Assembly: GCF_009467795.1 (NCBI RefSeq)
Contig: NZ_WIAX01000008.1
Span: 124,001 to 188,000, forward strand
Length of the DNA: 64,000 nt
Direction of reading: 5' to 3'
Origin: Nesterenkonia halophila
Lineage (GTDB): Bacteria; Actinomycetota; Actinomycetes; Actinomycetales; Micrococcaceae
Below are positions 1-64,000 of this stretch, piece by piece. The position numbers were made by a program, and so were the translations under genes. Below the pieces are notes generated by a model. That model was not told the DNA's origin. It saw only the letters and a list, made by a program, of their open reading frames with translations, and searched no databases. Every line of letters begins with the position of its first letter. The stretch's first letter is position 1.

Positions 1-711
1 GCCGCCGCCCTTCAGCGCCGCGAGCCGGGCGTCGACCTCCGCCTGCTCGCCGAGGTCCTCGAGGTCCTCGAACTGCGCGTCCAGGCTGGAGGCGGCCAGC
101 TCGGACTGTCCGCGGACCTTGGCCTCCTCCCGGCGGATCTTCTCCTCGAAGCGGCCCACCTCGGAGGTCGAGTCCATGATGTCGATCGACTTCACGGCGT
201 CGTGGACCTGGGACTGCGCCTCGGCGGCGCGGGACCGGGCGACGAGCTCGTCGCGCTTGGAGACCAGCTGCTGGCGCTTGGTCTTCATCTGCTCCAGGCC
301 GTTCTTGAGCTTCTCCACGATCTCCCGCTGCGACTGGATGGTCGGCTCGGCGGTCTTGGCCGAGCTCTCCGCATCCATCTGACGCTGGATGGCGACCTTG
401 GCGAGGTTGTCGAACTTCGCGGCGTCCTCGGTGTCGCCCTCCGCGCGGAGGTCGTCGGCCTTGCGCGAGGCGGCCAGCGCCTTCTGGCCCCAGGAGCGCG
501 CGGTCTCCAGGTCCTCCTTGTGGTCGTCCTCCATCATCCGCAGATTGCCGATGGTCTGGGCGATGGCCTCCTCGGCCTCGGCGATGTTGTTGGTGAAGTC
601 CCGGACCATCTGGTCCAGCATCTTCTCGGGGTCTTCGGCGTTGTCGAGCATCGCGTTGATGTTCGCGCGGACCAGCTGGGACATCCGGCCGAAGATGGAC
701 TGCTTGGACAC
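1..711 (-). CDS. pspA: PspA/IM30 family membrane-stress protein (C-terminus runs off the window)
   Basis: The 237 codons present encode an almost wholly helical, charged protein beginning MSKQSIFGRMSQLVRANINA, which is the amphipathic N-terminus of the PspA/IM30/Vipp1 family. Known members bind stressed membranes, form ESCRT-III-like assemblies and maintain membrane integrity. Long coiled coils follow. The start is taken as GTG at 711, because AAAGG lies about 8 nt upstream and the protein then begins exactly like family members; an in-frame GTG two codons upstream is possible. The stop codon is outside the window, but about 237 residues already reach a Gly-rich end, so little is missing. The coiled-coil gene upstream on the same strand is probably co-transcribed. 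Confidence 0.93.
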   Translation of the reverse strand, partial: MSKQSIFGRMSQLVRANINAMLDNAEDPEKMLDQMVRDFTNNIAEAEEAIAQTIGNLRMMEDDHKEDLETARSWGQKALAASRKADDLRAEGDTEDAAKFDNLAKVAIQRQMDAESSAKTAEPTIQSQREIVEKLKNGLEQMKTKRQQLVSKRDELVARSRAAEAQSQVHDAVKSIDIMDSTSEVGRFEEKIRREEAKVRGQSELAASSLDAQFEDLEDLGEQAEVDARLAALKGGG

Positions 712-855
712 GGTGATCACCTTTCATGGAGGGGGCGGGACCAGTCTAGTGAGTCCGTGGCCCGCGGCACAGGGGTGTGAACGGGCCGACGGCGGGCGGG
801 GACGGGTGCAGGACGGGCGGGGACGTGGCCGGGCCGGGCCCGGACGGTGCTGGGG

Positions 856-2412
856 TCAGAATCGGCGTCGCCGGCGGCCATGACCGGGAGAGCCGAGGAC
901 GCCGCCGAAGCCGCCCGGGGCTCCGTAGTCGCGTCCGCCGCCCATGCCGCCGCCCATGCCGCCGCCCATGCCGCCGCCCATCCCCATGCCGCCGAAGCCG
1001 CCGCCACCGGTGAGATTGCCCTCGGCACGCTCCCGTTCGGCGATCTGCGCGGCCTGCACAGCGAGCTGCTTGGCCTGGGTCGCCGACTGCAGGGCCTTGG
1101 CCGGTTCGGTGTTCTCCTGCGCCTGAGCCTCGGCGAGGCACCGTTCGGCCTCGGCCATGCGTGTGCGCGCGGTGCTGCCGACCTGACGGCGGCGCGAGCG
1201 CAGGAAGTCCACCGAGGACTGGACCTGGTTGCGGGCGGAGAGCAGCTCGGTCTGCAGCGAGGCGCGCGCCCGGCGGTCCTGGGCCTGACGGTCGCGGACC
1301 TCCTCGAGCGGTGCGTCGAGCTCGCGGTGGGCCGTCTCGAGCTGGTCGCGCAGCTCCAGCGGGTTGATCGGGGCCTCGCCGTCGAGCGCGGCGCGCACGC
1401 GGCGCACGGCCTGCTCGGTCGCGGCGATCGGACCGGCCAGCTCCGGAGCCTGCCCGGCGTCGAGGATCGCTCGGGCCTGGGCGACGTCCTGCTCGGCGTC
1501 GGCGACTTCGCCGTCCAGCCCGCGCCGGGCCTCGGCGAGCCGTCCCGAGGTCGTCTCCATCGAATCCAGCAGGTCCGCGGCGTCCGAGGCCTCCTCCTCG
1601 CCCTCGTGCAGGGCCACCACGGCGTCGGACGCCCGCGAGGCCTCCACCGCCTCGCGAGCGCGCGCCAGCGCCGCCTCGGCCTCGTCGAGCTCCTCTCCGG
1701 TGCGCCGCAGATTCGCGACGTACTGCGGGAAGGCCGACGGGTCGTAGTTCTCCCGCAGCTCGGCCAGCCGCTCCTCGGCCGCGGCCCGACGGTCCCGCAG
1801 CCGCCCCAGCTGGTCGGCCAGCTGGTCGGCGGCCGGTCCCGGGTCGCGCTCCAGGCTGCGCAGGTCCTCGAATTCGCGGCGATGCTGCTCGAGGGTCGCG
1901 TCGATGCGCCGGCAGTTCTCCACGATCTCCTTCAGCGGGCCGCGCAGGGCCGCCTCCCGCGCCTGGTCGAGATCCTCCTGGGAGGGGTCCAGATCGCGCT
2001 CGGCATGGTCGGCCTGCTGCTGCAGGCGGAAGGACTCGGTGAGCAGCCGCCGGGCTTCGTCGATGTCCTCGCGGAAGACGGCCACCTGCTCGTCGCCGTA
2101 GGAGGCCTGGGCGAAGAGCACCTCCTGCTCCGAGGAGCGGACCGCCTCATCCGCGCCGACCAGCAGCGACCCGGCCCGGCGGCGCAGCGCATCCAGGTCT
2201 TCGGCGTCGAGCGGATCAGTCTGCTGCTGCTCGACCTCGCCGCCGTTCCGCGACCGGTTCGCGGCGGCGATGCGGCGCGACTGCGCCCCGCCGCGCGTCA
2301 GGTAGAGGGCGCCGACGCCGATGAGCGCCAGCACTGCGGCGCCGATGATCAGCGGACCGACGATCACGGCACCGACGGGCGGCATCAGGGGCATCGCGGC
2401 GGCTGGAACCAT
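856..2412 (-). CDS. TPM-family-like membrane protein lacking the TPM domain; TM helix, coiled coil, Gly/Met-rich tail
   Basis: A 518-residue protein with one N-terminal transmembrane segment (about residues 13-39), a long Glu/Arg/Ala-rich coiled coil (about 60-440), and a low-complexity GGMGGG tail ending in RRRRRF. The coiled coil and tail resemble the C-terminal half of actinobacterial TPM-domain proteins, which usually sit beside pspA and begin with a signal peptide and a TPM domain. No TPM domain is present here: an in-frame TAG lies just upstream of the ATG, and I found no such domain in other frames before the divergent htrA gene. It is probably co-transcribed with pspA, 144 bp downstream, and may act with it at the membrane. 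The family link is an inference from architecture and neighbourhood. Confidence 0.75.
   Translation of the reverse strand: MVPAAAMPLMPPVGAVIVGPLIIGAAVLALIGVGALYLTRGGAQSRRIAAANRSRNGGEVEQQQTDPLDAEDLDALRRRAGSLLVGADEAVRSSEQEVLFAQASYGDEQVAVFREDIDEARRLLTESFRLQQQADHAERDLDPSQEDLDQAREAALRGPLKEIVENCRRIDATLEQHRREFEDLRSLERDPGPAADQLADQLGRLRDRRAAAEERLAELRENYDPSAFPQYVANLRRTGEELDEAEAALARAREAVEASRASDAVVALHEGEEEASDAADLLDSMETTSGRLAEARRGLDGEVADAEQDVAQARAILDAGQAPELAGPIAATEQAVRRVRAALDGEAPINPLELRDQLETAHRELDAPLEEVRDRQAQDRRARASLQTELLSARNQVQSSVDFLRSRRRQVGSTARTRMAEAERCLAEAQAQENTEPAKALQSATQAKQLAVQAAQIAERERAEGNLTGGGGFGGMGMGGGMGGGMGGGMGGGRDYGAPGGFGGVLGSPGHGRRRRRF
941..976. repeat. 12-bp tandem repeat coding for the GGGM tail
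   Basis: At least three perfect copies of cccatgccgccg, with degenerate flanks, lie inside the end of the coiled-coil gene. They encode the repeated GGGM motif. The tract is prone to slippage, so length differences between strains are expected. Confidence 0.8.
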
Positions 2413-2775
2413 GTGGTCAGTCTATGGTGCGCCCCCGAGGCCGTCCACGGAGATCAGCGCCTGGGCAGGATGCCCGCCGAGACGGGCGGAGGGGCCGGCG
2501 GCGGGGGCGCTCGCCGGACTGCTGACCGGGCTGCTGGCCGGGGCCGTCAGCGGGGTGTTCGCAGGGGGTGAACGCTCGTCGGGGAATCGTTCAGCACATA
2601 TTCAGCAGGTTATCGTCGTCATCACAGGGTGCCGACGCACAATGCTGGAGGTGCACCCGGGCAGGACCGTCCGTCGCGACGACCCCCGTCCGCTCCGCGC
2701 AGGAGGTGCACCGCCCCTCGAGCAGGGTCGTGGCCGATGCGCCCACGACCGCACCAGACTGAAGGCAGGTACACC
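2413..2775. other. Intergenic region between the divergent coiled-coil gene and htrA (363 bp)
   Basis: This non-coding stretch separates two divergent genes and must hold both promoters. The only structure I can point to is the phased TTCAGCA pair at 2590-2607, inside a relatively AT-rich patch (about 2585-2645). I could not assign clear -35/-10 pairs. Confidence 0.6.
2590..2607 (+). promoter_or_regulatory. Direct repeat TTCAGCA x2, 11-bp phasing, upstream of htrA
   Basis: TTCAGCA occurs at 2590-2596 and again at 2601-2607, exactly one helical turn apart, about 170 bp upstream of the protease start. Tandem half-sites with 10-11 bp phasing are typical of OmpR-family response regulators, and HtrA-type proteases are commonly under envelope-stress two-component control. 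Which regulator binds here, if any, is inference. Confidence 0.35.
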
Positions 2776-4485
2776 ATGACGTCCGGTCCGTACGATCCGC
2801 ATTCCGACGACGACCGCACCGGCCCGTCCGGGCCGCAGGGCGAGCAGCCGCCGCAGCAGCCCCGCGAGGAGACGGACGGCCCGGAGCAGGCGCCGTCGAC
2901 GCCGTCGTCGGGACCCTCCGGCGACGCTCCCGGCGCCGGGCATGGAGCACCGGATGCAGTTCAGCATGGCGCCGAGTACGGCGCCGAGTACGGCGCCGAG
3001 CACGGGGCCCAGCACGGCGCCCAGTACGGCGCCCAGCACGGGGCCGGGTATGGAGCTGAATACGGAGCTCAGCACGGTTCCCCGTACGGAGCTCAGCACG
3101 GCTCCCCCTACGGCTCCCCCTACGGCGCCTCATACGGGTCTGCCTACGGCTCCGACTATGGGGGCTCCTCCCCGGACCCGCACGGCTACGGGCAGCGGCC
3201 GACGGAGCCGGCGTTCGCCGCTCCGCAGGCCGCCGGCCCGCCGTCGGGCGGTCCTGATGACCGCGGGTCCCGCCGTCCGGCGACGGTCGGACTCGGCGCG
3301 CTGGCCGCCGGCGTCGTGGTGGCCAGCCTGCTCGGCGGCGGCGTCGGCGCCGGCACCGTCGCCCTGCTCAACGATCAGCCCACAGTGCAGACCAGCGGCA
3401 GCACCGGCGAGGGCGTGACGATCAATGACCCGGAGAGCGCCACCGCCGTCACCGCCGCGGCGGCGAAGGCCTCGCCGTCGGTGACCACGCTGCAGGTCAG
3501 CGCCGGCGGGCAGGGCGGCTCCGGCTCGGGGATCATCCTCGACGACGAAGGCCACATCCTGACCAACACGCACGTGGTCACCCTCGGCGGCGCCGCCTCG
3601 GACCCGCAGATCAGCGTGCGGCTGAACGACGGCAGCACCCGCTCGGCTCAGGTCGTCGGCACCGATCCGGCCTCGGACCTGGCCGTCATCAAGGTCGACG
3701 ACCCCTCGGGGCTGCAGCCCGCCGAGCTGGGCTCCTCGGGCGATCTGAACGTCGGCGACCAGTCGGTGGCCATCGGCGCCCCGCTGGGCCTCTCCGGCAC
3801 GGTCACCGACGGCATCATCTCGGCCAAGGAGCGGACGATCTCAGTGGCCTCCTCGGCGACTCCCGAGGAGTCAGAGTCTGACGCGCCCCAGCAGCAGGAG
3901 CAGCAGGAGCAGCAGGAGGGCGAGGGCTTCGAGTTCTACTTCCCGGACATGGAGGATCGGTCGGCTCAGAGCCAGATCCACCTGAACGTGCTGCAGACCG
4001 ACGCGGCCATCAACCACGGCAACTCCGGCGGCGCGCTGGTCGACGGCGAGGGGCGGATCATCGGCGTCAACGTCGCCATCGCCTCCGGCGGCGGGGGAAG
4101 CACCACCGGCCAGAGTTCCGGCAACATCGGCGTCGGCTTCGCCATCCCGATCGACTACGCCCAGCGCGTGGCAGAGGAGCTCATCGCCGACGGCGAGGTC
4201 TCCCACGGGCTGCTCGGCGTGACGGTCGGCCCCTCGCAGGACCAGACCCAGCAGCAGGCCGCGACCGCCGGCGCCACGGTTCAGGAGGTCGCCTCCGAGT
4301 CGCCGGCCGCGGAGGCCGAGCTGCAGTCCGGCGACGTGATCACCGGCGTCGACGACCGTTCCATCCAGGACAGCACCGACCTGACCGCCACCATCCGGGA
4401 GTACCCCGCCGACAGCGACGTGACCATCACCTACCGGCGCGGCGGCGAGGAGCAGCAGGCCGACGTGACCCTGGGAGCGATGTGA
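2776..4485 (+). CDS. HtrA/DegP-like membrane-anchored serine protease with PDZ domain
   Basis: A 569-residue envelope quality-control protease. The start ATG at 2776 follows GAAGG. Residues 1-170 are a disordered cytoplasmic tail containing a run of YGAx/HGAx tetrapeptides. A TM helix follows (about 174-202), then a trypsin fold with the catalytic triad visible: H266 (NTHVV), D301 (SDLAVI) and S417 (GNSGG). A PDZ domain occupies about 465-565. A Gln/Glu-rich acidic insertion (about residues 355-395) lies in the protease domain before the active-site Ser; I do not know it from the family. The next gene starts 7 bp downstream, so the two are probably co-transcribed. HtrA paralogues cannot be separated without alignment, so no symbol is given. 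Confidence 0.93.
   Translation: MTSGPYDPHSDDDRTGPSGPQGEQPPQQPREETDGPEQAPSTPSSGPSGDAPGAGHGAPDAVQHGAEYGAEYGAEHGAQHGAQYGAQHGAGYGAEYGAQHGSPYGAQHGSPYGSPYGASYGSAYGSDYGGSSPDPHGYGQRPTEPAFAAPQAAGPPSGGPDDRGSRRPATVGLGALAAGVVVASLLGGGVGAGTVALLNDQPTVQTSGSTGEGVTINDPESATAVTAAAAKASPSVTTLQVSAGGQGGSGSGIILDDEGHILTNTHVVTLGGAASDPQISVRLNDGSTRSAQVVGTDPASDLAVIKVDDPSGLQPAELGSSGDLNVGDQSVAIGAPLGLSGTVTDGIISAKERTISVASSATPEESESDAPQQQEQQEQQEGEGFEFYFPDMEDRSAQSQIHLNVLQTDAAINHGNSGGALVDGEGRIIGVNVAIASGGGGSTTGQSSGNIGVGFAIPIDYAQRVAEELIADGEVSHGLLGVTVGPSQDQTQQQAATAGATVQEVASESPAAEAELQSGDVITGVDDRSIQDSTDLTATIREYPADSDVTITYRRGGEEQQADVTLGAM
2967..3165 (+). repeat. 12-bp degenerate repeats coding for [YH]G[AS]x tetrapeptides
   Basis: Around fifteen tandem units of the type tac-ggc-gcc-gag encode YGAE, HGAQ, YGSP and similar tetrapeptides in the cytoplasmic tail of the HtrA protease. 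Codons vary between units, so the repeat is old or selected at protein level rather than a fresh expansion. Confidence 0.85.
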
Positions 4486-4492
4486 TCGCCGC

Positions 4493-5302
4493 ATGACGCC
4501 GCTGTCCCGCTCCGCCGCCCCCGCCCCGTCGGCCGATGAGCTGGTCGACCCCGACCAGCTCGTCGAGCGTCTCGGCATCTCCCGCGTGCTGGCCGTGGGC
4601 GCCCACCCCGACGACGTCGACTTCGGCGCCGCCGCGACCGTCGCCGCCCTGGCCGAGCGCGGCGTCGAGGTCACCCTGTGTCTGCTCACCGCCGGCGACG
4701 CCGGCGGTTTCGAGGGCGGGCACGACCCGTCGGAGATGGCCCGGCGCCGGGAGGCCGAGCAGCGCGAGGCCGCCGAGGTGCTGGGGATCTCCGACGTCGT
4801 GCTGCTGGACGAGCGCGACGGCTGGGTCGAACCCTCTGCCGACCTGGTGGAGAAGCTGGTGCGGGTGATGCGGCAGGTGCGCCCGGACGTGGTCATCTCT
4901 CCGCATCCGGAGCGGGCCTGGGACCGGCTGCAGAAGTCGCATCCGGATCATCTGGCCTGCGGCGAGGCGGTGGTCCGCGCCAGCTACCCGGCGGTGGAGA
5001 ACCCCTTCGCCTTCCCGCATCTGCGCGAGGACGAGGGGCTGGAGGCCTTCCGGATCGCCCATCTGCTGCTGATGGCCGCTCCGCAGGAGCGCATCGATGC
5101 ACGGGTGGAGGTCACCGCGCAGCTGCCGACGAAGCTCGCCGCGCTGCGCAAGCACTTCAGCCAGCATCCCGACCCGGGGCAGATGGAGGAGCGGGTGGCC
5201 GACCAGATGCGCGCCGCCCATCCTGCGGGGCCCTCCGGCGCGCTCGCGGAGGGCTTCCACCACGTGGTGATCAACGGCCCGGAGACCTTCGCCGGGTTCT
5301 GA
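4493..5302 (+). CDS. PIG-L/LmbE family deacetylase (MshB/Mca-like)
   Basis: A 269-residue zinc-dependent N-acetylglucosamine deacetylase-fold protein. The family signature AHPDD is at residues 37-41, and the second metal/catalytic motif HPDH is at 150-153. Members in actinobacteria include MshB (mycothiol biosynthesis) and Mca (mycothiol S-conjugate amidase); short members of other substrate types exist. The sequence alone does not decide the substrate. It starts 7 bp after the htrA stop and presumably shares its transcript. A strong hairpin lies downstream of its stop. Confidence 0.85.
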   Translation: MTPLSRSAAPAPSADELVDPDQLVERLGISRVLAVGAHPDDVDFGAAATVAALAERGVEVTLCLLTAGDAGGFEGGHDPSEMARRREAEQREAAEVLGISDVVLLDERDGWVEPSADLVEKLVRVMRQVRPDVVISPHPERAWDRLQKSHPDHLACGEAVVRASYPAVENPFAFPHLREDEGLEAFRIAHLLLMAAPQERIDARVEVTAQLPTKLAALRKHFSQHPDPGQMEERVADQMRAAHPAGPSGALAEGFHHVVINGPETFAGF

Positions 5303-5346
5303 GCTCGTCGGGTACTGAGTTCGCCGGCTCCTGAGCCGCCGTCCGA

Positions 5347-5371
5347 CCGGCGGGCGCCTCGCGCCCGCCGG
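5347..5371. terminator. Bidirectional hairpin between convergent genes
   Basis: CCGGCGGGCGC (5347-5357) pairs perfectly with GCGCCCGCCGG (5361-5371) across a 3-nt loop. It lies between the stop codons of the convergent deacetylase and sigma/anti-sigma fusion genes. There is no T tract, which is usual for GC-rich actinobacteria. Confidence 0.7.
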
Positions 5372-5372
5372 A

Positions 5373-7013
5373 TCACTCGCCGTCGGCGGAGTCTCCCGGC
5401 GAGTCGTCGCCGGAGCCGTCCTCGGCGGGCGACTGAGTCGTGTCCGGTCCGCCGTAGTTCGGCCCCGAGGCCCCGTCCTGCAGCGGGATCTCGACGACGA
5501 CGTCGCCGGCCGGTCGCTCGCGGCCGGTGACCTCCTCCGCCGTGACCACCAGGGAGCGGTGCTCGGCGAGGTCGCTGATCTCGATGATCTCCTCGTCGAG
5601 CTCCTCGGCGGTGTAGCTGCCCAGCGAGGACGGCTGCGCCTGGGCGTCGGCGGGCATCAGCCACACCATGTAGGCCGCGCCGTCGGGCGTGCCGACCTCG
5701 GAGAAGTCCGCGTAGCCGAGGTCCTCGGACTCGGCCAGCACCGCCGTCGCGGTCCCGCCCTGCGCGAGCTCCAGGTCCTCGAGCCGCTCGGCGTCGGGGG
5801 CCTCGTCGGCGATCTGTCGGACGTCTCCGCCGGCGACGACGCGCCAGATGAGCACGCCGGCGACGATCACGACCAGCGCGAGGGCGGCGAGGACCATCCA
5901 CCGCTTCATCAGCGGCTCGCGGCGACCCTCCTCCTCGGTCGCCTCGGAGAACTCCTCGACCATGCCCATGCCGACCTCCTGGTCGCCCAGGTCCAGCAGC
6001 ACCTCCTCGATGAGGTGCGACGGCGGACGCACCGGGTGGACGGTGAACACCTCCGCCAGCGAGCGGCGGGCGGCGAGCACGCGCGTGTCCCATTCCTGGG
6101 CGACGTCGGACGCGGCGGTCAGCGCCGACTCGTCGAGCAGGGCGCGCTGGCGCTCGTCGATGGCGTCCAGCGCGTAGACCTCGGCGAGCTCGACCAACAG
6201 GCCCTTGTCGAGATCGGCGGAGATCTCCCGGGTGAAGTTCCGATTGGACCCGGAGGACCGGAGCACGTCCCGACGGGTCACCGCGGCCCGCAGGACCGGG
6301 TCGACCTGCTCCTCGCGGGCGGTGCGCCGGCTGTGCACACGGGTCATGCCGTCGCGCAGCCGCGACTTCACCGCCGGGACCGCCGCGCCGACGGCCTCGG
6401 CGATCTCCAGGTGCGTGGCCCCGACCAGATAGCTCAGCGCGATGACCTGGATCTGCGAGTCGGAGAGTGCCGAGAGATCGTCGACGACCTCTTCGGGCAG
6501 CCCGCTGATGCCGCCCTCCTCGGCGACGACCTGCAGCCGGATCGGCGTCGCCTGCCCCTCGCGGAATCGCTCGACCATGATGCGGTGCGCCAGCGGCACC
6601 AGCCACTCCAGCACCTGCTCGTACTCGTCAGGCCGGTAGCTGGCCTCGGCGTCGGCGTGCTCGTCGGTCAGCGACTGCGAGGCCGCCGTCTGCAGCCGCA
6701 GGTCGCGGGCGCGCTCGCCGGCCTGGTCCCAGAGGTGGCGGTAGACCGCCACTGTGGCGGTGTCCGCGCCGTCGGAGTGCTCGTGCATCAGCATCGCCAG
6801 TCCGTGCACGACGTCGGCGGTGGCGTCGTAGAAGGCCGCGAAGGAGGCCTGGTCGCCGGCAGCGGTGGCGCCGAGCATATCGGCCAGCGACGGCTCACCG
6901 TCGGTCGCGGACTCTGCCGCCGGGGAGCCGGGGGAGCTCGCGGGGTCGTGGACCGAGCGGTCGTCGGCGTCGTCCCGGCCGCGGTCGTCAGGACGTGAGG
7001 AAGGGGTCTCCAT
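5373..7013 (-). CDS. Fused ECF sigma factor and RskA-like transmembrane anti-sigma factor (SigK-RskA type)
   Basis: A 546-residue protein joining two functions that are normally separate. Residues 57-152 resemble sigma region 2 of SigK-type ECF factors (FAAFYDATADVVHGLA, then WLVPLAHRIMVERFR) with an unusual insert at about 98-130. Residues 172-227 are sigma region 4 with its helix-turn-helix (THLEIAEAVGA...AVKSRLRDGM). Residues 266-344 resemble the RskA anti-sigma domain (ELAEVYALDAID), without the zinc-binding HxxxCxxC of classic ZAS domains. One TM helix (371-393) precedes an RskA C-terminal extracytoplasmic domain (about 400-510; AAYMVWLMP, then RSLVVTAE) and an acidic disordered tail. 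Domain assignments come from reading the protein; the fusion is one uninterrupted frame. It is the last gene after the J-domain and trmL genes. Confidence 0.8.
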   Translation of the reverse strand: METPSSRPDDRGRDDADDRSVHDPASSPGSPAAESATDGEPSLADMLGATAAGDQASFAAFYDATADVVHGLAMLMHEHSDGADTATVAVYRHLWDQAGERARDLRLQTAASQSLTDEHADAEASYRPDEYEQVLEWLVPLAHRIMVERFREGQATPIRLQVVAEEGGISGLPEEVVDDLSALSDSQIQVIALSYLVGATHLEIAEAVGAAVPAVKSRLRDGMTRVHSRRTAREEQVDPVLRAAVTRRDVLRSSGSNRNFTREISADLDKGLLVELAEVYALDAIDERQRALLDESALTAASDVAQEWDTRVLAARRSLAEVFTVHPVRPPSHLIEEVLLDLGDQEVGMGMVEEFSEATEEEGRREPLMKRWMVLAALALVVIVAGVLIWRVVAGGDVRQIADEAPDAERLEDLELAQGGTATAVLAESEDLGYADFSEVGTPDGAAYMVWLMPADAQAQPSSLGSYTAEELDEEIIEISDLAEHRSLVVTAEEVTGRERPAGDVVVEIPLQDGASGPNYGGPDTTQSPAEDGSGDDSPGDSADGE

Positions 7014-7075
7014 GATTCGCGAGTCTAGCGACCCGCGCCGGCGCCTGCGGGGACCGACGCGGACCGCGGCGGACC

Positions 7076-7606
7076 TCAGGAGGCGCCGTCGAAGCCCTGC
7101 TGCCGCCAGGCCTCGTAGACGGCGACTGAGACCGAGTTCGCCAGGTTCAGCGAGCGGCGGGAGGGCAGCATCGGGATGCGCACCAGGTCGGTGACGCGGG
7201 GATCGGCCTTGACCTCGTCATCCAGTCCCGTGGACTCGCGGCCGAAGAGCAGCACGTCGCCGTCGCGGTAGTCGATCGCGGTGTGGCTCGTGGTGCCCTC
7301 TCCGGTGAAGGCGAGGAGCCGCTCGGGGCGCAGCCGCTGCAGGGCGGTCTCCAGGTCCGGGTGCACGGTCAGCACCGCCAGATCGTGATAGTCGAGCCCG
7401 GCGCGCTTGAGCTTGGCATCGGCGAAGTCGAAGCCCAGCGGCTCGGCCAGATGCAGCTCGGCGCCGGTGACCGCCGCCAGGCGGATCATGTTGCCGGTGT
7501 TGCCGGGGATCTCGGGCTGGTCGACCAGCACCCGCAGGCGGGGGCGGGCCGTCGGGGCGTCGGCGGAGGCGGCGTCGGGGGCGTCGGAGGTCTCAGGCAC
7601 GCCCAC
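7076..7606 (-). CDS. trmL: tRNA (cytidine/uridine-2'-O-)-methyltransferase, SPOUT class
   Basis: A 176-residue stand-alone SPOUT methyltransferase. The motifs NTGNMIRLA (motif 1), LLFGRESTGL (motif 2) and RSLNLANSVSVAVYEA (motif 3) form the trefoil-knot SAM site. Length and motifs fit TrmL, which 2'-O-methylates the wobble position 34 of leucine tRNAs. It lies 32 bp downstream of the J-domain gene and 62 bp upstream of the sigma/anti-sigma fusion on the same strand. Confidence 0.88.
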   Translation of the reverse strand: MGVPETSDAPDAASADAPTARPRLRVLVDQPEIPGNTGNMIRLAAVTGAELHLAEPLGFDFADAKLKRAGLDYHDLAVLTVHPDLETALQRLRPERLLAFTGEGTTSHTAIDYRDGDVLLFGRESTGLDDEVKADPRVTDLVRIPMLPSRRSLNLANSVSVAVYEAWRQQGFDGAS

Positions 7607-7638
7607 GATCCTAGCGACTCGGAGCGGGCGGACGCGCC

Positions 7639-8643
7639 TCAGCGGGTCACCGGCGACGCCAGCTGGCCGCGCAGCACGGACAGCAGGGCACGGTCGACGA
7701 CGTTCGCCCGGGAGGAGATCGCCAGCTGGCCGGTGATCGCCCGCACCGCCCGGCCGGCGGCCAGCGGAGCGCGACCGCCGGGCCGCAGGGTCTCCACGAC
7801 CGGGGAGAGCAGTCCGCCGTCGGGCGAGTGCAGGATCACCTGGTGGCCGACGGTCAGCTCCGCGCGCCGGCCGTGCTCGTCGGCGAGCCGGCGGAAGAGC
7901 GTCTCCTGCAGCTGGGCGGCCTGGCCGGCGAGGTCCGGCAGCGTGATGGCCCGCCCGGCCGCGCGCAGCGTGGTCCCGTCCCAGGAGGCGACCGACGCCG
8001 GCACCTCCAGCGAGAAGACCACCACCAGGGCATCGCCGCAGACCAGCACGTGCTCGGCGCGCTCGCCCTGCTTCGGCGGCCGGGCGCGGCCTCTGCGGTC
8101 CGGCCGGGGCGGCAGCAGATGGACGTCGTTGAACAGCCGCGCCGCCGGCAGCTCGGCCAACACCTGGCGTTCCAGCAGCTCGACGGTGCGGCGACGACGG
8201 CGCAGCGCCCTGCCGCCGACGAAGAGCCCGCGGGAGGCGAACTCGCCGTGGACCTTCTGGCTGGTCAGCGGCAGCGAGAGCGGCTGCGGTGAGGACAATT
8301 CCGGCTCGTAGACCACCGCCCGGTGCGCCGCGCCCGAGGGGGTCGCCCGCTCGGCCCCGCGGGCGGCGCCGGCGGCCGTCGGCGCCGTCCAGGACGGGAC
8401 GTCCTCGGCCGGTCCGGCGCCGCCGGCCCGGCTGCGGCGTCGGTCATAGTCGGCCCGGGCCTCGGCCGATCCGAGGACCTCCCAGGCGTGCTGGACGTGC
8501 TGGAACTGCTCGTCGGTGCCGCCGCGGTCCGGATGGGCCTCCCGGGCGCGCCGCCGGTAGGCGGTGCGGATGGCCGCGGGGTCGGCGTCGGGCGCGACGC
8601 CGAGCACCGCGTAGAGGTCGGGATCGGGGGAGGGGGAGCTCAT
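7639..8643 (-). CDS. J-domain protein with unknown C-terminal domain
   Basis: A 334-residue protein with an N-terminal DnaJ domain (residues 9-68). The HPD motif needed to stimulate DnaK ATPase is at 37-39. Gly/Phe and zinc-finger regions of true DnaJ are absent. The C-terminal about 190 residues could be a nuclease-like (NERD-like) fold, but I see no decisive catalytic signature and leave this open. The gene is divergent from the cysteine desulfurase with only 44 bp between the two starts, so the promoters must overlap. Confidence 0.75.
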   Translation of the reverse strand: MSSPSPDPDLYAVLGVAPDADPAAIRTAYRRRAREAHPDRGGTDEQFQHVQHAWEVLGSAEARADYDRRRSRAGGAGPAEDVPSWTAPTAAGAARGAERATPSGAAHRAVVYEPELSSPQPLSLPLTSQKVHGEFASRGLFVGGRALRRRRRTVELLERQVLAELPAARLFNDVHLLPPRPDRRGRARPPKQGERAEHVLVCGDALVVVFSLEVPASVASWDGTTLRAAGRAITLPDLAGQAAQLQETLFRRLADEHGRRAELTVGHQVILHSPDGGLLSPVVETLRPGGRAPLAAGRAVRAITGQLAISSRANVVDRALLSVLRGQLASPVTR

Positions 8644-8649
8644 CTCCCG

Positions 8650-8677
8650 TTCACGATAGCGTCTCCGCCCGTAGAAT
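8650..8677 (+). promoter_or_regulatory. Predicted promoter giving a near-leaderless cysteine desulfurase mRNA
   Basis: TTCACG (8650-8655) and TAGAAT (8672-8677) are separated by 16 bp. A transcription start about 7 nt beyond the -10 box would fall within a few bases of the ATG at 8688, with no room for a ribosome-binding site. Leaderless mRNAs are common in actinobacteria. Confidence 0.5.
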
Positions 8678-8687
8678 CGGTGGCACG

Positions 8688-9914
8688 ATGACGACGACCT
8701 CCCGGTACTTCGACCATGCCGCGACCACGCCGATGAAGCCGGCGGCGCTGGAGGCGCTCACCGCGGCGCTGACCGAGGCGGCGCCGCGGCTGGCCAATCC
8801 CTCCTCGCTGCACGGCTCGGGACGTCGCGCCCGACTGGCGGTGGACTCCGCCCGGGCGCGGCTGGCCGCCGCGCTGGGGTCCGACGCCTCCGAGGTGATC
8901 CTCACCTCAGGCGGGACCGAGGCCGACAACCTGGCGCTGAAGGGGCTGTACTGGCATCGCCGGGACCAGGACCCTCGGCGGACGCGCATCCTGCTCACCG
9001 GCATCGAGCACCATGCCGTGCTGGACACCGCCGAGTGGCTCCAGGCCCATGAGGGTGCCGAACTGGTGTTCGCCCCCGTCGACGCCGAGGGGATCGTCGA
9101 CGTCGAGGCCTTCGCCGCGCGGCTGGCCGAGGCGCCGGAGGCGATCGCGCTGGCCACACTGATGTGGGCGAACAACGAGATCGGCGCGATCCAGCCGGTG
9201 GCCGAGATCGCCGCGCGCTGCGCCGAGCACGGCGTGCCGCTGCACACCGACGCCGTCCAGGCCTTCGGTTCCGAGCCCGCCGGCGCCGCGCCGGTGGACT
9301 TCGCCGCCAGCGGGGCGGCGACGCTGGCGGTCAGCGCGCACAAGATCGGCGGGCCGGTCGGCGTCGGCGCGCTGCTGGTGCGCCGCGACGTGGCGCTGAC
9401 CCCGGTGCTGCACGGCGGCGGACAGGAGCGCGACATCCGCTCCGGGACCCTCGACGTCGCCGGACTGAGCGCCTTCGCCGTCGTCGCCGAGGAGGCTGTG
9501 GGTACCCGTGCGGAGGAGACCCGGCGGGTCGCCGGGCTGCGCGACCGGCTGCTGGAGGCCGTCGAAGGCCTCGACGGAGTGCAGCTGCGCGGGCCGGACC
9601 CGCGATCCCGCCCGGAGCGGCGGCTGGCGAACAATCTGCATTTCACCGTCGACGGCGCCGAAGGGGACTCGCTGCTGTTCATGCTGGACATGGCCGGGTT
9701 CGACACCGCCACCGGCTCGGCCTGCACCGCGGGGGTGCCGCGCCCCTCGCACGTGCTGCTGGCGATGGGGCTGGGCGAGGACGTCGCCCGCGGCGCCCAG
9801 CGCTTCACCCTGGGGCACACCACCACGGAGGACGACGTCGAGGCGCTGATCGCCGCGCTGCCGGAGATCGTCTCCCGCGCCCGGGCGGCGGGGATGGCCG
9901 GCGACCGACGCTGA
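8688..9914 (+). CDS. Cysteine desulfurase (NifS/IscS type), PLP enzyme
   Basis: A 408-residue class V aminotransferase-fold enzyme that removes sulfur from cysteine as a persulfide for Fe-S clusters or tRNA thiolation. K219 in VSAHKIGG binds PLP, and C346 in GSACTAG carries the persulfide. HTDAVQAF is the cofactor aspartate region. MnmA, a likely sulfur acceptor, is encoded about 3 kb away on the other strand. The ATG at 8688 is chosen because upstream in-frame codons lie inside the divergent J-domain gene and the predicted promoter abuts this ATG. Confidence 0.93.
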   Translation: MTTTSRYFDHAATTPMKPAALEALTAALTEAAPRLANPSSLHGSGRRARLAVDSARARLAAALGSDASEVILTSGGTEADNLALKGLYWHRRDQDPRRTRILLTGIEHHAVLDTAEWLQAHEGAELVFAPVDAEGIVDVEAFAARLAEAPEAIALATLMWANNEIGAIQPVAEIAARCAEHGVPLHTDAVQAFGSEPAGAAPVDFAASGAATLAVSAHKIGGPVGVGALLVRRDVALTPVLHGGGQERDIRSGTLDVAGLSAFAVVAEEAVGTRAEETRRVAGLRDRLLEAVEGLDGVQLRGPDPRSRPERRLANNLHFTVDGAEGDSLLFMLDMAGFDTATGSACTAGVPRPSHVLLAMGLGEDVARGAQRFTLGHTTTEDDVEALIAALPEIVSRARAAGMAGDRR

Positions 9915-9949
9915 GCGGGACCGGCGGGCCCCTGCCCGCCCCCGCCAGG

Positions 9950-10085
9950 TGTCACGCCCTCGTCCTGTTGTCACGTCCTCACCGGGTCGCCGCCGGCCTC
10001 TCTCCGGGCCCCGGCTCACGTGTCACGTCTGCACCGGGTTCTCACGTCCGGACAGGGGCATGACAACTCGGTCAGGATGTGACAC
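9950..10085. repeat. Cluster of 19-bp TGTCACGTCCTSACCGGGT-type repeats in direct and inverted order
   Basis: TGTCACG boxes begin at 9950 and 9969, and again at 10021 and 10040 (the last as TCTCACG). Both pairs are 19 bp apart. Reverse-complement copies follow at 10047-10065 and 10066-10084, also 19 bp apart. The best units are 9969-9987 and 10021-10039. The array fills most of the 204-bp gap between convergent genes (stops at 9914 and 10119). The arms could fold into a long hairpin. It could be a family of dispersed intergenic elements, a terminator cluster, or a relic of an insertion-sequence end; I cannot choose from one copy. Confidence 0.75.
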
Positions 10086-10118
10086 CTGGGTCAGGGCCGC
10101 CGGGCCGAGCGGAGCGGG

Positions 10119-10499
10119 TCAGAGCGGGTCGAGCCGCGCCTTCAGCAGGCAGAACTCGTTGCCCTCCGGGTCGGACAGCACATGCCACGGCTCGGCTCCG
10201 GTCTGGCCGACGTCGGCCCGCCGCGCGCCGAGGGCCAGCAGGCGATCGAGCTCGGCGTCATAGTCCCGATCGGTGGCGTTGACGTCGATATGCAGCCGCG
10301 GCTTGCCCGACTGCGGAGCGCCGTGGCGACTGAGGATGATCGTCGGCTGCGGCCCGCCGAAACCGTCCCGCGGGCCGATCTCCAGGCTGCCGTCCCCCTC
10401 GTCGCCGAGCACCACGAAGTCCAGCGCCTCGCACCAGAACTCCGCGAGCCGCGCAGGGTCGACGCATTCGAGCACGAGTTCGCTGATCCGGCATGCCAT
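10119..10499 (-). CDS. VOC/glyoxalase-fold protein
   Basis: A 126-residue protein with the beta-alpha-beta-beta-beta architecture of the vicinal oxygen chelate superfamily: it opens ISELVLECVDPARLAEFW and ends with LSDPEGNEFCLL. Such proteins include glyoxalases, antibiotic-binding proteins and uncharacterised enzymes; substrate cannot be read from the sequence. The stop is next to the repeat cluster. It lies 133 bp downstream of the MetE-like gene on the same strand. Confidence 0.8.
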   Translation of the reverse strand: MACRISELVLECVDPARLAEFWCEALDFVVLGDEGDGSLEIGPRDGFGGPQPTIILSRHGAPQSGKPRLHIDVNATDRDYDAELDRLLALGARRADVGQTGAEPWHVLSDPEGNEFCLLKARLDPL

Positions 10500-10631
10500 G
10501 GTCCATCACCTGCTCACGGAGTCGGGGTCCGGGCACGCCGCGACGCATCCGGAGGCGAGGTCGTCATCTCGACGCTACTCGGAGCCCCGTCCGGGGCCAA
10601 GACGACGCGTCCGAGCCCTCGGCCGCCGCCG

Positions 10632-11741
10632 TCAGCGTCCCATCCGGTCGGTCAGCGCCTCGGCGGCGTCGCGGGTGCGGGTCGCCGCGCGCAGCGCCTC
10701 GACCTCGCCGGACTCGGCCAGCCGGTGGTGGTGGGCGGCGTCGAAGGGGGCGAGCAGCATCGCCGCCAGCGACGACGGCGCCATGCCCAGCCGGCGCCAC
10801 GGCTCGGCGAGCCGGTCGGCCAGGGTGCTGACCTCCGGCGCCGCCGCCGGAGCCGCGCCGTCGACGCCGACGACCTCGCCGGGATGCAGGAGTCCGGCGA
10901 GGAACTCCACCCCCTGCTCGGCCAGCGTCGCCGTGCGCTCCCAGTCGGCGGTGTCCAGGCGGGTCACCGGCAGGCCGAAGCCGTCGACGCGCTCGTCGCC
11001 GCGGGTCGGATGATCCTCGAGATGCTCGGCGGCGACCGGGGCGCCGAGATCCAGCAGCACGCGGTCGGCGCCGGCGGCGCGCACTGCGGCGGCGACCTCG
11101 CCGATCATCCGGCGGGTCTCGTCGCGCGGCAGCGAGCGGATCGTGCGATACCCGCTGACAGTGGGCACGGCGCCGGCACGGACTCGGGAATGGTCCGGCT
11201 CGTCGATCACCACGGTCAGCGAGGAGGGCTGACAGGCGCGCCGCACGTGGGCCAGATGCTCGCCGAGTCCGGCGGCCAGCGAGGCGGCGATGTCGCGGCG
11301 GGCGCCGTGATCGACCAATACCTTCTCTCCGGAGGGCACGGCCAGCTGGGCGGCCAGGCTGACCGGACCCAGCAGATGCAGCACCAGGCCGGGCGCGCCG
11401 TCGGCGTGCGCGCCGGATTCGGCGGCGGCTCCGCGCACATCGGCGACGGCGTCGACGTCGGCGCTCAGCTGCCGCTCGGCCCGCTGCCGGTCGGCGCCGG
11501 GGCGCTGGGTGAGCCGCCAGCCGTAGGAGGTCAGCTCGGCGGGCAGCTCGCTGAGCAGCGCCGTCGCCCGGCCCAGCTGCGTGCCGTGATGGCCGCGGCG
11601 GGGCAGCGCCGGCACGGACGGCAGATGCGGGGCGGCCAGCTCGGTCTCCAGGCGCTCGACGACCTCGGGCATGGCGAGTCCGGGCATGGTCGCCGGCGCG
11701 GACGCGGACACCCGCGTCGCGGGGGAGGGGCGTGTGCTCAT
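10632..11741 (-). CDS. Cobalamin-independent methionine synthase-like protein (MetE C-terminal domain family)
   Basis: A 369-residue single-domain relative of the MetE catalytic domain, with HLLGPVSLAAQL and VVIDEP segments of the barrel. Actinobacteria commonly carry such a protein (Rv3015c type) in the mnmA-ligA neighbourhood, with unknown biochemical role. Complete MetE has two domains, so this is not a full methionine synthase. Its ATG overlaps the chorismate mutase stop by 4 nt, implying translational coupling. The ligA gene usually found next is not present here. Confidence 0.75.
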   Translation of the reverse strand: MSTRPSPATRVSASAPATMPGLAMPEVVERLETELAAPHLPSVPALPRRGHHGTQLGRATALLSELPAELTSYGWRLTQRPGADRQRAERQLSADVDAVADVRGAAAESGAHADGAPGLVLHLLGPVSLAAQLAVPSGEKVLVDHGARRDIAASLAAGLGEHLAHVRRACQPSSLTVVIDEPDHSRVRAGAVPTVSGYRTIRSLPRDETRRMIGEVAAAVRAAGADRVLLDLGAPVAAEHLEDHPTRGDERVDGFGLPVTRLDTADWERTATLAEQGVEFLAGLLHPGEVVGVDGAAPAAAPEVSTLADRLAEPWRRLGMAPSSLAAMLLAPFDAAHHHRLAESGEVEALRAATRTRDAAEALTDRMGR

Positions 11742-12112
11742 CGGGCGTCGTCGGCGGCCGGCTCGGCGGAGGAGGCCGAGAGCGCCTGGTGGTGGCGGAT
11801 GACCTCGTCGATGATGAAGTTCAGGAACTTCTCGGCGAAGTCCGGATCCAGCTGCGCGTCCTCGGCCAGGCGCTTCAGCCGCTCGATCTGCCGGCGCTCG
11901 CGGGCCGGGTCCGCCGGCGGCAGGTCATGGGTCGCCTTGAGCACGCCGACCCGCTGGGTGGCCTTGAACCGCTCGGCGAGCAGATACACCAGGGTGGCAT
12001 CGATGTTGTCGATGCTGGCGCGCATGGCCACCAGCTCGTCGAGGACCTCGGGGTCGACGCGACCGGCGACGTCGCCGCCGCGCGCATCCGGCGAATCAGG
12101 CGTGGAGCTCAT
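11738..12112 (-). CDS. Chorismate mutase (AroQ class)
   Basis: A 124-residue all-helical protein of the AroQ fold, converting chorismate to prephenate for phenylalanine/tyrosine synthesis. Characteristic elements are the first helix (ELVAMRASIDNIDATLVYLL), the ERFKATQRVGVLK segment with catalytic Arg/Lys, and RERRQIERLKRLAE. No signal peptide is present, so it is cytoplasmic. The start is ATG at 12112, where the family N-terminal helix falls in register. It starts 10 bp after the mnmA stop and overlaps the MetE-like start by 4 nt. Confidence 0.88.
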   Translation of the reverse strand: MSSTPDSPDARGGDVAGRVDPEVLDELVAMRASIDNIDATLVYLLAERFKATQRVGVLKATHDLPPADPARERRQIERLKRLAEDAQLDPDFAEKFLNFIIDEVIRHHQALSASSAEPAADDAR

Positions 12113-12122
12113 GGCCCCCAGC

Positions 12123-13271
12123 CTAATCGGCGCCGACCGGTTCGTAATGCCGTGACCGGGCGGTGTCGATGGTCGCCTGCCCCAGCACGCGCGTGTCCTG
12201 GTACATGACCGCCGTCTGTCCCGGCGCGACGCCCGACAGCGGCTCGACGAGCTCGACGACCAGCCGCGGCGCGCCGTCCTCGGTCTCCGGCTCCTCGGCC
12301 TCCACACGGGCGCGGGCCGGGACGGGGTCGGCGTGGGCGCGGATCTGCAGGTCGACGTCGAACCAGTCGCCCGCGACCGCCTCGGCCACCGGCTCGCCGG
12401 CCCAGGAGAGCCGGATGCCGGTGAGCCGGTCGATCTCCAGCATCTCCTTCGGCCCGGCGACGACGGTGTTCTCCTTCGGCCGGACCTCGAGCACATAGCG
12501 CGGCTTGCCGTCCGGGGCGGGACGGCCGAGCTGCAGGCCGCGGCGCTGGCCGACGGTGTAGGCCTGCGAGCCGCCGTGCTCGCCGATGGTCTCGCCCTCG
12601 GGATCGACGATGGGCCCGTCGTGCAGGTCGATCTGCTCGGCGAGCCAGCCGCGGGTGTCGCCGTCGGGGATGAAGCAGATGTCGTGGGAGTCGGGCTTCT
12701 TCGCCACCGTGAGTCCGCGCTCGGCGGCCTCGGCGCGGACCAGCTCCTTCGACGGCGTCTCGCCCAGCGGGAACCAGCAGTGGCGCAGCTGCTCGTGGGT
12801 GAGTACGCCGAGCACATAGGACTGGTCCTTCGTCCAGGTCGCCGCGCGGTGCAGCTGCCGGTCGCCGTGCTCGTCGGTGAGCACCGTGGCGTAGTGGCCG
12901 GTGGCGACGGCGTCGAAGCCCAGCGCGATGGCCTTGTCCAGCAGCGCTTCGAACTTGATCTTCTCGTTGCACCGCATGCATGGGTTCGGCGTGCGCCCGG
13001 CGGCGTACTCGGCGATGAAGTCGTCGACGACGTCAGCCTTGAACCGCTCCGAGAAGTCCCAGACGTAGAAGGGGATGCCCAGCGTCTCGCAGGCCCGCCA
13101 GGCGTCGGAGGAGTCCTCGATGGTGCAGCAGCCGCGCGAGCCGGTGCGCAGCGTGCCGGGCATGCGGCTCAGCGCCAGATGCACCCCGACCACCTCGTGG
13201 CCGGCGTCGACGGCGCGGGCGGCGGCGACGGCGGAGTCGACGCCTCCGGACATGGCAGCGAGAATCTTCAC
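12123..13271 (-). CDS. mnmA: tRNA-specific 2-thiouridylase
   Basis: A 382-residue ATP pyrophosphatase that thiolates U34 of Lys, Glu and Gln tRNAs. The P-loop SGGVDS is at 8-13. The catalytic cysteine pair is C98 (NPCMRC) and C199 (DICFIPDGD). The GHYAT segment of the ATP site is at 125-129, followed by the C-terminal beta-barrel with [10 protein letters not shown]. Length is normal. It heads a tight minus-strand operon with chorismate mutase and the MetE-like gene. The sulfur donor is probably the cysteine desulfurase at 8688-9914. Confidence 0.96.
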
Positions 13272-13383
13272 CCTTCAACGCTACGCGGGCGGCACCGCGG
13301 GCGGCAAAGTCCCGTCGCCGGGGTGGGAGCCGGACGACGTCGCGACTCCGACCGGCCCCGGGAGTTCCGGCTCGGCGTCGACG

Positions 13384-14690
13384 TCAGAGCCGCCCGGCGG
13401 CCTTGAGCCGGATGTAGGCGTCGGCCAGCTGCGGGGGCAGCTCGTGCGGGGAGGCGTCGACGACTTCGGCCCCGAGCGCACCCAGCTGGCTGATCAGCGC
13501 CTGCCGCTCGATCATCGCCCGTTCGGCGGCCGCGGCGCGGTAGACCTCGCCGAGGTCGTCGCGGGCCAGCGAGCGACGGTCCAGCTCCGGGTCCCGGACG
13601 GCGGCGACGAGCACCAGGTGCTTCTGCGTCAGCTGGGGCAGCACCGGCAGCAGGCCCTCCTCCAGGGAGGCCGAGTCCAGCGAGGTCAGCACCACCACCA
13701 GCGAGCGCTGCGAGGTCAGCTTCTGCACGTGGGCCGGCAGCTGGGAGAAGTCAGCCTCCACCAGCTGCGGCTCGAGCTCGGCCATGGCGTGGACGAGCTG
13801 GTGGAGGAAGTCGCCGGAGGCCGCCGAGCGCGCCCGGGCGGAGACCTCGCGGTCGAAGCCCAGGAAGTCGACCCGGTCCCCGGCGCCGGCGGCCAGCACG
13901 CCGAGCAGCAGGGAGGCCTCCATGCCGGTGTCCAGCACCGGCTCGTCTGCCATCCGCGCCGCCGAGGTGCGCGAGGTGTCCAGACAGAGCACCACCCGCC
14001 GATCGCGTTCGGGCCGCCAGGTGCGGACCACCAGCTGCTGGCCGGCGGCGCCCTGCCGCCGGGCGGTGGCGCGCCAGTCGATCGAGCGCACGTCGTCGCC
14101 GCGGACATACTCGCGCAGAGAGTCGAACTCGGTGCCCGCCCCGCGCAGCTGCACGGCGGTCTGGCCGTCCAGCTCGCGCAGCCGCTGCATCTTCGAGGGC
14201 AGGTGCCGGCGCGAGCCGAAGGCCGGCAGCACGCGCAGCTCGTGCGGGACGCGGTGAGTGACCTGCCGGCCGGCCAGTCCCAGCGGACCCAGCGAACGGA
14301 TCGTCGCCGAAGGGCTGACCAGCCGGCCGCGGCGCGTCGGGCGCAGCGCCGTGGCCACGCGGCGGCGCTCGCCGGGCGACAGCGCGATCCGGTGCTCGGG
14401 AGCCTCGGCGCCGGCGCTGGGCTGCCATCCGTCGCGCAGCCGGCCGCGCAGCCTCCGGCGACCTCGGTGATGCACCACCGTCGTCGCCGTCGTCGTCCGT
14501 CCCAGCCGGACCGCCTCGGCCGCGATCCGCTCGACGCGGACCCGCCGCGGCGAGCCGGCCAGCAGCAGGTCCACGACGACGAGCACCACCAGCAGCGCCA
14601 GGCAGACTCCGATCGTCGCGGAGACCGGCACGGCCACCACGACGATGCTCAGCGCCAGGGCGAGGCCCAGCAGGCGGCGGGTGAGCACCA

Positions 14691-14691
<1 letters not shown>
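13384..14691 (-). CDS. DUF58 domain protein
   Basis: A 435-residue protein with two N-terminal TM helices (about 5-45), a beta-rich middle part and a DUF58 domain around RGDDVRSIDWRATARR. DUF58 is related to VWA domains. It is nearly always encoded downstream of a MoxR ATPase; here its ATG shares one base with the moxR stop. Such MoxR-DUF58 pairs are thought to act in envelope or chaperone functions, but no biochemical role is established for this one. Confidence 0.85.
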
Positions 14692-15771
<1,080 letters not shown>

Positions 15772-15791
<20 letters not shown>

Positions 15792-17244
15792 CGCTTCCGT
15801 CGCGTCGATCGGCAGGTTCGGCAGGTTCGGCAGGTTCGGCAGGTTCGGCAGGGCCGGCGGGGTCGGCGGAGTCCGGTCGGCGGGGCCCCAGGCCGCTGCG
15901 GATGCGCACCTCGTCCTCCAGGACGGCCAGCTCCTGGGCGAATCGCAGCAGGTCGGAGCTGGAGGTCACGGCGGCGGCGTCGAGCATGCCGGCGACGGCG
16001 CGGGGCTCCCGGCCGGTGGTGGTCGCCGTCGCGTGCACGACGGCGGCCTCCTCGGCGGCCGGGCCGAGGCGCAGCAGCCGGGCGAGCCGCAGCATGTGCG
16101 CCGAGCGCAGCGTGCGCGCGGCGGCGTCGACGGCGTCGGCCTGCTGGTAGAGGCGGGCCCGGCCCTCGGCGGTCTCCGCGGCCGGGACCTGCACCGGCAG
16201 CGGTTCGGAGACGATCGGACCACGGCGTCGTCCGGCCACCAGGATCAGCAGTCCGGCGACGATCACCAGCCACCAGCTCAGCGTGGTCACCCAGTCCGGC
16301 AGGTGGTCCCAGGCGGAGCCGGGGGCGGTGTCGGAGACCTCGGCGGCGGTGCTGCGGTACCAGATCAGGTCCTCGTCCTGGCCGAAGAGCCAGACGCCCA
16401 GCGCCGCGTGGCCCTCGTCGGTGATGGTGCTGTTGGTGAAGGCGTCGGGGGAGCCGAAGACCACCCCGTCGTCGGTGAGCACCATCGTCGCCGCCGGTGC
16501 CGTCTCCGGGGCGGTGTCGTCCGGGGAGGAGGCCGCGGCGGCCTCCTCCCCGGTCTCGGCCGGTCCGCCCCCGTCGCCCGGCGCGGACCGGGCGAAGCAG
16601 GAGGGCAGGTCGGTGCGGTAGAGGTCGCCGGAGGCGGCTATGCTGCCGGCGCTGCGGGCGGCGGGCGAGGGGCATGCGGGGCCGGCGGGCAGCACCGGCG
16701 GCTGCGCGCCGAGGCCGGCGCCCGGCCCGCGGACCAGGTCGTCGCCGTCGAGCTGCGAGGAGCCGACGGCGTCGAGAGTCTCGCCGGAGGGGGAGAGGAA
16801 GACGGTCTCGCCCTGCCAGTCGGTCTCCTCGGGGAGCGTGCCGTCGACGAGCTCGGAGCGGATGCGGCGGTCCATCGGCCAGTCGGCCTCGAAGCCGACC
16901 AGTGTGGCCTCGGGATGCTCGGAGAGGCTGCTCCGCAGCTGCTCGGCGTCGCTGACCTCGTGGATGGTGACGCCCTGATCCTCCAGGACTTCGACGACGG
17001 CCCGGTAGCCGTCCTGCTCCGTGCTGCCCAGGCTGTACGGGGCGACGTCGGGGGTGGTCAGCAGCTGCTGGGCGAAGGCGAGCGTCGTGCCGAGCACGAC
17101 CAGCAGCACCCAGAACTGCCAGCGGCGCCAGGTGCTGCGCAGGGCGGCGCGGCCGCTCTCGACGGTGGCGTCGGAGCGGTCGGCGCTCGCGGCCGGCGCG
17201 GCGGATCCGGCGGCCTCGACGGTCCGGGCGGTCTCGTCGGTCAT
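15772..17244 (-). CDS. DUF4350 domain membrane protein
   Basis: A 490-residue protein with a TM helix at about 42-60, an extracytoplasmic DUF4350 region (QDGYRAVVEVLEDQGVTI; EATLVGFEADWPMD), a second TM helix (WWLVIVAGLLILVAG), and a cytoplasmic C-terminus ending in AEP repeats. DUF4350 proteins accompany MoxR/DUF58/DUF4129 genes across actinobacteria, with unknown function. Its ATG overlaps the DUF4129 stop by 4 nt. The extracytoplasmic domain carries an Ala/Pro/Gly-rich insertion. Confidence 0.8.
15811..15850. repeat. 9-bp repeats encoding AEP at the DUF4350 C-terminus
   Basis: Four to five copies of ggcaggttc encode AEP triplets. Like the SAEP tract in the adjacent moxR gene, it extends a cytoplasmic tail and is a likely site of length variation. 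Confidence 0.8.
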
Positions 17245-17990
17245 CGCGGCGCCACCACCTGTGTCGCCGGGGACGACTCGGCGCCGTCGTCGGGTCGGCT
17301 GGTCTGCAGCGCGGCGTCGAGGGCGGCCAGCTCCTCGCAGTCCTGGGCGGAGAGCGGGTGTCCGCCGTAGCGCGAGAGGTTGAACAGATCGGCGGCGACG
17401 CGCAGCCGGCCGCGCTGGGCGGCGAAGACCGCCCCCAGCCCGACGGCGGCCTCGGTGGCGGTGCGCCCGGCGCCGGCGGGGATCAGATCACGTTCCTCGG
17501 CGGCGCGGACGATCGCCCGGAAGCGGTCGCGGAAGGCCGCGTCGGGCTCGCCGGCGGCCAGCCGGCGGGCGGACCGGTCGCGCAGCTCGTCGGCGGTGAT
17601 CCCGTGTTCCTCCTCCAGGACCCGGTCCTCGACGGAGGCATGCTGCAGCCGGGGCCGGACCAGCAGCACGACCAGCACCACCACGACGGCGAGCAGCACC
17701 AGCAGCAGCACCGGTCCGTAGGGGATGTCCACGCCGGTGAGGGTGACCAGGCGGTCGTCCAGCCATGCCAGCACATCGCCGATCAGCCGGCGGATCGGAC
17801 CGGCGTCGGCCGTGTCGTAGCGATTGTCGCGGAGCTCCTGCTCGAGCAGCTCGCGAGCGCCGTCGCGGGTCGGCCGCAGCGGCGGCGAGTCCGCGGCCGG
17901 CGTCGTGTCTCCGTCGACGGAGACGGCCGGCGGCGCGGAGACGGGTGCGGTCCAGGGCGCGGCCCACGGTGGAAGCGCGGTCATCAGCAC
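17241..17990 (-). CDS. DUF4129 domain membrane protein
   Basis: A 249-residue protein: an N-terminal extracytoplasmic segment, one TM helix (PVLLLVLLAVVVVLVVLLV, about 92-110), and a cytoplasmic helical region with the DUF4129 pattern (AAFRDRFRAIVRAAEERDLI; RTATEAAVGLGA). DUF4129 is often fused to or encoded beside transglutaminase-like proteins and MoxR/DUF58. GTG at 17990 or ATG at 17984 may be the start; AGGA upstream suits either. It follows the upstream gene by 7 bp. Confidence 0.8.
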   Translation of the reverse strand: MLMTALPPWAAPWTAPVSAPPAVSVDGDTTPAADSPPLRPTRDGARELLEQELRDNRYDTADAGPIRRLIGDVLAWLDDRLVTLTGVDIPYGPVLLLVLLAVVVVLVVLLVRPRLQHASVEDRVLEEEHGITADELRDRSARRLAAGEPDAAFRDRFRAIVRAAEERDLIPAGAGRTATEAAVGLGAVFAAQRGRLRVAADLFNLSRYGGHPLSAQDCEELAALDAALQTSRPDDGAESSPATQVVAPR

Positions 17991-17997
17991 CAGTGTC

Positions 17998-19239
17998 CTA
18001 CTGCGGCCTCGCCGGGCCGCCGTCGTCCGGGCCGCCGGGCTGATCGTACGGACCCGGCTGGCCGTATGGACCGGGCTGGCCGTATGGACCGGGCTGGCCG
18101 TATGGACCGGGCTGGCCCGGCTGGCCGTACGGACCGGGCTGCTGCGTCGGCGGGGCGGCCCCCCGGGGCCGGCCCAGATGCTCCACCGAACCCGGCACGG
18201 TGACGCCGTCGTCGTGAGCCCCTTCGGCCGCGGACATCAGCGCGACGTCGAGCCCTTCCCGGCGGTGGCGGGCGTCGAGGTACATGACCGCCACGACGGC
18301 GCCGACCAAGGCGACCACCAGCGAGCTGGTCATCGTGGCGATCAGCGTGCTGACCGCCTGGAGGATCGTCGACCCCATCCCCTGCTCGGTCACGCCGCCG
18401 GGGGCGACCGAACTGCCGGTGCCGGCGGCGCCGATCAGTCCGGCGACGATCCCCAGGATGGTGCTGGCGACGAAGGCGATGAGCAGCACCAGCGCCAGCG
18501 TGCCGATCGTGGCCCACCGTCGGCCGGTGCCGAGCGCCCAGGAGCGGCCGAGGGACTCCAGCGGGCCGCGACGCTCGACGAGCACGGCCATCGGCGCGTA
18601 CATCAGCCCGGCGGTCATCCAGAGGCTCAGCAGCAGGAAGCCCGGCAGGGCGAGCAGCAGGCCGATGCCGAAGGTCATGACGGTGACCAGCACGGCCACC
18701 GTGCCCGCGACGATGGTCACCAGCACGCCGATCACGGCGAGCAGCAGCACAGTGCCGATCAGCGCCCCGATCCGGTCGCGGCGCAGCGTCAGCATCTGGA
18801 GGAACTCGGTGCGCCAGCCCCAGGCGGCGCGCATCGTGGGCAGCACGATCAGCGCGAAGCCCACAGTCAGCAGCAGGTTCTGCAGGATGGTGATCACCAC
18901 AGTCGCCGTGTAGTACGGCACCGACTCCGCCAGGGCGGAGAACACCTGGTCGTCCGACCAGGTGGACATCATCATCTGGTTCTCGAGGGTCGCCAGCGGC
19001 GCGGGGAAGAGCACCTGGGCGAGCATCAGCATCAGGAAGGTGACCAGGCCGGCCAGCAGGGGCAGCCCCAGCACCGCCTTCGGCGCGTGGCGCAGCATCG
19101 CAGTCCCTCCGCCGAGGATCTCGCCGAGACTCATCCGGCGCAGCGGGAAGACGGCGCCGGGGCGGGCCGGCTCCCCCGGGGCGGAGCCCGGTCCGGCGTG
19201 GGGGCCCTGCGGGCCCCAGGACGAAGGGGGCTGGGTCAC
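17998..19239 (-). CDS. GDPD-type/DUF polytopic membrane protein with YGQPGP tail
   Basis: A 413-residue polytopic membrane protein. After a Pro/Gly-rich N-terminus, SLGEILGGGTAMLRHAPKAV precedes about six hydrophobic segments, as in the membrane domain of glycerophosphodiester phosphodiesterase-like proteins; no catalytic GDPD domain is present. The C-terminus is a YGQPGP repeat. I choose GTG at 19239 because AGGAGG lies 5 nt upstream. A GTG at 19446 would overlap a good -10 hexamer (TAGAGT on this strand, 19450-19445). It is the first gene of the DUF4129/DUF4350/MoxR/DUF58 operon. Confidence 0.75.
   Translation of the reverse strand: MTQPPSSWGPQGPHAGPGSAPGEPARPGAVFPLRRMSLGEILGGGTAMLRHAPKAVLGLPLLAGLVTFLMLMLAQVLFPAPLATLENQMMMSTWSDDQVFSALAESVPYYTATVVITILQNLLLTVGFALIVLPTMRAAWGWRTEFLQMLTLRRDRIGALIGTVLLLAVIGVLVTIVAGTVAVLVTVMTFGIGLLLALPGFLLLSLWMTAGLMYAPMAVLVERRGPLESLGRSWALGTGRRWATIGTLALVLLIAFVASTILGIVAGLIGAAGTGSSVAPGGVTEQGMGSTILQAVSTLIATMTSSLVVALVGAVVAVMYLDARHRREGLDVALMSAAEGAHDDGVTVPGSVEHLGRPRGAAPPTQQPGPYGQPGQPGPYGQPGPYGQPGPYGQPGPYDQPGGPDDGGPARPQ
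18057..18144. repeat. 18-bp tandem repeats encoding YGQPGP
   Basis: Several near-identical copies of ctggccgtatggaccggg encode the YGQPGP tail. The high DNA identity between units suggests recent expansion. Confidence 0.85.
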
Positions 19240-19635
19240 GTCATCCTCCTGAGTGGACTCCGGCGCCGTGGGCCGCACAGCGTCCAGGTCATCCGTATCT
19301 TCCATGTCATCCGTGTCCTCGGCCCCGTCAGAGTCCTCTGCGGCGGGTCCCGGAGCGACGCCGGCCGAGGCGGGCGGAGCCGGTCGTGCGGCGGCGCGGG
19401 GTCGCCGTCGTCCCGGGCCTGCGGCCGTCTCCGTCCCGCTCCTCACTCTATAGCCCGCCGGGTGCAGTTCGCAGGCGACGCGTCAGGGTTGTGGAGGAAT
19501 CGACTCCACACACGACCCCGTCGCCGGTTCCGCAGGGGCGCGGAGTCCGCGCCGGAGTCGCCGATGGCGCGGGGTCGTCATATATCCTGACCGCACACGT
19601 CAGCTGAGCCAGGGGACTGAGGAACAGGAGTTCGG
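19240..19635. promoter_or_regulatory. Divergent intergenic region upstream of mtrA (396 bp)
   Basis: This region lies between the divergent membrane-protein operon and mtrA. On the minus strand a -10 box TAGAGT (19450-19445) serves the operon. An inverted repeat TGTGGAG/CTCCACA (19490-19496 and 19504-19510, 7-nt gap) is a candidate operator. For mtrA, TATCCT (19583-19588) is a plausible -10 with a weak -35. The mtrA ribosome-binding site is AGGAG just before 19636. Confidence 0.5.
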
Positions 19636-20325
19636 ATGAAAGCCAGGATTCTGGTCGTCGACGATGACGAGGCGCTGGCCGAGATGATCGGCATCGTGCT
19701 GCGCAACGACGGCTTCGAACCCACCTTCTGCGTCACCGGGGACGAGGCCCTCGAGGCCTTCCGGACGACCAGGCCCGACCTCGTCCTGCTGGACCTGATG
19801 CTGCCGGGCAAGGACGGCATCGAGGTCTGCCGGGAGATGCGCGAGGAGGCCGACACTCCCATCGTCATGCTCACCGCGAAGTCCGACACCGCCGACGTCG
19901 TCCGCGGTCTGGAGGCCGGCGCCGACGACTACGTGCCCAAGCCGTTCAAGCCCGCCGAGCTCGTCGCCCGGGTGCGGGCCCGGCTGCGGCCGACCGAGCA
20001 TGTCGAGCGCCACGGCGACGAGCCGCTGACCATCGGCGACCTGAGCATCGACGTCGCCGGCCACGAGGTCCGGCGCGGCAGCACCCGCATCTCGCTGACT
20101 CCGCTGGAGTTCGACCTGCTGACGGCGCTGGCGCGCAAGCCCTGGCAGGTGTGGAACCGCGAGATGCTCCTCGAGGAGGTCTGGGGCTATCAGCACCAGG
20201 CCGACACGCGGCTGGTCAACGTCCACGTCCAGCGGCTGCGCTCGAAGATCGAGAAGGACCCGGAGAATCCCGAGATCGTCCAGACCGTGCGCGGCGTGGG
20301 CTACAAGGCCGGAGGGCAGGGATAG
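19636..20325 (+). CDS. mtrA: Response regulator MtrA
   Basis: A 229-residue OmpR-family response regulator. Phospho-acceptor D53 sits in LVLLDLMLPG, with acidic residues at 10-11 and K in PKPFKP. The winged-helix domain ends ADTRLVNVHVQRLRSKIE and TVRGVGYKAG. In actinobacteria MtrA with sensor MtrB controls cell-wall hydrolases, division and osmotic responses. Gene order mtrA-mtrB-lpqB is the conserved one, which makes the symbol secure. Confidence 0.97.
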   Translation: MKARILVVDDDEALAEMIGIVLRNDGFEPTFCVTGDEALEAFRTTRPDLVLLDLMLPGKDGIEVCREMREEADTPIVMLTAKSDTADVVRGLEAGADDYVPKPFKPAELVARVRARLRPTEHVERHGDEPLTIGDLSIDVAGHEVRRGSTRISLTPLEFDLLTALARKPWQVWNREMLLEEVWGYQHQADTRLVNVHVQRLRSKIEKDPENPEIVQTVRGVGYKAGGQG

Positions 20326-20394
20326 GCCATCGCTGAGGAGGAGTCCAGGGCCTCCGCCTCTCGCGCCGTCGCGATCACCACAGGCTCCATCCCG

Positions 20395-22272
20395 GTGGTC
20401 CCGTCGGCCGAGGCGGAGGAGTCCGCCCGCGCGCCGGAGGGGACCGAGGACGAGCCCCGCCCCGGCGCCGGGCGGCGCCTGTGGCGCGCCGTGGCGCGGC
20501 TGCCGCGGCTGTGGGGGCGCTCGCTGCTGTTCCGCGCCGTCGCGTTCACCGGCGTGCTCACCCTGGTCAGCACGCTGCTGGTCGCGGCCTTCCTGACCCA
20601 GCAGGTGACCACCGGGCTCTTCCAGGAGCGCTTCGACCAGGTCGAGCGGCAGGCGGTGGGCGGCCTGGAGCAGGGCCAGCAGCTGTTCAGCGAGCTGTCC
20701 GCCTCCAATCCCACCGAGGCCGAGCGCAGCGTCGACGAGACCATCGGGGTGCTGGGCGACGAGGGCTCCGAGCTGCGCCGCGGGATCCTGCTGGAGCCGC
20801 TGAACCCCGAGCAGCGATCCTGGGTGCAGGCGACGGCGACCGACGACGCGATCAGCGACGTCGTCTCCGACGAGCTGGCCTCCGCACTGGCCGACGGCGA
20901 CTCGCAGTACTGGCAGTCGGTGTCCATCAGCGACGACGGCGAGGAGGAGCCCGGCGTCGTCTTCGGCACCCGGGTCAACCTGCCGCCCGGCGAGGCCTGG
21001 GGCCTGTACTTCGTCTACGACTTCTCCACGGTGCAGGAGACGCTGGCCTTCTTCCTGCGGATCCTGCTGCTGGCCGGCCTGAGCGTGCTGGTGCTCAACA
21101 TGGCCATCGTCGCCTGGGTGACGCGTTCGGTGGTCAAGCCGATCTCGCACGCCGCCGAGGTCTCCGAGCGGATCGCCGCCGGCCAGCTCGACCAGCGCCT
21201 GGCGGTGCGCGGCGAGGACGAGATCGCCCGGCTGGGCATCTCCTTCAACCGGATGGCCTCCAATCTGCAGGAGCAGATCACCCGCCTGGCGAACCTGTCG
21301 AAGATGCAGCAGCGCTTCGTCTCCGACGTCTCCCACGAGCTGCGGACCCCGCTGACGACTGTGCGGATGGCCTCGGAGGTGCTGCACCAGTCCAAGGACG
21401 ACTTCGACGTCGTCAACCAGCGCTCCGCCGAGCTGCTCCACCACCAGGTCGAGCGCTTCGAGGCGCTGCTGGGCGATCTGCTGGAGATGTCGCGCTTCGA
21501 CGCCGGCGCCGCAGAGCTGGCGCTGACCGACGTCGACCTGCGCAGCCTGGCCGGCGAGGTGCTGACCTCGGCGCTGCCGCTGGCCGACCAGCAGGACGTG
21601 CAGCTGTCGATCGTCGTCCAGGGCGAGGACTTCGTCGCGCGGGTGGACCCGCGGCGCATCGATCGGATCCTGCGCAACCTGGTCAACAACGCCGTCGAGC
21701 ATTCCGAGGGACGTCCGGTGGACGTGGTCATCGCCTCCTCGCCGACGGCGGTGGGTCTGGCGGTCCGCGACCACGGCATCGGGATGAGCCCCTCGGAGGT
21801 CGGCCACGTCTTCGACCGCTTCTGGCGCGCCGACCCGGCGCGGGCCCGCACGACCGGCGGATCCGGGCTGGGGCTGTCCATCGCCACGGAGGACACCCGG
21901 CTGCACCAGGGCGCGCTGGACGCCTGGGGGCAGAAGGGGCAGGGCGCCTGCTTCCGGCTGGTGCTGCCGCGTCGCCAGGACGTGCCCTACCGCGCCTCGC
22001 CGCTGGCGCTGCCGCCGGTCTACCGCGCCTCGGACCGCCGATCGGTCAGCGGGTCGGTGATCGGCGGGCCCTCCGCCGGGGCGACGGCGTACGATCGGCT
22101 GACCGAGCAGTCGCTGGGCGAGCAGTCGTCGCATGTCGAAGCTGGCGGCGCGGATGACACGACGGCCGTCGCCGCGGACCATGGGGAGGGCGACGAGCGC
22201 GCGGAGCGCGGCGGCCGGCCGCGCGCCGACGACGACCCGCAGGACCCGACGGCCGAGGAGGCGGAGGCATGA
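20395..22272 (+). CDS. mtrB: Sensor histidine kinase MtrB
   Basis: A 625-residue membrane kinase: TM1 about 45-68, an extracytoplasmic sensor region, TM2 about 218-245, HAMP, then HisKA with phospho-acceptor H314 in SDVSHELRTPLTT. The ATPase domain has ILRNLVNNAVEH, DHGIGM and GGSGLGLSIA. The C-terminal tail is disordered. The start is uncertain: GTG at 20395 is the first standard start, but the frame is open back to the mtrA stop with no ATG. Its end overlaps lpqB by 4 nt (ATGA). LpqB is known to modulate MtrB in mycobacteria. Confidence 0.95.
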   Translation: MVPSAEAEESARAPEGTEDEPRPGAGRRLWRAVARLPRLWGRSLLFRAVAFTGVLTLVSTLLVAAFLTQQVTTGLFQERFDQVERQAVGGLEQGQQLFSELSASNPTEAERSVDETIGVLGDEGSELRRGILLEPLNPEQRSWVQATATDDAISDVVSDELASALADGDSQYWQSVSISDDGEEEPGVVFGTRVNLPPGEAWGLYFVYDFSTVQETLAFFLRILLLAGLSVLVLNMAIVAWVTRSVVKPISHAAEVSERIAAGQLDQRLAVRGEDEIARLGISFNRMASNLQEQITRLANLSKMQQRFVSDVSHELRTPLTTVRMASEVLHQSKDDFDVVNQRSAELLHHQVERFEALLGDLLEMSRFDAGAAELALTDVDLRSLAGEVLTSALPLADQQDVQLSIVVQGEDFVARVDPRRIDRILRNLVNNAVEHSEGRPVDVVIASSPTAVGLAVRDHGIGMSPSEVGHVFDRFWRADPARARTTGGSGLGLSIATEDTRLHQGALDAWGQKGQGACFRLVLPRRQDVPYRASPLALPPVYRASDRRSVSGSVIGGPSAGATAYDRLTEQSLGEQSSHVEAGGADDTTAVAADHGEGDERAERGGRPRADDDPQDPTAEEAEA

Positions 22273-24029
22273 ACGAGCGACGCCGTGTCCGTGCGACCAC
22301 GCTGCTGGCCGTCGTCCTCGCGGCGGCGATGCTGCTCGTGTCCGCCTGCGCGCCGATGATCCCGACCAGCGGACCGGTGGGCACCTCGCGGCCGGAGTCG
22401 GAGGACGACACCCAGTACCTCAGCCAGCCCGCCTCCCCGCAGCCCGGCGCCTCGCCGGAGGACATCATCCGTGACTTCATCAAGGCCGGCGTCGGCGCCG
22501 AGGACGACTTCGCCGTCGCCCGCGAGTTCCTCACCGACGAGGCCTCTCAGCAGTGGCGCCCCACCGAGCGCACGCTGGTCTACACCTCGGATCCGGCGAT
22601 CTTCTCCGAGGGGGACGACGCCTACTCGGTGCAGGTCGGCGTGGACTCCTCCGTGGACTCGAACGGCATCATGACTCCGCGGACCTCCTCTCCGGACTCG
22701 GTGGAGTTCACCCTGACCCGCGAGGGCGGCGGGGACGGAGAGGGCAGCGAGGACGGCGAATGGCGGATCGCCGAGGCGCCGCAGGGGATCATGCTCAGCA
22801 GCACGGCGTTCTCGCAGACGTTCCGAGCTCACACGCTCTACTTCTACGACCGGCAGCATGACTACGCCGTGCCCGATCGCCGATGGTTCATGGAGCGCGG
22901 CCGCGACGTCGCGGCCGAGACGATGCGCGCGCTGCTCGAAGGGCCCGCCCCCTATCTGCAGTCCGCCGTGGATTCGGCCTTCCCGGACGGCGCGGTGATG
23001 ACCAGCGGGCCCGTCGAGGGCGAGGACGGGGCGACCACGATCGAGCTGGACTCCGAGCGCATCGCCGGGACCACCGCCGAGGAGCGGAGCCTGATGCGTC
23101 ACCAGGCCAGGCTGTCGCTCGAAGGGCTGCCGGAGGTCGGCGACGTCGACCTGCGCGCCGGAGAATGGACCTTCGACGGCTCGAGCAGCCTCGAGGCGCT
23201 CGGCATCACCCACCGTCCGGAGGTCCAGTCGCTGCAGGTCGGTGTGCATGACGGGCGGCTGAAGCTGCTGGAGGGGCTGCAGACGCTGTCGATCGCAGGG
23301 CTTCCGGACATCTCCCATCTGGAGCCGCAGGCTCCGGCGATGCCTGAGGCCGCCGACGACGTCTACGCCTTCCTCGACGGAGACCGCGAGGCGCTCTATC
23401 ATGTGCGCCCGGACCGGTCCGCCGTCTCGGTGGCCGAGGGGGAGGCGCTCACCCGGCCCTCGATGGACAACGACGGTTGGACCTGGACGGTCAGCAACTC
23501 CGACTCCGGCGCCACGATCCATGCGGTGCCCTATGACGAGTCGCTGGAGGCTTCGCCGGTGAAGGTCAGCGCCGACTGGCTCGACGGCCGGGAGATCACC
23601 TCGCTGCGCATCGCCCAGGACGGGGCCCGCGCGGCGATGGTCGTCGACGACGGCGGCGAGCGGACGCTCTACGTCGCCGGCGTCGTCCGCGACTCCGAGG
23701 GGATCCCGCGGGGGGTGGCCACTCCGATGGCGCTGCCGACCACCGTCGACGTCGAGCAGGTGCGCTGGGACGCCAACGATGCCCTGGTGGCCTGGGAGCC
23801 CGGCGGCGTCGAAGATGAGGCGGTGCAGATCCAGCGGGTCACGCTGGACATGACCACCGAGAACGTCGGCGACGTCCTGCTGGCGGTGCGCAACGTTTCC
23901 ACCGGCGAGGGGACCGATCCGGAGCTGATGGCCGAGGCGGCGGAATCCTCCGTGGTGACCCTGCCCGGAGACGCCTGGAACCTGGACAATCAGGACGTCG
24001 CCCTGCACGACTACGCCTACGCGGGCTGA
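22269..24029 (+). CDS. lpqB: Lipoprotein LpqB
   Basis: A 586-residue lipoprotein: signal peptide 1-26 with lipobox LVSAC and lipid-carrying C27, a GerMN-like domain in the first half, and a beta-propeller-like C-terminal half. In mycobacteria LpqB interacts with MtrB and affects MtrA phosphorylation. The overlap with mtrB indicates coupled translation. Length matches the family. Confidence 0.95.
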   Translation: MNERRRVRATTLLAVVLAAAMLLVSACAPMIPTSGPVGTSRPESEDDTQYLSQPASPQPGASPEDIIRDFIKAGVGAEDDFAVAREFLTDEASQQWRPTERTLVYTSDPAIFSEGDDAYSVQVGVDSSVDSNGIMTPRTSSPDSVEFTLTREGGGDGEGSEDGEWRIAEAPQGIMLSSTAFSQTFRAHTLYFYDRQHDYAVPDRRWFMERGRDVAAETMRALLEGPAPYLQSAVDSAFPDGAVMTSGPVEGEDGATTIELDSERIAGTTAEERSLMRHQARLSLEGLPEVGDVDLRAGEWTFDGSSSLEALGITHRPEVQSLQVGVHDGRLKLLEGLQTLSIAGLPDISHLEPQAPAMPEAADDVYAFLDGDREALYHVRPDRSAVSVAEGEALTRPSMDNDGWTWTVSNSDSGATIHAVPYDESLEASPVKVSADWLDGREITSLRIAQDGARAAMVVDDGGERTLYVAGVVRDSEGIPRGVATPMALPTTVDVEQVRWDANDALVAWEPGGVEDEAVQIQRVTLDMTTENVGDVLLAVRNVSTGEGTDPELMAEAAESSVVTLPGDAWNLDNQDVALHDYAYAG

Positions 24030-24117
24030 GCGCGCGGCCGGCGGCGACACTCCGGGCTCTCCACAGCGGCCGCGTTCGGGTTGGCCCCCAGTTCCGCCGC
24101 GGGGCAGGCTGGCCGTC

Positions 24118-25083
24118 ATGGTGCCCCGTCCGTCCGAGCCTCAGGATGCCGGGCGCGGTCCGCGCGAGGGGTCGCGCCCCGCCGTGCTGCTCGACCGGCT
24201 CTGGTTCTCCCGCCCCGGCCACGGACTGCGGCGCGCCGTCGACGACGCCGCGGGTCTGTTGGTGCCGGTGTGGTGCCTGGGGTGCGGAGCCGAGGGGCGG
24301 CAGCTGTGCCCGCCGTGCGCCGAGGACCTCCGCGGCGCGCTGCGCCGGCCGCGCCCCGCCGAGCGTCAGGCCATGGCTCTGCCGATCGTCCACCGCCGCG
24401 ACCCGGAGGGAGGCACGCACTCCGAGGTGCTCCCGGTCACCGCCGCCGGGCGCTACGACGGCGTCGTCGCCGGCGCCGTGCTGGGCTTCAAGGATCACGA
24501 GCACATCGGTCTCACCCGCGTGCTGGCTCCGGCGCTGGCCCGCGCCGTCGAGGCGGCGCTGGCCCGCGCCGACGCGGCCGAACGGGGTCCTGCCGAGGCA
24601 GCTGAGCGCGGCCCTGTCAGCGCGGGCGCGGACAGGGCCCGGCCGCCGGAGCTGGAGGAGCCGGTGAGGTCGGTGACGCCAGTGACGCCGGTGACGCCGG
24701 TGGTGCCGCCGCCGTCGGCGGCCTCGCGGCTGCGTCGCAGCGTCGACCCTGTCGAGCATCTGCTCGCCCATGCCGGGGTGCCGGCCGCCCGCGGTCTGCT
24801 GCGCCGTCGCGCGGCTCTCGCCGGTCTGCTGCCCGGGGGCTCGCAGAAGGCGCGCGGCGCGCGCGAGCGACGCCGGCGGCTGGCCGGCAGCCTGCGGGTC
24901 GCCCGACACGGGGCCGAGGCGCTCGCCGGGCGGGAGGTGCTGCTGGTCGACGATGTGCTGACCACCGGGGCGACGCTGGCCGAGATGCATCGGGCGCTCG
25001 ACGCCGCCGGAGCGCGGGTGCTGGGGGCGGCGGTGCTCGCGGCCGCGCCGCGGCCGGTCGCGCCGTCGGCGACGCGGTTCTGA
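24118..25083 (+). CDS. ComF-type phosphoribosyltransferase-fold protein
   Basis: A 321-residue ComF/GntX family protein. An N-terminal zinc ribbon (CLGC and CPPC, about 55-70) is followed by a core phosphoribosyltransferase domain with the PRPP-binding motif VLLVDDVLTTGAT near residue 280. A long insertion rich in Ala/Glu/Arg with VTP triplets (coded around 24600-24720) separates the two halves, making it longer than usual (about 230-250). The role in actinobacteria is unclear, although ComF proteins act in DNA uptake elsewhere. Position between lpqB and hpf is conserved. Confidence 0.85.
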   Translation: MVPRPSEPQDAGRGPREGSRPAVLLDRLWFSRPGHGLRRAVDDAAGLLVPVWCLGCGAEGRQLCPPCAEDLRGALRRPRPAERQAMALPIVHRRDPEGGTHSEVLPVTAAGRYDGVVAGAVLGFKDHEHIGLTRVLAPALARAVEAALARADAAERGPAEAAERGPVSAGADRARPPELEEPVRSVTPVTPVTPVVPPPSAASRLRRSVDPVEHLLAHAGVPAARGLLRRRAALAGLLPGGSQKARGARERRRRLAGSLRVARHGAEALAGREVLLVDDVLTTGATLAEMHRALDAAGARVLGAAVLAAAPRPVAPSATRF

Positions 25084-25175
25084 GACCGCCGCCTCGGATT
25101 CCGCCGGACCGTCGGGGCTGAGCAGGTCGGGGGAGATCCGGTCGGAGCGATGCGGATATTCGTCGCGCGGATCGG

Positions 25176-25204
25176 GTGACGTGCGCGGCGAATCGTCCTA
25201 GTGT
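25176..25204 (+). promoter_or_regulatory. Predicted hpf promoter
   Basis: GTGACG (25176-25181) and TAGTGT (25199-25204) are 17 bp apart, a good actinobacterial housekeeping-type pair. It would give a leader of about 90 nt before the hpf ATG at 25302. Confidence 0.5.
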
Positions 25205-25223
25205 GGAGTATGGGAATCTTCAC

Positions 25224-25236
25224 GATGGGTCCCATC
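25224..25236. promoter_or_regulatory. Perfect palindrome in the hpf leader
   Basis: GATGGGTCCCATC is a perfect inverted repeat with a single central base, about 20 bp downstream of the predicted -10 box. It could be an operator or form a small hairpin in the leader RNA. Confidence 0.35.
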
Positions 25237-25301
25237 GCAGCGGCGACGGGACGAGCGGCCCGATCGACCGTTGTGCTGTCATCGGACACGAGGAGGTCGC
25301 C

Positions 25302-26024
25302 ATGACCCTGCAGGTCAGCTACATCGGACGCAACATCCAGATCCCCGACGCCTTCAAGGAGCATGTCGAGGACAAAGTCGGCAAGATCGACCAGCTCGCC
25401 GACAAGGGCCACGAACTCGAGGCCAAGGTCGTCGCGGAGAACTCCCATCGGCGCAGCGAGACGACGATGACGGTGGAGCTCACCGTGTTCGGCCGAGGCA
25501 AGGTGGTGCGCTCCGAGGCACAGGCCGGCGACAAGTTCGCCGCCTTCGAGATCGCGTTCAACAAGCTGACTGAGCGGCTGCGCCGGCAGCGCGACAAGAA
25601 GAAGTCGCGGGCCCACGCGCCGCGGCACAACGGCGCTCCGGACGTCGCCACCGCGATGGCCGGGCTGGAGCCGGTGTCGACTGACCGTCCGCTGTACGAG
25701 CAGGTGCTCGAGGCCGAGCAGGCCGACGACGCCCCGCCTGCCGAGGAGGACTGGGACGCACCGATCAAGATCCGCCGGAAGGTGTTCCCCGCCGAGCGGA
25801 TGAGCGTCGACGCCGCCGTCGACGCCATGGAGCTGGTCGGTCATGACTTCTTCCTCTACGTCGACGCCGAGACGGGCCAGCCCTCGGCGGTCTACCGCCG
25901 GCGCGGCTGGACCTACGGCGTCATCTCGCTGGACAGCGAGCATGCGGTCGAGGCGCAGGTGACGGAGGAGCGCTCCTACCGTCCGGAGAACGGCGCGACC
26001 CACGCCGCGGTCGGCGCCGCCTGA
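25302..26024 (+). CDS. hpf: Ribosome hibernation promoting factor, long form
   Basis: A 240-residue long-type HPF that dimerises 70S ribosomes into inactive 100S particles. The N-terminal ribosome-binding domain spans about 1-105 (ending in a basic RRQRDKKKSR segment). A variable linker and the C-terminal dimerisation domain (about 180-235; FPAERMSVDAAVDAMEL, VYRRRGWTYGVI) follow. ATG at 25302 has GAGGAGG upstream. It has its own predicted promoter and a strong downstream hairpin, so it is probably transcribed separately from secA. Confidence 0.95.
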   Translation: MTLQVSYIGRNIQIPDAFKEHVEDKVGKIDQLADKGHELEAKVVAENSHRRSETTMTVELTVFGRGKVVRSEAQAGDKFAAFEIAFNKLTERLRRQRDKKKSRAHAPRHNGAPDVATAMAGLEPVSTDRPLYEQVLEAEQADDAPPAEEDWDAPIKIRRKVFPAERMSVDAAVDAMELVGHDFFLYVDAETGQPSAVYRRRGWTYGVISLDSEHAVEAQVTEERSYRPENGATHAAVGAA

Positions 26025-26051
26025 CCTGACGACGGACGCCGGAGAAGCGGC

Positions 26052-26090
26052 CCGCCGGGGCCCGGATCGTCGCGGTCCGGGCCCCGGCGG
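26052..26090 (+). terminator. Strong hairpin terminator after hpf
   Basis: CCGCCGGGGCCCGGA (26052-26066) pairs perfectly with its complement at 26076-26090 across a 9-nt loop, 28 bp after the hpf stop. No U tract follows. Confidence 0.75.
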
Positions 26091-26243
26091 CCGTCCGGGG
26101 ACTGATCCCTGCGACCCGACGGATCCCAGGTGTCAGCCGGGGCCGTCGTGGGCCGGGATCCCGGCGGTGCGCCGGGGCGAGGCCCCCGCCCGGCGTCGAG
26201 ACAGGACCCGGGGAACCTTTAGGCACAGTTGAGACGGACGGCG

Positions 26244-26249
26244 TAGACT
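26244..26249 (+). promoter_or_regulatory. Candidate -10 box for secA (TAGACT)
   Basis: GCGTAGACTG contains a TANNNT hexamer about 155 bp upstream of the secA start. The same ten-base context recurs upstream of rpmI at 56359-56368. No good -35 box is evident. Confidence 0.35.
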
Positions 26250-26402
26250 GACCGAGGCTCCCGCGTGGCCCTCAGCACACGGCACTCGTGCGCGACCGCG
26301 TCCGGACCGGGCGCCGAGGGCGACGTCGACGGTGCGCCGGCCGGTGCCGGCGGCGTCGATGTCGGGGCCGTGCCCCAGTACGAACCTGATGGAGAACCGG
26401 CT

Positions 26403-29084
26403 GTGCCTACTCTGCTCGAACGAATCCTCAAGACCGGGGACAAGAAGATCCTCAAGACGCTGCGGTCGCAGACCGACGCCGTCAACCTTCTCGAGGACGA
26501 GTTCAAGGAGCTGTCCGACGGCGAGCTGCGTGCCGAGACCGAGCGCTTCAAGGAGCGCCATCGCGACGGCGAATCGCTGGACTCCCTGCTGCCCGAGGCC
26601 TTCGCCGCGGTCCGCGAGGCCGCCGACCGCACGCTGGGCCAGCGGCACTTCGACGTCCAGGTCATGGGCGGCGCCGCGCTGCACCACGGCAACATCGCCG
26701 AGATGGGCACCGGCGAGGGCAAGACGCTGGTCGCCACGCTGCCGTCGTACCTGAACGCGCTCACCGGCAAGGGCGTGCACGTCATCACCGTCAACGACTA
26801 TCTGGCCAAGTACCAGTCGGAGCTGATGGGGCGTGTGCACCGCTTCCTGGGGCTGAACGTCGGCACCATCACCAACGACATGCAGCCCGCCCAGCGGCGC
26901 GAGGCCTACGCCGCCGACATCACGTACGGGACGAACAACGAGTTCGGCTTCGACTTCCTGCGCGACAACATGGCCCAGTCGCTGGACGACCTGGTCCAGC
27001 GCGAGCACCATTTCGCCATCATCGACGAGATCGACTCCATCCTCATCGACGAGGCGCGCACCCCGCTGATCATCTCCGGCGCGGCCACCGGAGGCATCTC
27101 CCGCTGGTACTCCGACTTCGCGACGCTGGTGACGAAGCTGGAGAAGGACGCCGACTACGAGGTCGATGAGAAGAAGCGCACCGTCGGCGTGCTCGAGGCC
27201 GGGATCGACAAGGTCGAGGACTACCTGGGCATCGAGAACCTCTACGAGTCGCGCAACACGACCCTGATCCAGTACCTGAACAACGCCATCCGGGCCAAGG
27301 AGCTCTACAAGCGGGACACCGACTACGTCGTCGTCCGCGGCGAGGTCCACATCGTCGACGAGCACACCGGGCGCATGCTCAAGGGCCGCCGCTACAACGA
27401 GGGTCTGCACCAGGCCATCGAGGCCAAGGAGAGCGTGCAGATCAAGCCCGAGAACCAGACGCGGGCGACGGTCACGCTGCAGAACTACTTCCGCAGCTAC
27501 GAGAAGCTCTCGGGCATGACCGGCACCGCCGAGACCGAGGCCGCCGAGTTCATGTCGACCTATCAGCTCGGCGTGGTCCCGATCCCGCCGAACAAGCCGC
27601 GCCAGCGGGAGGACCACAATGACCTCGTCTACAAGAACGAGGTCGTGAAGTTCGACGCCGTGCTCGAGGACCTCGTCGAGCGGAACAAGAAGGGCCAGCC
27701 GGTCCTCGTCGGCACCGAGTCGGTGGAGAAGTCCGAGTACCTGTCGAAGCTGCTGGCGAAGGCCGGCATCCGCCACGAGGTCCTCAACGCGAAGAACCAC
27801 GAGCGCGAGGCCGCGATCGTCGCGCAGGCCGGCCGCCGCGGAGCGGTCACCGTCGCGACCAACATGGCCGGCCGCGGCACCGACATCATGCTCGGCGGCA
27901 ACGCCGAGTTCAAGGCCGTCCACGAGATGGAGAAGCTGGGTCTGGACCCTGTGGAGGACTCCGAGCAGTACGAGGCGAAGTGGCGCGAGGTCTTCGAGCA
28001 GGCCAAGGAGGAGGCCGAGGCCGAGGGCGACGAGGTCCGCGAGCGCGGCGGCCTCTACGTGCTGGGCACTGAGCGTCACCAGTCGCGCCGCATCGACAAC
28101 CAGCTGCGCGGTCGCTCCGGCCGACAGGGCGACCCCGGCGAGTCCCGCTTCTACATCTCGCTGACCGACGACCTGATGCGTCTGTTCAACCAGGCCGCCG
28201 CCCAGCGGATCATGAACTCCAAGGCCATGGACGATCAGATCCCGGTCGAGCACAAGTTCGTCTCCAGCGCCATCGCCAATGCCCAGCAGCAGCGCGAGGG
28301 CCAGAACACCGAGATGCGCAAGAACGTGCTGAAGTACGACGACGTGCTCAACCGTCAGCGCCAGGCGATCTACTCCGACCGCCGACGGATCCTCGAGGGC
28401 GACGACGTCCATGAGAAGGTCCAGCACTTCATCGAGGACGCCGTCGGACTCATGATCGACGAGCACACCACGGCGAGCTCCTCCGAGGACTGGGACCTGG
28501 AGGCCCTCTGGGAGGAGCTCTCCGGGCTCTATCCGATCGCGCTGACGATCGAGGACGTCGTCGAGGAGGCCGGCGGCGTCGACCAGCTGACGGTGAAGAT
28601 GCTCAAGCGCGAGATCATCTCCGACGCGAAGGTCGCCTACGAGAACAAGGAGAACGAGCTCGGCGAGGACGCCATCCGCCAGCTCGAGCGTCGCGTGCTG
28701 CTCTCCGTCATCGACGAGAAGTGGCAGGAGCACCTCTACGAGATGGACTACCTGAAGTCCGGGATCGGCCTGCGGTCGATGGCCCAGCGCGACCCGCTGG
28801 TCGAGTATCAGCGGGAGGGCTACCAGCTCTTCCAGACGATGGCCGACACGATCCGCGAGGACTCGGTGCGCTACCTCTTCAACGCCGAGGTGCGCACGGC
28901 CTCGCCGCAGGTGCAGGCCGCTGCGCGGCCCGGCACGACGGAGAACGCGGGCGACTCCGCCGATCAGCAGGTCTCCGTGCCCGGCATGGAGGATGCGCAG
29001 AGCGGCGAGGACGACGCCGAGCTGGAGTACACCGCGCCCAGCGAGACCGGCGACTCGACCACGGAGACCCGCCCGACCCGCTGA
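26403..29084 (+). CDS. secA: Preprotein translocase ATPase SecA
   Basis: An 893-residue motor of the Sec export pathway. Walker A MGTGEGKT is at 101-108. Walker B is in [18 protein letters not shown], and later motifs include [12 protein letters not shown] and [12 protein letters not shown]. The start is GTG at 26403 ([10 protein letters not shown]), preceded by GGAGA and matching SecA1 N-termini. The C-terminus is an acidic tail with no CxCx8CH zinc motif. This is the housekeeping SecA (the secA1 position next to hpf). Confidence 0.97.
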
Positions 29085-29137
29085 ACGAACCGGGACGCCG
29101 CCCCGGGCGCCGTCCTGACGCACTGAGGAGACCAGCG

Positions 29138-29785
29138 ATGTCCCGGACCCCGGCCCGTCCCGACCCGCTCGACGTCGCACCGGTCATCCCGGTGGTCGAG
29201 ATCCGCGAGCGGGCGCAGGCCGTGCCCCTGGCGCGCGCCCTCGCCTCCGGCGGCGTGCCCATCGTGGAGATCACGCTGCGTACTCCGGACGCCCTGGAGG
29301 CCGTCGCCGCCGTGGCCGAGGAGGTGCCCGAGATCCTCGTCGGCGCCGGCACGGTGACCGCCCCCGATCAGGTCCGTCGAGCCTGCGACGCCGGCGCGCA
29401 GTTCCTGGTCTCGCCGGGCACGACGCCGGCGCTGCTGGCCGCGATGCTCGACTCCCGGCTGCCCGTCCTGCCGGGGACCGCGACCGCCTCGGAGGTGCTG
29501 GCCGTGCTCGAGGCCGGCGTGACGTCGGTGAAGTTCTTCCCGGCGGAGGCCGCGGGCGGAGCGGAGCAGCTGCGCGCGCTCGCCGGGCCGGTGCCGGAGG
29601 CGCGGTTCTGCCCGACCGGAGGCATCACCGCGGCCTCCGCTCCGCAGTACCTGGCGCTGCCGAACGTCGCCTGCGTCGGCGGCACCTGGCTGACGCCGCG
29701 GCAGGTGGTCGAGGCCGAGGACTGGGACCGCATCGAGTCGCTGGCCCGCGAGGCGGCCGCGCTGGCTCCGCCGCAGGACGACTGA
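29138..29785 (+). CDS. Bifunctional KHG/KDPG aldolase family protein
   Basis: A 215-residue class I aldolase of the Entner-Doudoroff type, splitting 2-keto-3-deoxy-6-phosphogluconate (or 4-hydroxy-2-oxoglutarate). The catalytic Glu is E45 in VEITLRT. The Schiff-base lysine is K132 in SVKFFPAE. FCPTGGI and CVGGTWL bind phosphate. ATG at 29138 follows GAGGAG. No gluconate or KDG kinase gene is nearby, so the physiological substrate is open. Confidence 0.9.
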   Translation: MSRTPARPDPLDVAPVIPVVEIRERAQAVPLARALASGGVPIVEITLRTPDALEAVAAVAEEVPEILVGAGTVTAPDQVRRACDAGAQFLVSPGTTPALLAAMLDSRLPVLPGTATASEVLAVLEAGVTSVKFFPAEAAGGAEQLRALAGPVPEARFCPTGGITAASAPQYLALPNVACVGGTWLTPRQVVEAEDWDRIESLAREAAALAPPQDD

Positions 29786-29818
29786 CCCCGGCAGGGTCCA
29801 AGATCCGGCGCGGGGCGT

Positions 29819-30466
29819 TCAGCCCATCTCGAGGGCGACCACGCGCCAGCGCCCGCGGTGGGCCTCCATGCGCATCGCGCAGGCGCGGGTGCGGGCGTCC
29901 TCGGTGAAGATCACCGAGGCCTCCCAGATCCCGCCTTCGACATGGTCGGCGCGGACCTGCCGGATCTCCAGCGGCCGCGGGGTCGGAGCGGGCGCCTGCT
30001 CGTCCGGACCGTCGGTGCGGCGCCGGGCCATCAGCTCGGCCCGCTCGCAGACCTTCTGGTAGACGCAGGCCTCCAGCCAGTGCTGCATCTGCTTCACCGG
30101 CCGGGCGCCGCTCAGCGACTCCATCGTCGCCTGGCAGACGATGCGCGAGATCGCCACGATCTGCCGCCGTTCCTCACGCAGTCCGGCCAGCTGGGTCGGA
30201 CGGCGCCGGTCCCCGTCGGTCTCCGCCGTCGCGGCGAGCTCTGCCGATCCCTCCAGCTGACGCAGCAGCGTCGGCGTGGTCGTGCCGCGCCGGGCGGCCA
30301 GCGGGTCGACCGGGGCCGGTCCGGGACGCTCGGCGGCAGTCTCGCCGGCGAGGTGCGCATCGTGCCGGATCAGCGGGTCGCCGTGGGGCATCCGCACGTG
30401 GCGCCGCATGCGGCGACGTTCCGGCTCGTCGGCTCCGGTCCGGTTCTCGAGGGCGGTCGCAGTCAT
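29819..30466 (-). CDS. Rv3235-family conserved actinobacterial protein
   Basis: A 215-residue cytoplasmic protein. The N-terminal half is disordered and Arg-rich. The C-terminal half has the Rv3235 family pattern: AISRIVCQATMESLSGARPVKQM is followed by EACVYQKV and a terminal beta segment RGRWRVVALEMG. Function is unknown; the family is conserved near secA in actinobacteria. It converges on the aldolase gene and lies 110 bp downstream of the LysM gene. Confidence 0.75.
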   Translation of the reverse strand: MTATALENRTGADEPERRRMRRHVRMPHGDPLIRHDAHLAGETAAERPGPAPVDPLAARRGTTTPTLLRQLEGSAELAATAETDGDRRRPTQLAGLREERRQIVAISRIVCQATMESLSGARPVKQMQHWLEACVYQKVCERAELMARRRTDGPDEQAPAPTPRPLEIRQVRADHVEGGIWEASVIFTEDARTRACAMRMEAHRGRWRVVALEMG

Positions 30467-30576
30467 CGGCTCGTCCTTTCGCTCGGCCGTCGCGGGCTCT
30501 CCGTCGGCGGCGATCGATCGTGCTCAGTCGGTGCTCAGTCGGTGTCGGTCGTGGGGCGAGGTCGGCGCCCCGGTGC

Positions 30577-31665
30577 TCAGCCGCGGGGACGCTCGTCGGG
30601 CAGCTCGAGCACCATGCCGGGCCGCAGCTCGGAGGGATCGTCGCCGATCGTCGCTCGATTGGCGGCGTACCAGCGCGGCCATTCGGCCGCGATCTGCGCG
30701 TCGGCGGCTTCCTCGCCCAGCTGCTCGGCGGCGATGCTCCAGAGCGTGTCGCCGGACTGGACGACCACGTGGTCGGCCTCGTCGGCAGCAGTGCGGGTCT
30801 GGCCGCCGGTGAGTCGATCCCCGGGCTCGGGGGAGGTCGTCCGCTGGGACCCCGCGGGCCGCGACGTCGTCGACCCGTCGGATCCGGCGGACTCCTCGGC
30901 TCCCTCGGAGGAGCTGTCCGACGGATCCTCCGACGGGGCCTCGGAATCGGGGCTCGACGCGTCGTCGGCCGTGTCGTCGGCCGTGTCTCCGGCGCCGTCG
31001 GCCGGCCCCGCGTCCTCGTCGTCGGCCGGTGCCGGAGCGAACAGCGGGTCCGGGAACTGGTCCCCGCGGTCAGCCACCAGGTCGGAGTCCGCGCCCGCCG
31101 TCGAGCCGGCCGCTTCGTCCTGCTCGTCCTGGGCGGAGGCGGCGCTGGGCGTCGGGACCGTCGTCTGGGACGCCACGGAGCTCGAGACCCCGGCGGCGGT
31201 GCCCATGACGGCCATCTGGGCGCCCAGAGCGACCACCAGCGCGCGCCGCATGAAGCCGGGGGAGAGGAGCTCCAGCAGCGCGGTGCCGCGCCGGACGCCG
31301 ATGCGTCGGCTGAGCTGCAGCAGGGCGGTGGCGGCCACGGAGAGCGCGGCGAGCAGGCTCAGCAGCACGCCGAGTGCGACGCACAGCAGGCCGATGAGCT
31401 CCTCGACGGCCTGCAGGTCTCCGACGGCCAGGTCCTGCCGCTGCTCCTCGAGGGTCGCACCCCAGACCTGCAGCGTGGACGCCTCCGGCCGCAGCAGGCG
31501 GGCCGCGGAGATCTCGGCCCCGGACATCAGCACAGCGCCGAGCACCAGCAGCAGCGGACCGCTGACGACGACCAGCAGCGTCAGGACGACGTCGGCGGCG
31601 GAAGCCCGCGAGGGGGCGGGGCGGCCGGCGACCGGCGGCGGGGCCGGTGCATGGATCGCGGACAT
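30577..31665 (-). CDS. Membrane protein with C-terminal LysM domain
   Basis: A 362-residue protein with three hydrophobic segments (about 23-45, 78-108 and 125-150), a long acidic Ser/Asp/Glu-rich linker, and one LysM domain near the end (VVVQSGDTLWSIAAEQLG through RPGMVLELP). LysM binds peptidoglycan glycans, so the domain is expected outside the membrane. ATG at 31665 is chosen because AAGGAG lies 7 nt upstream and the hydrophobic region then starts normally; longer frames upstream have no ribosome site. Confidence 0.8.
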   Translation of the reverse strand: MSAIHAPAPPPVAGRPAPSRASAADVVLTLLVVVSGPLLLVLGAVLMSGAEISAARLLRPEASTLQVWGATLEEQRQDLAVGDLQAVEELIGLLCVALGVLLSLLAALSVAATALLQLSRRIGVRRGTALLELLSPGFMRRALVVALGAQMAVMGTAAGVSSSVASQTTVPTPSAASAQDEQDEAAGSTAGADSDLVADRGDQFPDPLFAPAPADDEDAGPADGAGDTADDTADDASSPDSEAPSEDPSDSSSEGAEESAGSDGSTTSRPAGSQRTTSPEPGDRLTGGQTRTAADEADHVVVQSGDTLWSIAAEQLGEEAADAQIAAEWPRWYAANRATIGDDPSELRPGMVLELPDERPRG

Positions 31666-32023
31666 CGGCGAGCTCCTTCTCCTCATCGGACGGCGCCGGT
31701 GCGTTCTTCGGCGAGCGACCGTCGTGAGGAAGACTGTACACCGATCATGCGGTTTGATGCGATTTGGTCGAGATGAGACTGGATGCGGCGATCTGGGTGT
31801 CCCTTGGTGCCCGTTCTCAGTCGATAGGTGTCGTCCCTGGTCAGCGTCGTCGGACGGCGGGAGGAGAGCGCGCGGCTCGGTGGGGAGCGGATCGTGGGGC
31901 GGATGCGTCATGATGTCCACTGCACGCGATCATGCGTGCCGCGCCGCGTCCGGCCGGACGACGGGCGAGCACCGTCGAGCGCGTCGCCCGGGCCGGGGCG
32001 AGGCGGGAGGGGAGGCCGAGAAG
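31666..32023. other. Divergent intergenic region between the LysM gene and the 32024 gene (358 bp)
   Basis: This stretch is relatively AT-rich around 31725-31770. TACAGT on the minus strand (31738-31733) is a candidate -10 for the LysM gene. The tandem 10-bp repeat at 31747-31766 lies just upstream of it. The rest, up to the GGAGG-type ribosome site before 32024, shows nothing I can name. Confidence 0.5.
31747..31766. repeat. Two adjacent 10-bp direct repeats (ATGCGRTTTG)
   Basis: ATGCGGTTTG and ATGCGATTTG abut at 31747-31766, just upstream of the putative LysM-gene -10 box. A weaker copy starts at 31783. The arrangement suggests a regulator binding one helical face. Confidence 0.4.
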
Positions 32024-32587
32024 ATGCGTTGGGATGCGCTGTTCGCCGATCTGGAGGCTCAGTGGGAGGCCGGTGCCGCCGAGGAGCGTGATCGGGAGAT
32101 CGCCGAGGCGGTGCGCGCCGAGCGCGCGACGGTGCCCTTCGCCGACCGGCTGCGTGCTCAGCGGGGCGCGCGGGTGAGCATGATCGTCGCCGGGGCCGGC
32201 TCGATGGTCGTGGACGTGGACACCGTCGGCGAGGACTGGCTGGCCGGCGCGGAGGGGCACGTCGGCGTGCTGGTGCCGCTGGAGGCGGTGCTCGCCGTCG
32301 ACGGTCTGCCGCGGCGGGCGCAGGAGGAGACCTCGCCGACGCGACGGCGGCTGCGCATGACCAGCGCGCTGCGGGCGCTGGGGCGGGATCGTGCCGTGGT
32401 CTCGCTGCTCTCCGCGCAGGCCGACGTGCTGGCCACCGGACTGCTGGCCGCCGTCGGGCGTGATCACGTCGACGTGGCGCGCACGCGTCCGGGCGAGACG
32501 CCGCGGGCGCGTGAGGGCCACGGGTTGCGCACTGTGCCGCTGTCGGCGATCACGCTGGTCCGCAGCGAGGACGGCCCGGTGATGTGA
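32024..32587 (+). CDS. Uncharacterised 187-residue protein
   Basis: I do not recognise this protein. Residues 1-40 are an acidic/basic helix (MRWDALFADLEAQWEAG). A beta-rich middle follows (VSMIVAGAGSMVVDVDTVGEDW; HVGVLVPLEAVLAVDGL) and then a helical/beta C-terminal part (LRMTSALRALGRDRAVVSLL). There is no signal peptide or TM segment. ATG at 32024 follows GGGAGG and a second GGAGG. It converges on the small HTH gene. The alternation of short beta strands could be an SH3- or OB-like barrel, but this is only a guess. Confidence 0.7.
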   Translation: MRWDALFADLEAQWEAGAAEERDREIAEAVRAERATVPFADRLRAQRGARVSMIVAGAGSMVVDVDTVGEDWLAGAEGHVGVLVPLEAVLAVDGLPRRAQEETSPTRRRLRMTSALRALGRDRAVVSLLSAQADVLATGLLAAVGRDHVDVARTRPGETPRAREGHGLRTVPLSAITLVRSEDGPVM

Positions 32588-32608
32588 GCCGGGAGGTGGG
32601 CCGGCGCG

Positions 32609-32827
32609 TCAGGCGGTGGATTCGTGGCGGCGCTGCTCGCGCGCCTCGCGCTGCAGGGCGTACTGGTGCTCGATGTACTCGTCGAGCTTGGCCTCCTCCA
32701 CGCGCCACTGGCCGCGGCCCCCGACCTGGATGCCCTCGAGCTCCCCGCTGCGCACCAGGCTCCGGGTCTGATCCATCGAGATGTTGAGCACCTCGGCCAC
32801 ATCAGGAAGGGTCAGGAAGCGGCGCAT
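32609..32827 (-). CDS. Small excisionase-type helix-turn-helix DNA-binding protein
   Basis: A 72-residue protein consisting of one MerR/excisionase-like winged HTH: LTLPDVAEVLNISMDQTRSL (helix-turn-helix), the wing VGGRGQWRVEEAKLDEYI, and a short basic helix. Such small regulators are widespread in actinobacteria, and many are chromosomal developmental or housekeeping regulators rather than phage proteins. No phage genes lie nearby, so I read it as chromosomal. It is divergent from the CpaB-like gene. Confidence 0.8.
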   Translation of the reverse strand: MRRFLTLPDVAEVLNISMDQTRSLVRSGELEGIQVGGRGQWRVEEAKLDEYIEHQYALQREAREQRRHESTA

Positions 32828-33104
32828 CGGATACCTCCGTCGGGTCGCCGCCGATCGGCGGGGGATCGGCGCATTTCATGGGATTCGCGGTCGGACGATG
32901 CGGATCGTTCCTTGTTCGTCCGCTGTGGTCGATTGTGGCACAACGGCCGAGACGACGGGATGTTTCATCCACAAGCTCGGCGCCGACCTGGGTTTTCCAC
33001 AGCCGGAGCTCGACGATGGGTCAGCCCCGCCTCCCGTCGTCTACCCTGTCGGGTGCACAGGCGGGACGGGCAGACCCGGCCCGGAGAGCGACGCGAGGAA
33101 ACGC

Positions 33105-33842
33105 ATGACGTCTGAGATGGAGGGGACGGCCGAGTCGGCCGCGGACCGGCTGAAACGCCCCAGCTGGAAGGACCCGCGCCTGCTGGTGGGGATCGTGATC
33201 GTGCTGGCCTCGGTGGCCGGCGTGGTCGCGCTGGTCTCGGCCCAGGACCGCACGACGCCCGTCTACGCGGCCGCACACACGCTGAGCGTGGGCGAGTCGG
33301 CGGACGAGGATGATCTGCGCGTGGTCAACGTGCAGATCGACGAGGTCCGCGACGACTACCTGCTCGCCGACGAGGAGCTGCCCGCCGAGCAGCAGTTCGT
33401 CTCCGTCGTCGAAGAGGGCGAGCTGGTCCCGCGACGGGCGATCGACGACGCCGACCCGCAGGGTCGGCAGGCCCTGACGCTGATGGTGGAGCACCCGCTG
33501 GCCCAGGCGGTGGAGACCGGCCGACAGGTCGACGTCTGGGCGGCCACGCCCGGGCGGATGGCCGGCGACGAGGCCGCCGTCGAACAGCTGACCGCCGGCG
33601 CCGAGGTCTCCGAGATCTCCGAGTCCAGTTCCACCTTCGGCGCGCAGTCGGCGCTGGAGGTCGAAGTCCTGGTGGATCCGGAGCAGGTGCCCGCGATCCT
33701 CGCCGCCGGCAGCTCCCAGGCCGTCGTCTCGGTGCTCCCGGCGGGCTCTCCCGAGCCCGAGCCCGAGGCGATGGTCGAGGGCGACTCCGAAGGCGGCTCC
33801 GGCGAGTCCGGCGGCGGATCCGGCGGGGAGGGATCCGAGTGA
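33105..33842 (+). CDS. SAF-domain (CpaB/RcpC-like) membrane protein
   Basis: A 245-residue protein with one TM helix (about 26-46) and an extracytoplasmic SAF-type domain as in the Flp-pilus assembly protein CpaB/RcpC (HTLSVGESADEDDLRVVNVQ; EEGELVPRRAI). The C-terminus is Gly/Ser/Glu-rich and disordered. ATG at 33105 has GAGGAA upstream; ATG at 33117 is an alternative. Its stop overlaps the next gene's GTG start. No other Tad/Flp pilus gene is present in the window. Confidence 0.75.
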   Translation: MTSEMEGTAESAADRLKRPSWKDPRLLVGIVIVLASVAGVVALVSAQDRTTPVYAAAHTLSVGESADEDDLRVVNVQIDEVRDDYLLADEELPAEQQFVSVVEEGELVPRRAIDDADPQGRQALTLMVEHPLAQAVETGRQVDVWAATPGRMAGDEAAVEQLTAGAEVSEISESSSTFGAQSALEVEVLVDPEQVPAILAAGSSQAVVSVLPAGSPEPEPEAMVEGDSEGGSGESGGGSGGEGSE

Positions 33843-35776
33843 GGCGCTGCTCGGTCGTCACCACCGGACAACTCCACCGGGACCACATCGCCGCGATCGA
33901 GGGCCTCCACAGTGATGTCACCGTCGACCGCCGCTGCTCCGACCTGGTCGAGCTGATCGCCGCCGCCCGAGCCGGGCGCGCCGATGCGGCGCTGATCATC
34001 GGCGGGACCGAGGAACTGACGGGCAGCCGTCTGGCCGAGCTGCGCGGGGACGACGTCGTCGTGGTGGCGATCTCCGACCTCGCCGACGAGCGCCGGCGGC
34101 TGGCCACGCTGGGCATCGCGGCCCTGCCCGACGACGTCGGCGTCCATCTGCTGGTCCCGGCGCTCCGCGGTGAGGAGATCGAGCCGCCGGAGGAGCTCGA
34201 CGCCGAGCTCGAGGCGCTGGTCGCGGCCGAAGGTCCGCCGGAACCGGAGGGCGAGGACGCCGCCCTCGAGGCGGGGGCCGGCGATTCATCCTTCGGTGCT
34301 GGGCGCAAGGACGGCAGCGACGGCACCCATGGCTCGGACGGCACCGCCGGCCGCGAGCCGGGGGCCTCCGCCGCGGAGCGTCCGGAGGACACGGCCGTCG
34401 ACGTCGCAGGGAGCGACGCCGACGGGACCGGCGTCGGCGGCGACCGCGGCGAGGCGGGGGACGTCGACGACGCGGCGTCCGCCGGAGCGCCCGGTCCGCG
34501 ACGCGCGGCGAGCGGCGAGGCTCCCGCCGACGCCGACGGCGACGTCGGCGCAGATGGTGCGGAGAGGGCGGAGGCCGCGGACACTGCGGACAGCGCGCCG
34601 GCGGACTCCGAGGATTCCCCGCCCGAGCAGTCCGACTCCCCTGTGCAGGGCATCACCGTGGTCTGGGGCGCGCCGGGAAGTCCGGGGCGGACCACCACCG
34701 CGGTGAACATGGCCGCCGAGCTCGCCGGCACCGGGCGCCGCGTGCTGCTGATCGACGCGGACACGGTGGCCGCCTCGGCGGCGGTGCAGCTCGGTCTCAT
34801 CGAGGAGTCGGCGGGGCTCGCCCAGGCCTGCCGCCAGGCCGATCTCGGACGGCTGGACGCCTCCCGGCTGCGGCGGATCGTCACGCTGGTCGACGTCGCC
34901 GGCTGGCGCCTGCACCTGCTGACCGGCCTGCCGCGCGCCGATCGCTGGCGCGAGCTGCGCGAGCGCGGCCTGCGCCAGGTGCTGCGGATGGCGCGGGACG
35001 AATACGACCATGTCGTCGTCGACGTCTCCGCCTCCATCGAACAGGACGAGGACCTCACCTATGACACCTTCGCCCCGCAGCGGCATGCCGCGGCGGTGGC
35101 GGCGCTGGAGGAGGCCGACAGCGTGCTGGCCGTCGGCGCCGCCGACCCCGTCAGCTTCCCGCGGCTGGTCAAGGCCCTGGAGGAGCGGCGGCTGCTGGTT
35201 CCGGAGACGCCGGAGCCGCAGGTGGTGATCAACCAGCTGCGCGCGCAGGCGGTCGGGCGGTCGCCCGAGGAGCAGATTGCCGAAGCCTGGGCCCACTGGG
35301 GCGCGGCGGCGACGATCGTCCGGCATCTGCCGTGGGATCGCGAGGCCTGCGACGTCGCGCTGCTGCGCGGGCAGGTCCTGGCGGAGGCGGCCCCGGGATC
35401 GGAGCTGCGTCGCGGCATCGCCGCGCTGGCCGGTGTGGAGCTGGCCGAACGGCGGCGCGGGCTCTTCGGCCGGCGCCGGGGCGGAGAGCGGCGCTCCCGT
35501 CGCCGGGCGGACCGTCGCGGCCGCGGCGGCCGACGCGGGACGGAGGCCCCGGAGGCCGAGACGGCCGTCTCCGCCGATGCGGCGACCCGGAGCGCGGAGG
35601 CCGACGACGGCGTCGCCGGCGGCGCGGACGGCGCGGCCGACGTCGGTGGCGACGGCACCGCGTCCTCGGGGGCGACTGAGCAGGAGAGCGCGCCGGCGCG
35701 TGCCGACGCGGGCACGGATGCTGAGACGGATGCGGGCACGGACGCCGACACGGGGGCCGGCGCCGAGTCGCGGTGA
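33839..35776 (+). CDS. CpaE/MinD-like P-loop protein
   Basis: A 645-residue protein: an N-terminal receiver-like region (about 1-110), a long acidic low-complexity linker (about 115-265), a ParA/MinD-type ATPase domain (about 270-540), and a basic then acidic tail. The Walker A equivalent is GAPGSPGRTT at residues 277-286, so the usual KGGxGKT lysines are replaced by Pro/Arg. LLIDADT and HVVVDVSAS match the other motifs. CpaE localises pilus assembly in Tad systems. It is translationally coupled (GTGA overlap) to the CpaB-like gene, with no CpaF or pilin genes nearby. Confidence 0.8.
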   Translation: MRRCSVVTTGQLHRDHIAAIEGLHSDVTVDRRCSDLVELIAAARAGRADAALIIGGTEELTGSRLAELRGDDVVVVAISDLADERRRLATLGIAALPDDVGVHLLVPALRGEEIEPPEELDAELEALVAAEGPPEPEGEDAALEAGAGDSSFGAGRKDGSDGTHGSDGTAGREPGASAAERPEDTAVDVAGSDADGTGVGGDRGEAGDVDDAASAGAPGPRRAASGEAPADADGDVGADGAERAEAADTADSAPADSEDSPPEQSDSPVQGITVVWGAPGSPGRTTTAVNMAAELAGTGRRVLLIDADTVAASAAVQLGLIEESAGLAQACRQADLGRLDASRLRRIVTLVDVAGWRLHLLTGLPRADRWRELRERGLRQVLRMARDEYDHVVVDVSASIEQDEDLTYDTFAPQRHAAAVAALEEADSVLAVGAADPVSFPRLVKALEERRLLVPETPEPQVVINQLRAQAVGRSPEEQIAEAWAHWGAAATIVRHLPWDREACDVALLRGQVLAEAAPGSELRRGIAALAGVELAERRRGLFGRRRGGERRSRRRADRRGRGGRRGTEAPEAETAVSADAATRSAEADDGVAGGADGAADVGGDGTASSGATEQESAPARADAGTDAETDAGTDADTGAGAESR

Positions 35777-35802
35777 CGCACCGGCTCACGCGGCGGACGC
35801 GA

Positions 35803-35808
35803 TAGAGT
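35803..35808 (+). promoter_or_regulatory. Candidate -10 box for the NAD-GDH gene (TAGAGT)
   Basis: A TANNNT hexamer lies about 75 bp upstream of the start, just after the CpaE-like gene ends. No convincing -35 box is spaced correctly. Confidence 0.3.
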
Positions 35809-35883
35809 GAGGCTCGGAACCTGGACGACGTGGTCCGGCTCCGCACTGCTGAGCCGCGGCACATCCGAGTGAGCGAGGGGCAC

Positions 35884-38800
35884 ATGGCCGAGACAGTTCT
35901 CTGGACGCGCGACGACTCTGAGGTGGAGACGCTGCGGAGCGCATACTTCGCGCATGTCGCCTCCGATGATCTGCGGGCGGTCAGCCGGGCCGACCAGCGT
36001 GCCCGCGTCGAGGAGCATCTCCAGCTGGCGGGGCGGCGCACCGACGCCGCTCCCGAGGCCGCAGTCGTCGTCGGCGAGCGGCGCAGCATCGCCATGGTCG
36101 TCACCGACGACATGCCCCACCTGGTCGATTCGGTCACCGCCGAGGTCTCCCGGCACGGGCTGGCGATGTCCCTGGTCGTGCACCCGATCGTGCTGACCAC
36201 CCGGGAGACGACGAGCGGCGAGCTGCTCGCCGTCCGGGAGGTGCCCACCGCCCAGCCGGGGATGTCCTCCGGCGACACGCAGACGCTGCCCGACCTCGCC
36301 GTGCTCGTCGACGACGAGTCCCGGCGCACCGCCGTGGAGTCCTGGATCGCCGTCGACATCGATCATCCGATCGACGAGGAGCAGGCCGACGAGCTCGCCG
36401 AAGGGCTGCGGCGGGTGATCGGCGACGTCGCCGCCAGCCACCGCGATCAGGACCGGATGGGCGGGCGGGCCCGCGGGGCGGCGGGGCTGCTGCGCGAGAA
36501 CGACAGCATCGATGAGGCCGCCGAATCGGCGGACCTGCTCGACTGGATGGCCGACGGCAATTTCCTCTTCCTCGGCTACTGCGAGTACGTGCTGGACCGC
36601 GACTCCGCCGACGGCGCCCAGCTCGTCCCGCAGCCCGACAGCGCGCTGGGGATCCTCGCCGAGCGCCACGGGCTGGAGGCGCTGCATCGTGAGCCGGCGC
36701 GCGAGCGGAGCCCCGAGGCCTCCGCCGAGGAGTCTGCCGAGGAGGCGGCGCGGGATCGGGCGCTGGTGATCACCAAGGCCAACACCCGCTCCAGCGTCCG
36801 GCGCCGGACCTACATGGACTACGTCGCGGTGAAGACCTTCGGCTCCGACGGCTCCGTCGCCGGCGAGCGGCGCTTCGTCGGACTGTTCAGCCAGAGCGCC
36901 TACACCCAGTCCATCGTGAACATCCCGCTTCTGCGCTCGCGCGCCGACCAGCTGCTGCGCCGCTCGGGCTTCAGCCCTGACTCGCACTCCGGCGCCGACC
37001 TGCTGCAGATCCTGGAGACCTACCCGCGCAACGAGCTGCTCCAGATGGACATCACGGAGGTCGAGGAGACCGCCTGGCAGATCCTGCAGCTGCAGGAGCG
37101 GCGTCGGATCAAGCTGTTCCTCCGCAAGGACCTGCACGGGCGGTTCATGACCGCGCTGCTCTACATGCCCCGCGACCGGTTCAACACGGCCGTGCGGCGG
37201 CGCGTGCAGGACGAGCTGATGCGGCACATCGATGCCGAGTCGATCGACTTCAACGTCCGGCTGACCGAGTCGGTGCTCGCGCGGCTGTTCTTCCGCATGC
37301 GGCTGTCCGACGACGCCGCGGAGATGGCGCTGAGCATCGAGGAGCTCCAGGCGAAGCTCGCCCGGACCATCCGCTCCTGGGCCGAGGGCATCGCGCAGGA
37401 GGCGGCGGAGAACCGCCCCGAAGGAGAGACCGAGCGCATCGCCGCGCGCTGGGGCGAGGCCTTCCCCGACGACTACCGCGTGCTGTACGAGGTGCCCGAG
37501 GCGCTGGCCGACATCGCCGAGCTCGAGCAGCTCGAGGCGCATCCGGAGGCCGGCCCGCGGATGCAGTTCTACGCCCCGGGCGGCGAGGACCCCGCCGACA
37601 TGCGGCTGAAGCTCTACCTGACCGAGCCGAAGACGCTGACCGAGACGCTGCCGGTGCTCGACGATTTCGGCCTGTCCATCCTCGACGAGCGCTCCTACAC
37701 GCTGACCTGCGGTGACGGATCGGTATTCCACCTCTACGACCTCGGCCTCGGATACCCGGAGGGGATCGAGTCCGGCTCGGTGGACATCGGTCTGCTGGAG
37801 GAGGCTTACTCGCAGGTGCTGCTCGGCACCGCCGAGTCCGACGTCTTCTCGCGGCTGGTGCTGCGCCTGGGCCTCGACATCCGCACCGTCATCGTGCTGC
37901 GGGCCTACGCGAAGTACATGCGCCAGCTCGGCAGCTCGCACTCCTACGACTTCCTCGCCGAGACGCTGCGGCAGAATCCGGAGGTCGCCCTCGCCCTGGT
38001 GCGGCACTTCGAAGCCCGCTTCGACCCGACGGCCGAGGCCGGAGGCGAGGACGGCGGCGCGGAGGACCGCGAGGAACTCATGGACCGCCGTCGTCAGGAG
38101 GTCCTGGACGCCCTCGAGCAGGTCCGCACTCTCGACGCCGACCGGGTGCTGAGCGCCTTCCTGAACCTCATCGACGCCACGGAGCGGACCAACGTCCATC
38201 AGGGCCATGTCCGGGTGGCGCTGAAGATCGCCCCGGACCGCGTCGACTCGGCGCCCGAGCCGCGGCCGGCGCACGAGGTCTTCGTCTACGCCCCCGACGT
38301 CGAGGGCGTGCATCTGCGCTTCGCCAAGGTCGCCCGCGGCGGGCTGCGCTGGTCGGACCGGCAGGAGGACTTCCGCACCGAGGTCCTGGGGCTGGTCAAG
38401 GCTCAGATGGTCAAGAATGCGGTCATCGTGCCCTCCGGGGCCAAGGGCGGCTTCTATCCCAAGCAGCTCCCCGACCAGTCCGTCGGCCGCGCCGAGTGGA
38501 TGGAGGCCGGCAAGGCGGCCTACCGGACCTTCATCCGCGGACTGCTCGACGTCACCGACAACCAGGTCGAGCGCGACGGCGTCATGGAGATCGTCCCGCC
38601 GCGCGCCGTCGTCCGCCATGACGGCGACGATCCGTACCTGGTCGTGGCCGCCGACAAGGGCACGGCGACCTTCTCCGACACCGCCAACGCGATCTCTCAG
38701 GAGTACGGCCACTGGCTCGGCGACGCCTTCGCCTCCGGCGGCTCGGTCGGCTATGACCACAAGGAGATGGGCATCACCGCCCGCGGAGCCTGGGAATCGG

Positions 38801-40749
38801 TGAAGGCGCACTTCTCCGAGATGGGCCACGACACCCAGTCCGAGGACTTCACGGCCGTCGGCATCGGGGACATGGCCGGCGACGTCTTCGGCAACGGGAT
38901 GCTGCTCTCCGAGCACATCCGCCTGGTCGCCGCCTTCAACCACCTGCACATCTTCATCGACCCGGACCCCGACGCCGCGGCGAGCTTCGCCGAGCGGAGC
39001 CGCCTGTTCGCCGAGCGGCCGTCCGGCTGGGACGCCTACGACGAGAGCCTGATCTCGGCCGGCGGCGGCGTCTTCTCCCGCACGGCGAAGACCATCCCGA
39101 TCAGCGAACCGATGCGGCGGCGCTTCGACCTGCCCGCCGACATCGAGCAGATGACCCCGCCGGAGCTGATCGGCGCGCTGCTGAAGGCCCCGGTCGACCT
39201 GCTCTACAACGGCGGCATCGGCACCTATGTGAAGGCGGCCGAGGAGAGCCACGACGACGTCGGCGACCGCGCGAACAACGCGGTGCGCGTCGACGGCCGC
39301 GAGCTGCGCGCGCGGGTCGTCGGCGAGGGCGGCAACCTGGGCCTGACCCAGGCCGGCCGCATCGAGGCCGCCCAGCAGGGCGTGCGGCTGAACACCGACG
39401 CGATCGACAACTCCGCCGGCGTCGACTGCTCCGACCACGAGGTCAACATCAAGATCCTGGTCGACCAGCTGGTCGCCTCCGGCCACCTCGACGCCGACGA
39501 GCGGCCCGAGCTGCTCCACAGCATGACCGAGGAGGTCGCCGAGCTGGTGCTGGAGACGAACCGGGACCAGAACGTGGTGCTGCTGACCGACCGGCACCGG
39601 CTGGGGGACTGGTCGCCGAGCTTCCACCGGCTGATGGGCTGGCTCGAGCAGACCGTCGGGCTCGACCGCGAGCTCGAGGGACTGCCCACCGACGAGCAGC
39701 TCGCCGCCCGGCGCGACGCCGAGGAGCCGCTGACCTCCCCGGAGCTCGCCGTGCTGGTGGCCTGGTCGAAGATCCAGCTCAAGGGCGCCCTGGTGGAGTC
39801 CTCGCTGCCCGACGACGACTGGTTCACCGCCACACTGGAGGAGTACTTCCCGTCGGTGCTCACCGACCGCTTCGCCTCGCAGCTGCCGCGGCACCCGCTT
39901 CAGCGCGAGATCATCGCCAACGAAGTCGCCAACGACGTGGTCGACATGGGCGGGGCGACATTCGTCTTCCGCGCGATGGAGGAGACGTTCGCGACCGAGG
40001 AGCAGGTCGTGCGCGCCTTCGTCGCTGTCCGCGAGCTGTTCCGGCTGGGGGAGTTCGACGCGGTGATGCGCGAGCTGCCGGTGAGCTTCCCGCGCGACGA
40101 GTGGGCCCACACGTACCTGGACATGCGCCGGCTGCTGGACCGGGCGGTGCGCTGGTTCGTCAACCATGCCGCCCGCGGCACCTCGGTCCAGGAGGACGTC
40201 GAGGCCTTCGCCGAGCACATCCGGCCGCTCTACGGCCGGCTGGAGGAGCACATGCGCGAGGAGGACCGCCGGCGGGTGGCGGCTAAGCGCGAGGCCGCCC
40301 GCTCCGCCGGGATGCCCGAGCAGCTGGCCGACTGGGTCGGCGAGGTCTTCGAGAGCTTCTCGCTGCTGGACATCGCCGCGCTGGCCGCCGAGCTCGACGT
40401 CGACTCGGCCGACGTCGCTGACGTCTACTTCGCCGTCTACGCCGAGTTCGACATCGACGCGCTGCTGGTGCGCATCACCGACCAGCCGCGCCGGGACAAG
40501 TGGCAGGCGCTGGCCCGCGGCGCCCAGCGCGACGAGCTGTACCGTGCCGTGCGCGAGGTGACCGAGTCGGTGCTGACCACCACGGAGCCCGGCAACGCCG
40601 AGACGCGGCTGCTCAGCTGGCGGGAGGCGCATGAGGCGAAGATCAGCCGGGTGGAGAAGCTCGTCGACGAGGTCAACCAGGTCAGTCGCGACAACGTCGC
40701 CTCACTGACGGTGCTGCTGCGTCACCTGCGCGGCATGATCGGGGCCTGA
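35884..40749 (+). CDS. NAD-specific glutamate dehydrogenase, large (about 180 kDa) class
   Basis: A 1,621-residue enzyme of the GDH-180 class that deaminates glutamate to 2-oxoglutarate with NAD+. An N-terminal ACT-like regulatory half (including DMPHLVDSVTAEV) is followed by the catalytic region after about residue 790: KVARGGLRWSDRQEDFRTEV, LVKAQMVKNAVIVPSGAKGG, then GDMAGDVFGNGML and VVGEGGNLG in the NAD-binding part. ATG at 35884 follows GAGGGG and gives the normal N-terminus. The kinase gene starts 3 bp after its stop, so they may be co-transcribed. Confidence 0.95.
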   Translation: MAETVLWTRDDSEVETLRSAYFAHVASDDLRAVSRADQRARVEEHLQLAGRRTDAAPEAAVVVGERRSIAMVVTDDMPHLVDSVTAEVSRHGLAMSLVVHPIVLTTRETTSGELLAVREVPTAQPGMSSGDTQTLPDLAVLVDDESRRTAVESWIAVDIDHPIDEEQADELAEGLRRVIGDVAASHRDQDRMGGRARGAAGLLRENDSIDEAAESADLLDWMADGNFLFLGYCEYVLDRDSADGAQLVPQPDSALGILAERHGLEALHREPARERSPEASAEESAEEAARDRALVITKANTRSSVRRRTYMDYVAVKTFGSDGSVAGERRFVGLFSQSAYTQSIVNIPLLRSRADQLLRRSGFSPDSHSGADLLQILETYPRNELLQMDITEVEETAWQILQLQERRRIKLFLRKDLHGRFMTALLYMPRDRFNTAVRRRVQDELMRHIDAESIDFNVRLTESVLARLFFRMRLSDDAAEMALSIEELQAKLARTIRSWAEGIAQEAAENRPEGETERIAARWGEAFPDDYRVLYEVPEALADIAELEQLEAHPEAGPRMQFYAPGGEDPADMRLKLYLTEPKTLTETLPVLDDFGLSILDERSYTLTCGDGSVFHLYDLGLGYPEGIESGSVDIGLLEEAYSQVLLGTAESDVFSRLVLRLGLDIRTVIVLRAYAKYMRQLGSSHSYDFLAETLRQNPEVALALVRHFEARFDPTAEAGGEDGGAEDREELMDRRRQEVLDALEQVRTLDADRVLSAFLNLIDATERTNVHQGHVRVALKIAPDRVDSAPEPRPAHEVFVYAPDVEGVHLRFAKVARGGLRWSDRQEDFRTEVLGLVKAQMVKNAVIVPSGAKGGFYPKQLPDQSVGRAEWMEAGKAAYRTFIRGLLDVTDNQVERDGVMEIVPPRAVVRHDGDDPYLVVAADKGTATFSDTANAISQEYGHWLGDAFASGGSVGYDHKEMGITARGAWESVKAHFSEMGHDTQSEDFTAVGIGDMAGDVFGNGMLLSEHIRLVAAFNHLHIFIDPDPDAAASFAERSRLFAERPSGWDAYDESLISAGGGVFSRTAKTIPISEPMRRRFDLPADIEQMTPPELIGALLKAPVDLLYNGGIGTYVKAAEESHDDVGDRANNAVRVDGRELRARVVGEGGNLGLTQAGRIEAAQQGVRLNTDAIDNSAGVDCSDHEVNIKILVDQLVASGHLDADERPELLHSMTEEVAELVLETNRDQNVVLLTDRHRLGDWSPSFHRLMGWLEQTVGLDRELEGLPTDEQLAARRDAEEPLTSPELAVLVAWSKIQLKGALVESSLPDDDWFTATLEEYFPSVLTDRFASQLPRHPLQREIIANEVANDVVDMGGATFVFRAMEETFATEEQVVRAFVAVRELFRLGEFDAVMRELPVSFPRDEWAHTYLDMRRLLDRAVRWFVNHAARGTSVQEDVEAFAEHIRPLYGRLEEHMREEDRRRVAAKREAARSAGMPEQLADWVGEVFESFSLLDIAALAAELDVDSADVADVYFAVYAEFDIDALLVRITDQPRRDKWQALARGAQRDELYRAVREVTESVLTTTEPGNAETRLLSWREAHEAKISRVEKLVDEVNQVSRDNVASLTVLLRHLRGMIGA

Positions 40750-40752
40750 TCC

Positions 40753-42273
40753 GTGGCCGTCTTCGACGACCCGCTGCGGGACCATCAGCACCTGGACGCC
40801 GCCGACGTCGACCATCTGCACCATCTGGTGGGCGACTGGCAGATGCTGGCCGACCTGGCGTTCTCGGATCTGGTCCTCTGGTTCCCTCCCACGGAGGAGG
40901 GCTTCGTCGACGAGGAGCAGCGCTCCTTCATCGCCTTGGCCCAGGCGCGGCCGTCGACCACCCAGACCGTGGTCCACCGCGACGTCGTCGGCGACCGGAT
41001 CCGGGCGGATCTGAAGCCGATGGTCGCCCGCGCCTGGAAGCACCAGGTGGAGACCAACTCCTCCGACCAGGGGATGCCGGCGCCGGCGCGGATGCGCGTG
41101 CAGGCGGTGCCGGTGCTGCGCGGCGGGCGCACCCTGGCGGTGGTCACGCTGCACTACTCGGTGGCCGCGCTGCGCACCCCCTCGCGGCTGGAGCTGACCT
41201 ATCGGCGCTGCGCGGCGGACCTGCTGACGATGATCGTGCAGGGGCGCTGGCCGCAGGGCCCCTACGAGTTCAACAGCTTCGGCGGCGCGCCCCGGGTCGG
41301 CGACGGGCTGCTGCGCCTCGACGCCGAGGGGCGGATCTCCTTCGCCAGCCCGAACGCGATCTCCGCGCTCTCCCGGCTCGGAGTCGCGGACTCGCTGGAG
41401 GGGCGTTCGCTGGCCGGCATCGGCGCCGAGCTGCAGCGGGCCACCGGAGTGGCCGTCGACGAGACCCAGCCGATGCTGCTCACCGGGAAGAAGGCCAGCC
41501 GCACCGAGCTGGAGGCCCACGGCGCCGTGGTCACCGTGCGGTCGGTGCCGCTCTACCGCGACGACGAGCGCTTCGGCGCGCTGGTGCTCTGCCGCGACGT
41601 CACCGAGCTGCGTCGCCGCGACCGGCAGCTGATGAGCAAGGACGCCACGATCAAGGAGATCCACCACCGGGTGAAGAACAATCTCCAGACAGTCTCGGCG
41701 CTGCTGCGCATGCAGTCCCGGCGGATGGACGGAGAGGAGGGCCGCGGGGGCCTGCAGCGGGCGATGCGCCGGGTGGAGACCATCGCGATGGTCCACGACT
41801 CGCTGTCCAAGGGACTGGAGGAGAGCGTCGACGTCGACGAGCTGATGCGCCGCCAGCTGCATCTGGCCGCGGAGATGGCCCAGTCGGAGCGCTCGGTGGC
41901 CACGCGTCTGACGGGCAGCTTCGGGCAGCTGCCTCCGGACATGGTCACGCCGCTGGCGCTGGTGGTCACCGAAGTGGTGGCCAACGCCGTCGAGCACGGG
42001 CTGGGGACGCTCGTCGACGACGCACCGCTGACGGTGGAGCTGCGCGCCGCGCGCTACGCCGACGCCGCGGGGCGGCGCCGGCTGGATCTGGAGATCGTCG
42101 ACGACGGCGTCGGCGTCCCGGAGCAGGAGTGGACGCCTGGTCTGGGGCTGCAGATCGTGGAGACCCTGGTCCGCGGCGAGCTCTCCGGCGGCATCGAATG
42201 GGTCCGCGGCGAGGGGCAGGACCCTCGGCCGGGGACGAAGGTGGTGCTCCACGCGCCGCTGGTCTCGGGCTGA
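40753..42273 (+). CDS. pdtaS: PdtaS-type cytoplasmic sensor histidine kinase
   Basis: A 506-residue soluble kinase with an N-terminal GAF-type domain (about 1-150), a PAS domain (about 185-290) and a HisKA_2/HATPase_c kinase. EIHHRVKNNLQTVSALLRMQ carries phospho-acceptor H304. VVTEVVANAVEHGL and LEIVDDGVGVP are ATP-binding motifs. PdtaS phosphorylates the ANTAR response regulator PdtaR, which is not in the window. Adjacency to whiB1 is conserved with mycobacteria. It begins with GTG three bases after the GDH stop. Confidence 0.88.
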   Translation: MAVFDDPLRDHQHLDAADVDHLHHLVGDWQMLADLAFSDLVLWFPPTEEGFVDEEQRSFIALAQARPSTTQTVVHRDVVGDRIRADLKPMVARAWKHQVETNSSDQGMPAPARMRVQAVPVLRGGRTLAVVTLHYSVAALRTPSRLELTYRRCAADLLTMIVQGRWPQGPYEFNSFGGAPRVGDGLLRLDAEGRISFASPNAISALSRLGVADSLEGRSLAGIGAELQRATGVAVDETQPMLLTGKKASRTELEAHGAVVTVRSVPLYRDDERFGALVLCRDVTELRRRDRQLMSKDATIKEIHHRVKNNLQTVSALLRMQSRRMDGEEGRGGLQRAMRRVETIAMVHDSLSKGLEESVDVDELMRRQLHLAAEMAQSERSVATRLTGSFGQLPPDMVTPLALVVTEVVANAVEHGLGTLVDDAPLTVELRAARYADAAGRRRLDLEIVDDGVGVPEQEWTPGLGLQIVETLVRGELSGGIEWVRGEGQDPRPGTKVVLHAPLVSG

Positions 42274-42296
42274 GCGGCCTGTCGTCGCGGCATGAG

Positions 42297-42329
42297 GAGA
42301 CCCCCGTCGCACGCGGCGACGGGGGTCTC
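42297..42329. terminator. Bidirectional hairpin between pdtaS and whiB1
   Basis: GAGACCCCCGTCGC (42297-42310) pairs perfectly with 42316-42329 over a 5-nt loop. A second, shorter inverted repeat CGGCCGCCC/GGGCGGCCG lies at 42339-42358. Together they separate convergent genes. Confidence 0.85.
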
Positions 42330-42385
42330 TCGTCCGGTCGGCCGCCCGTGGGCGGCCGGAGGACTGCTCGGCCGGTCCTCGCTGA

Positions 42386-42634
42386 TCAGGAGGCGCGGCG
42401 GGCGCGGGCGGCGCGCCGCTTGAGGGCTCGGCGCTCATCCTCGCTCATGCCGCCCCAGACGCCGGCGTCCTGACCGGTCTCGAGAGCCCACTGCAGGCAG
42501 GTGTCCAGCACCGGGCAGCGGCGGCAGACGCTCTTGGCCTCCTCGATCTGCAGGAGAGCCGGACCGGTGTTGCCCACCGGGAAGAAGAGCTCGGGGTCCT
42601 TGTCCAGGCAGGCGGCTCGGCTGCGCCAATCCAT
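42386..42634 (-). CDS. whiB1: WhiB1 iron-sulfur transcription factor
   Basis: An 82-residue [4Fe-4S] Wbl protein. Cysteines are at 9, 37, 40 and 46 (C-x27-C-x2-C-x5-C as in WhiB1), followed by GVWGG (58-62) and a basic C-terminus (RRALKRRAARARR) for DNA binding. WhiB1 is an essential, NO-sensitive partner of the primary sigma factor in mycobacteria. ATG at 42634 gives the canonical MDWR start; a GTG three codons upstream is possible. The pdtaS neighbour supports the orthology. Confidence 0.95.
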   Translation of the reverse strand: MDWRSRAACLDKDPELFFPVGNTGPALLQIEEAKSVCRRCPVLDTCLQWALETGQDAGVWGGMSEDERRALKRRAARARRAS

Positions 42635-43057
42635 GCGAATCACTGCTCCTAGGCGCCCGCTCGGGGCGAGATCACTCGGGTGTCGGGCTGCGGCGGGACC
42701 TCGACCCGAGACTGTGAAGTCGCCAGGGAGGCGGTGCCGCCGACCGGGGCGCAGGGAAGCTCGGTTGCGGACGCGGGCACGACCGCACAGGTGCAACGAG
42801 ACGATGCGGGGACTGCGCTCCCGGATCAGTACGTGTTCAAGGCTGACACGTTAACAGGGCGCAAACAAGATCTCCGATCCTGGAAATCAGTCGGGAGCCA
42901 TGTGGAATCACTCACAGCGCAGACGCGGTTTCGTGCGGCGCCGAGGTCTGCTGCGCCGCTCGCCGCCCGGCCGCTCGTGCCGGGGATCGGCCGACGGCGG
43001 CCCGTCGTCGGCCGGCCGGCACGGAGCACTCGCTCCGGTGCGTGGTGCAATGGTCCC
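42635..43057. other. Intergenic region upstream of whiB1 and of the 43058 gene (423 bp)
   Basis: No convincing small gene is visible. The most AT-rich part (about 42836-42892, including gttaac) is the likely whiB1 promoter area, which would leave the whiB1 mRNA a leader of about 200 nt. Regulatory binding (for example by Crp-type factors known for mycobacterial whiB1) cannot be assigned, because I see no clear TGTGA-N6-TCACA site. Confidence 0.5.
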
Positions 43058-43516
43058 ATGGCCTCAGAGGACTCCATCCAGCCCGACGTCCACGCCGCCG
43101 GCCGGCCCCGACCCTTCACCCGGGCGCGGGCGCGCCCGGTCACGGTGTGGCTGCTCTTCCTCATCCTCTTCGTCCAGGGAACAGCCACGGCCTTCACCGC
43201 ACTCGGCTCGTTCTTCGGCTCCGATACCGCGGTGCTCGACGCCGCGGGCGTGGCGGTGATGCTGGTGGTCTACCTGCTCGCCGCCGTCGCGCTGGTGCTG
43301 CTGGGCTTCGGCCTCTTCCAGGGAGCGCCGGCGGCGCGCACTCCGGCGATGGTGATCGAGCTGCTGCTGGTGATCGTCTCGGTGAGCTATCTGGCCCAGG
43401 GGGTGCTCGTCGTCGGGCTGCTGCTGATGATCCCGGCCGCCGCCGCACTGGTGCTGGGCTACGTCGGACCCACCCAGCGCTGGATGGAGGCGGGCCGCCG
43501 CGACCGGCGGCGCTGA
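43058..43516 (+). CDS. Small four-helix membrane protein
   Basis: A 152-residue integral membrane protein of unknown function. Four hydrophobic helices are apparent (VTVWLLFLILFVQGTATAF; AAGVAVMLVVYLLAAVAL; MVIELLLVIVSVSYLAQGV; VVGLLLMIPAAAALVLGYV). The ends are charged and cytoplasmic. No motif is recognised. It lies upstream of the two-component system, separated by 103 bp containing the putative regulator box. Confidence 0.7.
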   Translation: MASEDSIQPDVHAAGRPRPFTRARARPVTVWLLFLILFVQGTATAFTALGSFFGSDTAVLDAAGVAVMLVVYLLAAVALVLLGFGLFQGAPAARTPAMVIELLLVIVSVSYLAQGVLVVGLLLMIPAAAALVLGYVGPTQRWMEAGRRDRRR

Positions 43517-43557
43517 GCGACCGGCGCGTCCGCGGGGAACCGGCTCCGGGCCCGCGG

Positions 43558-43573
43558 ATGAAGGAATTCTCAT
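43558..43573. promoter_or_regulatory. Inverted ATGAA/CTCAT box upstream of the two-component system
   Basis: ATGAA (43558-43562) and CTCAT (43569-43573) begin 11 bp apart in inverted orientation, about 50-60 bp upstream of the sensor kinase ATG. The same half-sites occur in phased arrays at 46433 and 54956, which suggests autoregulation by the adjacent response regulator (inference). Confidence 0.4.
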
Positions 43574-43619
43574 GCGCCGCAGGGCCTGACAGTGCGTCGG
43601 CGGTGACAGACTGGTGGCC

Positions 43620-45182
43620 ATGGAACGCCTCGCCGACTCGTCCGCCGACCCGGCGAGCGGCCGCCGTCGACGACTGCTCGGTCCGCTGCTCGACCGGCTG
43701 CTCAGCGTGCGGGCGCGCATCCTCGCCGCCGTGGTCGGGCTCGCCGCCCTGGCCCTGGCGGCGGCCGGCACCACCGCCTTCGTGATCCAGCAGGTCCAGG
43801 TCGAGCAGCGCATCGACGCCGAGCTGGAGGCCGACGCCGAGCAGTTCCGCGTGCTGCACGAGGTGGGCATCGATCCGAGCACCGGCGAGGACTTCTCCTC
43901 GCCGACGGATCTGGTGCGCACCGCCATGCAGCGGATCATCCCCACGCGCCACGAGGACGTCGTCGGGATGGTCGACGGTCAGGTCGCCTTCACCTCGCCG
44001 GTGACCCCGATGGACATGGAGCACGACGCCGAGCTGGTCGAGGCGCTCTCCGGTCCGACGACGGCGGAGCGGGCGAGCCTCTCGACGATCACGACCGAGC
44101 AGACCACCTATCGCGTCGCCGTCGTGCCGGTCCATCCGGAGGGCGACGAGGAGGGCGGCGTCGCGGCCTTCGCGATGGCCCACGACATCGCCGCGGAGAA
44201 GGGGGTCTTCGCCGAGGGCTTCGTGACCTACGGGATCGTCGCCGCGCTGTCGCTGGTCGTCGTCGCGGTCGTCGGCTCGGTGATCGCCGGCCGGCTGCTG
44301 CGTCCGGTCGGGGTGCTGGCCTCCTCGGCCCGGCGGATCGGCCGGGAGGACCTCTCCGAGCGGATCCCGGTGACCGGCAGCGACGACCTCGCCGAGATGA
44401 CCCGCTCGGTCAACGAGATGCTCGATCGACTCGAGGATTCGGTGCGCGCCCAGGACCGGCTCATCCACGACGTCTCCCACGAGCTGCGCACTCCGCTGAC
44501 CATCCTGCGCGGGCATCTGGAGGTGCTCGACGTCGGCGATCCCGAGGACGTGACCGCCACGCGGCGGCTGACCCTGGACGAGATGCAGCGGATGAACCGC
44601 GTGATCGACGACCTGACCACGCTGGCGCAGGCCGGTCACCCGGAGTTCGTCCACCCCGTCCCCGCCGACGTCGGCCGGCTCACCGACGAGGTCTATGACA
44701 AGGCCGTCGCGCTGGGGGAGCAGCGATGGGTGGTCGACGCCCGCGCTGAGGGCGAGGTGTCGCTGGACCGCGAGCGGATCACCCAGGCCTGGCTGCAGCT
44801 GGCGGCCAACGCTGCGAAGTTCTCCCCGCCCGGCGCCGAGGTCCGCCTGGGCTCGGAGCTCGTCGGCGGTGAGCTGCGACTCACCGTCCGCGACCAGGGC
44901 GCCGGCATCGCCGAGGAGGACCGGGAGCGCATCTTCGAACGGTTCGGCCGCGCCGACGCGTCCACGCCGGGCTCGGGCCTGGGCCTGCCCATCGTCCGGG
45001 AGATCTCGCGCGCTCATCGCGGCCGGGTCGAGGTCGACTCCGAGCTCGGCGTCGGCACCATCGTCACCGTCGTCCTGCCGACGGAGGCTCCGCGGCGTCC
45101 GGAGCCCGGAGCGGCGCGGTCCCGGGCCGAGGGCGCGACCGACGATGGGCATGACCACCACGACAGAGAGGCAGATCGATGA
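43620..45182 (+). CDS. Membrane sensor histidine kinase
   Basis: A 520-residue sensor kinase: TM1 about 33-56, an extracytoplasmic sensor of about 145 residues, TM2 about 202-226, HAMP, HisKA with H287 in HDVSHELRTPLTI, and HATPase_c with RDQGAGI and GSGLGLPIVREI. It belongs to the large EnvZ/CutS-like class and no orthologue symbol can be given. Its stop overlaps the response regulator start by 4 nt. The operon ends facing the minus-strand glycosyltransferase cluster. Confidence 0.9.
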   Translation: MERLADSSADPASGRRRRLLGPLLDRLLSVRARILAAVVGLAALALAAAGTTAFVIQQVQVEQRIDAELEADAEQFRVLHEVGIDPSTGEDFSSPTDLVRTAMQRIIPTRHEDVVGMVDGQVAFTSPVTPMDMEHDAELVEALSGPTTAERASLSTITTEQTTYRVAVVPVHPEGDEEGGVAAFAMAHDIAAEKGVFAEGFVTYGIVAALSLVVVAVVGSVIAGRLLRPVGVLASSARRIGREDLSERIPVTGSDDLAEMTRSVNEMLDRLEDSVRAQDRLIHDVSHELRTPLTILRGHLEVLDVGDPEDVTATRRLTLDEMQRMNRVIDDLTTLAQAGHPEFVHPVPADVGRLTDEVYDKAVALGEQRWVVDARAEGEVSLDRERITQAWLQLAANAAKFSPPGAEVRLGSELVGGELRLTVRDQGAGIAEEDRERIFERFGRADASTPGSGLGLPIVREISRAHRGRVEVDSELGVGTIVTVVLPTEAPRRPEPGAARSRAEGATDDGHDHHDREADR

Positions 45183-45838
45183 CCCGGATCCTGATCGTCG
45201 AGGACGAGGACCTGATCGCGTCGTTCGTGGAGAAGGGGCTGCGCGCCGCCGGCTACACGGTGGTCCGCGGCGCCACCGCCCGCGAGGGCTACGAGCTGGC
45301 GATGAACAATGCGGTGGACTTGGCGGTCCTGGACCTGCGGCTGCCCGACGCCGACGGGTTGGATCTGCTCTCCCGCCTGCGCGGGGACGGCTTCCGGGCG
45401 CCGGTGGTCATCCTCACAGCGCGCAGCACGCCGGCCGACACGGTGGTGGGGCTGGAGTCGGGGGCCGACGACTACATGGCGAAGCCGTTCAGCATCGACG
45501 AGCTGCTCGCCCGGATCCGGCTGCGCCTGCGCGGCACCACGGGCGAGGAGCCCAGCACGCTCTCCGCCGGCCGGCTGACGCTGGATCTGCACGCCCGGCG
45601 CATCGCCGTCGGCGACGCCGAGCATGAGCTCTCCTCCCGCGAATTCGCGCTGGCCGAGACCTTCATGCGGCATCCGGGGCAGGTGCTCTCCCGCCAGCAG
45701 CTCCTGGAGCTGGTCTGGGGATACACCTTCGACCCCGGGTCCAATCTGGTCGACGTCTACGTCCGCTACCTCCGCGGCAAAGTCGGCGCCGCGGCGATCA
45801 CCACGGTGCGCGGCGTGGGCTACCGGCTGGAGGCCTGA
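45179..45838 (+). CDS. OmpR-family response regulator
   Basis: A 219-residue partner of the preceding kinase. D52 in AVLDLRLPDAD is the phospho-acceptor and the lysine is in YMAKPFSI. The C-terminal winged helix has ELVWGYTFDPGSNLVDVYVRYLRGKV, with the recognition helix at its end. OmpR-class regulators bind direct repeats phased by about 10-11 bp, which fits the ATGAG arrays found around this locus. Confidence 0.93.
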   Translation: MTRILIVEDEDLIASFVEKGLRAAGYTVVRGATAREGYELAMNNAVDLAVLDLRLPDADGLDLLSRLRGDGFRAPVVILTARSTPADTVVGLESGADDYMAKPFSIDELLARIRLRLRGTTGEEPSTLSAGRLTLDLHARRIAVGDAEHELSSREFALAETFMRHPGQVLSRQQLLELVWGYTFDPGSNLVDVYVRYLRGKVGAAAITTVRGVGYRLEA

Positions 45839-45873
45839 GGGGCGGCGCAGTCGGCGGCCGCGAGGGGTCCGGC

Positions 45874-46326
45874 TCAGTCATCGTCCTCGTCGTCCTCATC
45901 GTCATCGTCGTCCCAGTCGTCATCGTCCCCGTCGTCGTCCACCGTCGTCGGCGGCGCGGGGTCCACTGTGCTGGGCGTGGTCCAGGACCCGTCGCTGCTG
46001 CTTCCGCCGGAGCCACCGCCGTCCTTTCCGCCGGTCGTCCCGTCGTCGTCCGGGGAGGGCGTCGGCGAGGCCGCGGGGGAGGGCGTCGCCGTCTCGGTCG
46101 GCGACGGGGAGGACGCGTCGGAGGAGGGCTCGGCGGATGACGCGGCGGAGGACGTGGCGGAGGACGCCGACGGCGTGCTCGGCCGGGCGGTCTCGGCGCC
46201 GACCTCCACGGCCGGGCCCAGATCGCGGCCGCCGTCGTCGCCGGCGAGAGCGGCGAACGCCGCGGCACCGCCGACGGCGATGATGCTCAGCGCGCCGGCG
46301 ACGGTCCAGGTGCTCTGTCGACCCAT
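45874..46326 (-). CDS. Small membrane-anchored protein with Ser/Pro-rich and poly-Asp tail
   Basis: A 150-residue protein with an N-terminal uncleaved signal anchor (about 8-28, AGALSIIAVGGAAAFAALAG). It has an extracytoplasmic Ser/Pro/Thr-rich stretch, a Gly/Ser-rich stretch, and ends in almost pure Asp/Glu (DDDD, DEDD). No fold is expected. It may bind cations or cell-wall material; similar acidic proteins accompany envelope two-component systems, but I know no function. ATG at 46326 has AGGAAGG upstream. Three 11-bp-phased ATGAR boxes lie 107-135 bp upstream. Confidence 0.7.
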   Translation of the reverse strand: MGRQSTWTVAGALSIIAVGGAAAFAALAGDDGGRDLGPAVEVGAETARPSTPSASSATSSAASSAEPSSDASSPSPTETATPSPAASPTPSPDDDGTTGGKDGGGSGGSSSDGSWTTPSTVDPAPPTTVDDDGDDDDWDDDDDEDDEDDD

Positions 46327-46432
46327 GGGGGCTGGTCCTTCCTCTCCGCCGAGGACGGGGGTCCTCGGCCATTCTCCCCGACGGTCGGCGACGATCCGTC
46401 GGGATGATGTGCCTCCATCCTCTCCGGTGCGC

Positions 46433-46470
46433 ATGAACACTCGATGAGGCGACGATGAGAGAGCTCTCAC
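46433..46470. promoter_or_regulatory. Three ATGAR boxes phased at 11 bp, plus an inverted CTCAC
   Basis: ATGAA, ATGAG and ATGAG begin at 46433, 46444 and 46455, exactly 11 bp apart. CTCAC (46466-46470) follows in inverted orientation. The array sits upstream of the small acidic membrane protein gene, and closely resembles one arm of the array at 54956-55026. Confidence 0.5.
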
Positions 46471-47636
46471 TCCCGCCGGACGCCGTCGAGGAGCACCGAG
46501 TCGACGGAGCTGTCGACAGAACCGGAGACGGCGGCGCGCAGTGCGGCCGCGACCTCGGTGTGCCGGGGGCGCACGGCGTAGACGCAGCCCAGTCGCAGCA
46601 GCGCGGCCAGCTCGTAGGTCGCCAGCGCCTCCTCCGGCACGCCGCGCCGCGCGGCGGCGTCGGTCACCGTCGCCGCGACGGTGCGGCTCTGCGCGGGGGC
46701 CCAGATCCCCTGGCGCCGACGCAGCGTCGCGTGGGCGCGCAGGTTGCCCAGATCCAGGGCCGGGTCGGCGAGACAGGCGGTGTCGGCGTCCAGCAGCCCG
46801 GGCGCGGGGCCGCCGTCCTCGCCCTCGTCACCGTCGTCCTCGTCCCGCTCGCCGTCAGCGACGGCGACCAGCAGCTGCTTGTCGTGCAGGTCCCGATGGG
46901 CGGGGGCGAGCGGGCGGTCCGGCAGCCGCCGCAGCCGTCCGGCGAGCAGCTCGGCGGCCGCGCGGGTGCGTTCGACGTCGGCGATCCAGCAGGCGACGCG
47001 ATCGACCCAGCCGGTCAGCACCGCGGCCTCGGCGGCGGCGTCGTGGACGGGCGCCGCCGGATCGGCGGGAGCCGAGGAGGCCGTGATCCAGGCGGAGCAG
47101 ACCGTCTCCCAGGCCCGCCGCCAGCGCCGCGGCGAGAACGGCGTCGGATCGTGCAGGCCGATGCCCGGCAGCGCGGCGAAGGTCACCGTCGAGGCGTCGT
47201 GGTCCAGCACGGCAGGGGTGCGGAACGGCCCGTCGAAGGCCGCCGCCCGCTCGATCCCGCGGAGGATGCCCGCGGCGCGGCCCCGCCTGACGACCTTGAC
47301 GAATCGATCGTCGAGGCGGACCACCGCCCGGCGTCCCGGCCGGTGGGAGACGACCTCGCCGAGGTCGGCCGGCCGGGCCAGGGCCGCGAGCTTCGGGTCG
47401 CGGCCGGGGGGCAGCAGCTCGAGGCCGTCGGCGCCGAGGAAGCCGGCCCGCCGGGCGCCGCCGTCGTCGAGCTCGACGGCCAGGCGCGCGCCGTCGGCGG
47501 CGGGCCAGGCCCGGGTGACGGCCAGGCGCCGGCCCTCGACGAGGAGCGCGGCCGGCGGGAGGTCCGGCACGGCCTGCAATGCTGTGCTCGGCGGCGCCGC
47601 AGCAGGGGGAGTCGCAGCTGGGGGAATCATCGTCAT
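46467..47636 (-). CDS. Kinase-fold phosphotransferase (APH-like), terminal gene of the glycosyltransferase operon
   Basis: A 389-residue protein with the aminoglycoside/choline-kinase fold. The catalytic loop is HRDLHDKQ, where Asp is the base and Gln replaces the usual Asn Mg-ligand. The second metal motif is LLDADTACLADPALDLGN. N-lobe strands include AVVRLDDRFVKVVRRG. Its ATG overlaps the preceding gene's stop by 4 nt, and a GGAGAGG ribosome site sits just upstream; a second ATG two codons on is possible. The operon context suggests it phosphorylates a sugar or other small acceptor rather than an antibiotic (inference). Confidence 0.75.
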   Translation of the reverse strand: MTMIPPAATPPAAAPPSTALQAVPDLPPAALLVEGRRLAVTRAWPAADGARLAVELDDGGARRAGFLGADGLELLPPGRDPKLAALARPADLGEVVSHRPGRRAVVRLDDRFVKVVRRGRAAGILRGIERAAAFDGPFRTPAVLDHDASTVTFAALPGIGLHDPTPFSPRRWRRAWETVCSAWITASSAPADPAAPVHDAAAEAAVLTGWVDRVACWIADVERTRAAAELLAGRLRRLPDRPLAPAHRDLHDKQLLVAVADGERDEDDGDEGEDGGPAPGLLDADTACLADPALDLGNLRAHATLRRRQGIWAPAQSRTVAATVTDAAARRGVPEEALATYELAALLRLGCVYAVRPRHTEVAAALRAAVSGSVDSSVDSVLLDGVRRE

Positions 47637-48949
47637 CCTCTCCGGGTCCGGGGCGGTCGCCCCCTGTCGAGACGTCCTGGGGCGGTCGCGGCGGAGTCCT
47701 CCTCCGCGCGGTCGGCCGCTCGTCGGGCATGGTCCAGCGTCCGGCGCATCGCCTGCGGCCAGTCGCGGTCGCGGCGGCGGAACGGCTCCCCGGCGGCCTC
47801 CAGGTGGGCGTGGGCCTCCCAGCCGGCCAGCCGCGCCGGATCCACCGGAGCCTCGGCGGCGTAGCCGTCCAGGAAGGCCTTCGCCAGATGCGGCAGGGTG
47901 AGCCGGCGGCAGGCGGCGAGCCAGGAGCCCGCGTCGCGCATCGGGTCGCCGAGCCCGCAGCGGTCGAGGTCGACGAGCCGGATCTCCGGGGCCGCGGCGC
48001 CCGCGGGCTCGCCGATCAGCAGCTGGTCGGGCGAGAGATCGCCGTGCAGCTCCGCCACGCCGTCGGCCGCGGAGCCGTCGGAGGGCAGCGTGGCCGCCAG
48101 GCGCCCGGCGAGGTCCCGCGCCTCCGCGGCGACCCAGGGGGCCGGCACCGCGAGCGACGCGGCGGCGGCCTGCGGCCCGGGCTCCAGGCGGCGGAGGCCC
48201 CGTGCGCCGTCGGCGGGCGCAGTCCGGAGGGTGCGACGATGCAGCCGTCCGATCGCCGTCCCGGCGGCCGCGGCGGCGGAGACGACGGTGCGGGGGCTCG
48301 CCGCCGCGGACGGGGCCAGCAGGTCGCCTGTTCCCCACAGCGGCGAGGCCACGGCGGTCCCGCGCCGTCCCACGATCTGGTGATCGAGGACGGGCACGCC
48401 CGCAGCCCGCCAGCGGCCGGCGGCCGCGACCAGGTGATCCTGGCTCCGGGCGGCGACCCGGACCACGGTCGCCTGCTCGGCGTCGGTCCCGACGACGCGG
48501 CGGCGCGGGTTGTAGCGCAGGATCTGCGCGACGAGTCCGGGCATCCGCTCGCGGGCGGCGTCGAGTTCGCGGGCGAGCTCCGGGTCGTCGAGGATCTCCC
48601 CGCTGAGCAGCCGGAGGCCGTCGAGCCGTCGGTCCAGGACGGTTCCGCCGCGGCGGGAGGCGCGGCGGTGCGCCGCGGCGACCTTGTCCGCGTCGTCGGT
48701 CAGCAGGACCCACGCGTGACGGCCGTGGTCGTCCACCACGGAGGCGACCAGCGACCGCCCCGGCTTCAGGCGCAGCCGACGGACCTCCACCGACCGTCCC
48801 AGCACCTCGGAGAGGGCCGAGGCGTCCAGGACCGTCGCCGCGCCCGGCAGCCGGATCGCCGCGGCGGCGACGGCATCGGCCTCGGTGCGCGTCGGCGCGG
48901 GCACCCCGGCGGGTCGCGGCGCGTGCGGCGGCCGGGTCGGGCCGGTCAT
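47633..48949 (-). CDS. Kinase-fold phosphotransferase (APH-like), second copy
   Basis: A 438-residue APH-type protein. The catalytic loop is HGDLSPDQLLI and the metal motif is LVDLDRCGLGDPMRDAGSWL. The Asn-to-Gln change in the catalytic loop is shared with the next gene, as is the DxD metal motif, so both belong to one subfamily, though the proteins differ strongly elsewhere. It overlaps both neighbours by 4 nt. The substrate is unknown. Confidence 0.75.
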   Translation of the reverse strand: MTGPTRPPHAPRPAGVPAPTRTEADAVAAAAIRLPGAATVLDASALSEVLGRSVEVRRLRLKPGRSLVASVVDDHGRHAWVLLTDDADKVAAAHRRASRRGGTVLDRRLDGLRLLSGEILDDPELARELDAARERMPGLVAQILRYNPRRRVVGTDAEQATVVRVAARSQDHLVAAAGRWRAAGVPVLDHQIVGRRGTAVASPLWGTGDLLAPSAAASPRTVVSAAAAAGTAIGRLHRRTLRTAPADGARGLRRLEPGPQAAAASLAVPAPWVAAEARDLAGRLAATLPSDGSAADGVAELHGDLSPDQLLIGEPAGAAAPEIRLVDLDRCGLGDPMRDAGSWLAACRRLTLPHLAKAFLDGYAAEAPVDPARLAGWEAHAHLEAAGEPFRRRDRDWPQAMRRTLDHARRAADRAEEDSAATAPGRLDRGRPPRTRRG

Positions 48950-50850
48950 CGGTCGGCTCCGGTCACGGCCGGTCGCGCGACGGGCCCCGTGTCCGGCCGG
49001 TCGGCCCCCGCCGGAGACGACGCCGAGGCGGTCTCGGCCGCGCGCTGCTGGGAGGCGGCCCAGCAGGAGAGCCGCGAGCCGGGATCGGCCAGCAGCTCCT
49101 CCGGCGCGCCGTCCTCGAGGATCCGCCCGCCGTCGAGCCAGACCACCCGGTCGAGCCCGGCGATCATGCTCAGGTCGTGGGTGATGGCGATCGTGGTGCG
49201 GCCGGCGGTGAGCTCCCGCAGCGAGGACTCCACCACCTCGCGGGAGGCGGGGTCCAGGCCGGTGGTCGGCTCGTCGAGCAGCACGATCGGCGCATCGCGC
49301 ACCAGCGCCCGGGCCAGCGCGATCCGCTGCCGCTGGCCGCCGGAGAGCGTGTCGCCGCGGGCGCCCAGCTCGGTGTCGTAGCCCTCGGGCAGCCGGGAGA
49401 TGAATTCGTGGGCCCCGGCGCGGTGCGCGGCGGCGACGACCTCCTCGTCAGCGGCCTCGCGGCGCCCGTGACGGATGTTCTCCCGCACGCTGCCGGTGAA
49501 CAGCACCGACTCCTGCAGCAGCACCGCGACGGAGGAGCGCAGCTCGGCGCGGGTCACGTTGCGGGTGGAGATCCCGTCGACCATCACCGACCCGGCGTCG
49601 GGGTCGGCCAGGCGCAGCAGATAGCCCGCCAGCGTCGACTTGCCCGCGCCGGAGGGGCCCAGCAGGCCCACGCGCTGGCCGGCCGGCACGTGCAGCGACA
49701 GCTCCTCGAAGAGCCGGGCGCCGCGGTGGTCGTCGGCGGTGATCCGCCAGAAGCTCACCTCTCCGGAGGGCCGGCCCAGGGACAGCGGGCGGCGCGGATC
49801 GCGGATCTCGACCTCCTCGGCCAGCAGATCGGCGATGCGCTCGCCGGAGGCCGCCGCCCGGGCGATGCGGCCGGTGTACTTGGCCATGTCGCGCAGCGGC
49901 TTCATCGCGATCTTCAGATACATCAGGAACAGCACCATGTCGCCGGGAGTCATCGTGCCCACCAGCACCTGCCAGCCGCCGACGCCGAGCACCACGGCTG
50001 TGGCCAGACCCACCAGCAGGTCGGTGGAGCGCTCCAGCCGGGCGGCCAGCCGGCGGGCCCGGATGCCGGCCTTCAGCGCCTCGGCGTTGCCGGCGGCGAA
50101 ACCGGAGGCGACGGTCTCCTCGAGCCCGTAGGACTGGACGACCCGGATGGCGCCGAGCGCCTCGGCGGCGTCGCCGACCAGCCGGCCCTCGCCCCGGCGG
50201 GTCGAGCGCGAGGCCGAGGAGATCTTCGGGCTCAGCAGCCGGCTGGCCAGCAGATAGCCGGAGCCGGCGGCGATCAGGATCAGCGCCAGCAGCGGGTTGA
50301 GCACGGTGACCACGACGAACAGGGCGACCAGCGTCAGCAGGTTGCCGACCAGCGGCAGCCCGGCGGTGACCGCGACCTCCTGCAGGCGGCCCATGTCGCC
50401 CACGAGCCGCTGCGAGGTGTCGCCGACCGAGGCGCGCGAGTGATACCGCAGGGACAGCGCCTGGATGTGCTCGAACACGCGGGTGCGCAGGCGCGTGGTG
50501 ACTTTCACCCCGGTCTGGGCGAAGGCGATCGTGGAGGCGTAGTTGCACAGCGCCCGGCCGCCGACGATCAGCGCCAGAGCGCAGGACCAGAAGACCAGGA
50601 CTCCGACGACTCCGCCGCCGGCGCCCGGCGCGCCCGTCACGTCGGCGCCCAGGGCGCTGGAGACGGCGTCGACGGCGATCTTCACCGGCCACGGCTCGAG
50701 GATGCGGAAGGCCACGTCGCCGAGCAGGGCGAGCAGTCCCAGCGTCACGGCGAGCTTGTGCTCCCTCAGGTGGGGCAGGATCATGCCCAGCGTCCGTCGC
50801 AGGGCACGACGGTGCTGGGTGCGGCTGCGCCGGGCGTCGCTGCGGCTCAT
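48946..50850 (-). CDS. ABC exporter half-transporter (TMD-NBD), MsbA/lipid-A-exporter class
   Basis: A 634-residue exporter. The N-terminal membrane domain has six helices (about 25-320). The nucleotide-binding domain has Walker A GPSGAGKST, signature LSGGQRQR, Walker B IVLLDEPT and the H-loop in AITHD. Half-transporters of this class dimerise and export lipids, glycolipids or peptides. ATG at 50850 overlaps the preceding glycosyltransferase stop by 4 nt, with AGGAGG about 10 nt upstream. In this operon it is the likely exporter of the glycoconjugate made by the three glycosyltransferases. Confidence 0.9.
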   Translation of the reverse strand: MSRSDARRSRTQHRRALRRTLGMILPHLREHKLAVTLGLLALLGDVAFRILEPWPVKIAVDAVSSALGADVTGAPGAGGGVVGVLVFWSCALALIVGGRALCNYASTIAFAQTGVKVTTRLRTRVFEHIQALSLRYHSRASVGDTSQRLVGDMGRLQEVAVTAGLPLVGNLLTLVALFVVVTVLNPLLALILIAAGSGYLLASRLLSPKISSASRSTRRGEGRLVGDAAEALGAIRVVQSYGLEETVASGFAAGNAEALKAGIRARRLAARLERSTDLLVGLATAVVLGVGGWQVLVGTMTPGDMVLFLMYLKIAMKPLRDMAKYTGRIARAAASGERIADLLAEEVEIRDPRRPLSLGRPSGEVSFWRITADDHRGARLFEELSLHVPAGQRVGLLGPSGAGKSTLAGYLLRLADPDAGSVMVDGISTRNVTRAELRSSVAVLLQESVLFTGSVRENIRHGRREAADEEVVAAAHRAGAHEFISRLPEGYDTELGARGDTLSGGQRQRIALARALVRDAPIVLLDEPTTGLDPASREVVESSLRELTAGRTTIAITHDLSMIAGLDRVVWLDGGRILEDGAPEELLADPGSRLSCWAASQQRAAETASASSPAGADRPDTGPVARPAVTGADR

Positions 50851-52133
50851 CGCGGCGCCACCTCCTGACGAGGCACGGCGTCGCCCCCGACGGCGGCCAG
50901 CACGTCCTGCGCGCGGCGCGCCCAGCTGTGCCGGGCGACGACGGCGCGGCGGCCGGCGGCGGCGAGGTCGTGCCGAAGGTCGGCGTCGGCGACGAGCCGG
51001 TCCAGGGCCGCGGCCAGCGCGTCGACGTCGCCGGCGGGCACCAGCAGTCCGCGGGGCGGTTCCGCGGAGCCGCCGGCGAGCAGCTCGGGCAGCTCGCCGA
51101 CGTCGGAGGCGACCACGGCGGCGCCGGCGGCCAGGTACTCGTAGACCTTCAGCGGGGAGAAGTAGTGCTCCTCCGGGGCGGCCGGCGCCGGGTACGGGGC
51201 GACGGCGACGTCCAGCGCCGCGACCGCCCGCGGCATCTGCTCCGGGGCGACCGCGCCGGTGAACTCCACCTGCGCAGCGATCCCCAGCCGGTCGGCGAGC
51301 TCGCCCAGCGCCGTGCGCCGGGGCCCGGTGCCGATGATCTGCAGCCGCGGCCGGGTCCTCTCCTCCGCGGCGGCGACCGCCTGCGTGCGGGCGAAGGCCT
51401 CGAGCAGCAGCTCGGTGCCGTGCCAGGACTTCAGCGTGCCGACGAACCCGATCGTCGGGGCCTCGCCGCTCGCCGGGCTCGTCGGGCGTCGGGCGGGACG
51501 GAAACGGTCGACGTCGACCCCGTTGGGCACGAGGCGGATCGGGGAGCCGGCCGCGGCGTCGCTCCGGGCCTCGGCGCCTGCGGCCTCGCGCATCTCGCCG
51601 ACCCATCGGGCCACCGGGGCCGAGACGCAGGTGACCAGGTCGGCGGCGGCCAGCGTCTCGCCGGCGGCCTGCTCGGCGGTCGCGGCGTCGTGCAGCCGGC
51701 GGTGGGTGCTCTGCTCCGCGAGCAGCGGCGCATTGACCTCGACGACGAGGCGGCTCGCCGGGGCGCGGCGGACTGCGCGGGCGCCGGCGCGGGAGAACAG
51801 CGAGAAGCGCTCGTAGAGCAGATCCGGACCGTGCGGGCCGTGGGCCGCGGCCTGTTCGGCCATCCGCTCCGCAGTGCGGACCACCGCCTGTTCGCGTCCG
51901 GCGGCGCCCTTGACGCCCTCGACCGGGAGCACGACGGTCTCCAGGTCCGCCAGATCGGCGGGCACGGCGGCGGTGGAGGGGTCCTGCGCGTCGTCGCCGA
52001 GCTTGGTGCAGAAGACGGTGACCTCGTGGCCGAGGGCGCGGAAGGACCGGATCATCTCCTGGGCGTGGACGGCGGCGCCCTTGGTGCCGAAGATCCCGAT
52101 GCCGGGGTCGGCCAGCAGATAGGCGATCCTCAT
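50847..52133 (-). CDS. Glycosyltransferase, GT-B fold, family 4 type
   Basis: A 428-residue cytoplasmic glycosyltransferase. The N-terminal Rossmann domain has GIFGTKGAAVHAQEMIRSF. The C-terminal donor-binding domain has GFVGTLKSWHGTELLLEAF, EFTGAV, and the EX7E-type motif in APEEHYFSPLKVYEYLAAG. This is a GT4 retaining transferase; donor and acceptor are unknown. Start and stop each overlap neighbours by 4 nt. Confidence 0.88.
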   Translation of the reverse strand: MRIAYLLADPGIGIFGTKGAAVHAQEMIRSFRALGHEVTVFCTKLGDDAQDPSTAAVPADLADLETVVLPVEGVKGAAGREQAVVRTAERMAEQAAAHGPHGPDLLYERFSLFSRAGARAVRRAPASRLVVEVNAPLLAEQSTHRRLHDAATAEQAAGETLAAADLVTCVSAPVARWVGEMREAAGAEARSDAAAGSPIRLVPNGVDVDRFRPARRPTSPASGEAPTIGFVGTLKSWHGTELLLEAFARTQAVAAAEERTRPRLQIIGTGPRRTALGELADRLGIAAQVEFTGAVAPEQMPRAVAALDVAVAPYPAPAAPEEHYFSPLKVYEYLAAGAAVVASDVGELPELLAGGSAEPPRGLLVPAGDVDALAAALDRLVADADLRHDLAAAGRRAVVARHSWARRAQDVLAAVGGDAVPRQEVAPR

Positions 52134-53575
52134 GCCGGCACCTCCGTTCCGCGTCGGGCGGTGCCGACGAGGGCGGCGGCGGGTGCGGCCGGGGTCGACT
52201 CGGTGACGACCGTCGTGTCGGACGACTCGAGCTCCGCGGCCGGGGCGTCGACGAGGGCGCGCAGCCGCAGCGCCTGGCCGGTCGAGTCGAAGCGCTCCTC
52301 GACCAGCCGACGGGCCGATTCGAGCAGCTCGCGGTGCTCGGCCGCCGGGGCCGCCGTCGCGGCCACGATGGCCTCGACCAGCGCGTCGACGTCGCCGGAG
52401 GGCACCAGCCAGCCGGTCCGACCGGGGCGGATCACCTCGGCGACGGCGGCCACGTCGGCGGCCACGCAGCGGATCCCCCGGGCCATGGCCTCCAGCAGCA
52501 CTGTGGGAAGCCCGTCGACGTTGCCGTCGTGGCCGACGACGAACGGGGCGACGAAGGCGTCGTGGTCGTCGAAGAGCATGCTGATCTCCCGCTGGGTCCG
52601 CGGACCCAGCAGTCGGACATGCTCGGTCAATCCGGCCGCGGCGATCTGCTCGCGCAGGCCCTCGGCCAGCGGCCCGTCGCCGGCGATGTCGGCCTCCGCC
52701 CGGAGCCCGCGGGCGCGCAGCCGGGCGACCGCCTCGACCAGCAGGCCGAAGCCCTTCTTCTCCACCAGGCGCCCGACGCCGAGCAGCCGGATCGGCCCGT
52801 CGTCGGCGTCGCCGGTGTGGTCGGCGCCGCGGCCTCCGTCGGCCTCGTCGTCCGCGTCCCGGCGGTGCACCCGCGGGCGGAACGGGAAGCGCTCGAGCTC
52901 CAGGCCGTTGTGCACCAGATGCAGTCGGCGGGTCGCCGCGGGGAAGCGGCGGCGCAGGTCGTCCAGGTTGTGCGCCGAGATGGTCACGGCGTGGTGGGCC
53001 TCGGCGAGCTTCGTCTCCAGCGCCCGCTGGTCGACGTCGTCGTGATGGATGTCCTTGGCGTGGGCGGTGAAGGAGTAGGGCACTCCGGTGATCCGGCTCG
53101 CCAGTCGGGCGACGGTGGTCGCCATCGAGGCGAAGTGCGCGTGGAGGTGGTCGACGTCGTGATCGCGGGCGGCGGCGGCCAGGTCGACCGCCTGCTGGGC
53201 GTCGTCGTGGCCGTGGGCGAGCAGCTCGGGCATCTCGGCGGAGAGGCCGGCGGCGATCTGCGGGTCCTCGGCGGCCGCGGCCAGCCGCTCCCACAGCCGA
53301 CCGCCCGAGGTCGCCCGCGGCAGATGCACCACCGGGGCCTCGACGCGGGCCAGCTCAGGATGGAACCGGGCGTCGGCGGTGGGGCGCAGCGAGAAGATCA
53401 CCACGCGCTCGCCGGCGGCCTCGCGGGCGAGGATCTCGGAGACCACGAAGGTCTCGGAGAAGCGCGGGTACATCTTCAGCACATAGCCGATGGTCCGCCG
53501 GCGCGCGGCGCCGGGCGTCGAAGGCGCGGGGCTCGTCGGCCCCGTCCCAGTCTCCGTCTCACTCTCAGCGGACAT
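52130..53575 (-). CDS. Glycosyltransferase, GT-B fold, family 4 type (colanic-acid-transferase-like)
   Basis: A 481-residue glycosyltransferase. It begins after a disordered tail with TIGYVLKMYPRFSETFVVSE, typical of WcaL/AmsK-type transferases of exopolysaccharide pathways. HLHAHFASMATTVARLA and PYSFTAHAKDIH follow. The donor domain has LLGVGRLVEKKGFGLLVEAV and LPTVLLEAMARG. It overlaps the upstream gene by 11 nt and the downstream gene by 4 nt. This family link is the best hint that the operon makes an extracellular polysaccharide or glycolipid. Confidence 0.88.
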   Translation of the reverse strand: MSAESETETGTGPTSPAPSTPGAARRRTIGYVLKMYPRFSETFVVSEILAREAAGERVVIFSLRPTADARFHPELARVEAPVVHLPRATSGGRLWERLAAAAEDPQIAAGLSAEMPELLAHGHDDAQQAVDLAAAARDHDVDHLHAHFASMATTVARLASRITGVPYSFTAHAKDIHHDDVDQRALETKLAEAHHAVTISAHNLDDLRRRFPAATRRLHLVHNGLELERFPFRPRVHRRDADDEADGGRGADHTGDADDGPIRLLGVGRLVEKKGFGLLVEAVARLRARGLRAEADIAGDGPLAEGLREQIAAAGLTEHVRLLGPRTQREISMLFDDHDAFVAPFVVGHDGNVDGLPTVLLEAMARGIRCVAADVAAVAEVIRPGRTGWLVPSGDVDALVEAIVAATAAPAAEHRELLESARRLVEERFDSTGQALRLRALVDAPAAELESSDTTVVTESTPAAPAAALVGTARRGTEVPA

Positions 53576-54932
53576 GGTCGAGGATCCTCTCCGTGCGGTG
53601 GTCGGGGGCGGATGCGGTCTCGCCGCGGCCGGGGTGGGCGGCGTGCGGGGCGGTCTGCACGGTCTGTGTGGTCGGCGTCGTCGTCGCCGGCGTCGTCGGG
53701 CGCAGCTGGCGGGCGGCGATCCCGGGCAGACGGGCGAGCCCGTCGCGGTCGATGTGCTCGCGCGTCGTCCGGCGGGAGACGGCTTCGGCGAGCCAGTCGC
53801 CGAGTCGCTGGGGAGTCGCCGCGGCGGCCTCGAGCATGTCGGCGGCTCCGGAGGCGGCCAGCGCGGCGGCGCGTCGGGGCTGTTCGGCCCGGCGCGTGCT
53901 GCGCGGCACGAACAGTGCCGGCGTGGTGGAGTCGAGGATCTCGGCGGCGGAGTTGTAGCCGGCCATGGAGATCACCGCCCGCGCGTCGCGGATCAGCTGC
54001 GGCAGGTGGGGGCTGCGGCGCTGCACGCGGACCCGGCCGACCGGTCCCGGGCGTCGTCGCGCCTCTGCGGCGGCGCGCACCACTGCGTCGTGGTCCTGCC
54101 GGGACATCTGCGGTCCGGTGATGATCAGATGCCGGTGGCCGGCCGGCACCGGGGCCGCCGCGGCGGCCGCGGCGAGGCGGCCGCCGTCGGCCCCGCCGCC
54201 GACGGTGGTGAGCACGGAGGGGACGGCGGACGCTGCGAGCACGTCGGCTCCGTCCCCGTCGTCCTCGTCGACCGCGTCCTCGTGGGCGCCGTCCTCGTCG
54301 GCGGGCCCCGAGCAGGCGTCGGCCGGGCGCCCGCGTGCGAGATACCCGGTGAACTCCGTGCGGTCGGCCAGCGTGCGCGGGACCTCGCCGGCGGCGATCG
54401 GATCGTGGACCCGCGGGTCGCCGTAGATCCAGACGGCGTCGTAGGAGTCGGCGACGGCTCCGGCGCCGACGGCCGACCATTCGCGGGATGCCGCCTCGGG
54501 GGAGTCGAGGACCTCGCGCAGTCCGAGCACGCAGCGGGTCCCGCGCAGTCTCAGCTGGTCGAGGGAGGGGGCGAGCTCGCCGTCGATGCCGAACGGGTGC
54601 CGGTCCACGATGAACAGGTCCGGCGCCAGCGACTCCAGCGCCGCGGCGACGGCGCTGCGGCGCAGGCGGGAGAGTCGGGCGGAGCTCATCTCGAGGTGCC
54701 GAGCGGCGTAGCCCTCGACCGCGGGGGAGAACCCCGGCAGCACCATCCAGTCCCAGCCCGGCGGCAGAGAGTCGGCCGCGGCGCCCGGGTGGCCGGCGAT
54801 GAGCAGCCCGCGGACCCGGTGCCCGGTGATCCTCGGCAGGCCGGCGGCCAGCGCATGGGCCACCGCTCGGTTCCTGCGGGCATGCCCCAGGCCGACGGAG
54901 TCGTGGGAGTAGAGCGCAACGGTGATCGTCAT
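53565..54932 (-). CDS. MurG-like (GT28-type) glycosyltransferase, first gene of the operon
   Basis: A 455-residue protein beginning VALYSHDSVGLGHARRNRAV, the N-terminal pattern of MurG/MGDG-synthase-like GT-B enzymes with the GxGHxxR acceptor loop. The C-terminal part has a UDP-sugar-site-like region (AVISMAGYNSAAEIL; TPALFVPRSTRRAEQPRRAAAL). An acidic linker lies at about 200-225. ATG at 54932 follows GGTGGGA. It opens the six-gene operon. The 114-bp gap upstream holds the six-box operator array. Confidence 0.85.
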   Translation of the reverse strand: MTITVALYSHDSVGLGHARRNRAVAHALAAGLPRITGHRVRGLLIAGHPGAAADSLPPGWDWMVLPGFSPAVEGYAARHLEMSSARLSRLRRSAVAAALESLAPDLFIVDRHPFGIDGELAPSLDQLRLRGTRCVLGLREVLDSPEAASREWSAVGAGAVADSYDAVWIYGDPRVHDPIAAGEVPRTLADRTEFTGYLARGRPADACSGPADEDGAHEDAVDEDDGDGADVLAASAVPSVLTTVGGGADGGRLAAAAAAAPVPAGHRHLIITGPQMSRQDHDAVVRAAAEARRRPGPVGRVRVQRRSPHLPQLIRDARAVISMAGYNSAAEILDSTTPALFVPRSTRRAEQPRRAAALAASGAADMLEAAAATPQRLGDWLAEAVSRRTTREHIDRDGLARLPGIAARQLRPTTPATTTPTTQTVQTAPHAAHPGRGETASAPDHRTERILDHVR

Positions 54933-54955
54933 GCATCCCACCGTCGTGCGCCGCC

Positions 54956-55026
54956 ATGAAGCAACGGTGAGACGCGGATGAGAATCCGCGGGCGGGATTC
55001 TCATCCTGTTCTCATGGACCTCTCAT
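54956..55026. promoter_or_regulatory. Symmetric six-box operator array (ATGAG x3 / CTCAT x3), all at 11-bp phasing
   Basis: On the + strand ATGAA (54956), GTGAG (54967) and ATGAG (54978) are 11 bp apart. After the centre, CTCAT occurs at 55000, 55011 and 55022, also exactly 11 bp apart. The inner boxes form a perfect inverted repeat, GATGAGAATCC/GGATTCTCATC (54977-54987 and 54995-55005). The array is the only upstream region of the glycosyltransferase operon. It fits cooperative binding of an OmpR-type response regulator, probably the one at 45179 (inference). Confidence 0.65.
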
Positions 55027-55046
55027 CCGCGAGGTCCGCGGGGCGG

Positions 55047-55469
55047 TCAGCTGACCGGGCCGGTCCACTTCTCGCCCGGGCCCTGGCCCGGGGCGTCGGG
55101 CACCGAGGACTCCTCGCGGAAGGCCAGCTGCAGCGACCGGAGCCCGTCGCGCAGGGGCATCGCGTGCTGCGAGCCGACCTCCGGGGCGGCGGCGGTGACC
55201 AGGCCGGCCAGCGCGGTGATCAGCTTGCGCGCCTCGTCCAGGTCCTTCATGGCCGCGGCCTCGTCGTCCTCGGCCAGGCCGGTCTTCACCGCCGCGGCGC
55301 TCATCAGGTGCACCGACACGGTGTTGATCAGCTCGACGGCCGGCACCTCGGCGATGTCGCGGGCCTGCTGGTCGACCGCCTGCTGCAGGGCGTCGACGGA
55401 GCCGGCCTCGGACGCCGCCTCGCCGGCCGCGTCGGAGGCGCCCTCCCGGTTGTTCTGCTCACTCTGCAT
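55047..55469 (-). CDS. DUF1844 protein
   Basis: A 140-residue cytoplasmic protein with the DUF1844 core (AVELINTVSVHLMSAAAVKTGL; DLDEARKLITALAGLV). The family is conserved next to infC in actinobacteria; its function is unknown. ATG at 55469 fits the family start. No clear ribosome site precedes it, so the mRNA may be leaderless. It is divergent from infC with only 94 bp between starts. Confidence 0.88.
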   Translation of the reverse strand: MQSEQNNREGASDAAGEAASEAGSVDALQQAVDQQARDIAEVPAVELINTVSVHLMSAAAVKTGLAEDDEAAAMKDLDEARKLITALAGLVTAAAPEVGSQHAMPLRDGLRSLQLAFREESSVPDAPGQGPGEKWTGPVS

Positions 55470-55563
55470 GCTGGTAAGCTTGTCATAGTCTGGATGTGCG
55501 CGCGACCGCGGTCGCGGCACCCCATCGACACCACGGCCATCGCCTCACACAGGAGCTAGACAG

Positions 55564-56253
55564 ATCAGCGAACCACGCATCAACGAACGGATCCGCGTCC
55601 CGGAAGTCCGCCTGGTAGGACCTCAGGGTGAGCAGGTGGGCATCGTCAGGATCGAGGATGCCCAGAGACTCGCCTCGGAGGCGGATCTGGACCTCGTCGA
55701 GGTGGCGCCTCGCTCCAAGCCTCCGGTCTGCAAGCTGATGGACTTCGGCAAGTGGAAGTACGAGGCCGCCGTGAAGGCGCGCGAGTCTCGGAAGAACCAG
55801 ACGACCACGGTCCTCAAGGAGGTCCGCTTCCGGCTGAAGATCGACGAGCACGACTACGAGACCAAGGTCGGCAACGCGCGTCGCTTCCTCACCGCCGGCG
55901 ACAAAGTCAAGGCGATCATCCAGTTCCGCGGACGCGAGCAGCAGCGCCCCGAGATGGGCGTGCGCCTGCTGCGGCGCTTCGCCGCGGACGTCGAGGACCT
56001 GGGATCCGTCGAGTCGACGCCGCGCCAGGACGGTCGCCACATGGTCATGGTCGTCGGTCCGCTGAAGACCAAGGCCGAGAACAAGAAGCAGCAGGCCGCC
56101 GAGGCCTCCGACCAGGACGACGCGGAGAAGGGCAAGGGCGAGTCCCGCCGGGCGCGCAAGAACAAGGAGCGCGTGTCCACGGAGCAGAAGGACGCCAAGC
56201 CGCTGTCCAACTCCATGGCCGACTACCTGCCGGACGAGCTGAAGGACCTCTGA
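55564..56253 (+). CDS. infC: Translation initiation factor IF-3, with a non-AUG (AUC) start
   Basis: A 229-residue IF-3. Reading from ATC at 55564 gives [20 protein letters not shown], the expected actinobacterial N-terminus. AGGAG at 55551-55555 is 8 nt upstream, and no ATG, GTG or TTG lies in frame upstream; the first GTG (55636) would delete a conserved part. The N-domain ([20 protein letters not shown]) and C-domain ([17 protein letters not shown]) are followed by a long charged tail. Rare AUU/AUC starts in infC are known to let IF-3 repress its own translation. Confidence 0.95.
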
Positions 56254-56293
56254 ACCCGTCCCTCCGGGGCGGGCATGGAGCATCGACGGGTGG

Positions 56294-56316
56294 GGACCCC
56301 GGGATCACCCGGGTCC
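56294..56316 (+). terminator. Hairpin downstream of infC
   Basis: GGACCC-C-GGG (56294-56303) pairs with CCCGGGTCC (56308-56316) over a 4-nt loop with one bulged C. It lies about 40 bp after infC and before the rpmI -10 candidate. Confidence 0.5.
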
Positions 56317-56360
56317 GGATCCGTCCGCGTCCCGGGGAGGACGGCGCGCCGATGATGGCG

Positions 56361-56366
56361 TAGACT
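56361..56366 (+). promoter_or_regulatory. Candidate -10 box for rpmI-rplT (TAGACT)
   Basis: CGTAGACTG repeats the context of the secA -10 candidate at 26244. It follows the infC hairpins, so rpmI and rplT may have their own promoter. No good -35 box is visible. Confidence 0.35.
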
Positions 56367-56584
56367 GTCTCCTCGGGTTCTCGGCAGAGACCTGCGTCCT
56401 CGTGCGCCCTCGACGGGCGGGCCGGGGCCGCGCGCCTGCCGATCCTCTGACAAGGGGGCCGTGGGAACGCCGCAGGGTCGACGACGTCGGCCCGGCGATC
56501 CCGGACGGCCCCACCTCTGTGCCGCCGCCGGGCAGGACCCGGCACAGGCGCAGCAGGTCCGGACGATGTAAGGAGAACGGCACC

Positions 56585-56779
56585 ATGCCGAAGATGAAGA
56601 CCCACAGCGGGGCCAAGAAGCGCTTCAAGCTCACCGGCTCCGGCAAGATCAAGCGCCAGCAGGCCAACCGTCGCCACTACCTGGAGCACAAGTCTTCGCG
56701 CCTGACGCGTCGTCTGGCCGGTGACCAGATCGTCACCAAGGCCGATGAGAAGCGCATCAAGCGCATGCTGGGCATCTGA
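56585..56779 (+). CDS. rpmI: 50S ribosomal protein L35
   Basis: A 64-residue basic protein with the full L35 pattern ([45 protein letters not shown]). GGAG precedes the ATG. It lies between infC and rplT as usual, but with unusually wide gaps on both sides (331 and 212 bp). Confidence 0.97.
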
Positions 56780-56991
56780 GCGTCCGTTCCCCGGACGGCG
56801 GATCCCGCCGCGCCGGCGCCGTCGCTCTGCGGACTCGCCGCGGAGCCTGACGCCCGGCCGCATCCTGACAGCGAACGAAGACTGACAGCCCCCGCCGCGT
56901 CGACGCGGTCGCGCGGCCCGGAGCATCCGGGCCGGCGCCGGACGGGCGGGGGAGCACGGGGCTCGGCCCCGACGACTCCAAGGAGAATCAC

Positions 56992-57372
56992 GTGGCACGT
57001 GTGAAGCGGGCGGTCAACGCCCACAAGAAGCGCCGCAAGGTCCTCGACCGGGCCTCCGGCTACCGCGGTCAGCGGTCCCGCCTGTACCGCAAGGCGAACG
57101 AGCAGCTGCTGCACTCGTTCACCTACAACTACCAGCACCGCAAGAAGCGCAAGGGCGACTTCCGCCGCCTGTGGATCCAGCGCATCAACGCTGCCGCCCG
57201 GGCGCACGGCATGACCTACAACCGCTTCGTCCAGGGCCTGAAGGCCGCCGGCGTCGAGGTGGACCGTCGCATGCTCGCCGAGCTGGCCGTCTCCGACGCC
57301 CAGTCCTTCGGCACGCTGGTGGAGACGGCGCGCCGGGCCCTGCCGCAGGACGTCAACGCGGCCCGCGCCTGA
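56992..57372 (+). CDS. rplT: 50S ribosomal protein L20
   Basis: A 126-residue L20 starting with GTG ([18 protein letters not shown]) after [21 protein letters not shown] and [20 protein letters not shown] are family motifs. L20 is an early assembly protein and commonly represses the infC-rpmI-rplT transcript. The gene is followed by a very stable hairpin. Confidence 0.97.
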
Positions 57373-57426
57373 GTCGCCCGACTCGCGCAGCATCTGCGGC
57401 CGGCTCCGCTCGACGCGGCCGGTCGG

Positions 57427-57472
57427 ACGACGGCGCCCGTCCCCTGCTTCGGCAGGGGGCGGGCGCCGTCGT
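57427..57472 (+). terminator. 21-bp hairpin with UUCG tetraloop after rplT
   Basis: The arms 57427-57447 and 57452-57472 pair along 21 positions (one T-G wobble) around a TTCG loop closed by C-G, the extra-stable tetraloop. It lies 55 bp after rplT. No T tract follows, as is common in actinobacterial terminators. Confidence 0.9.
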
Positions 57473-57536
57473 CGTGCGGGGCGCCCGCCCCGCCGCACCC
57501 CGCGCCAGTGAGCGCCAGTGAGGAAGGATGGACGCC

Positions 57537-58469
57537 ATGACGGACACCGATGTGCTGACCAACCCCGGCGCCGACCGGGTGAAGAAGATCGCCGCGCTGG
57601 CCACTCGCGCCGGCCGACGGAAGCAGGGCCGCTTCCTGGCGGAGGGCCCGCAGCCGGTGCGCGAGGCGCTGGCGCTGTGGCTGCGGCGCTGGGAGGACGG
57701 CGCCGCCGTCGGCCCGCTGCCGCAGCTGGACGCGCTCTACTTCACCGCCGAGGCGCTCGAGGCCCACCCCGACGTCCAGGCGCTGCTCGACCGCGCCCGC
57801 GGACTGCTCTTCGACCCGCAGGACCCGGTGCCGCGCGCCTCGAAGTTCTTCCTGCGCGAGGCCACTGCGGAGGTCGTCGCGGCGATGGGCGACGCCGAGA
57901 CCTCGCAGGGGCTGGTCGCCGTCGGGCGGATCCCGCGCGGCGAGGCCGATCTGTCCCCGCTGGAGTCTGCGCGGCTGGCCGCCGGCCTGCTCGGGCTGAA
58001 GGATCCGGGCAACGTCGGCACCATCATCCGCACCGCCGACGCCGCCGGAGCCGGCGCCGTCGTGCTCGCCCCCGGCACCACCGACCCCTGGGCGCCGAAG
58101 GTGGTCCGTGCCGCGGCCGGCTCGCACTTCAACCTGCCGCTGTTCGTCGGCATCGACCCGGAGGATCTCGTGACCTCGGTCCGGGGGCAGGGCACGCGCG
58201 TGCTCGCCGCCGACGGGGCCGGGGAGGTCGCCCTGACCGACGTCGAGCGTCCCGGCGAGCCGGCGCTGTGGCTCTTCGGCCATGAGGCCCACGGGCTCAG
58301 CGCGGAGCAGAAGGCGCTGGCCGACGCCCGGGTCTCCATCCCGCTCTACGGGCGGGCCGAGTCGCTGAACGTCGCCACGGCGGCCACCGTCTGCCTGTAC
58401 TCCACGGCGATGGCCCAGCACGCCGGAGCGCCGCACGCCGACGGGAGCAGCGGGGGAGCGGACCGGTGA
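57537..58469 (+). CDS. TrmH/SpoU family RNA 2'-O-methyltransferase
   Basis: A SPOUT methyltransferase of about 310 residues with an N-terminal RNA-binding (L30e-like) domain (RKQGRFLAEGPQPVREAL) and a C-terminal knot: GLKDPGNVGTIIRTADAAGA (motif 1), LWLFGHEAHGL (motif 2) and VSIPLYGRAESLNVATAATV (motif 3). Relatives modify 23S rRNA or tRNA; this one is usually found after rplT in actinobacteria. ATG at 57537 is 9 nt from AGGAAGG; ATG at 57528 overlaps that site too closely. Confidence 0.9.
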   Translation: MTDTDVLTNPGADRVKKIAALATRAGRRKQGRFLAEGPQPVREALALWLRRWEDGAAVGPLPQLDALYFTAEALEAHPDVQALLDRARGLLFDPQDPVPRASKFFLREATAEVVAAMGDAETSQGLVAVGRIPRGEADLSPLESARLAAGLLGLKDPGNVGTIIRTADAAGAGAVVLAPGTTDPWAPKVVRAAAGSHFNLPLFVGIDPEDLVTSVRGQGTRVLAADGAGEVALTDVERPGEPALWLFGHEAHGLSAEQKALADARVSIPLYGRAESLNVATAATVCLYSTAMAQHAGAPHADGSSGGADR

Positions 58470-58771
58470 GCCGCGAGGTCGAGAACACCGGCTTCGAGTG
58501 CGGCCACTGTCGTCGGCGCGTCTCCCGGCAGTCCGGCGGAAGCTATCGCAACCACTGTCCGCACTGCCTGTGGTCCCGCCACGTCGACGTCGCCCCCGGC
58601 GACCGCGCCGCCGACTGCGGAGCGGCGATGGAGCCGGTCGGCGTCGACCACTCGGGCAAGAAGGGCTTCGTGCTGATCCACCGCTGCAGCGCCTGCGGCG
58701 CCGAGGACCGCAACCGACTGGCCCCCGACGACGACATGGACGTGGTCATCGAGCTGCAGCGCCCGCGCTGA
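58466..58771 (+). CDS. RNHCP domain zinc-ribbon protein
   Basis: A 101-residue protein with paired zinc-binding cysteines: CGHC, CPHC and CSAC, plus the RNHCP-like segment YRNHCPHCLWSRHVD that names the family. It is small and soluble, probably nucleic-acid or ribosome related, but uncharacterised. GTG at 58466 overlaps the methyltransferase stop by 4 nt, so it is translated with it. Confidence 0.88.
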   Translation: MSREVENTGFECGHCRRRVSRQSGGSYRNHCPHCLWSRHVDVAPGDRAADCGAAMEPVGVDHSGKKGFVLIHRCSACGAEDRNRLAPDDDMDVVIELQRPR

Positions 58772-58789
58772 GGCGTCGCACGCACCAGT

Positions 58790-58822
58790 GATGGCCCCAC
58801 CTGCGCACGAGGTGGGGCCATC
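58790..58822. terminator. Hairpin terminator after the RNHCP gene
   Basis: GATGGCCCCACCT (58790-58802) pairs perfectly with AGGTGGGGCCATC (58810-58822) over a 7-nt loop. It can serve both this operon and ectD, which converges from the other side. Confidence 0.85.
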
Positions 58823-58995
58823 GCCCTGCTCATCTCACTGAGCCCAGTTGCAGTGCCTCCCAGCTCAGCTCCTTGAGCCGTGTATGCAGTTGTCAGCGCC
58901 GGTCGCGCCGCCTCGGCGGACGCCGGCGGAGGATGCCCGGTGAGGCAGGGTGGCGACGGTCTCGCCGTCGTCGATCAGCCGCGGTCGGTCGGCGC

Positions 58996-59898
58996 TCAGC
59001 GGCCGGCCGGGGTGACGTCCGTGCTGGCGATGTGCTCCGGACGCGGCTTCGGCGCGGCGAAGGGCTCGCCGCAGGTGTTCTCCACCGAGTTGTAGACGAT
59101 GAAGACGTTCGACCGCGGGTACGGGGTGACGTTGCCGTTCGAGGCGTGCATGCAGTTGCTGTCGAACATCACGGCGCCGCCGGCGGGGCCCTCGAGCACG
59201 TCGATGCCGAAACGGTCGGCGAACTCGGTCAGCGTCTCCGGGTCGGGGACGCCGGCGCCCTGCATGACCAGCGACTGCCTGTGGTTGTCCTCCGGAGTCT
59301 TCTCCTGGGCACTGATGTAGTGCTTGTGAGACCCCGGCATGATCATCAGCGGACCGTTGTAGGAGTAGTTGTCGGTCAGCGAGATGGAGATGGACAACGC
59401 CCGCGGCGTGGGCATGCCGTCCTCGGCGTGCCAGGTCTCGAAGTCCGAGTGCCAGGTGAAGTCCTTGCCCACGAACTCGGGCTTGTAGTTGATGCGGCTC
59501 TGGTGGATGTAGACGTCCGAGCCGAGGATCTGCCGCGCCCGGTCCACCACGCGCGGGTCGTTGGCGATCTTCGAGAAGATCTCGTTGCTGCGGTGGATGT
59601 CGAAGATGGAGCGGACCTCGTCGGACTTGGCCTCGACGACGGTGCGCTCGTCGGCCTTGACATTGGGGTCCTCGGACAGCCGCTTCAGCTCGGCGCGGAA
59701 GAGCTCCAGCTCCTCGCCGGTGATCAGCTCGTCGACGGTCAGATAGCCCTTCGTATCGAAGCCGCGCAGCGTCTCGGCGTCCATCGGGCCCTGCTCGGCG
59801 GTGCCCTGCACCACCGGATCCCGGCGCTCGATGACGCGGGTGCGCTCGCCGTCGCGGGTGGGGTAGAGGTCCGTCACGTCCTGGACGGTCGTCGTCAT
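58996..59898 (-). CDS. ectD: Ectoine hydroxylase
   Basis: A 300-residue Fe(II)/2-oxoglutarate dioxygenase that converts ectoine to 5-hydroxyectoine. The EctD signature is at 147-163 (FTWHSDFETWHAEDGMP). Iron ligands are H150, D152 and H251, and the 2-oxoglutarate-binding arginine follows in PRSNVFIVYNS. ATG at 59898 is 9 nt from GGAGG. No ectA, ectB, ectC or ectoine transporter gene is nearby, so it is an orphan ectD. Ectoine may be made elsewhere on the chromosome or imported. Confidence 0.96.
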   Translation of the reverse strand: MTTTVQDVTDLYPTRDGERTRVIERRDPVVQGTAEQGPMDAETLRGFDTKGYLTVDELITGEELELFRAELKRLSEDPNVKADERTVVEAKSDEVRSIFDIHRSNEIFSKIANDPRVVDRARQILGSDVYIHQSRINYKPEFVGKDFTWHSDFETWHAEDGMPTPRALSISISLTDNYSYNGPLMIMPGSHKHYISAQEKTPEDNHRQSLVMQGAGVPDPETLTEFADRFGIDVLEGPAGGAVMFDSNCMHASNGNVTPYPRSNVFIVYNSVENTCGEPFAAPKPRPEHIASTDVTPAGR

Positions 59899-60085
59899 GG
59901 GGTCGACCTCCTGTCTCGTCGCAGACGTTCCATTCGTGTCGAGTCGACGGCGGCCGGGCTCCCGCTGCGGGGTCGATTCCGTGGCCGCCGCCACTTCCGG
60001 ACCGTACCCAGGAGCGTGCGGGACTGCAACTGCTGTCGTGCCGGAAGCTGAGCCGCGTCCGCTCAGGGTCAGGCAGGCTCTGAAT

Positions 60086-61273
60086 ATGGTTGCTCCGCGG
60101 CACTGTGCCATCACCGAGGCCCATATCGTCCCCGTCACCGCCGAGTCGTTCCACGGCACCGTGGTGGTCACCGACGGGCGGATCGCCGCGCTGGGCCCCG
60201 ACGTCGAGGTCCCGGCCGGCCACGAGGTCGTCGACGCCGCCGGCGGCCGGGTGCTGCCCGGCCTGGTCGACGCGCATGTTCACCTCGGCGTCCACGAGGA
60301 GGGCGAGGGCTGGGCCGGCGACGAGACCAACGAGACCACCGACCCGGTCACCGCCGCCGCCCGGGCGATCGACGCGGTCAACCCCGACGACGTCGGCTTC
60401 GACGACGCGCTGGCCGGCGGCGTCACCAGCGTCAACGTCAACCCCGGCTCGGCGAATCCGATCGGCGGACTGAGCGTGGCGCTGAAGACCCACGGGCGCC
60501 TCGTCGACGAGATGGTGCTGCGCTCGCCGGCGGGGCTGAAGGCCGCGCTCGGCGAGAACCCCAAACAGGTCCACGGCGAGCAGAAGCGGACGCCGAACAC
60601 CCGTCTCGGCGTCGCGCTGACCCAGCGGCAGGCCTTCTCCGCGGCCCGGGCCTGGATGGACAAGCCGGAGGCGGAGCGCGAGACCGACCTGGTCTCGGAG
60701 GCGCTGGCCCGGGTGCTGCGCGGCGAGATCCCGTGGCGGCAGCACTGCCACCGAGCCGACGACATCGCCACGGCGCTGCGCGTGGCCGACGAGTTCGGCC
60801 ACCGGCTGGTGCTCGACCACGGCACCGAGGCGCATCTGATCGCCGACGTCGTCGCCGCTCGGGACGTGCCGGTGCTCTACGGGCCGATGATCGTCTCGCG
60901 CAGCAAGGTCGAGGTCCGCCGGCGCAGCCCGGCGGCGCCGGGCATCCTCGCCGCGGCCGGGGTGAAGGTCTCGCTGATCACCGACCACCCGGTGGTGCCG
61001 ATCGACTTCCTCGTCCACCAGGCCGCGCTGGCGGTGCGCGAGGGGATGGAGCCGGCCGAGGCGCTGAAGGCGGTGACCATCCACCCCGCCGAGGTGCTCG
61101 GCGTCACCGATCGGGTCGGGTCGCTGGAGGTCGGCAAGGACGCCGACGTCGTGCTCTGGTCCGGCGACCCGCTGGACACCCGTCATCGCGCGCTGCGCAC
61201 CTGGATCGAGGGAGCCGAGGTCTACTCCTACGACGAGCAGACCCGCAGCGGCACAGTGGCCGCCCGCGGTTGA
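60086..61273 (+). CDS. Amidohydrolase (imidazolonepropionase-like)
   Basis: A 395-residue metal-dependent hydrolase of the amidohydrolase superfamily, with a short beta-sandwich and a TIM barrel. HVHLG (metal ligands) is in GLVDAHVHLG; later ligand positions are in WRQHCHRADD, LDHGTEAH and LITDHP. The C-terminal VGSLEVGKDADVVLWSGDP is typical. The substrate is unknown. ATG at 60086 fits the family start; longer frames run into the ectD promoter region. No ribosome site is obvious. Confidence 0.85.
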   Translation: MVAPRHCAITEAHIVPVTAESFHGTVVVTDGRIAALGPDVEVPAGHEVVDAAGGRVLPGLVDAHVHLGVHEEGEGWAGDETNETTDPVTAAARAIDAVNPDDVGFDDALAGGVTSVNVNPGSANPIGGLSVALKTHGRLVDEMVLRSPAGLKAALGENPKQVHGEQKRTPNTRLGVALTQRQAFSAARAWMDKPEAERETDLVSEALARVLRGEIPWRQHCHRADDIATALRVADEFGHRLVLDHGTEAHLIADVVAARDVPVLYGPMIVSRSKVEVRRRSPAAPGILAAAGVKVSLITDHPVVPIDFLVHQAALAVREGMEPAEALKAVTIHPAEVLGVTDRVGSLEVGKDADVVLWSGDPLDTRHRALRTWIEGAEVYSYDEQTRSGTVAARG

Positions 61274-61283
61274 GCCCGCCGGG

Positions 61284-62849
61284 TCAGGGACGCGGCGGCG
61301 GCGTCGGGGCGCCGCGCGGCGGGGCGAGCTTGCGCACCCGCGGGATCGTCGACGTCGTCTGCTGGTTCCCTCCCCGCTCGCCGGTGCTCTGCTCCGCGGC
61401 CGCGCCTGCGCCGGCCGGGCGGGCCCGATGCGGCGAGGGATCCCAGCCGCGGTCGACCACGCGGCGCTGCATCAGGATCGCCGCGGCCAGGATGAACAGC
61501 CCGATCAGGGCGATGACCACCAGTCCGGCGACGGTGCCCAGCTGGGCGCCGTAGCCGATGAGCAGGCCGAACCAGCCGAAGTCGGTGTCGCCGAAGGTGG
61601 TGTTCAGATCGCCCATGTCGCCGAGGACGCCGAGCAGCAGCGCCGGCAGGAAGGTGATCATCAGCCCGTTGACGAACCCGCCGGCCACGGCGCCGCGCCG
61701 CCCGCCGGTGGCGTTGCCGTAGACCCCGGCCGCACCGCCGGTGAAGAAATGCGGCACCAGCCCGGGCAGGATCAGCGCCAGCCCGAGGATCGGGTTGAGC
61801 CACAGCGAGAGCGCGGCCAGGCCGAGCAGGCCGCCGACGAAGCTGGAGAGGAAGCCGACCAGCACTGCGTTCTGCGCGTACGGGAAGACGATCGGCGCGT
61901 CCAGCGCCGGGATCGCGCCGGGGACCAGCTTCGCGGCGATTCCCTGGAACGCCGGCACGATCTCGCCGAGGATGGTGCGCACCCCGAAGAGGATCACCGC
62001 CACCGCGATGCCGAACTGCAGCCCCTGGGTGACCGACTGCATCAAGAAGTTCCCCGGCCCGGAGGCCCCGTCGTCGAAGGCCGTGTAGGCGGCCTCGCCC
62101 TCGCGGACCAGCGAGATCAGCGCGACGACGACGTACATCAGCACCATCGACAGCGCGGTGGCGACCATCGAGTCGCGCAGGAAGCGCAGCGACTCCGGCA
62201 GCCGCAGCTCCTCGGTGGAGCGGCTGGAGCGGCCACCGACGGCGCGGCCGACGGCGCCGGCGGCCACATAGCCGGCCGTGCCGAAGTGCCCGATGGCCAC
62301 GCTGTCGTCGCCGGTGATGCGCCGGGTCCACGGATGCGCCAGCGCCGGCAGCGAGACCATCAGGATGCCCAGCAGGGCGCCGCCGAGGAGCACGGTCACC
62401 GTGCCGGAGAAGCCGGCCGTCGCCAGCACGATGGTCAGCAGCGTGGCCATGAAGAGGATGTGGTGGCCGGTGAGGAAGACATAGCGCAGCGGGGTGAAGC
62501 GCGCCAGCACCAGCGAGATCGCGAAGCCCAGGATCATCAGCCAGGCCACCTGCGCGCCGTGCTCCTGCTGCGCGATGCCGACGATCGCCTCATTGGTCGG
62601 GATGACTCCCTGGGCGCCGGTGGCGCCGCGGATCATCGACCCCAGCGGATCCAGCGAGGCGGTGACCAGCGTGGCCCCGGCGCCGATGAGCAGGAAGCCC
62701 AGCGTGGCCTTCAGCCCGCCGCCGATCACCTGGCCGACGGATCGGCGCAGGGCGATGAGCCCGACGGCGGTGATCAGGCCGATGAGGAACGCGGGGACGC
62801 TGAGGATCTCGTTGACGAGGAACTCGGCGAGGGCGACGAGCCAGTCCAT
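61284..62849 (-). CDS. PTS ascorbate-family permease component IIC (UlaA-like)
   Basis: A 521-residue membrane permease with about ten helices. It starts MDWLVALAEFLVNEILSVPA, as in UlaA/SgaT, and carries the conserved YVFLTGHHILFMA, NAVLVGFLSSF and LVPHFFTGGAAGVYGNATGG segments. It would transport and hand over ascorbate or a related sugar acid. The C-terminal 70 residues are a hydrophilic Pro/Arg-rich extension. It follows the IIA-IIB gene by 56 bp. No ascorbate catabolic genes are present. Confidence 0.9.
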   Translation of the reverse strand: MDWLVALAEFLVNEILSVPAFLIGLITAVGLIALRRSVGQVIGGGLKATLGFLLIGAGATLVTASLDPLGSMIRGATGAQGVIPTNEAIVGIAQQEHGAQVAWLMILGFAISLVLARFTPLRYVFLTGHHILFMATLLTIVLATAGFSGTVTVLLGGALLGILMVSLPALAHPWTRRITGDDSVAIGHFGTAGYVAAGAVGRAVGGRSSRSTEELRLPESLRFLRDSMVATALSMVLMYVVVALISLVREGEAAYTAFDDGASGPGNFLMQSVTQGLQFGIAVAVILFGVRTILGEIVPAFQGIAAKLVPGAIPALDAPIVFPYAQNAVLVGFLSSFVGGLLGLAALSLWLNPILGLALILPGLVPHFFTGGAAGVYGNATGGRRGAVAGGFVNGLMITFLPALLLGVLGDMGDLNTTFGDTDFGWFGLLIGYGAQLGTVAGLVVIALIGLFILAAAILMQRRVVDRGWDPSPHRARPAGAGAAAEQSTGERGGNQQTTSTIPRVRKLAPPRGAPTPPPRP

Positions 62850-62905
62850 GGTGTGAGACTCCTGGGGCGTGAGCTGGCGGGTGTGCGGTGTGCGGGGCGC
62901 GTCGG

Positions 62906-63798
62906 TCAGACGTCGTAGAGGTCGCGCAGCGCGGCGTCGAGCTCGGCGGTGCTGGTGAAGTTCTCCACCACGCGGACCGGCACGTCGACGGCGCCGAGCG
63001 TCTTGGCGATCTCGCCGGAGGTCAGGATGGCCGTAGCCTCGGAGGTGCGGCCGCGCGCAGAGATGGTGTCGGTCGCCTCGACGGTGACGAACGGAGCCCA
63101 GCGCCAGGTCTCGAGCACCTGCTCGAGCGTGTTCTTCAGGAACAGCGAGGTGCCCAGCCCGTTGCCGCAGACGGTCAGGATCAGGTGCTGATCAGTCGTC
63201 CGCGCGGCGGCGTCGGAGCCCTGAGCCGACTCCTCGGCGGCTTCCTCCGCGGCGGGGTCTGCGCTCGCGGCGGCCGGCGTCGCGGGCTGCTCGTGCCGGC
63301 TCTCCGGCTGTTCGGCGGCGAGCAGAAGCTCGCGCAGCCGCCGCGGGGAGTCGGCGGCCTCCAGCTCCGCGCGCCGTCGCGGGTCGGCGAGCAGCCGGGC
63401 CAGCCGCGCCATCGCGCGGGTGTGGGCGACGTCGTCGTCGGCGGCCAGGCCGACCACCAGGCCGACCGGATCATGGCTGCCGTGGCCGAAGGGCACCGGC
63501 TCGGCCAGCCGCACCCAGGACAGCCCGGTGCGTGCCACGCCGGCGGTGGGGCGGGCGTGGGCCAGGGCGAAGCCCGGGGCGACCACGATATAGGGGCCGT
63601 GCTCCTCGACCAGCCGCCGCATCGCCGCGGTGTAGTCGTCGTCTGCGACGCCGGCGGCGACCAGCAGCCGGCCCGCCTCGTCGACGGCCTCGCGCCAGTC
63701 GGCGGCGGCGACGTCGAGTGCGATCGACTCCTCGGCCAGCAGGGCGGCCGGCGAGTCGGCCTGCTGGTCGTCGGACGAATGTGAGGTGGGTGACGCCA
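62906..63798 (-). CDS. PTS IIA-IIB fusion protein (ascorbate/galactitol type)
   Basis: A 297-residue cytoplasmic phosphotransfer protein. The IIA domain (about 17-160) has active-site H81 in APGFALAHARP. A linker of about 40 residues rich in Ala/Glu follows. The IIB domain (205-297) has phospho-cysteine C211 in LTVCGNGLGTSL. Separate UlaB and UlaC proteins are usual in enterobacteria; here they are fused in IIA-IIB order. ATG at 63798 has no ribosome site but a TACCGT -10-like hexamer 9-14 nt upstream, consistent with a leaderless mRNA. Confidence 0.9.
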
Positions 63799-63855
63799 TG
63801 GAGGGAACGGTAGCACCGGCTGACAGGTCATCGGCACCGTGGTTCACTGGGTGAC

Positions 63856-64000
63856 ATGGAGATTCGGCACATCCGCGTGACCGGCACGGTCCAGGGGGTC
63901 TTCTACCGGGCCTCGGCCCAGTCGCGGGCGGTCCAGCTGGGACTGGCCGGCTGGGTCCGCAACGTCGCCGACGGCGCCGTCGAGCTCCTCGCCGCCGGCG
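63856..64000 (+). CDS. Acylphosphatase (3' end beyond the window)
   Basis: The first 48 codons of a small acylphosphatase, which hydrolyses carboxyl-phosphate bonds. The phosphate-binding signature [11 protein letters not shown] holds catalytic R18, and GWVRN holds catalytic N36. About half of the expected 90 residues are present. It is divergent from the PTS IIA-IIB gene. Confidence 0.93.

Follow-up and report, generated by a model that had tools for sequence, protein, structure and literature searches.

Which regulator controls a locus in which a two-component system, a small acidic membrane protein gene and a glycosyltransferase operon are all preceded by the same half-site, ATGAR or its inverse CTCAT? 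Here, we address this question in a stretch of 64,000 nucleotides from Nesterenkonia halophila (the window; contig NZ_WIAX01000008.1, positions 124,001 to 188,000) and in related genomes. An earlier note on this DNA had proposed that the regulator at 45179-45838 controls the locus and itself. We propose, as the likely reading, that this regulator directly activates three transcription units, namely its own kinase-regulator operon, the acidic-protein gene and the glycosyltransferase/ABC operon, through a grid of ATGAG half-sites. The genes, called with a simple codon-usage script, are as follows:

43058 to 43516, forward strand: small multi-pass membrane protein (gene call)
43620 to 45182, forward strand: histidine kinase with HAMP, HisKA and HATPase domains (domain search)
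45179 to 45838, forward strand: response regulator of the OmpR/PhoB type, presumed to bind the boxes (Response_reg and Trans_reg_C both pass the cut-off)
45874 to 46326, reverse strand: small protein with an N-terminal membrane segment, a DLGPAVEV motif and an Asp-rich tail (from sequence)
46467 to 47570, reverse strand: last operon gene, no family match; possibly phosphotransferase-like by eye
47633 to 48949, reverse strand: operon gene, no significant family match; possibly phosphotransferase-like by eye
48946 to 50850, reverse strand: ABC exporter with fused membrane and ATPase domains, MsbA-like below family cut-offs (family search)
50847 to 52133, reverse strand: glycosyltransferase, GT4-like (family search)
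52130 to 53575, reverse strand: glycosyltransferase, GT4-like (family search)
53565 to 54932, reverse strand: glycosyltransferase whose C-terminal domain is of family 28; opens the predicted operon (domain search)

The half-sites stand at three places:

43558 to 43573, forward strand: ATGAA-N6-CTCAT, an inverted pair at step 11 ahead of the kinase gene
46433 to 46470, no strand assigned: three half-sites, ATGAA, ATGAG and ATGAG, then a weak CTCAC in inverted orientation, at steps 11-11-11, before the acidic-protein gene
54956 to 55026, no strand assigned: six half-sites, three facing three, on one 11-bp grid whose slot at 54989 is empty, ahead of the glycosyltransferase operon

The half-sites listed in the earlier note lie outside predicted genes, as it stated, and its coordinates for half-sites in 11-bp steps are correct throughout, although the one at 54967 reads GTGAG and is not ATGAR. 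The note had missed the weak fourth half-site of the second array, CTCAC at 46466-46470, which lies one step past 46455 and overlaps the stop codon with which the last operon gene ends at 46467. It had also missed that 54978 and 55000 are 22 bp apart, so that all six half-sites of the third array share a single 11-bp grid.

Boxes this short might be chance matches or by-products of start-codon or coding context. We scanned 2.19 Mb of the organism's own genome, which is 65.52% complete, so that all counts are lower bounds. ATGAR-N6-ATGAR occurs at six places, four of them at this locus; ATGARN{0,28}ATGAR occurs at 162 places over 29 spacings, or about 5.6 per spacing, so that six at spacing 11 is no excess by itself. 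To this extent chance fits, single 11-bp pairs being no commoner than pairs at other spacings. By eye, from translations, one off-locus pair falls inside a gene reading as rpsJ and the other between two genes that look like icd and a dehydrogenase; chance probably accounts for both. The triple RTGAR-N6-RTGAR-N6-ATGAG, in contrast, occurs at three places, all at this locus, and recurs at the matching promoters of relatives. Judged by frequency in the genome, then, the motif of the earlier note is not enriched as single pairs but is confined to the locus as a triple: the excess is clustering here, not single pairs genome-wide. This confinement, the prominence of steps 11, 22 and 33 among 40 steps counted, and the comparison of a palindrome with its reversed control across the order (below) lead us to reject an origin by chance or coding context, which we consider to have next to no probability.

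The three sites recur before the same genes in Nesterenkonia relatives, whose corresponding intergenic regions keep them, an outcome that supports the reading of the earlier note. The inverted pair of the kinase promoter is kept in nine aligned Nesterenkonia/Garicola promoters, the window counted, and the array of the glycosyltransferase operon is kept as well, with a strict 11-bp pair upstream of the glycosyltransferase at 23 of 28 readable loci. Across 52 loci with a related kinase, a set that takes in four same-genus loci with a divergent kinase, half-sites are paired at steps of 11, 22 and 33 bp in 50, 22 and 22 cases, against 0 to 10 at other steps; in the 900 bp preceding the kinase match at these loci, step 11 accounts for 25 pairs and other steps for 0 to 4 each. 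Counted by locus, the 11-bp pair is present in 28 of 40, and other steps from 6 to 21 in 0 to 5. Many loci numbered after L044 were chosen for holding a box pattern, so their half-site counts are not evidence. The half-site matrix was built from sites required beforehand to match RTGAR, leaving only its flanks and A/G ratios informative.

The sites also track the kinase and regulator. In the genus, the triple array is present in 19 of 21 kinase-positive and one of nine kinase-negative congeners (Fisher 6e-5, a value that overstates independence because the species are related), and it occurs at 45 places against two for the reversed pattern. Two congeners (G002 and G019) have a kinase match without the triple, each with an ATGAG pair before the glycosyltransferase, and one (G016) has two identical triples without a kinase match. 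Across the order, ATGAGANNNNTCTCAT is found in 93 of 297 genomes and its reversed control in one; in a hand tally of the 76 genomes common to the kinase and palindrome searches, put to a Fisher test with the same caution, this palindrome is present in 19 of 35 that are kinase-positive and in none of 41 that are kinase-negative, with the window's own genome among the 16 kinase-positive genomes that lack a perfect copy. Where the regulator is at least 50% identical over at least 190 residues, 26 of 31 loci carry sites, against two of nine otherwise. The other five similar-regulator loci (L105, L108, L129, L131 and L135) have no pair in the stretch examined; in the genome of L105, sites lie just beyond it.

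These data bear on the idea that another regulator in the cell, and not the neighboring one, binds the boxes. Two congeners (G003 and G008) have arrays though their best kinase match is 42-44% identical, and no gene for a related kinase or regulator lies within about 5 kb of their PepSY-type targets, as would be expected of a different binder. In many families, nevertheless, the boxes stand before this two-component operon, and genomes without the kinase or with a dissimilar regulator mostly lack them; we judge a different binder to be improbable.

Control by the neighboring regulator, the reading we prefer, gains from the geometry of the promoters, where a putative -10 element follows the boxes:

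43607 to 43612, forward strand: putative -10 CAGACT of the kinase promoter; A and T invariant in a nine-row alignment (positions 35 and 39)
46417 to 46422, reverse strand: putative -10 GAGGAT of the acidic-gene promoter; A at +12, T at +16
54940 to 54945, reverse strand: putative -10 of the operon promoter; A at +12, T at +16, invariant in eight aligned promoters

Counted from the proximal half-site, A falls at +12 and T at +16, placing the half-site 10 bp upstream of the -10 hexamer. Of 89 distinct promoters, 46 have this A-N3-T at one fixed downstream offset, and each of the other 43 offsets accounts for 0 to 6; the offset played no part in choosing the loci, and loci from a genus-wide search for two half-sites plus a -10 were left out of these counts. 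A -35-like TTG, sought at every position expected for a -35, appears in 0 to 2 of the 89 promoters at each. The fixed distance suggests direct activation in which the boxes stand in for the -35 element. The same regulator might instead repress the operon and the acidic-protein gene by covering their promoters until a signal releases it: the operon array lies 24-95 bp ahead of the start codon, in the stretch that RNA polymerase occupies, and a fixed distance from the -10 could hold for a repressor too. A repressor, though, needs neither the fixed helical position of the proximal half-site nor the single orientation seen in 130 of 134 proximal half-sites, and repression sits poorly with the lack of a TTG among the half-sites. 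We therefore regard repression as unlikely, if somewhat less so than a different binder, and prefer activation. The kinase ATG lies 8 nt downstream of the putative CAGACT and the operon ATG at 54932; both are putative leaderless starts, the two transcripts probably lacking a 5' leader. Taken together, sites kept at the same promoters, their tracking of the kinase and regulator, and the fixed -10 distance argue for the earlier note's proposal of locus control and autoregulation, an account that was nonetheless too narrow, since in many of the order's families the same boxes appear to make up a regulon.

From the geometry, its conservation, the kinase co-occurrence and the fixed -10 distance, we infer a mechanism in which a kinase with an extracytoplasmic sensor domain would read some envelope condition. 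The phosphorylated regulator would then bind ATGAG half-sites, both direct and inverted, on the 11-bp grid and switch on the three promoters, probably recruiting RNA polymerase from the place of the -35; at kinase promoters, the -10 lies about two turns further from the boxes. The small acidic protein would probably be a feedback partner or a surface output. The sensor domain may be CACHE/PAS-like, a low-confidence assignment: its model, built from seven sequences, has a mean pLDDT of 71.8, and in the fold search only one PDB match, a WalK-YycH model, fell below E 0.001, CACHE and WalK matches being weaker; we take this as a hint only. The regulator combines a receiver with a winged-helix C-terminal domain, and its presumed target promoters carry repeated half-sites about one helical turn apart (steps 11, 22 and 33), both as in the OmpR/PhoB family. 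Among solved structures it is closest by sequence to mycobacterial PrrA and to BasR/PmrA. Its best NCBIfam model is PmrA (NF007928), at 180.5 bits against a cut-off of 330, and PmrA, MtrA, CseB, PhoB and CzcR/CopR were all rejected as its exact family because they score below their NCBIfam cut-offs.

The BqsR/BqsS system, for which CarRS is a synonym, has an operator of matching geometry. BqsR of Pseudomonas aeruginosa is reported to be an activator on TTAAG-N6-TTAAG, and of the four pentamers in one native promoter, the last overlaps the -35 (PMC4682146). The pentamer-N6-pentamer operator, with its nearest copy at the -35 region, is shared here, whereas the pentamer is ATGAG and inverted pairs on the same grid are common. 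PepSY proteins are encoded beside BqsR/BqsS, and in DbfQRS of Vibrio cholerae, as in DbfQRS-like modules, a small secreted protein is encoded with the kinase and regulator; DbfQ binds the kinase sensor domain (PMC12714742). The present locus likewise encodes a small protein with a kinase and regulator, a likeness known from the genes, but DbfQ has a PepSY domain, whereas the window's protein is a membrane segment plus an Asp tail that matched nothing in Pfam or NCBIfam; no PepSY protein adjoins the two-component genes here, and PepSY appears only among relatives' targets. UipRS of Microbacterium adjoins UipA, described in a review as crossing the membrane once and carrying tandem PepSY domains and a negatively charged face for metal binding (PMC8963506); we liken it to this system by description. 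CutRS of Streptomyces resembles it as an actinobacterial two-component system acting on the envelope, yet we set CutR aside because its motif, reported as TAWATAAA (PMC12802291), differs from the ATGAG-based operator, a separation made on motif descriptions.

Beyond this locus, boxes in relatives also precede PepSY lipoproteins and DUF4956-VTC genes; the six regions examined around PepSY-type targets show no relative of the kinase or the regulator out to about 5 kb. In the genus, two half-sites plus a -10 occur at 40 listed places, known sites and many further candidates, against two for reversed controls. Among 246 genomes sampled across the phylum, four have the palindrome plus -10; as the pattern is stricter than the order-wide one and the sample contained few same-class genomes, this count is no measure of the range beyond the order. 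We tentatively suggest, as a speculative extension, that one grammar, an 11-bp ATGAG grid ending 10 bp before the -10, defines an undescribed envelope regulon across many of the order's families. Its ever-present small exported companion would have an outer part freely swapped among an Asp-rich tail, Ser-every-third-residue repeats and PepSY, serving as interchangeable input or feedback for a kinase that senses charge, cations or wall state, with surface polymers as outputs. Searches of an open-access library brought up no paper on this operator or on the two-component system, which a large actinobacterial group carries without a named function. The clean operator and fixed promoter geometry make targets listable in many genomes, and would put under one signal the uncharacterized glycan-export operon and, with it, DUF4956-VTC genes, PepSY lipoproteins and unusual low-complexity exported proteins. 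The system may thus offer a Gram-positive counterpart of BqsRS/DbfQRS for how small exported proteins set kinase activity.

At the locus itself, family searches of the operon's genes pointed to no nameable pathway for its product. The first glycosyltransferase gene is present in 36 of 147 genomes searched, 35 of which also have the kinase. Likely relatives of the flanking gene at 43058-43516, similar by eye, share the small-protein array with opposite transcription (L037, L040, L145 and L149).

The regulatory system encoded here belongs to an ordinary type, the OmpR-type regulon, with binding and control predicted; its operator, its breadth and its companion proteins are new as far as searches of open-access literature show. 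The window has a GC content of 73%, and the genes concerned are:

43620-45182, histidine kinase gene
45179-45838, response regulator gene
45874-46326, minus strand, small acidic membrane protein gene, convergent with the regulator gene
54932 to 46467, minus strand, predicted operon of six genes

The six minus-strand genes look like a single operon. Four of them encode a glycosyltransferase of the family 28 type, two that are GT4-like and an ABC exporter; the remaining two gave no family match. The kinase is 66-70% identical to those of six named Nesterenkonia and Garicola records.

An earlier note described ATGAR-type half-sites in 11-bp steps before the kinase gene (43558), the acidic gene (46433) and the operon (54956-55026), an observation that we find to be real and bigger than originally claimed. 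Its half-site coordinates hold except for the ATGAR at 54967, where the sequence is GTGAG, and the six half-sites at 54956-55026 lie on a common 11-bp grid, three facing one way and, after an empty slot, three facing the opposite way. In the window's own genome, whose assembly is 65.52% complete so that counts are lower bounds, single 11-bp pairs are no commoner than pairs at other spacings (six, against about 5.6 for any spacing), but four of the six are inside the locus, and the triple array RTGAR-N6-RTGAR-N6-ATGAG occurs at this locus only.

Conservation in related genomes, a comparison the note had proposed, bears it out. The kinase gene is preceded by the inverted pair in each of the six named relatives (L037-L042), and an array lies 3' of the regulator gene in all six. 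It has four half-sites (GTGAG, GTGAR, ATGAG, CTCAT) in L038, L039, L041 and L042, and three half-sites in the other two, L037 and L040. Behind this array, 82-115 bp from the membrane-segment motif, five of the six carry the small-protein gene; a search for that motif behind the L041 array did not find it. The operon array is doubled in L038, L041 and L042 and weaker in L037, and none was found in L039 or L040, where the stretches read may end before its position. Among nine aligned kinase promoters, invariant columns fall in the inverted pair and the -10 region, with zero between them; in eight aligned operon promoters the start codon, the half-sites and the -10 A and T account for most of them.

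Across wider relatives, the kinase is present in 76 of 147 genomes searched (E 1e-40 or better). In 52 kinase loci (344,606 bases), half-site distances peak at 11, 22 and 33 bp (50, 22 and 22 pairs), the remaining steps from 5 to 44 giving 0-10 pairs each, and no divergent pair at step 11 was found. The 900 bp 5' of the kinase match hold 25 pairs at step 11 versus 0-4 at other steps: in many other genera a small membrane protein gene heads the kinase-regulator operon, with the array in front. The first operon glycosyltransferase occurs in 36 of the 147 genomes, 35 of which have the kinase; at the 28 of 30 loci with a readable start (L099 and L100 were left out), a strict 11-bp pair lies within 330 bp upstream of it in 23, and a relaxed pair in all 28.

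The boxes also follow the kinase and regulator, with association values that are inflated by the common ancestry of the genomes: within the genus, the triple array is found in 19/21 kinase-positive versus 1/9 kinase-negative genomes; the palindromic core ATGAGANNNNTCTCAT, which 93 of the 297 genomes searched in the order contain (reversed control, 1), occurs in 19/35 with the kinase versus 0/41 without it (hand tally of the 76 genomes in both searches); and of 40 loci, 26 of the 31 whose regulator is similar (identity of 50% or more across 190 residues) have sites, versus 2 of the 9 others. The kinase-negative exception, G016, carries the same triple array twice, identically (L054, L070), apparently as part of a repeated segment. 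At L114, L121, L122 and L124 the kinase is ~45% identical, the regulator only 46-47% with a differing DNA-binding domain, and no 11-bp pair was found; an exchange of partners is possible there.

The arrays are placed consistently with respect to promoters. The nearest half-site has one orientation in 130 of 134 promoter-side flanks, and in the 89 promoters left after dropping near-duplicates and kinase promoters, 46 have A-N3-T at offset 12, against 0-6 for each of the other offsets. This fits the A and last T of a -10 hexamer starting at the 11th base past the half-site; the pho box likewise lies 10 bp above the -10. With the -10 so placed, the -35 hexamer would land in the gap between half-sites, and TTG was found at each expected -35 position in only 0-2 of the 89 promoters, while the next two half-site positions upstream are conserved. 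The Pseudomonas aeruginosa activator BqsR, with its TTAAG-N6-TTAAG operator, is much alike, its last pentamer overlapping the -35 (PMC4682146). Because of the box/-10 geometry, the rarity of TTG and the likeness to BqsR, the regulator's predicted action is more likely activation than repression. The window's operon and acidic-gene promoters agree with the offset-12 geometry and its kinase promoter with the longer spacing of relatives' kinase promoters. The operon and kinase ATGs each start 8 bases past the last T of the -10 hexamer, which suggests that both transcripts are leaderless.

Other genes stand behind arrays in relatives. An array adjoining the two-component system is, in some genera, followed by a DUF4956 gene (L106, L112, L113, L137, L141; assigned by Pfam in L112, L113 and L141, otherwise by similarity) and then by a VTC-domain gene, the latter in all three loci checked by Pfam; one report places genes of these types alongside Pel polysaccharide clusters (PMC7112168). 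Within the genus, five genomes (G002, G003, G008, G019, G028) have the array before genes of one protein family, lipoprotein-like as judged by eye, whose members are 35-65% identical to the G002 protein; both proteins tested (G002, G028) have PepSY by Pfam, and G330 has a separate PepSY protein behind an array. Behind the arrays at L221, L224, L208, L220, L232 and L170, the genes for PepSY or PepSY-like exported proteins are remote from the two-component genes. Three copies of ATGAGAGTTCTCTCAT lie within ~1.7-2.5 kb at L173, L174 and L176 (genomes G268, G100 and G147), the third G100 copy slightly different, and one copy adjoins an adenosine deaminase-like gene.

The small proteins behind arrays are of two main kinds, 23 acidic-tailed (one, at L170, being the G330 PepSY protein) and nine in which, by a strict rule, every third residue is Ser or Thr; the other 15 include several that resemble partial triplet types and several multi-pass proteins. 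Small exported proteins were noted at 45874-46326 in the window, at L024, L030, L034, L119, L126, L128 and L166-L168, and at L037-L040 and L042. The window's acidic protein was compared with five orthologs from its genus, all of which end instead in Ser-, Trp- and Pro-rich tails; in these (L037-L040, L042) the tail varies while the membrane segment and a DLG motif stay constant. Some Asp-rich tails carry Trp spacers, and the Ser-every-third-residue repeats frequently end in SADSGD or SADSAD.
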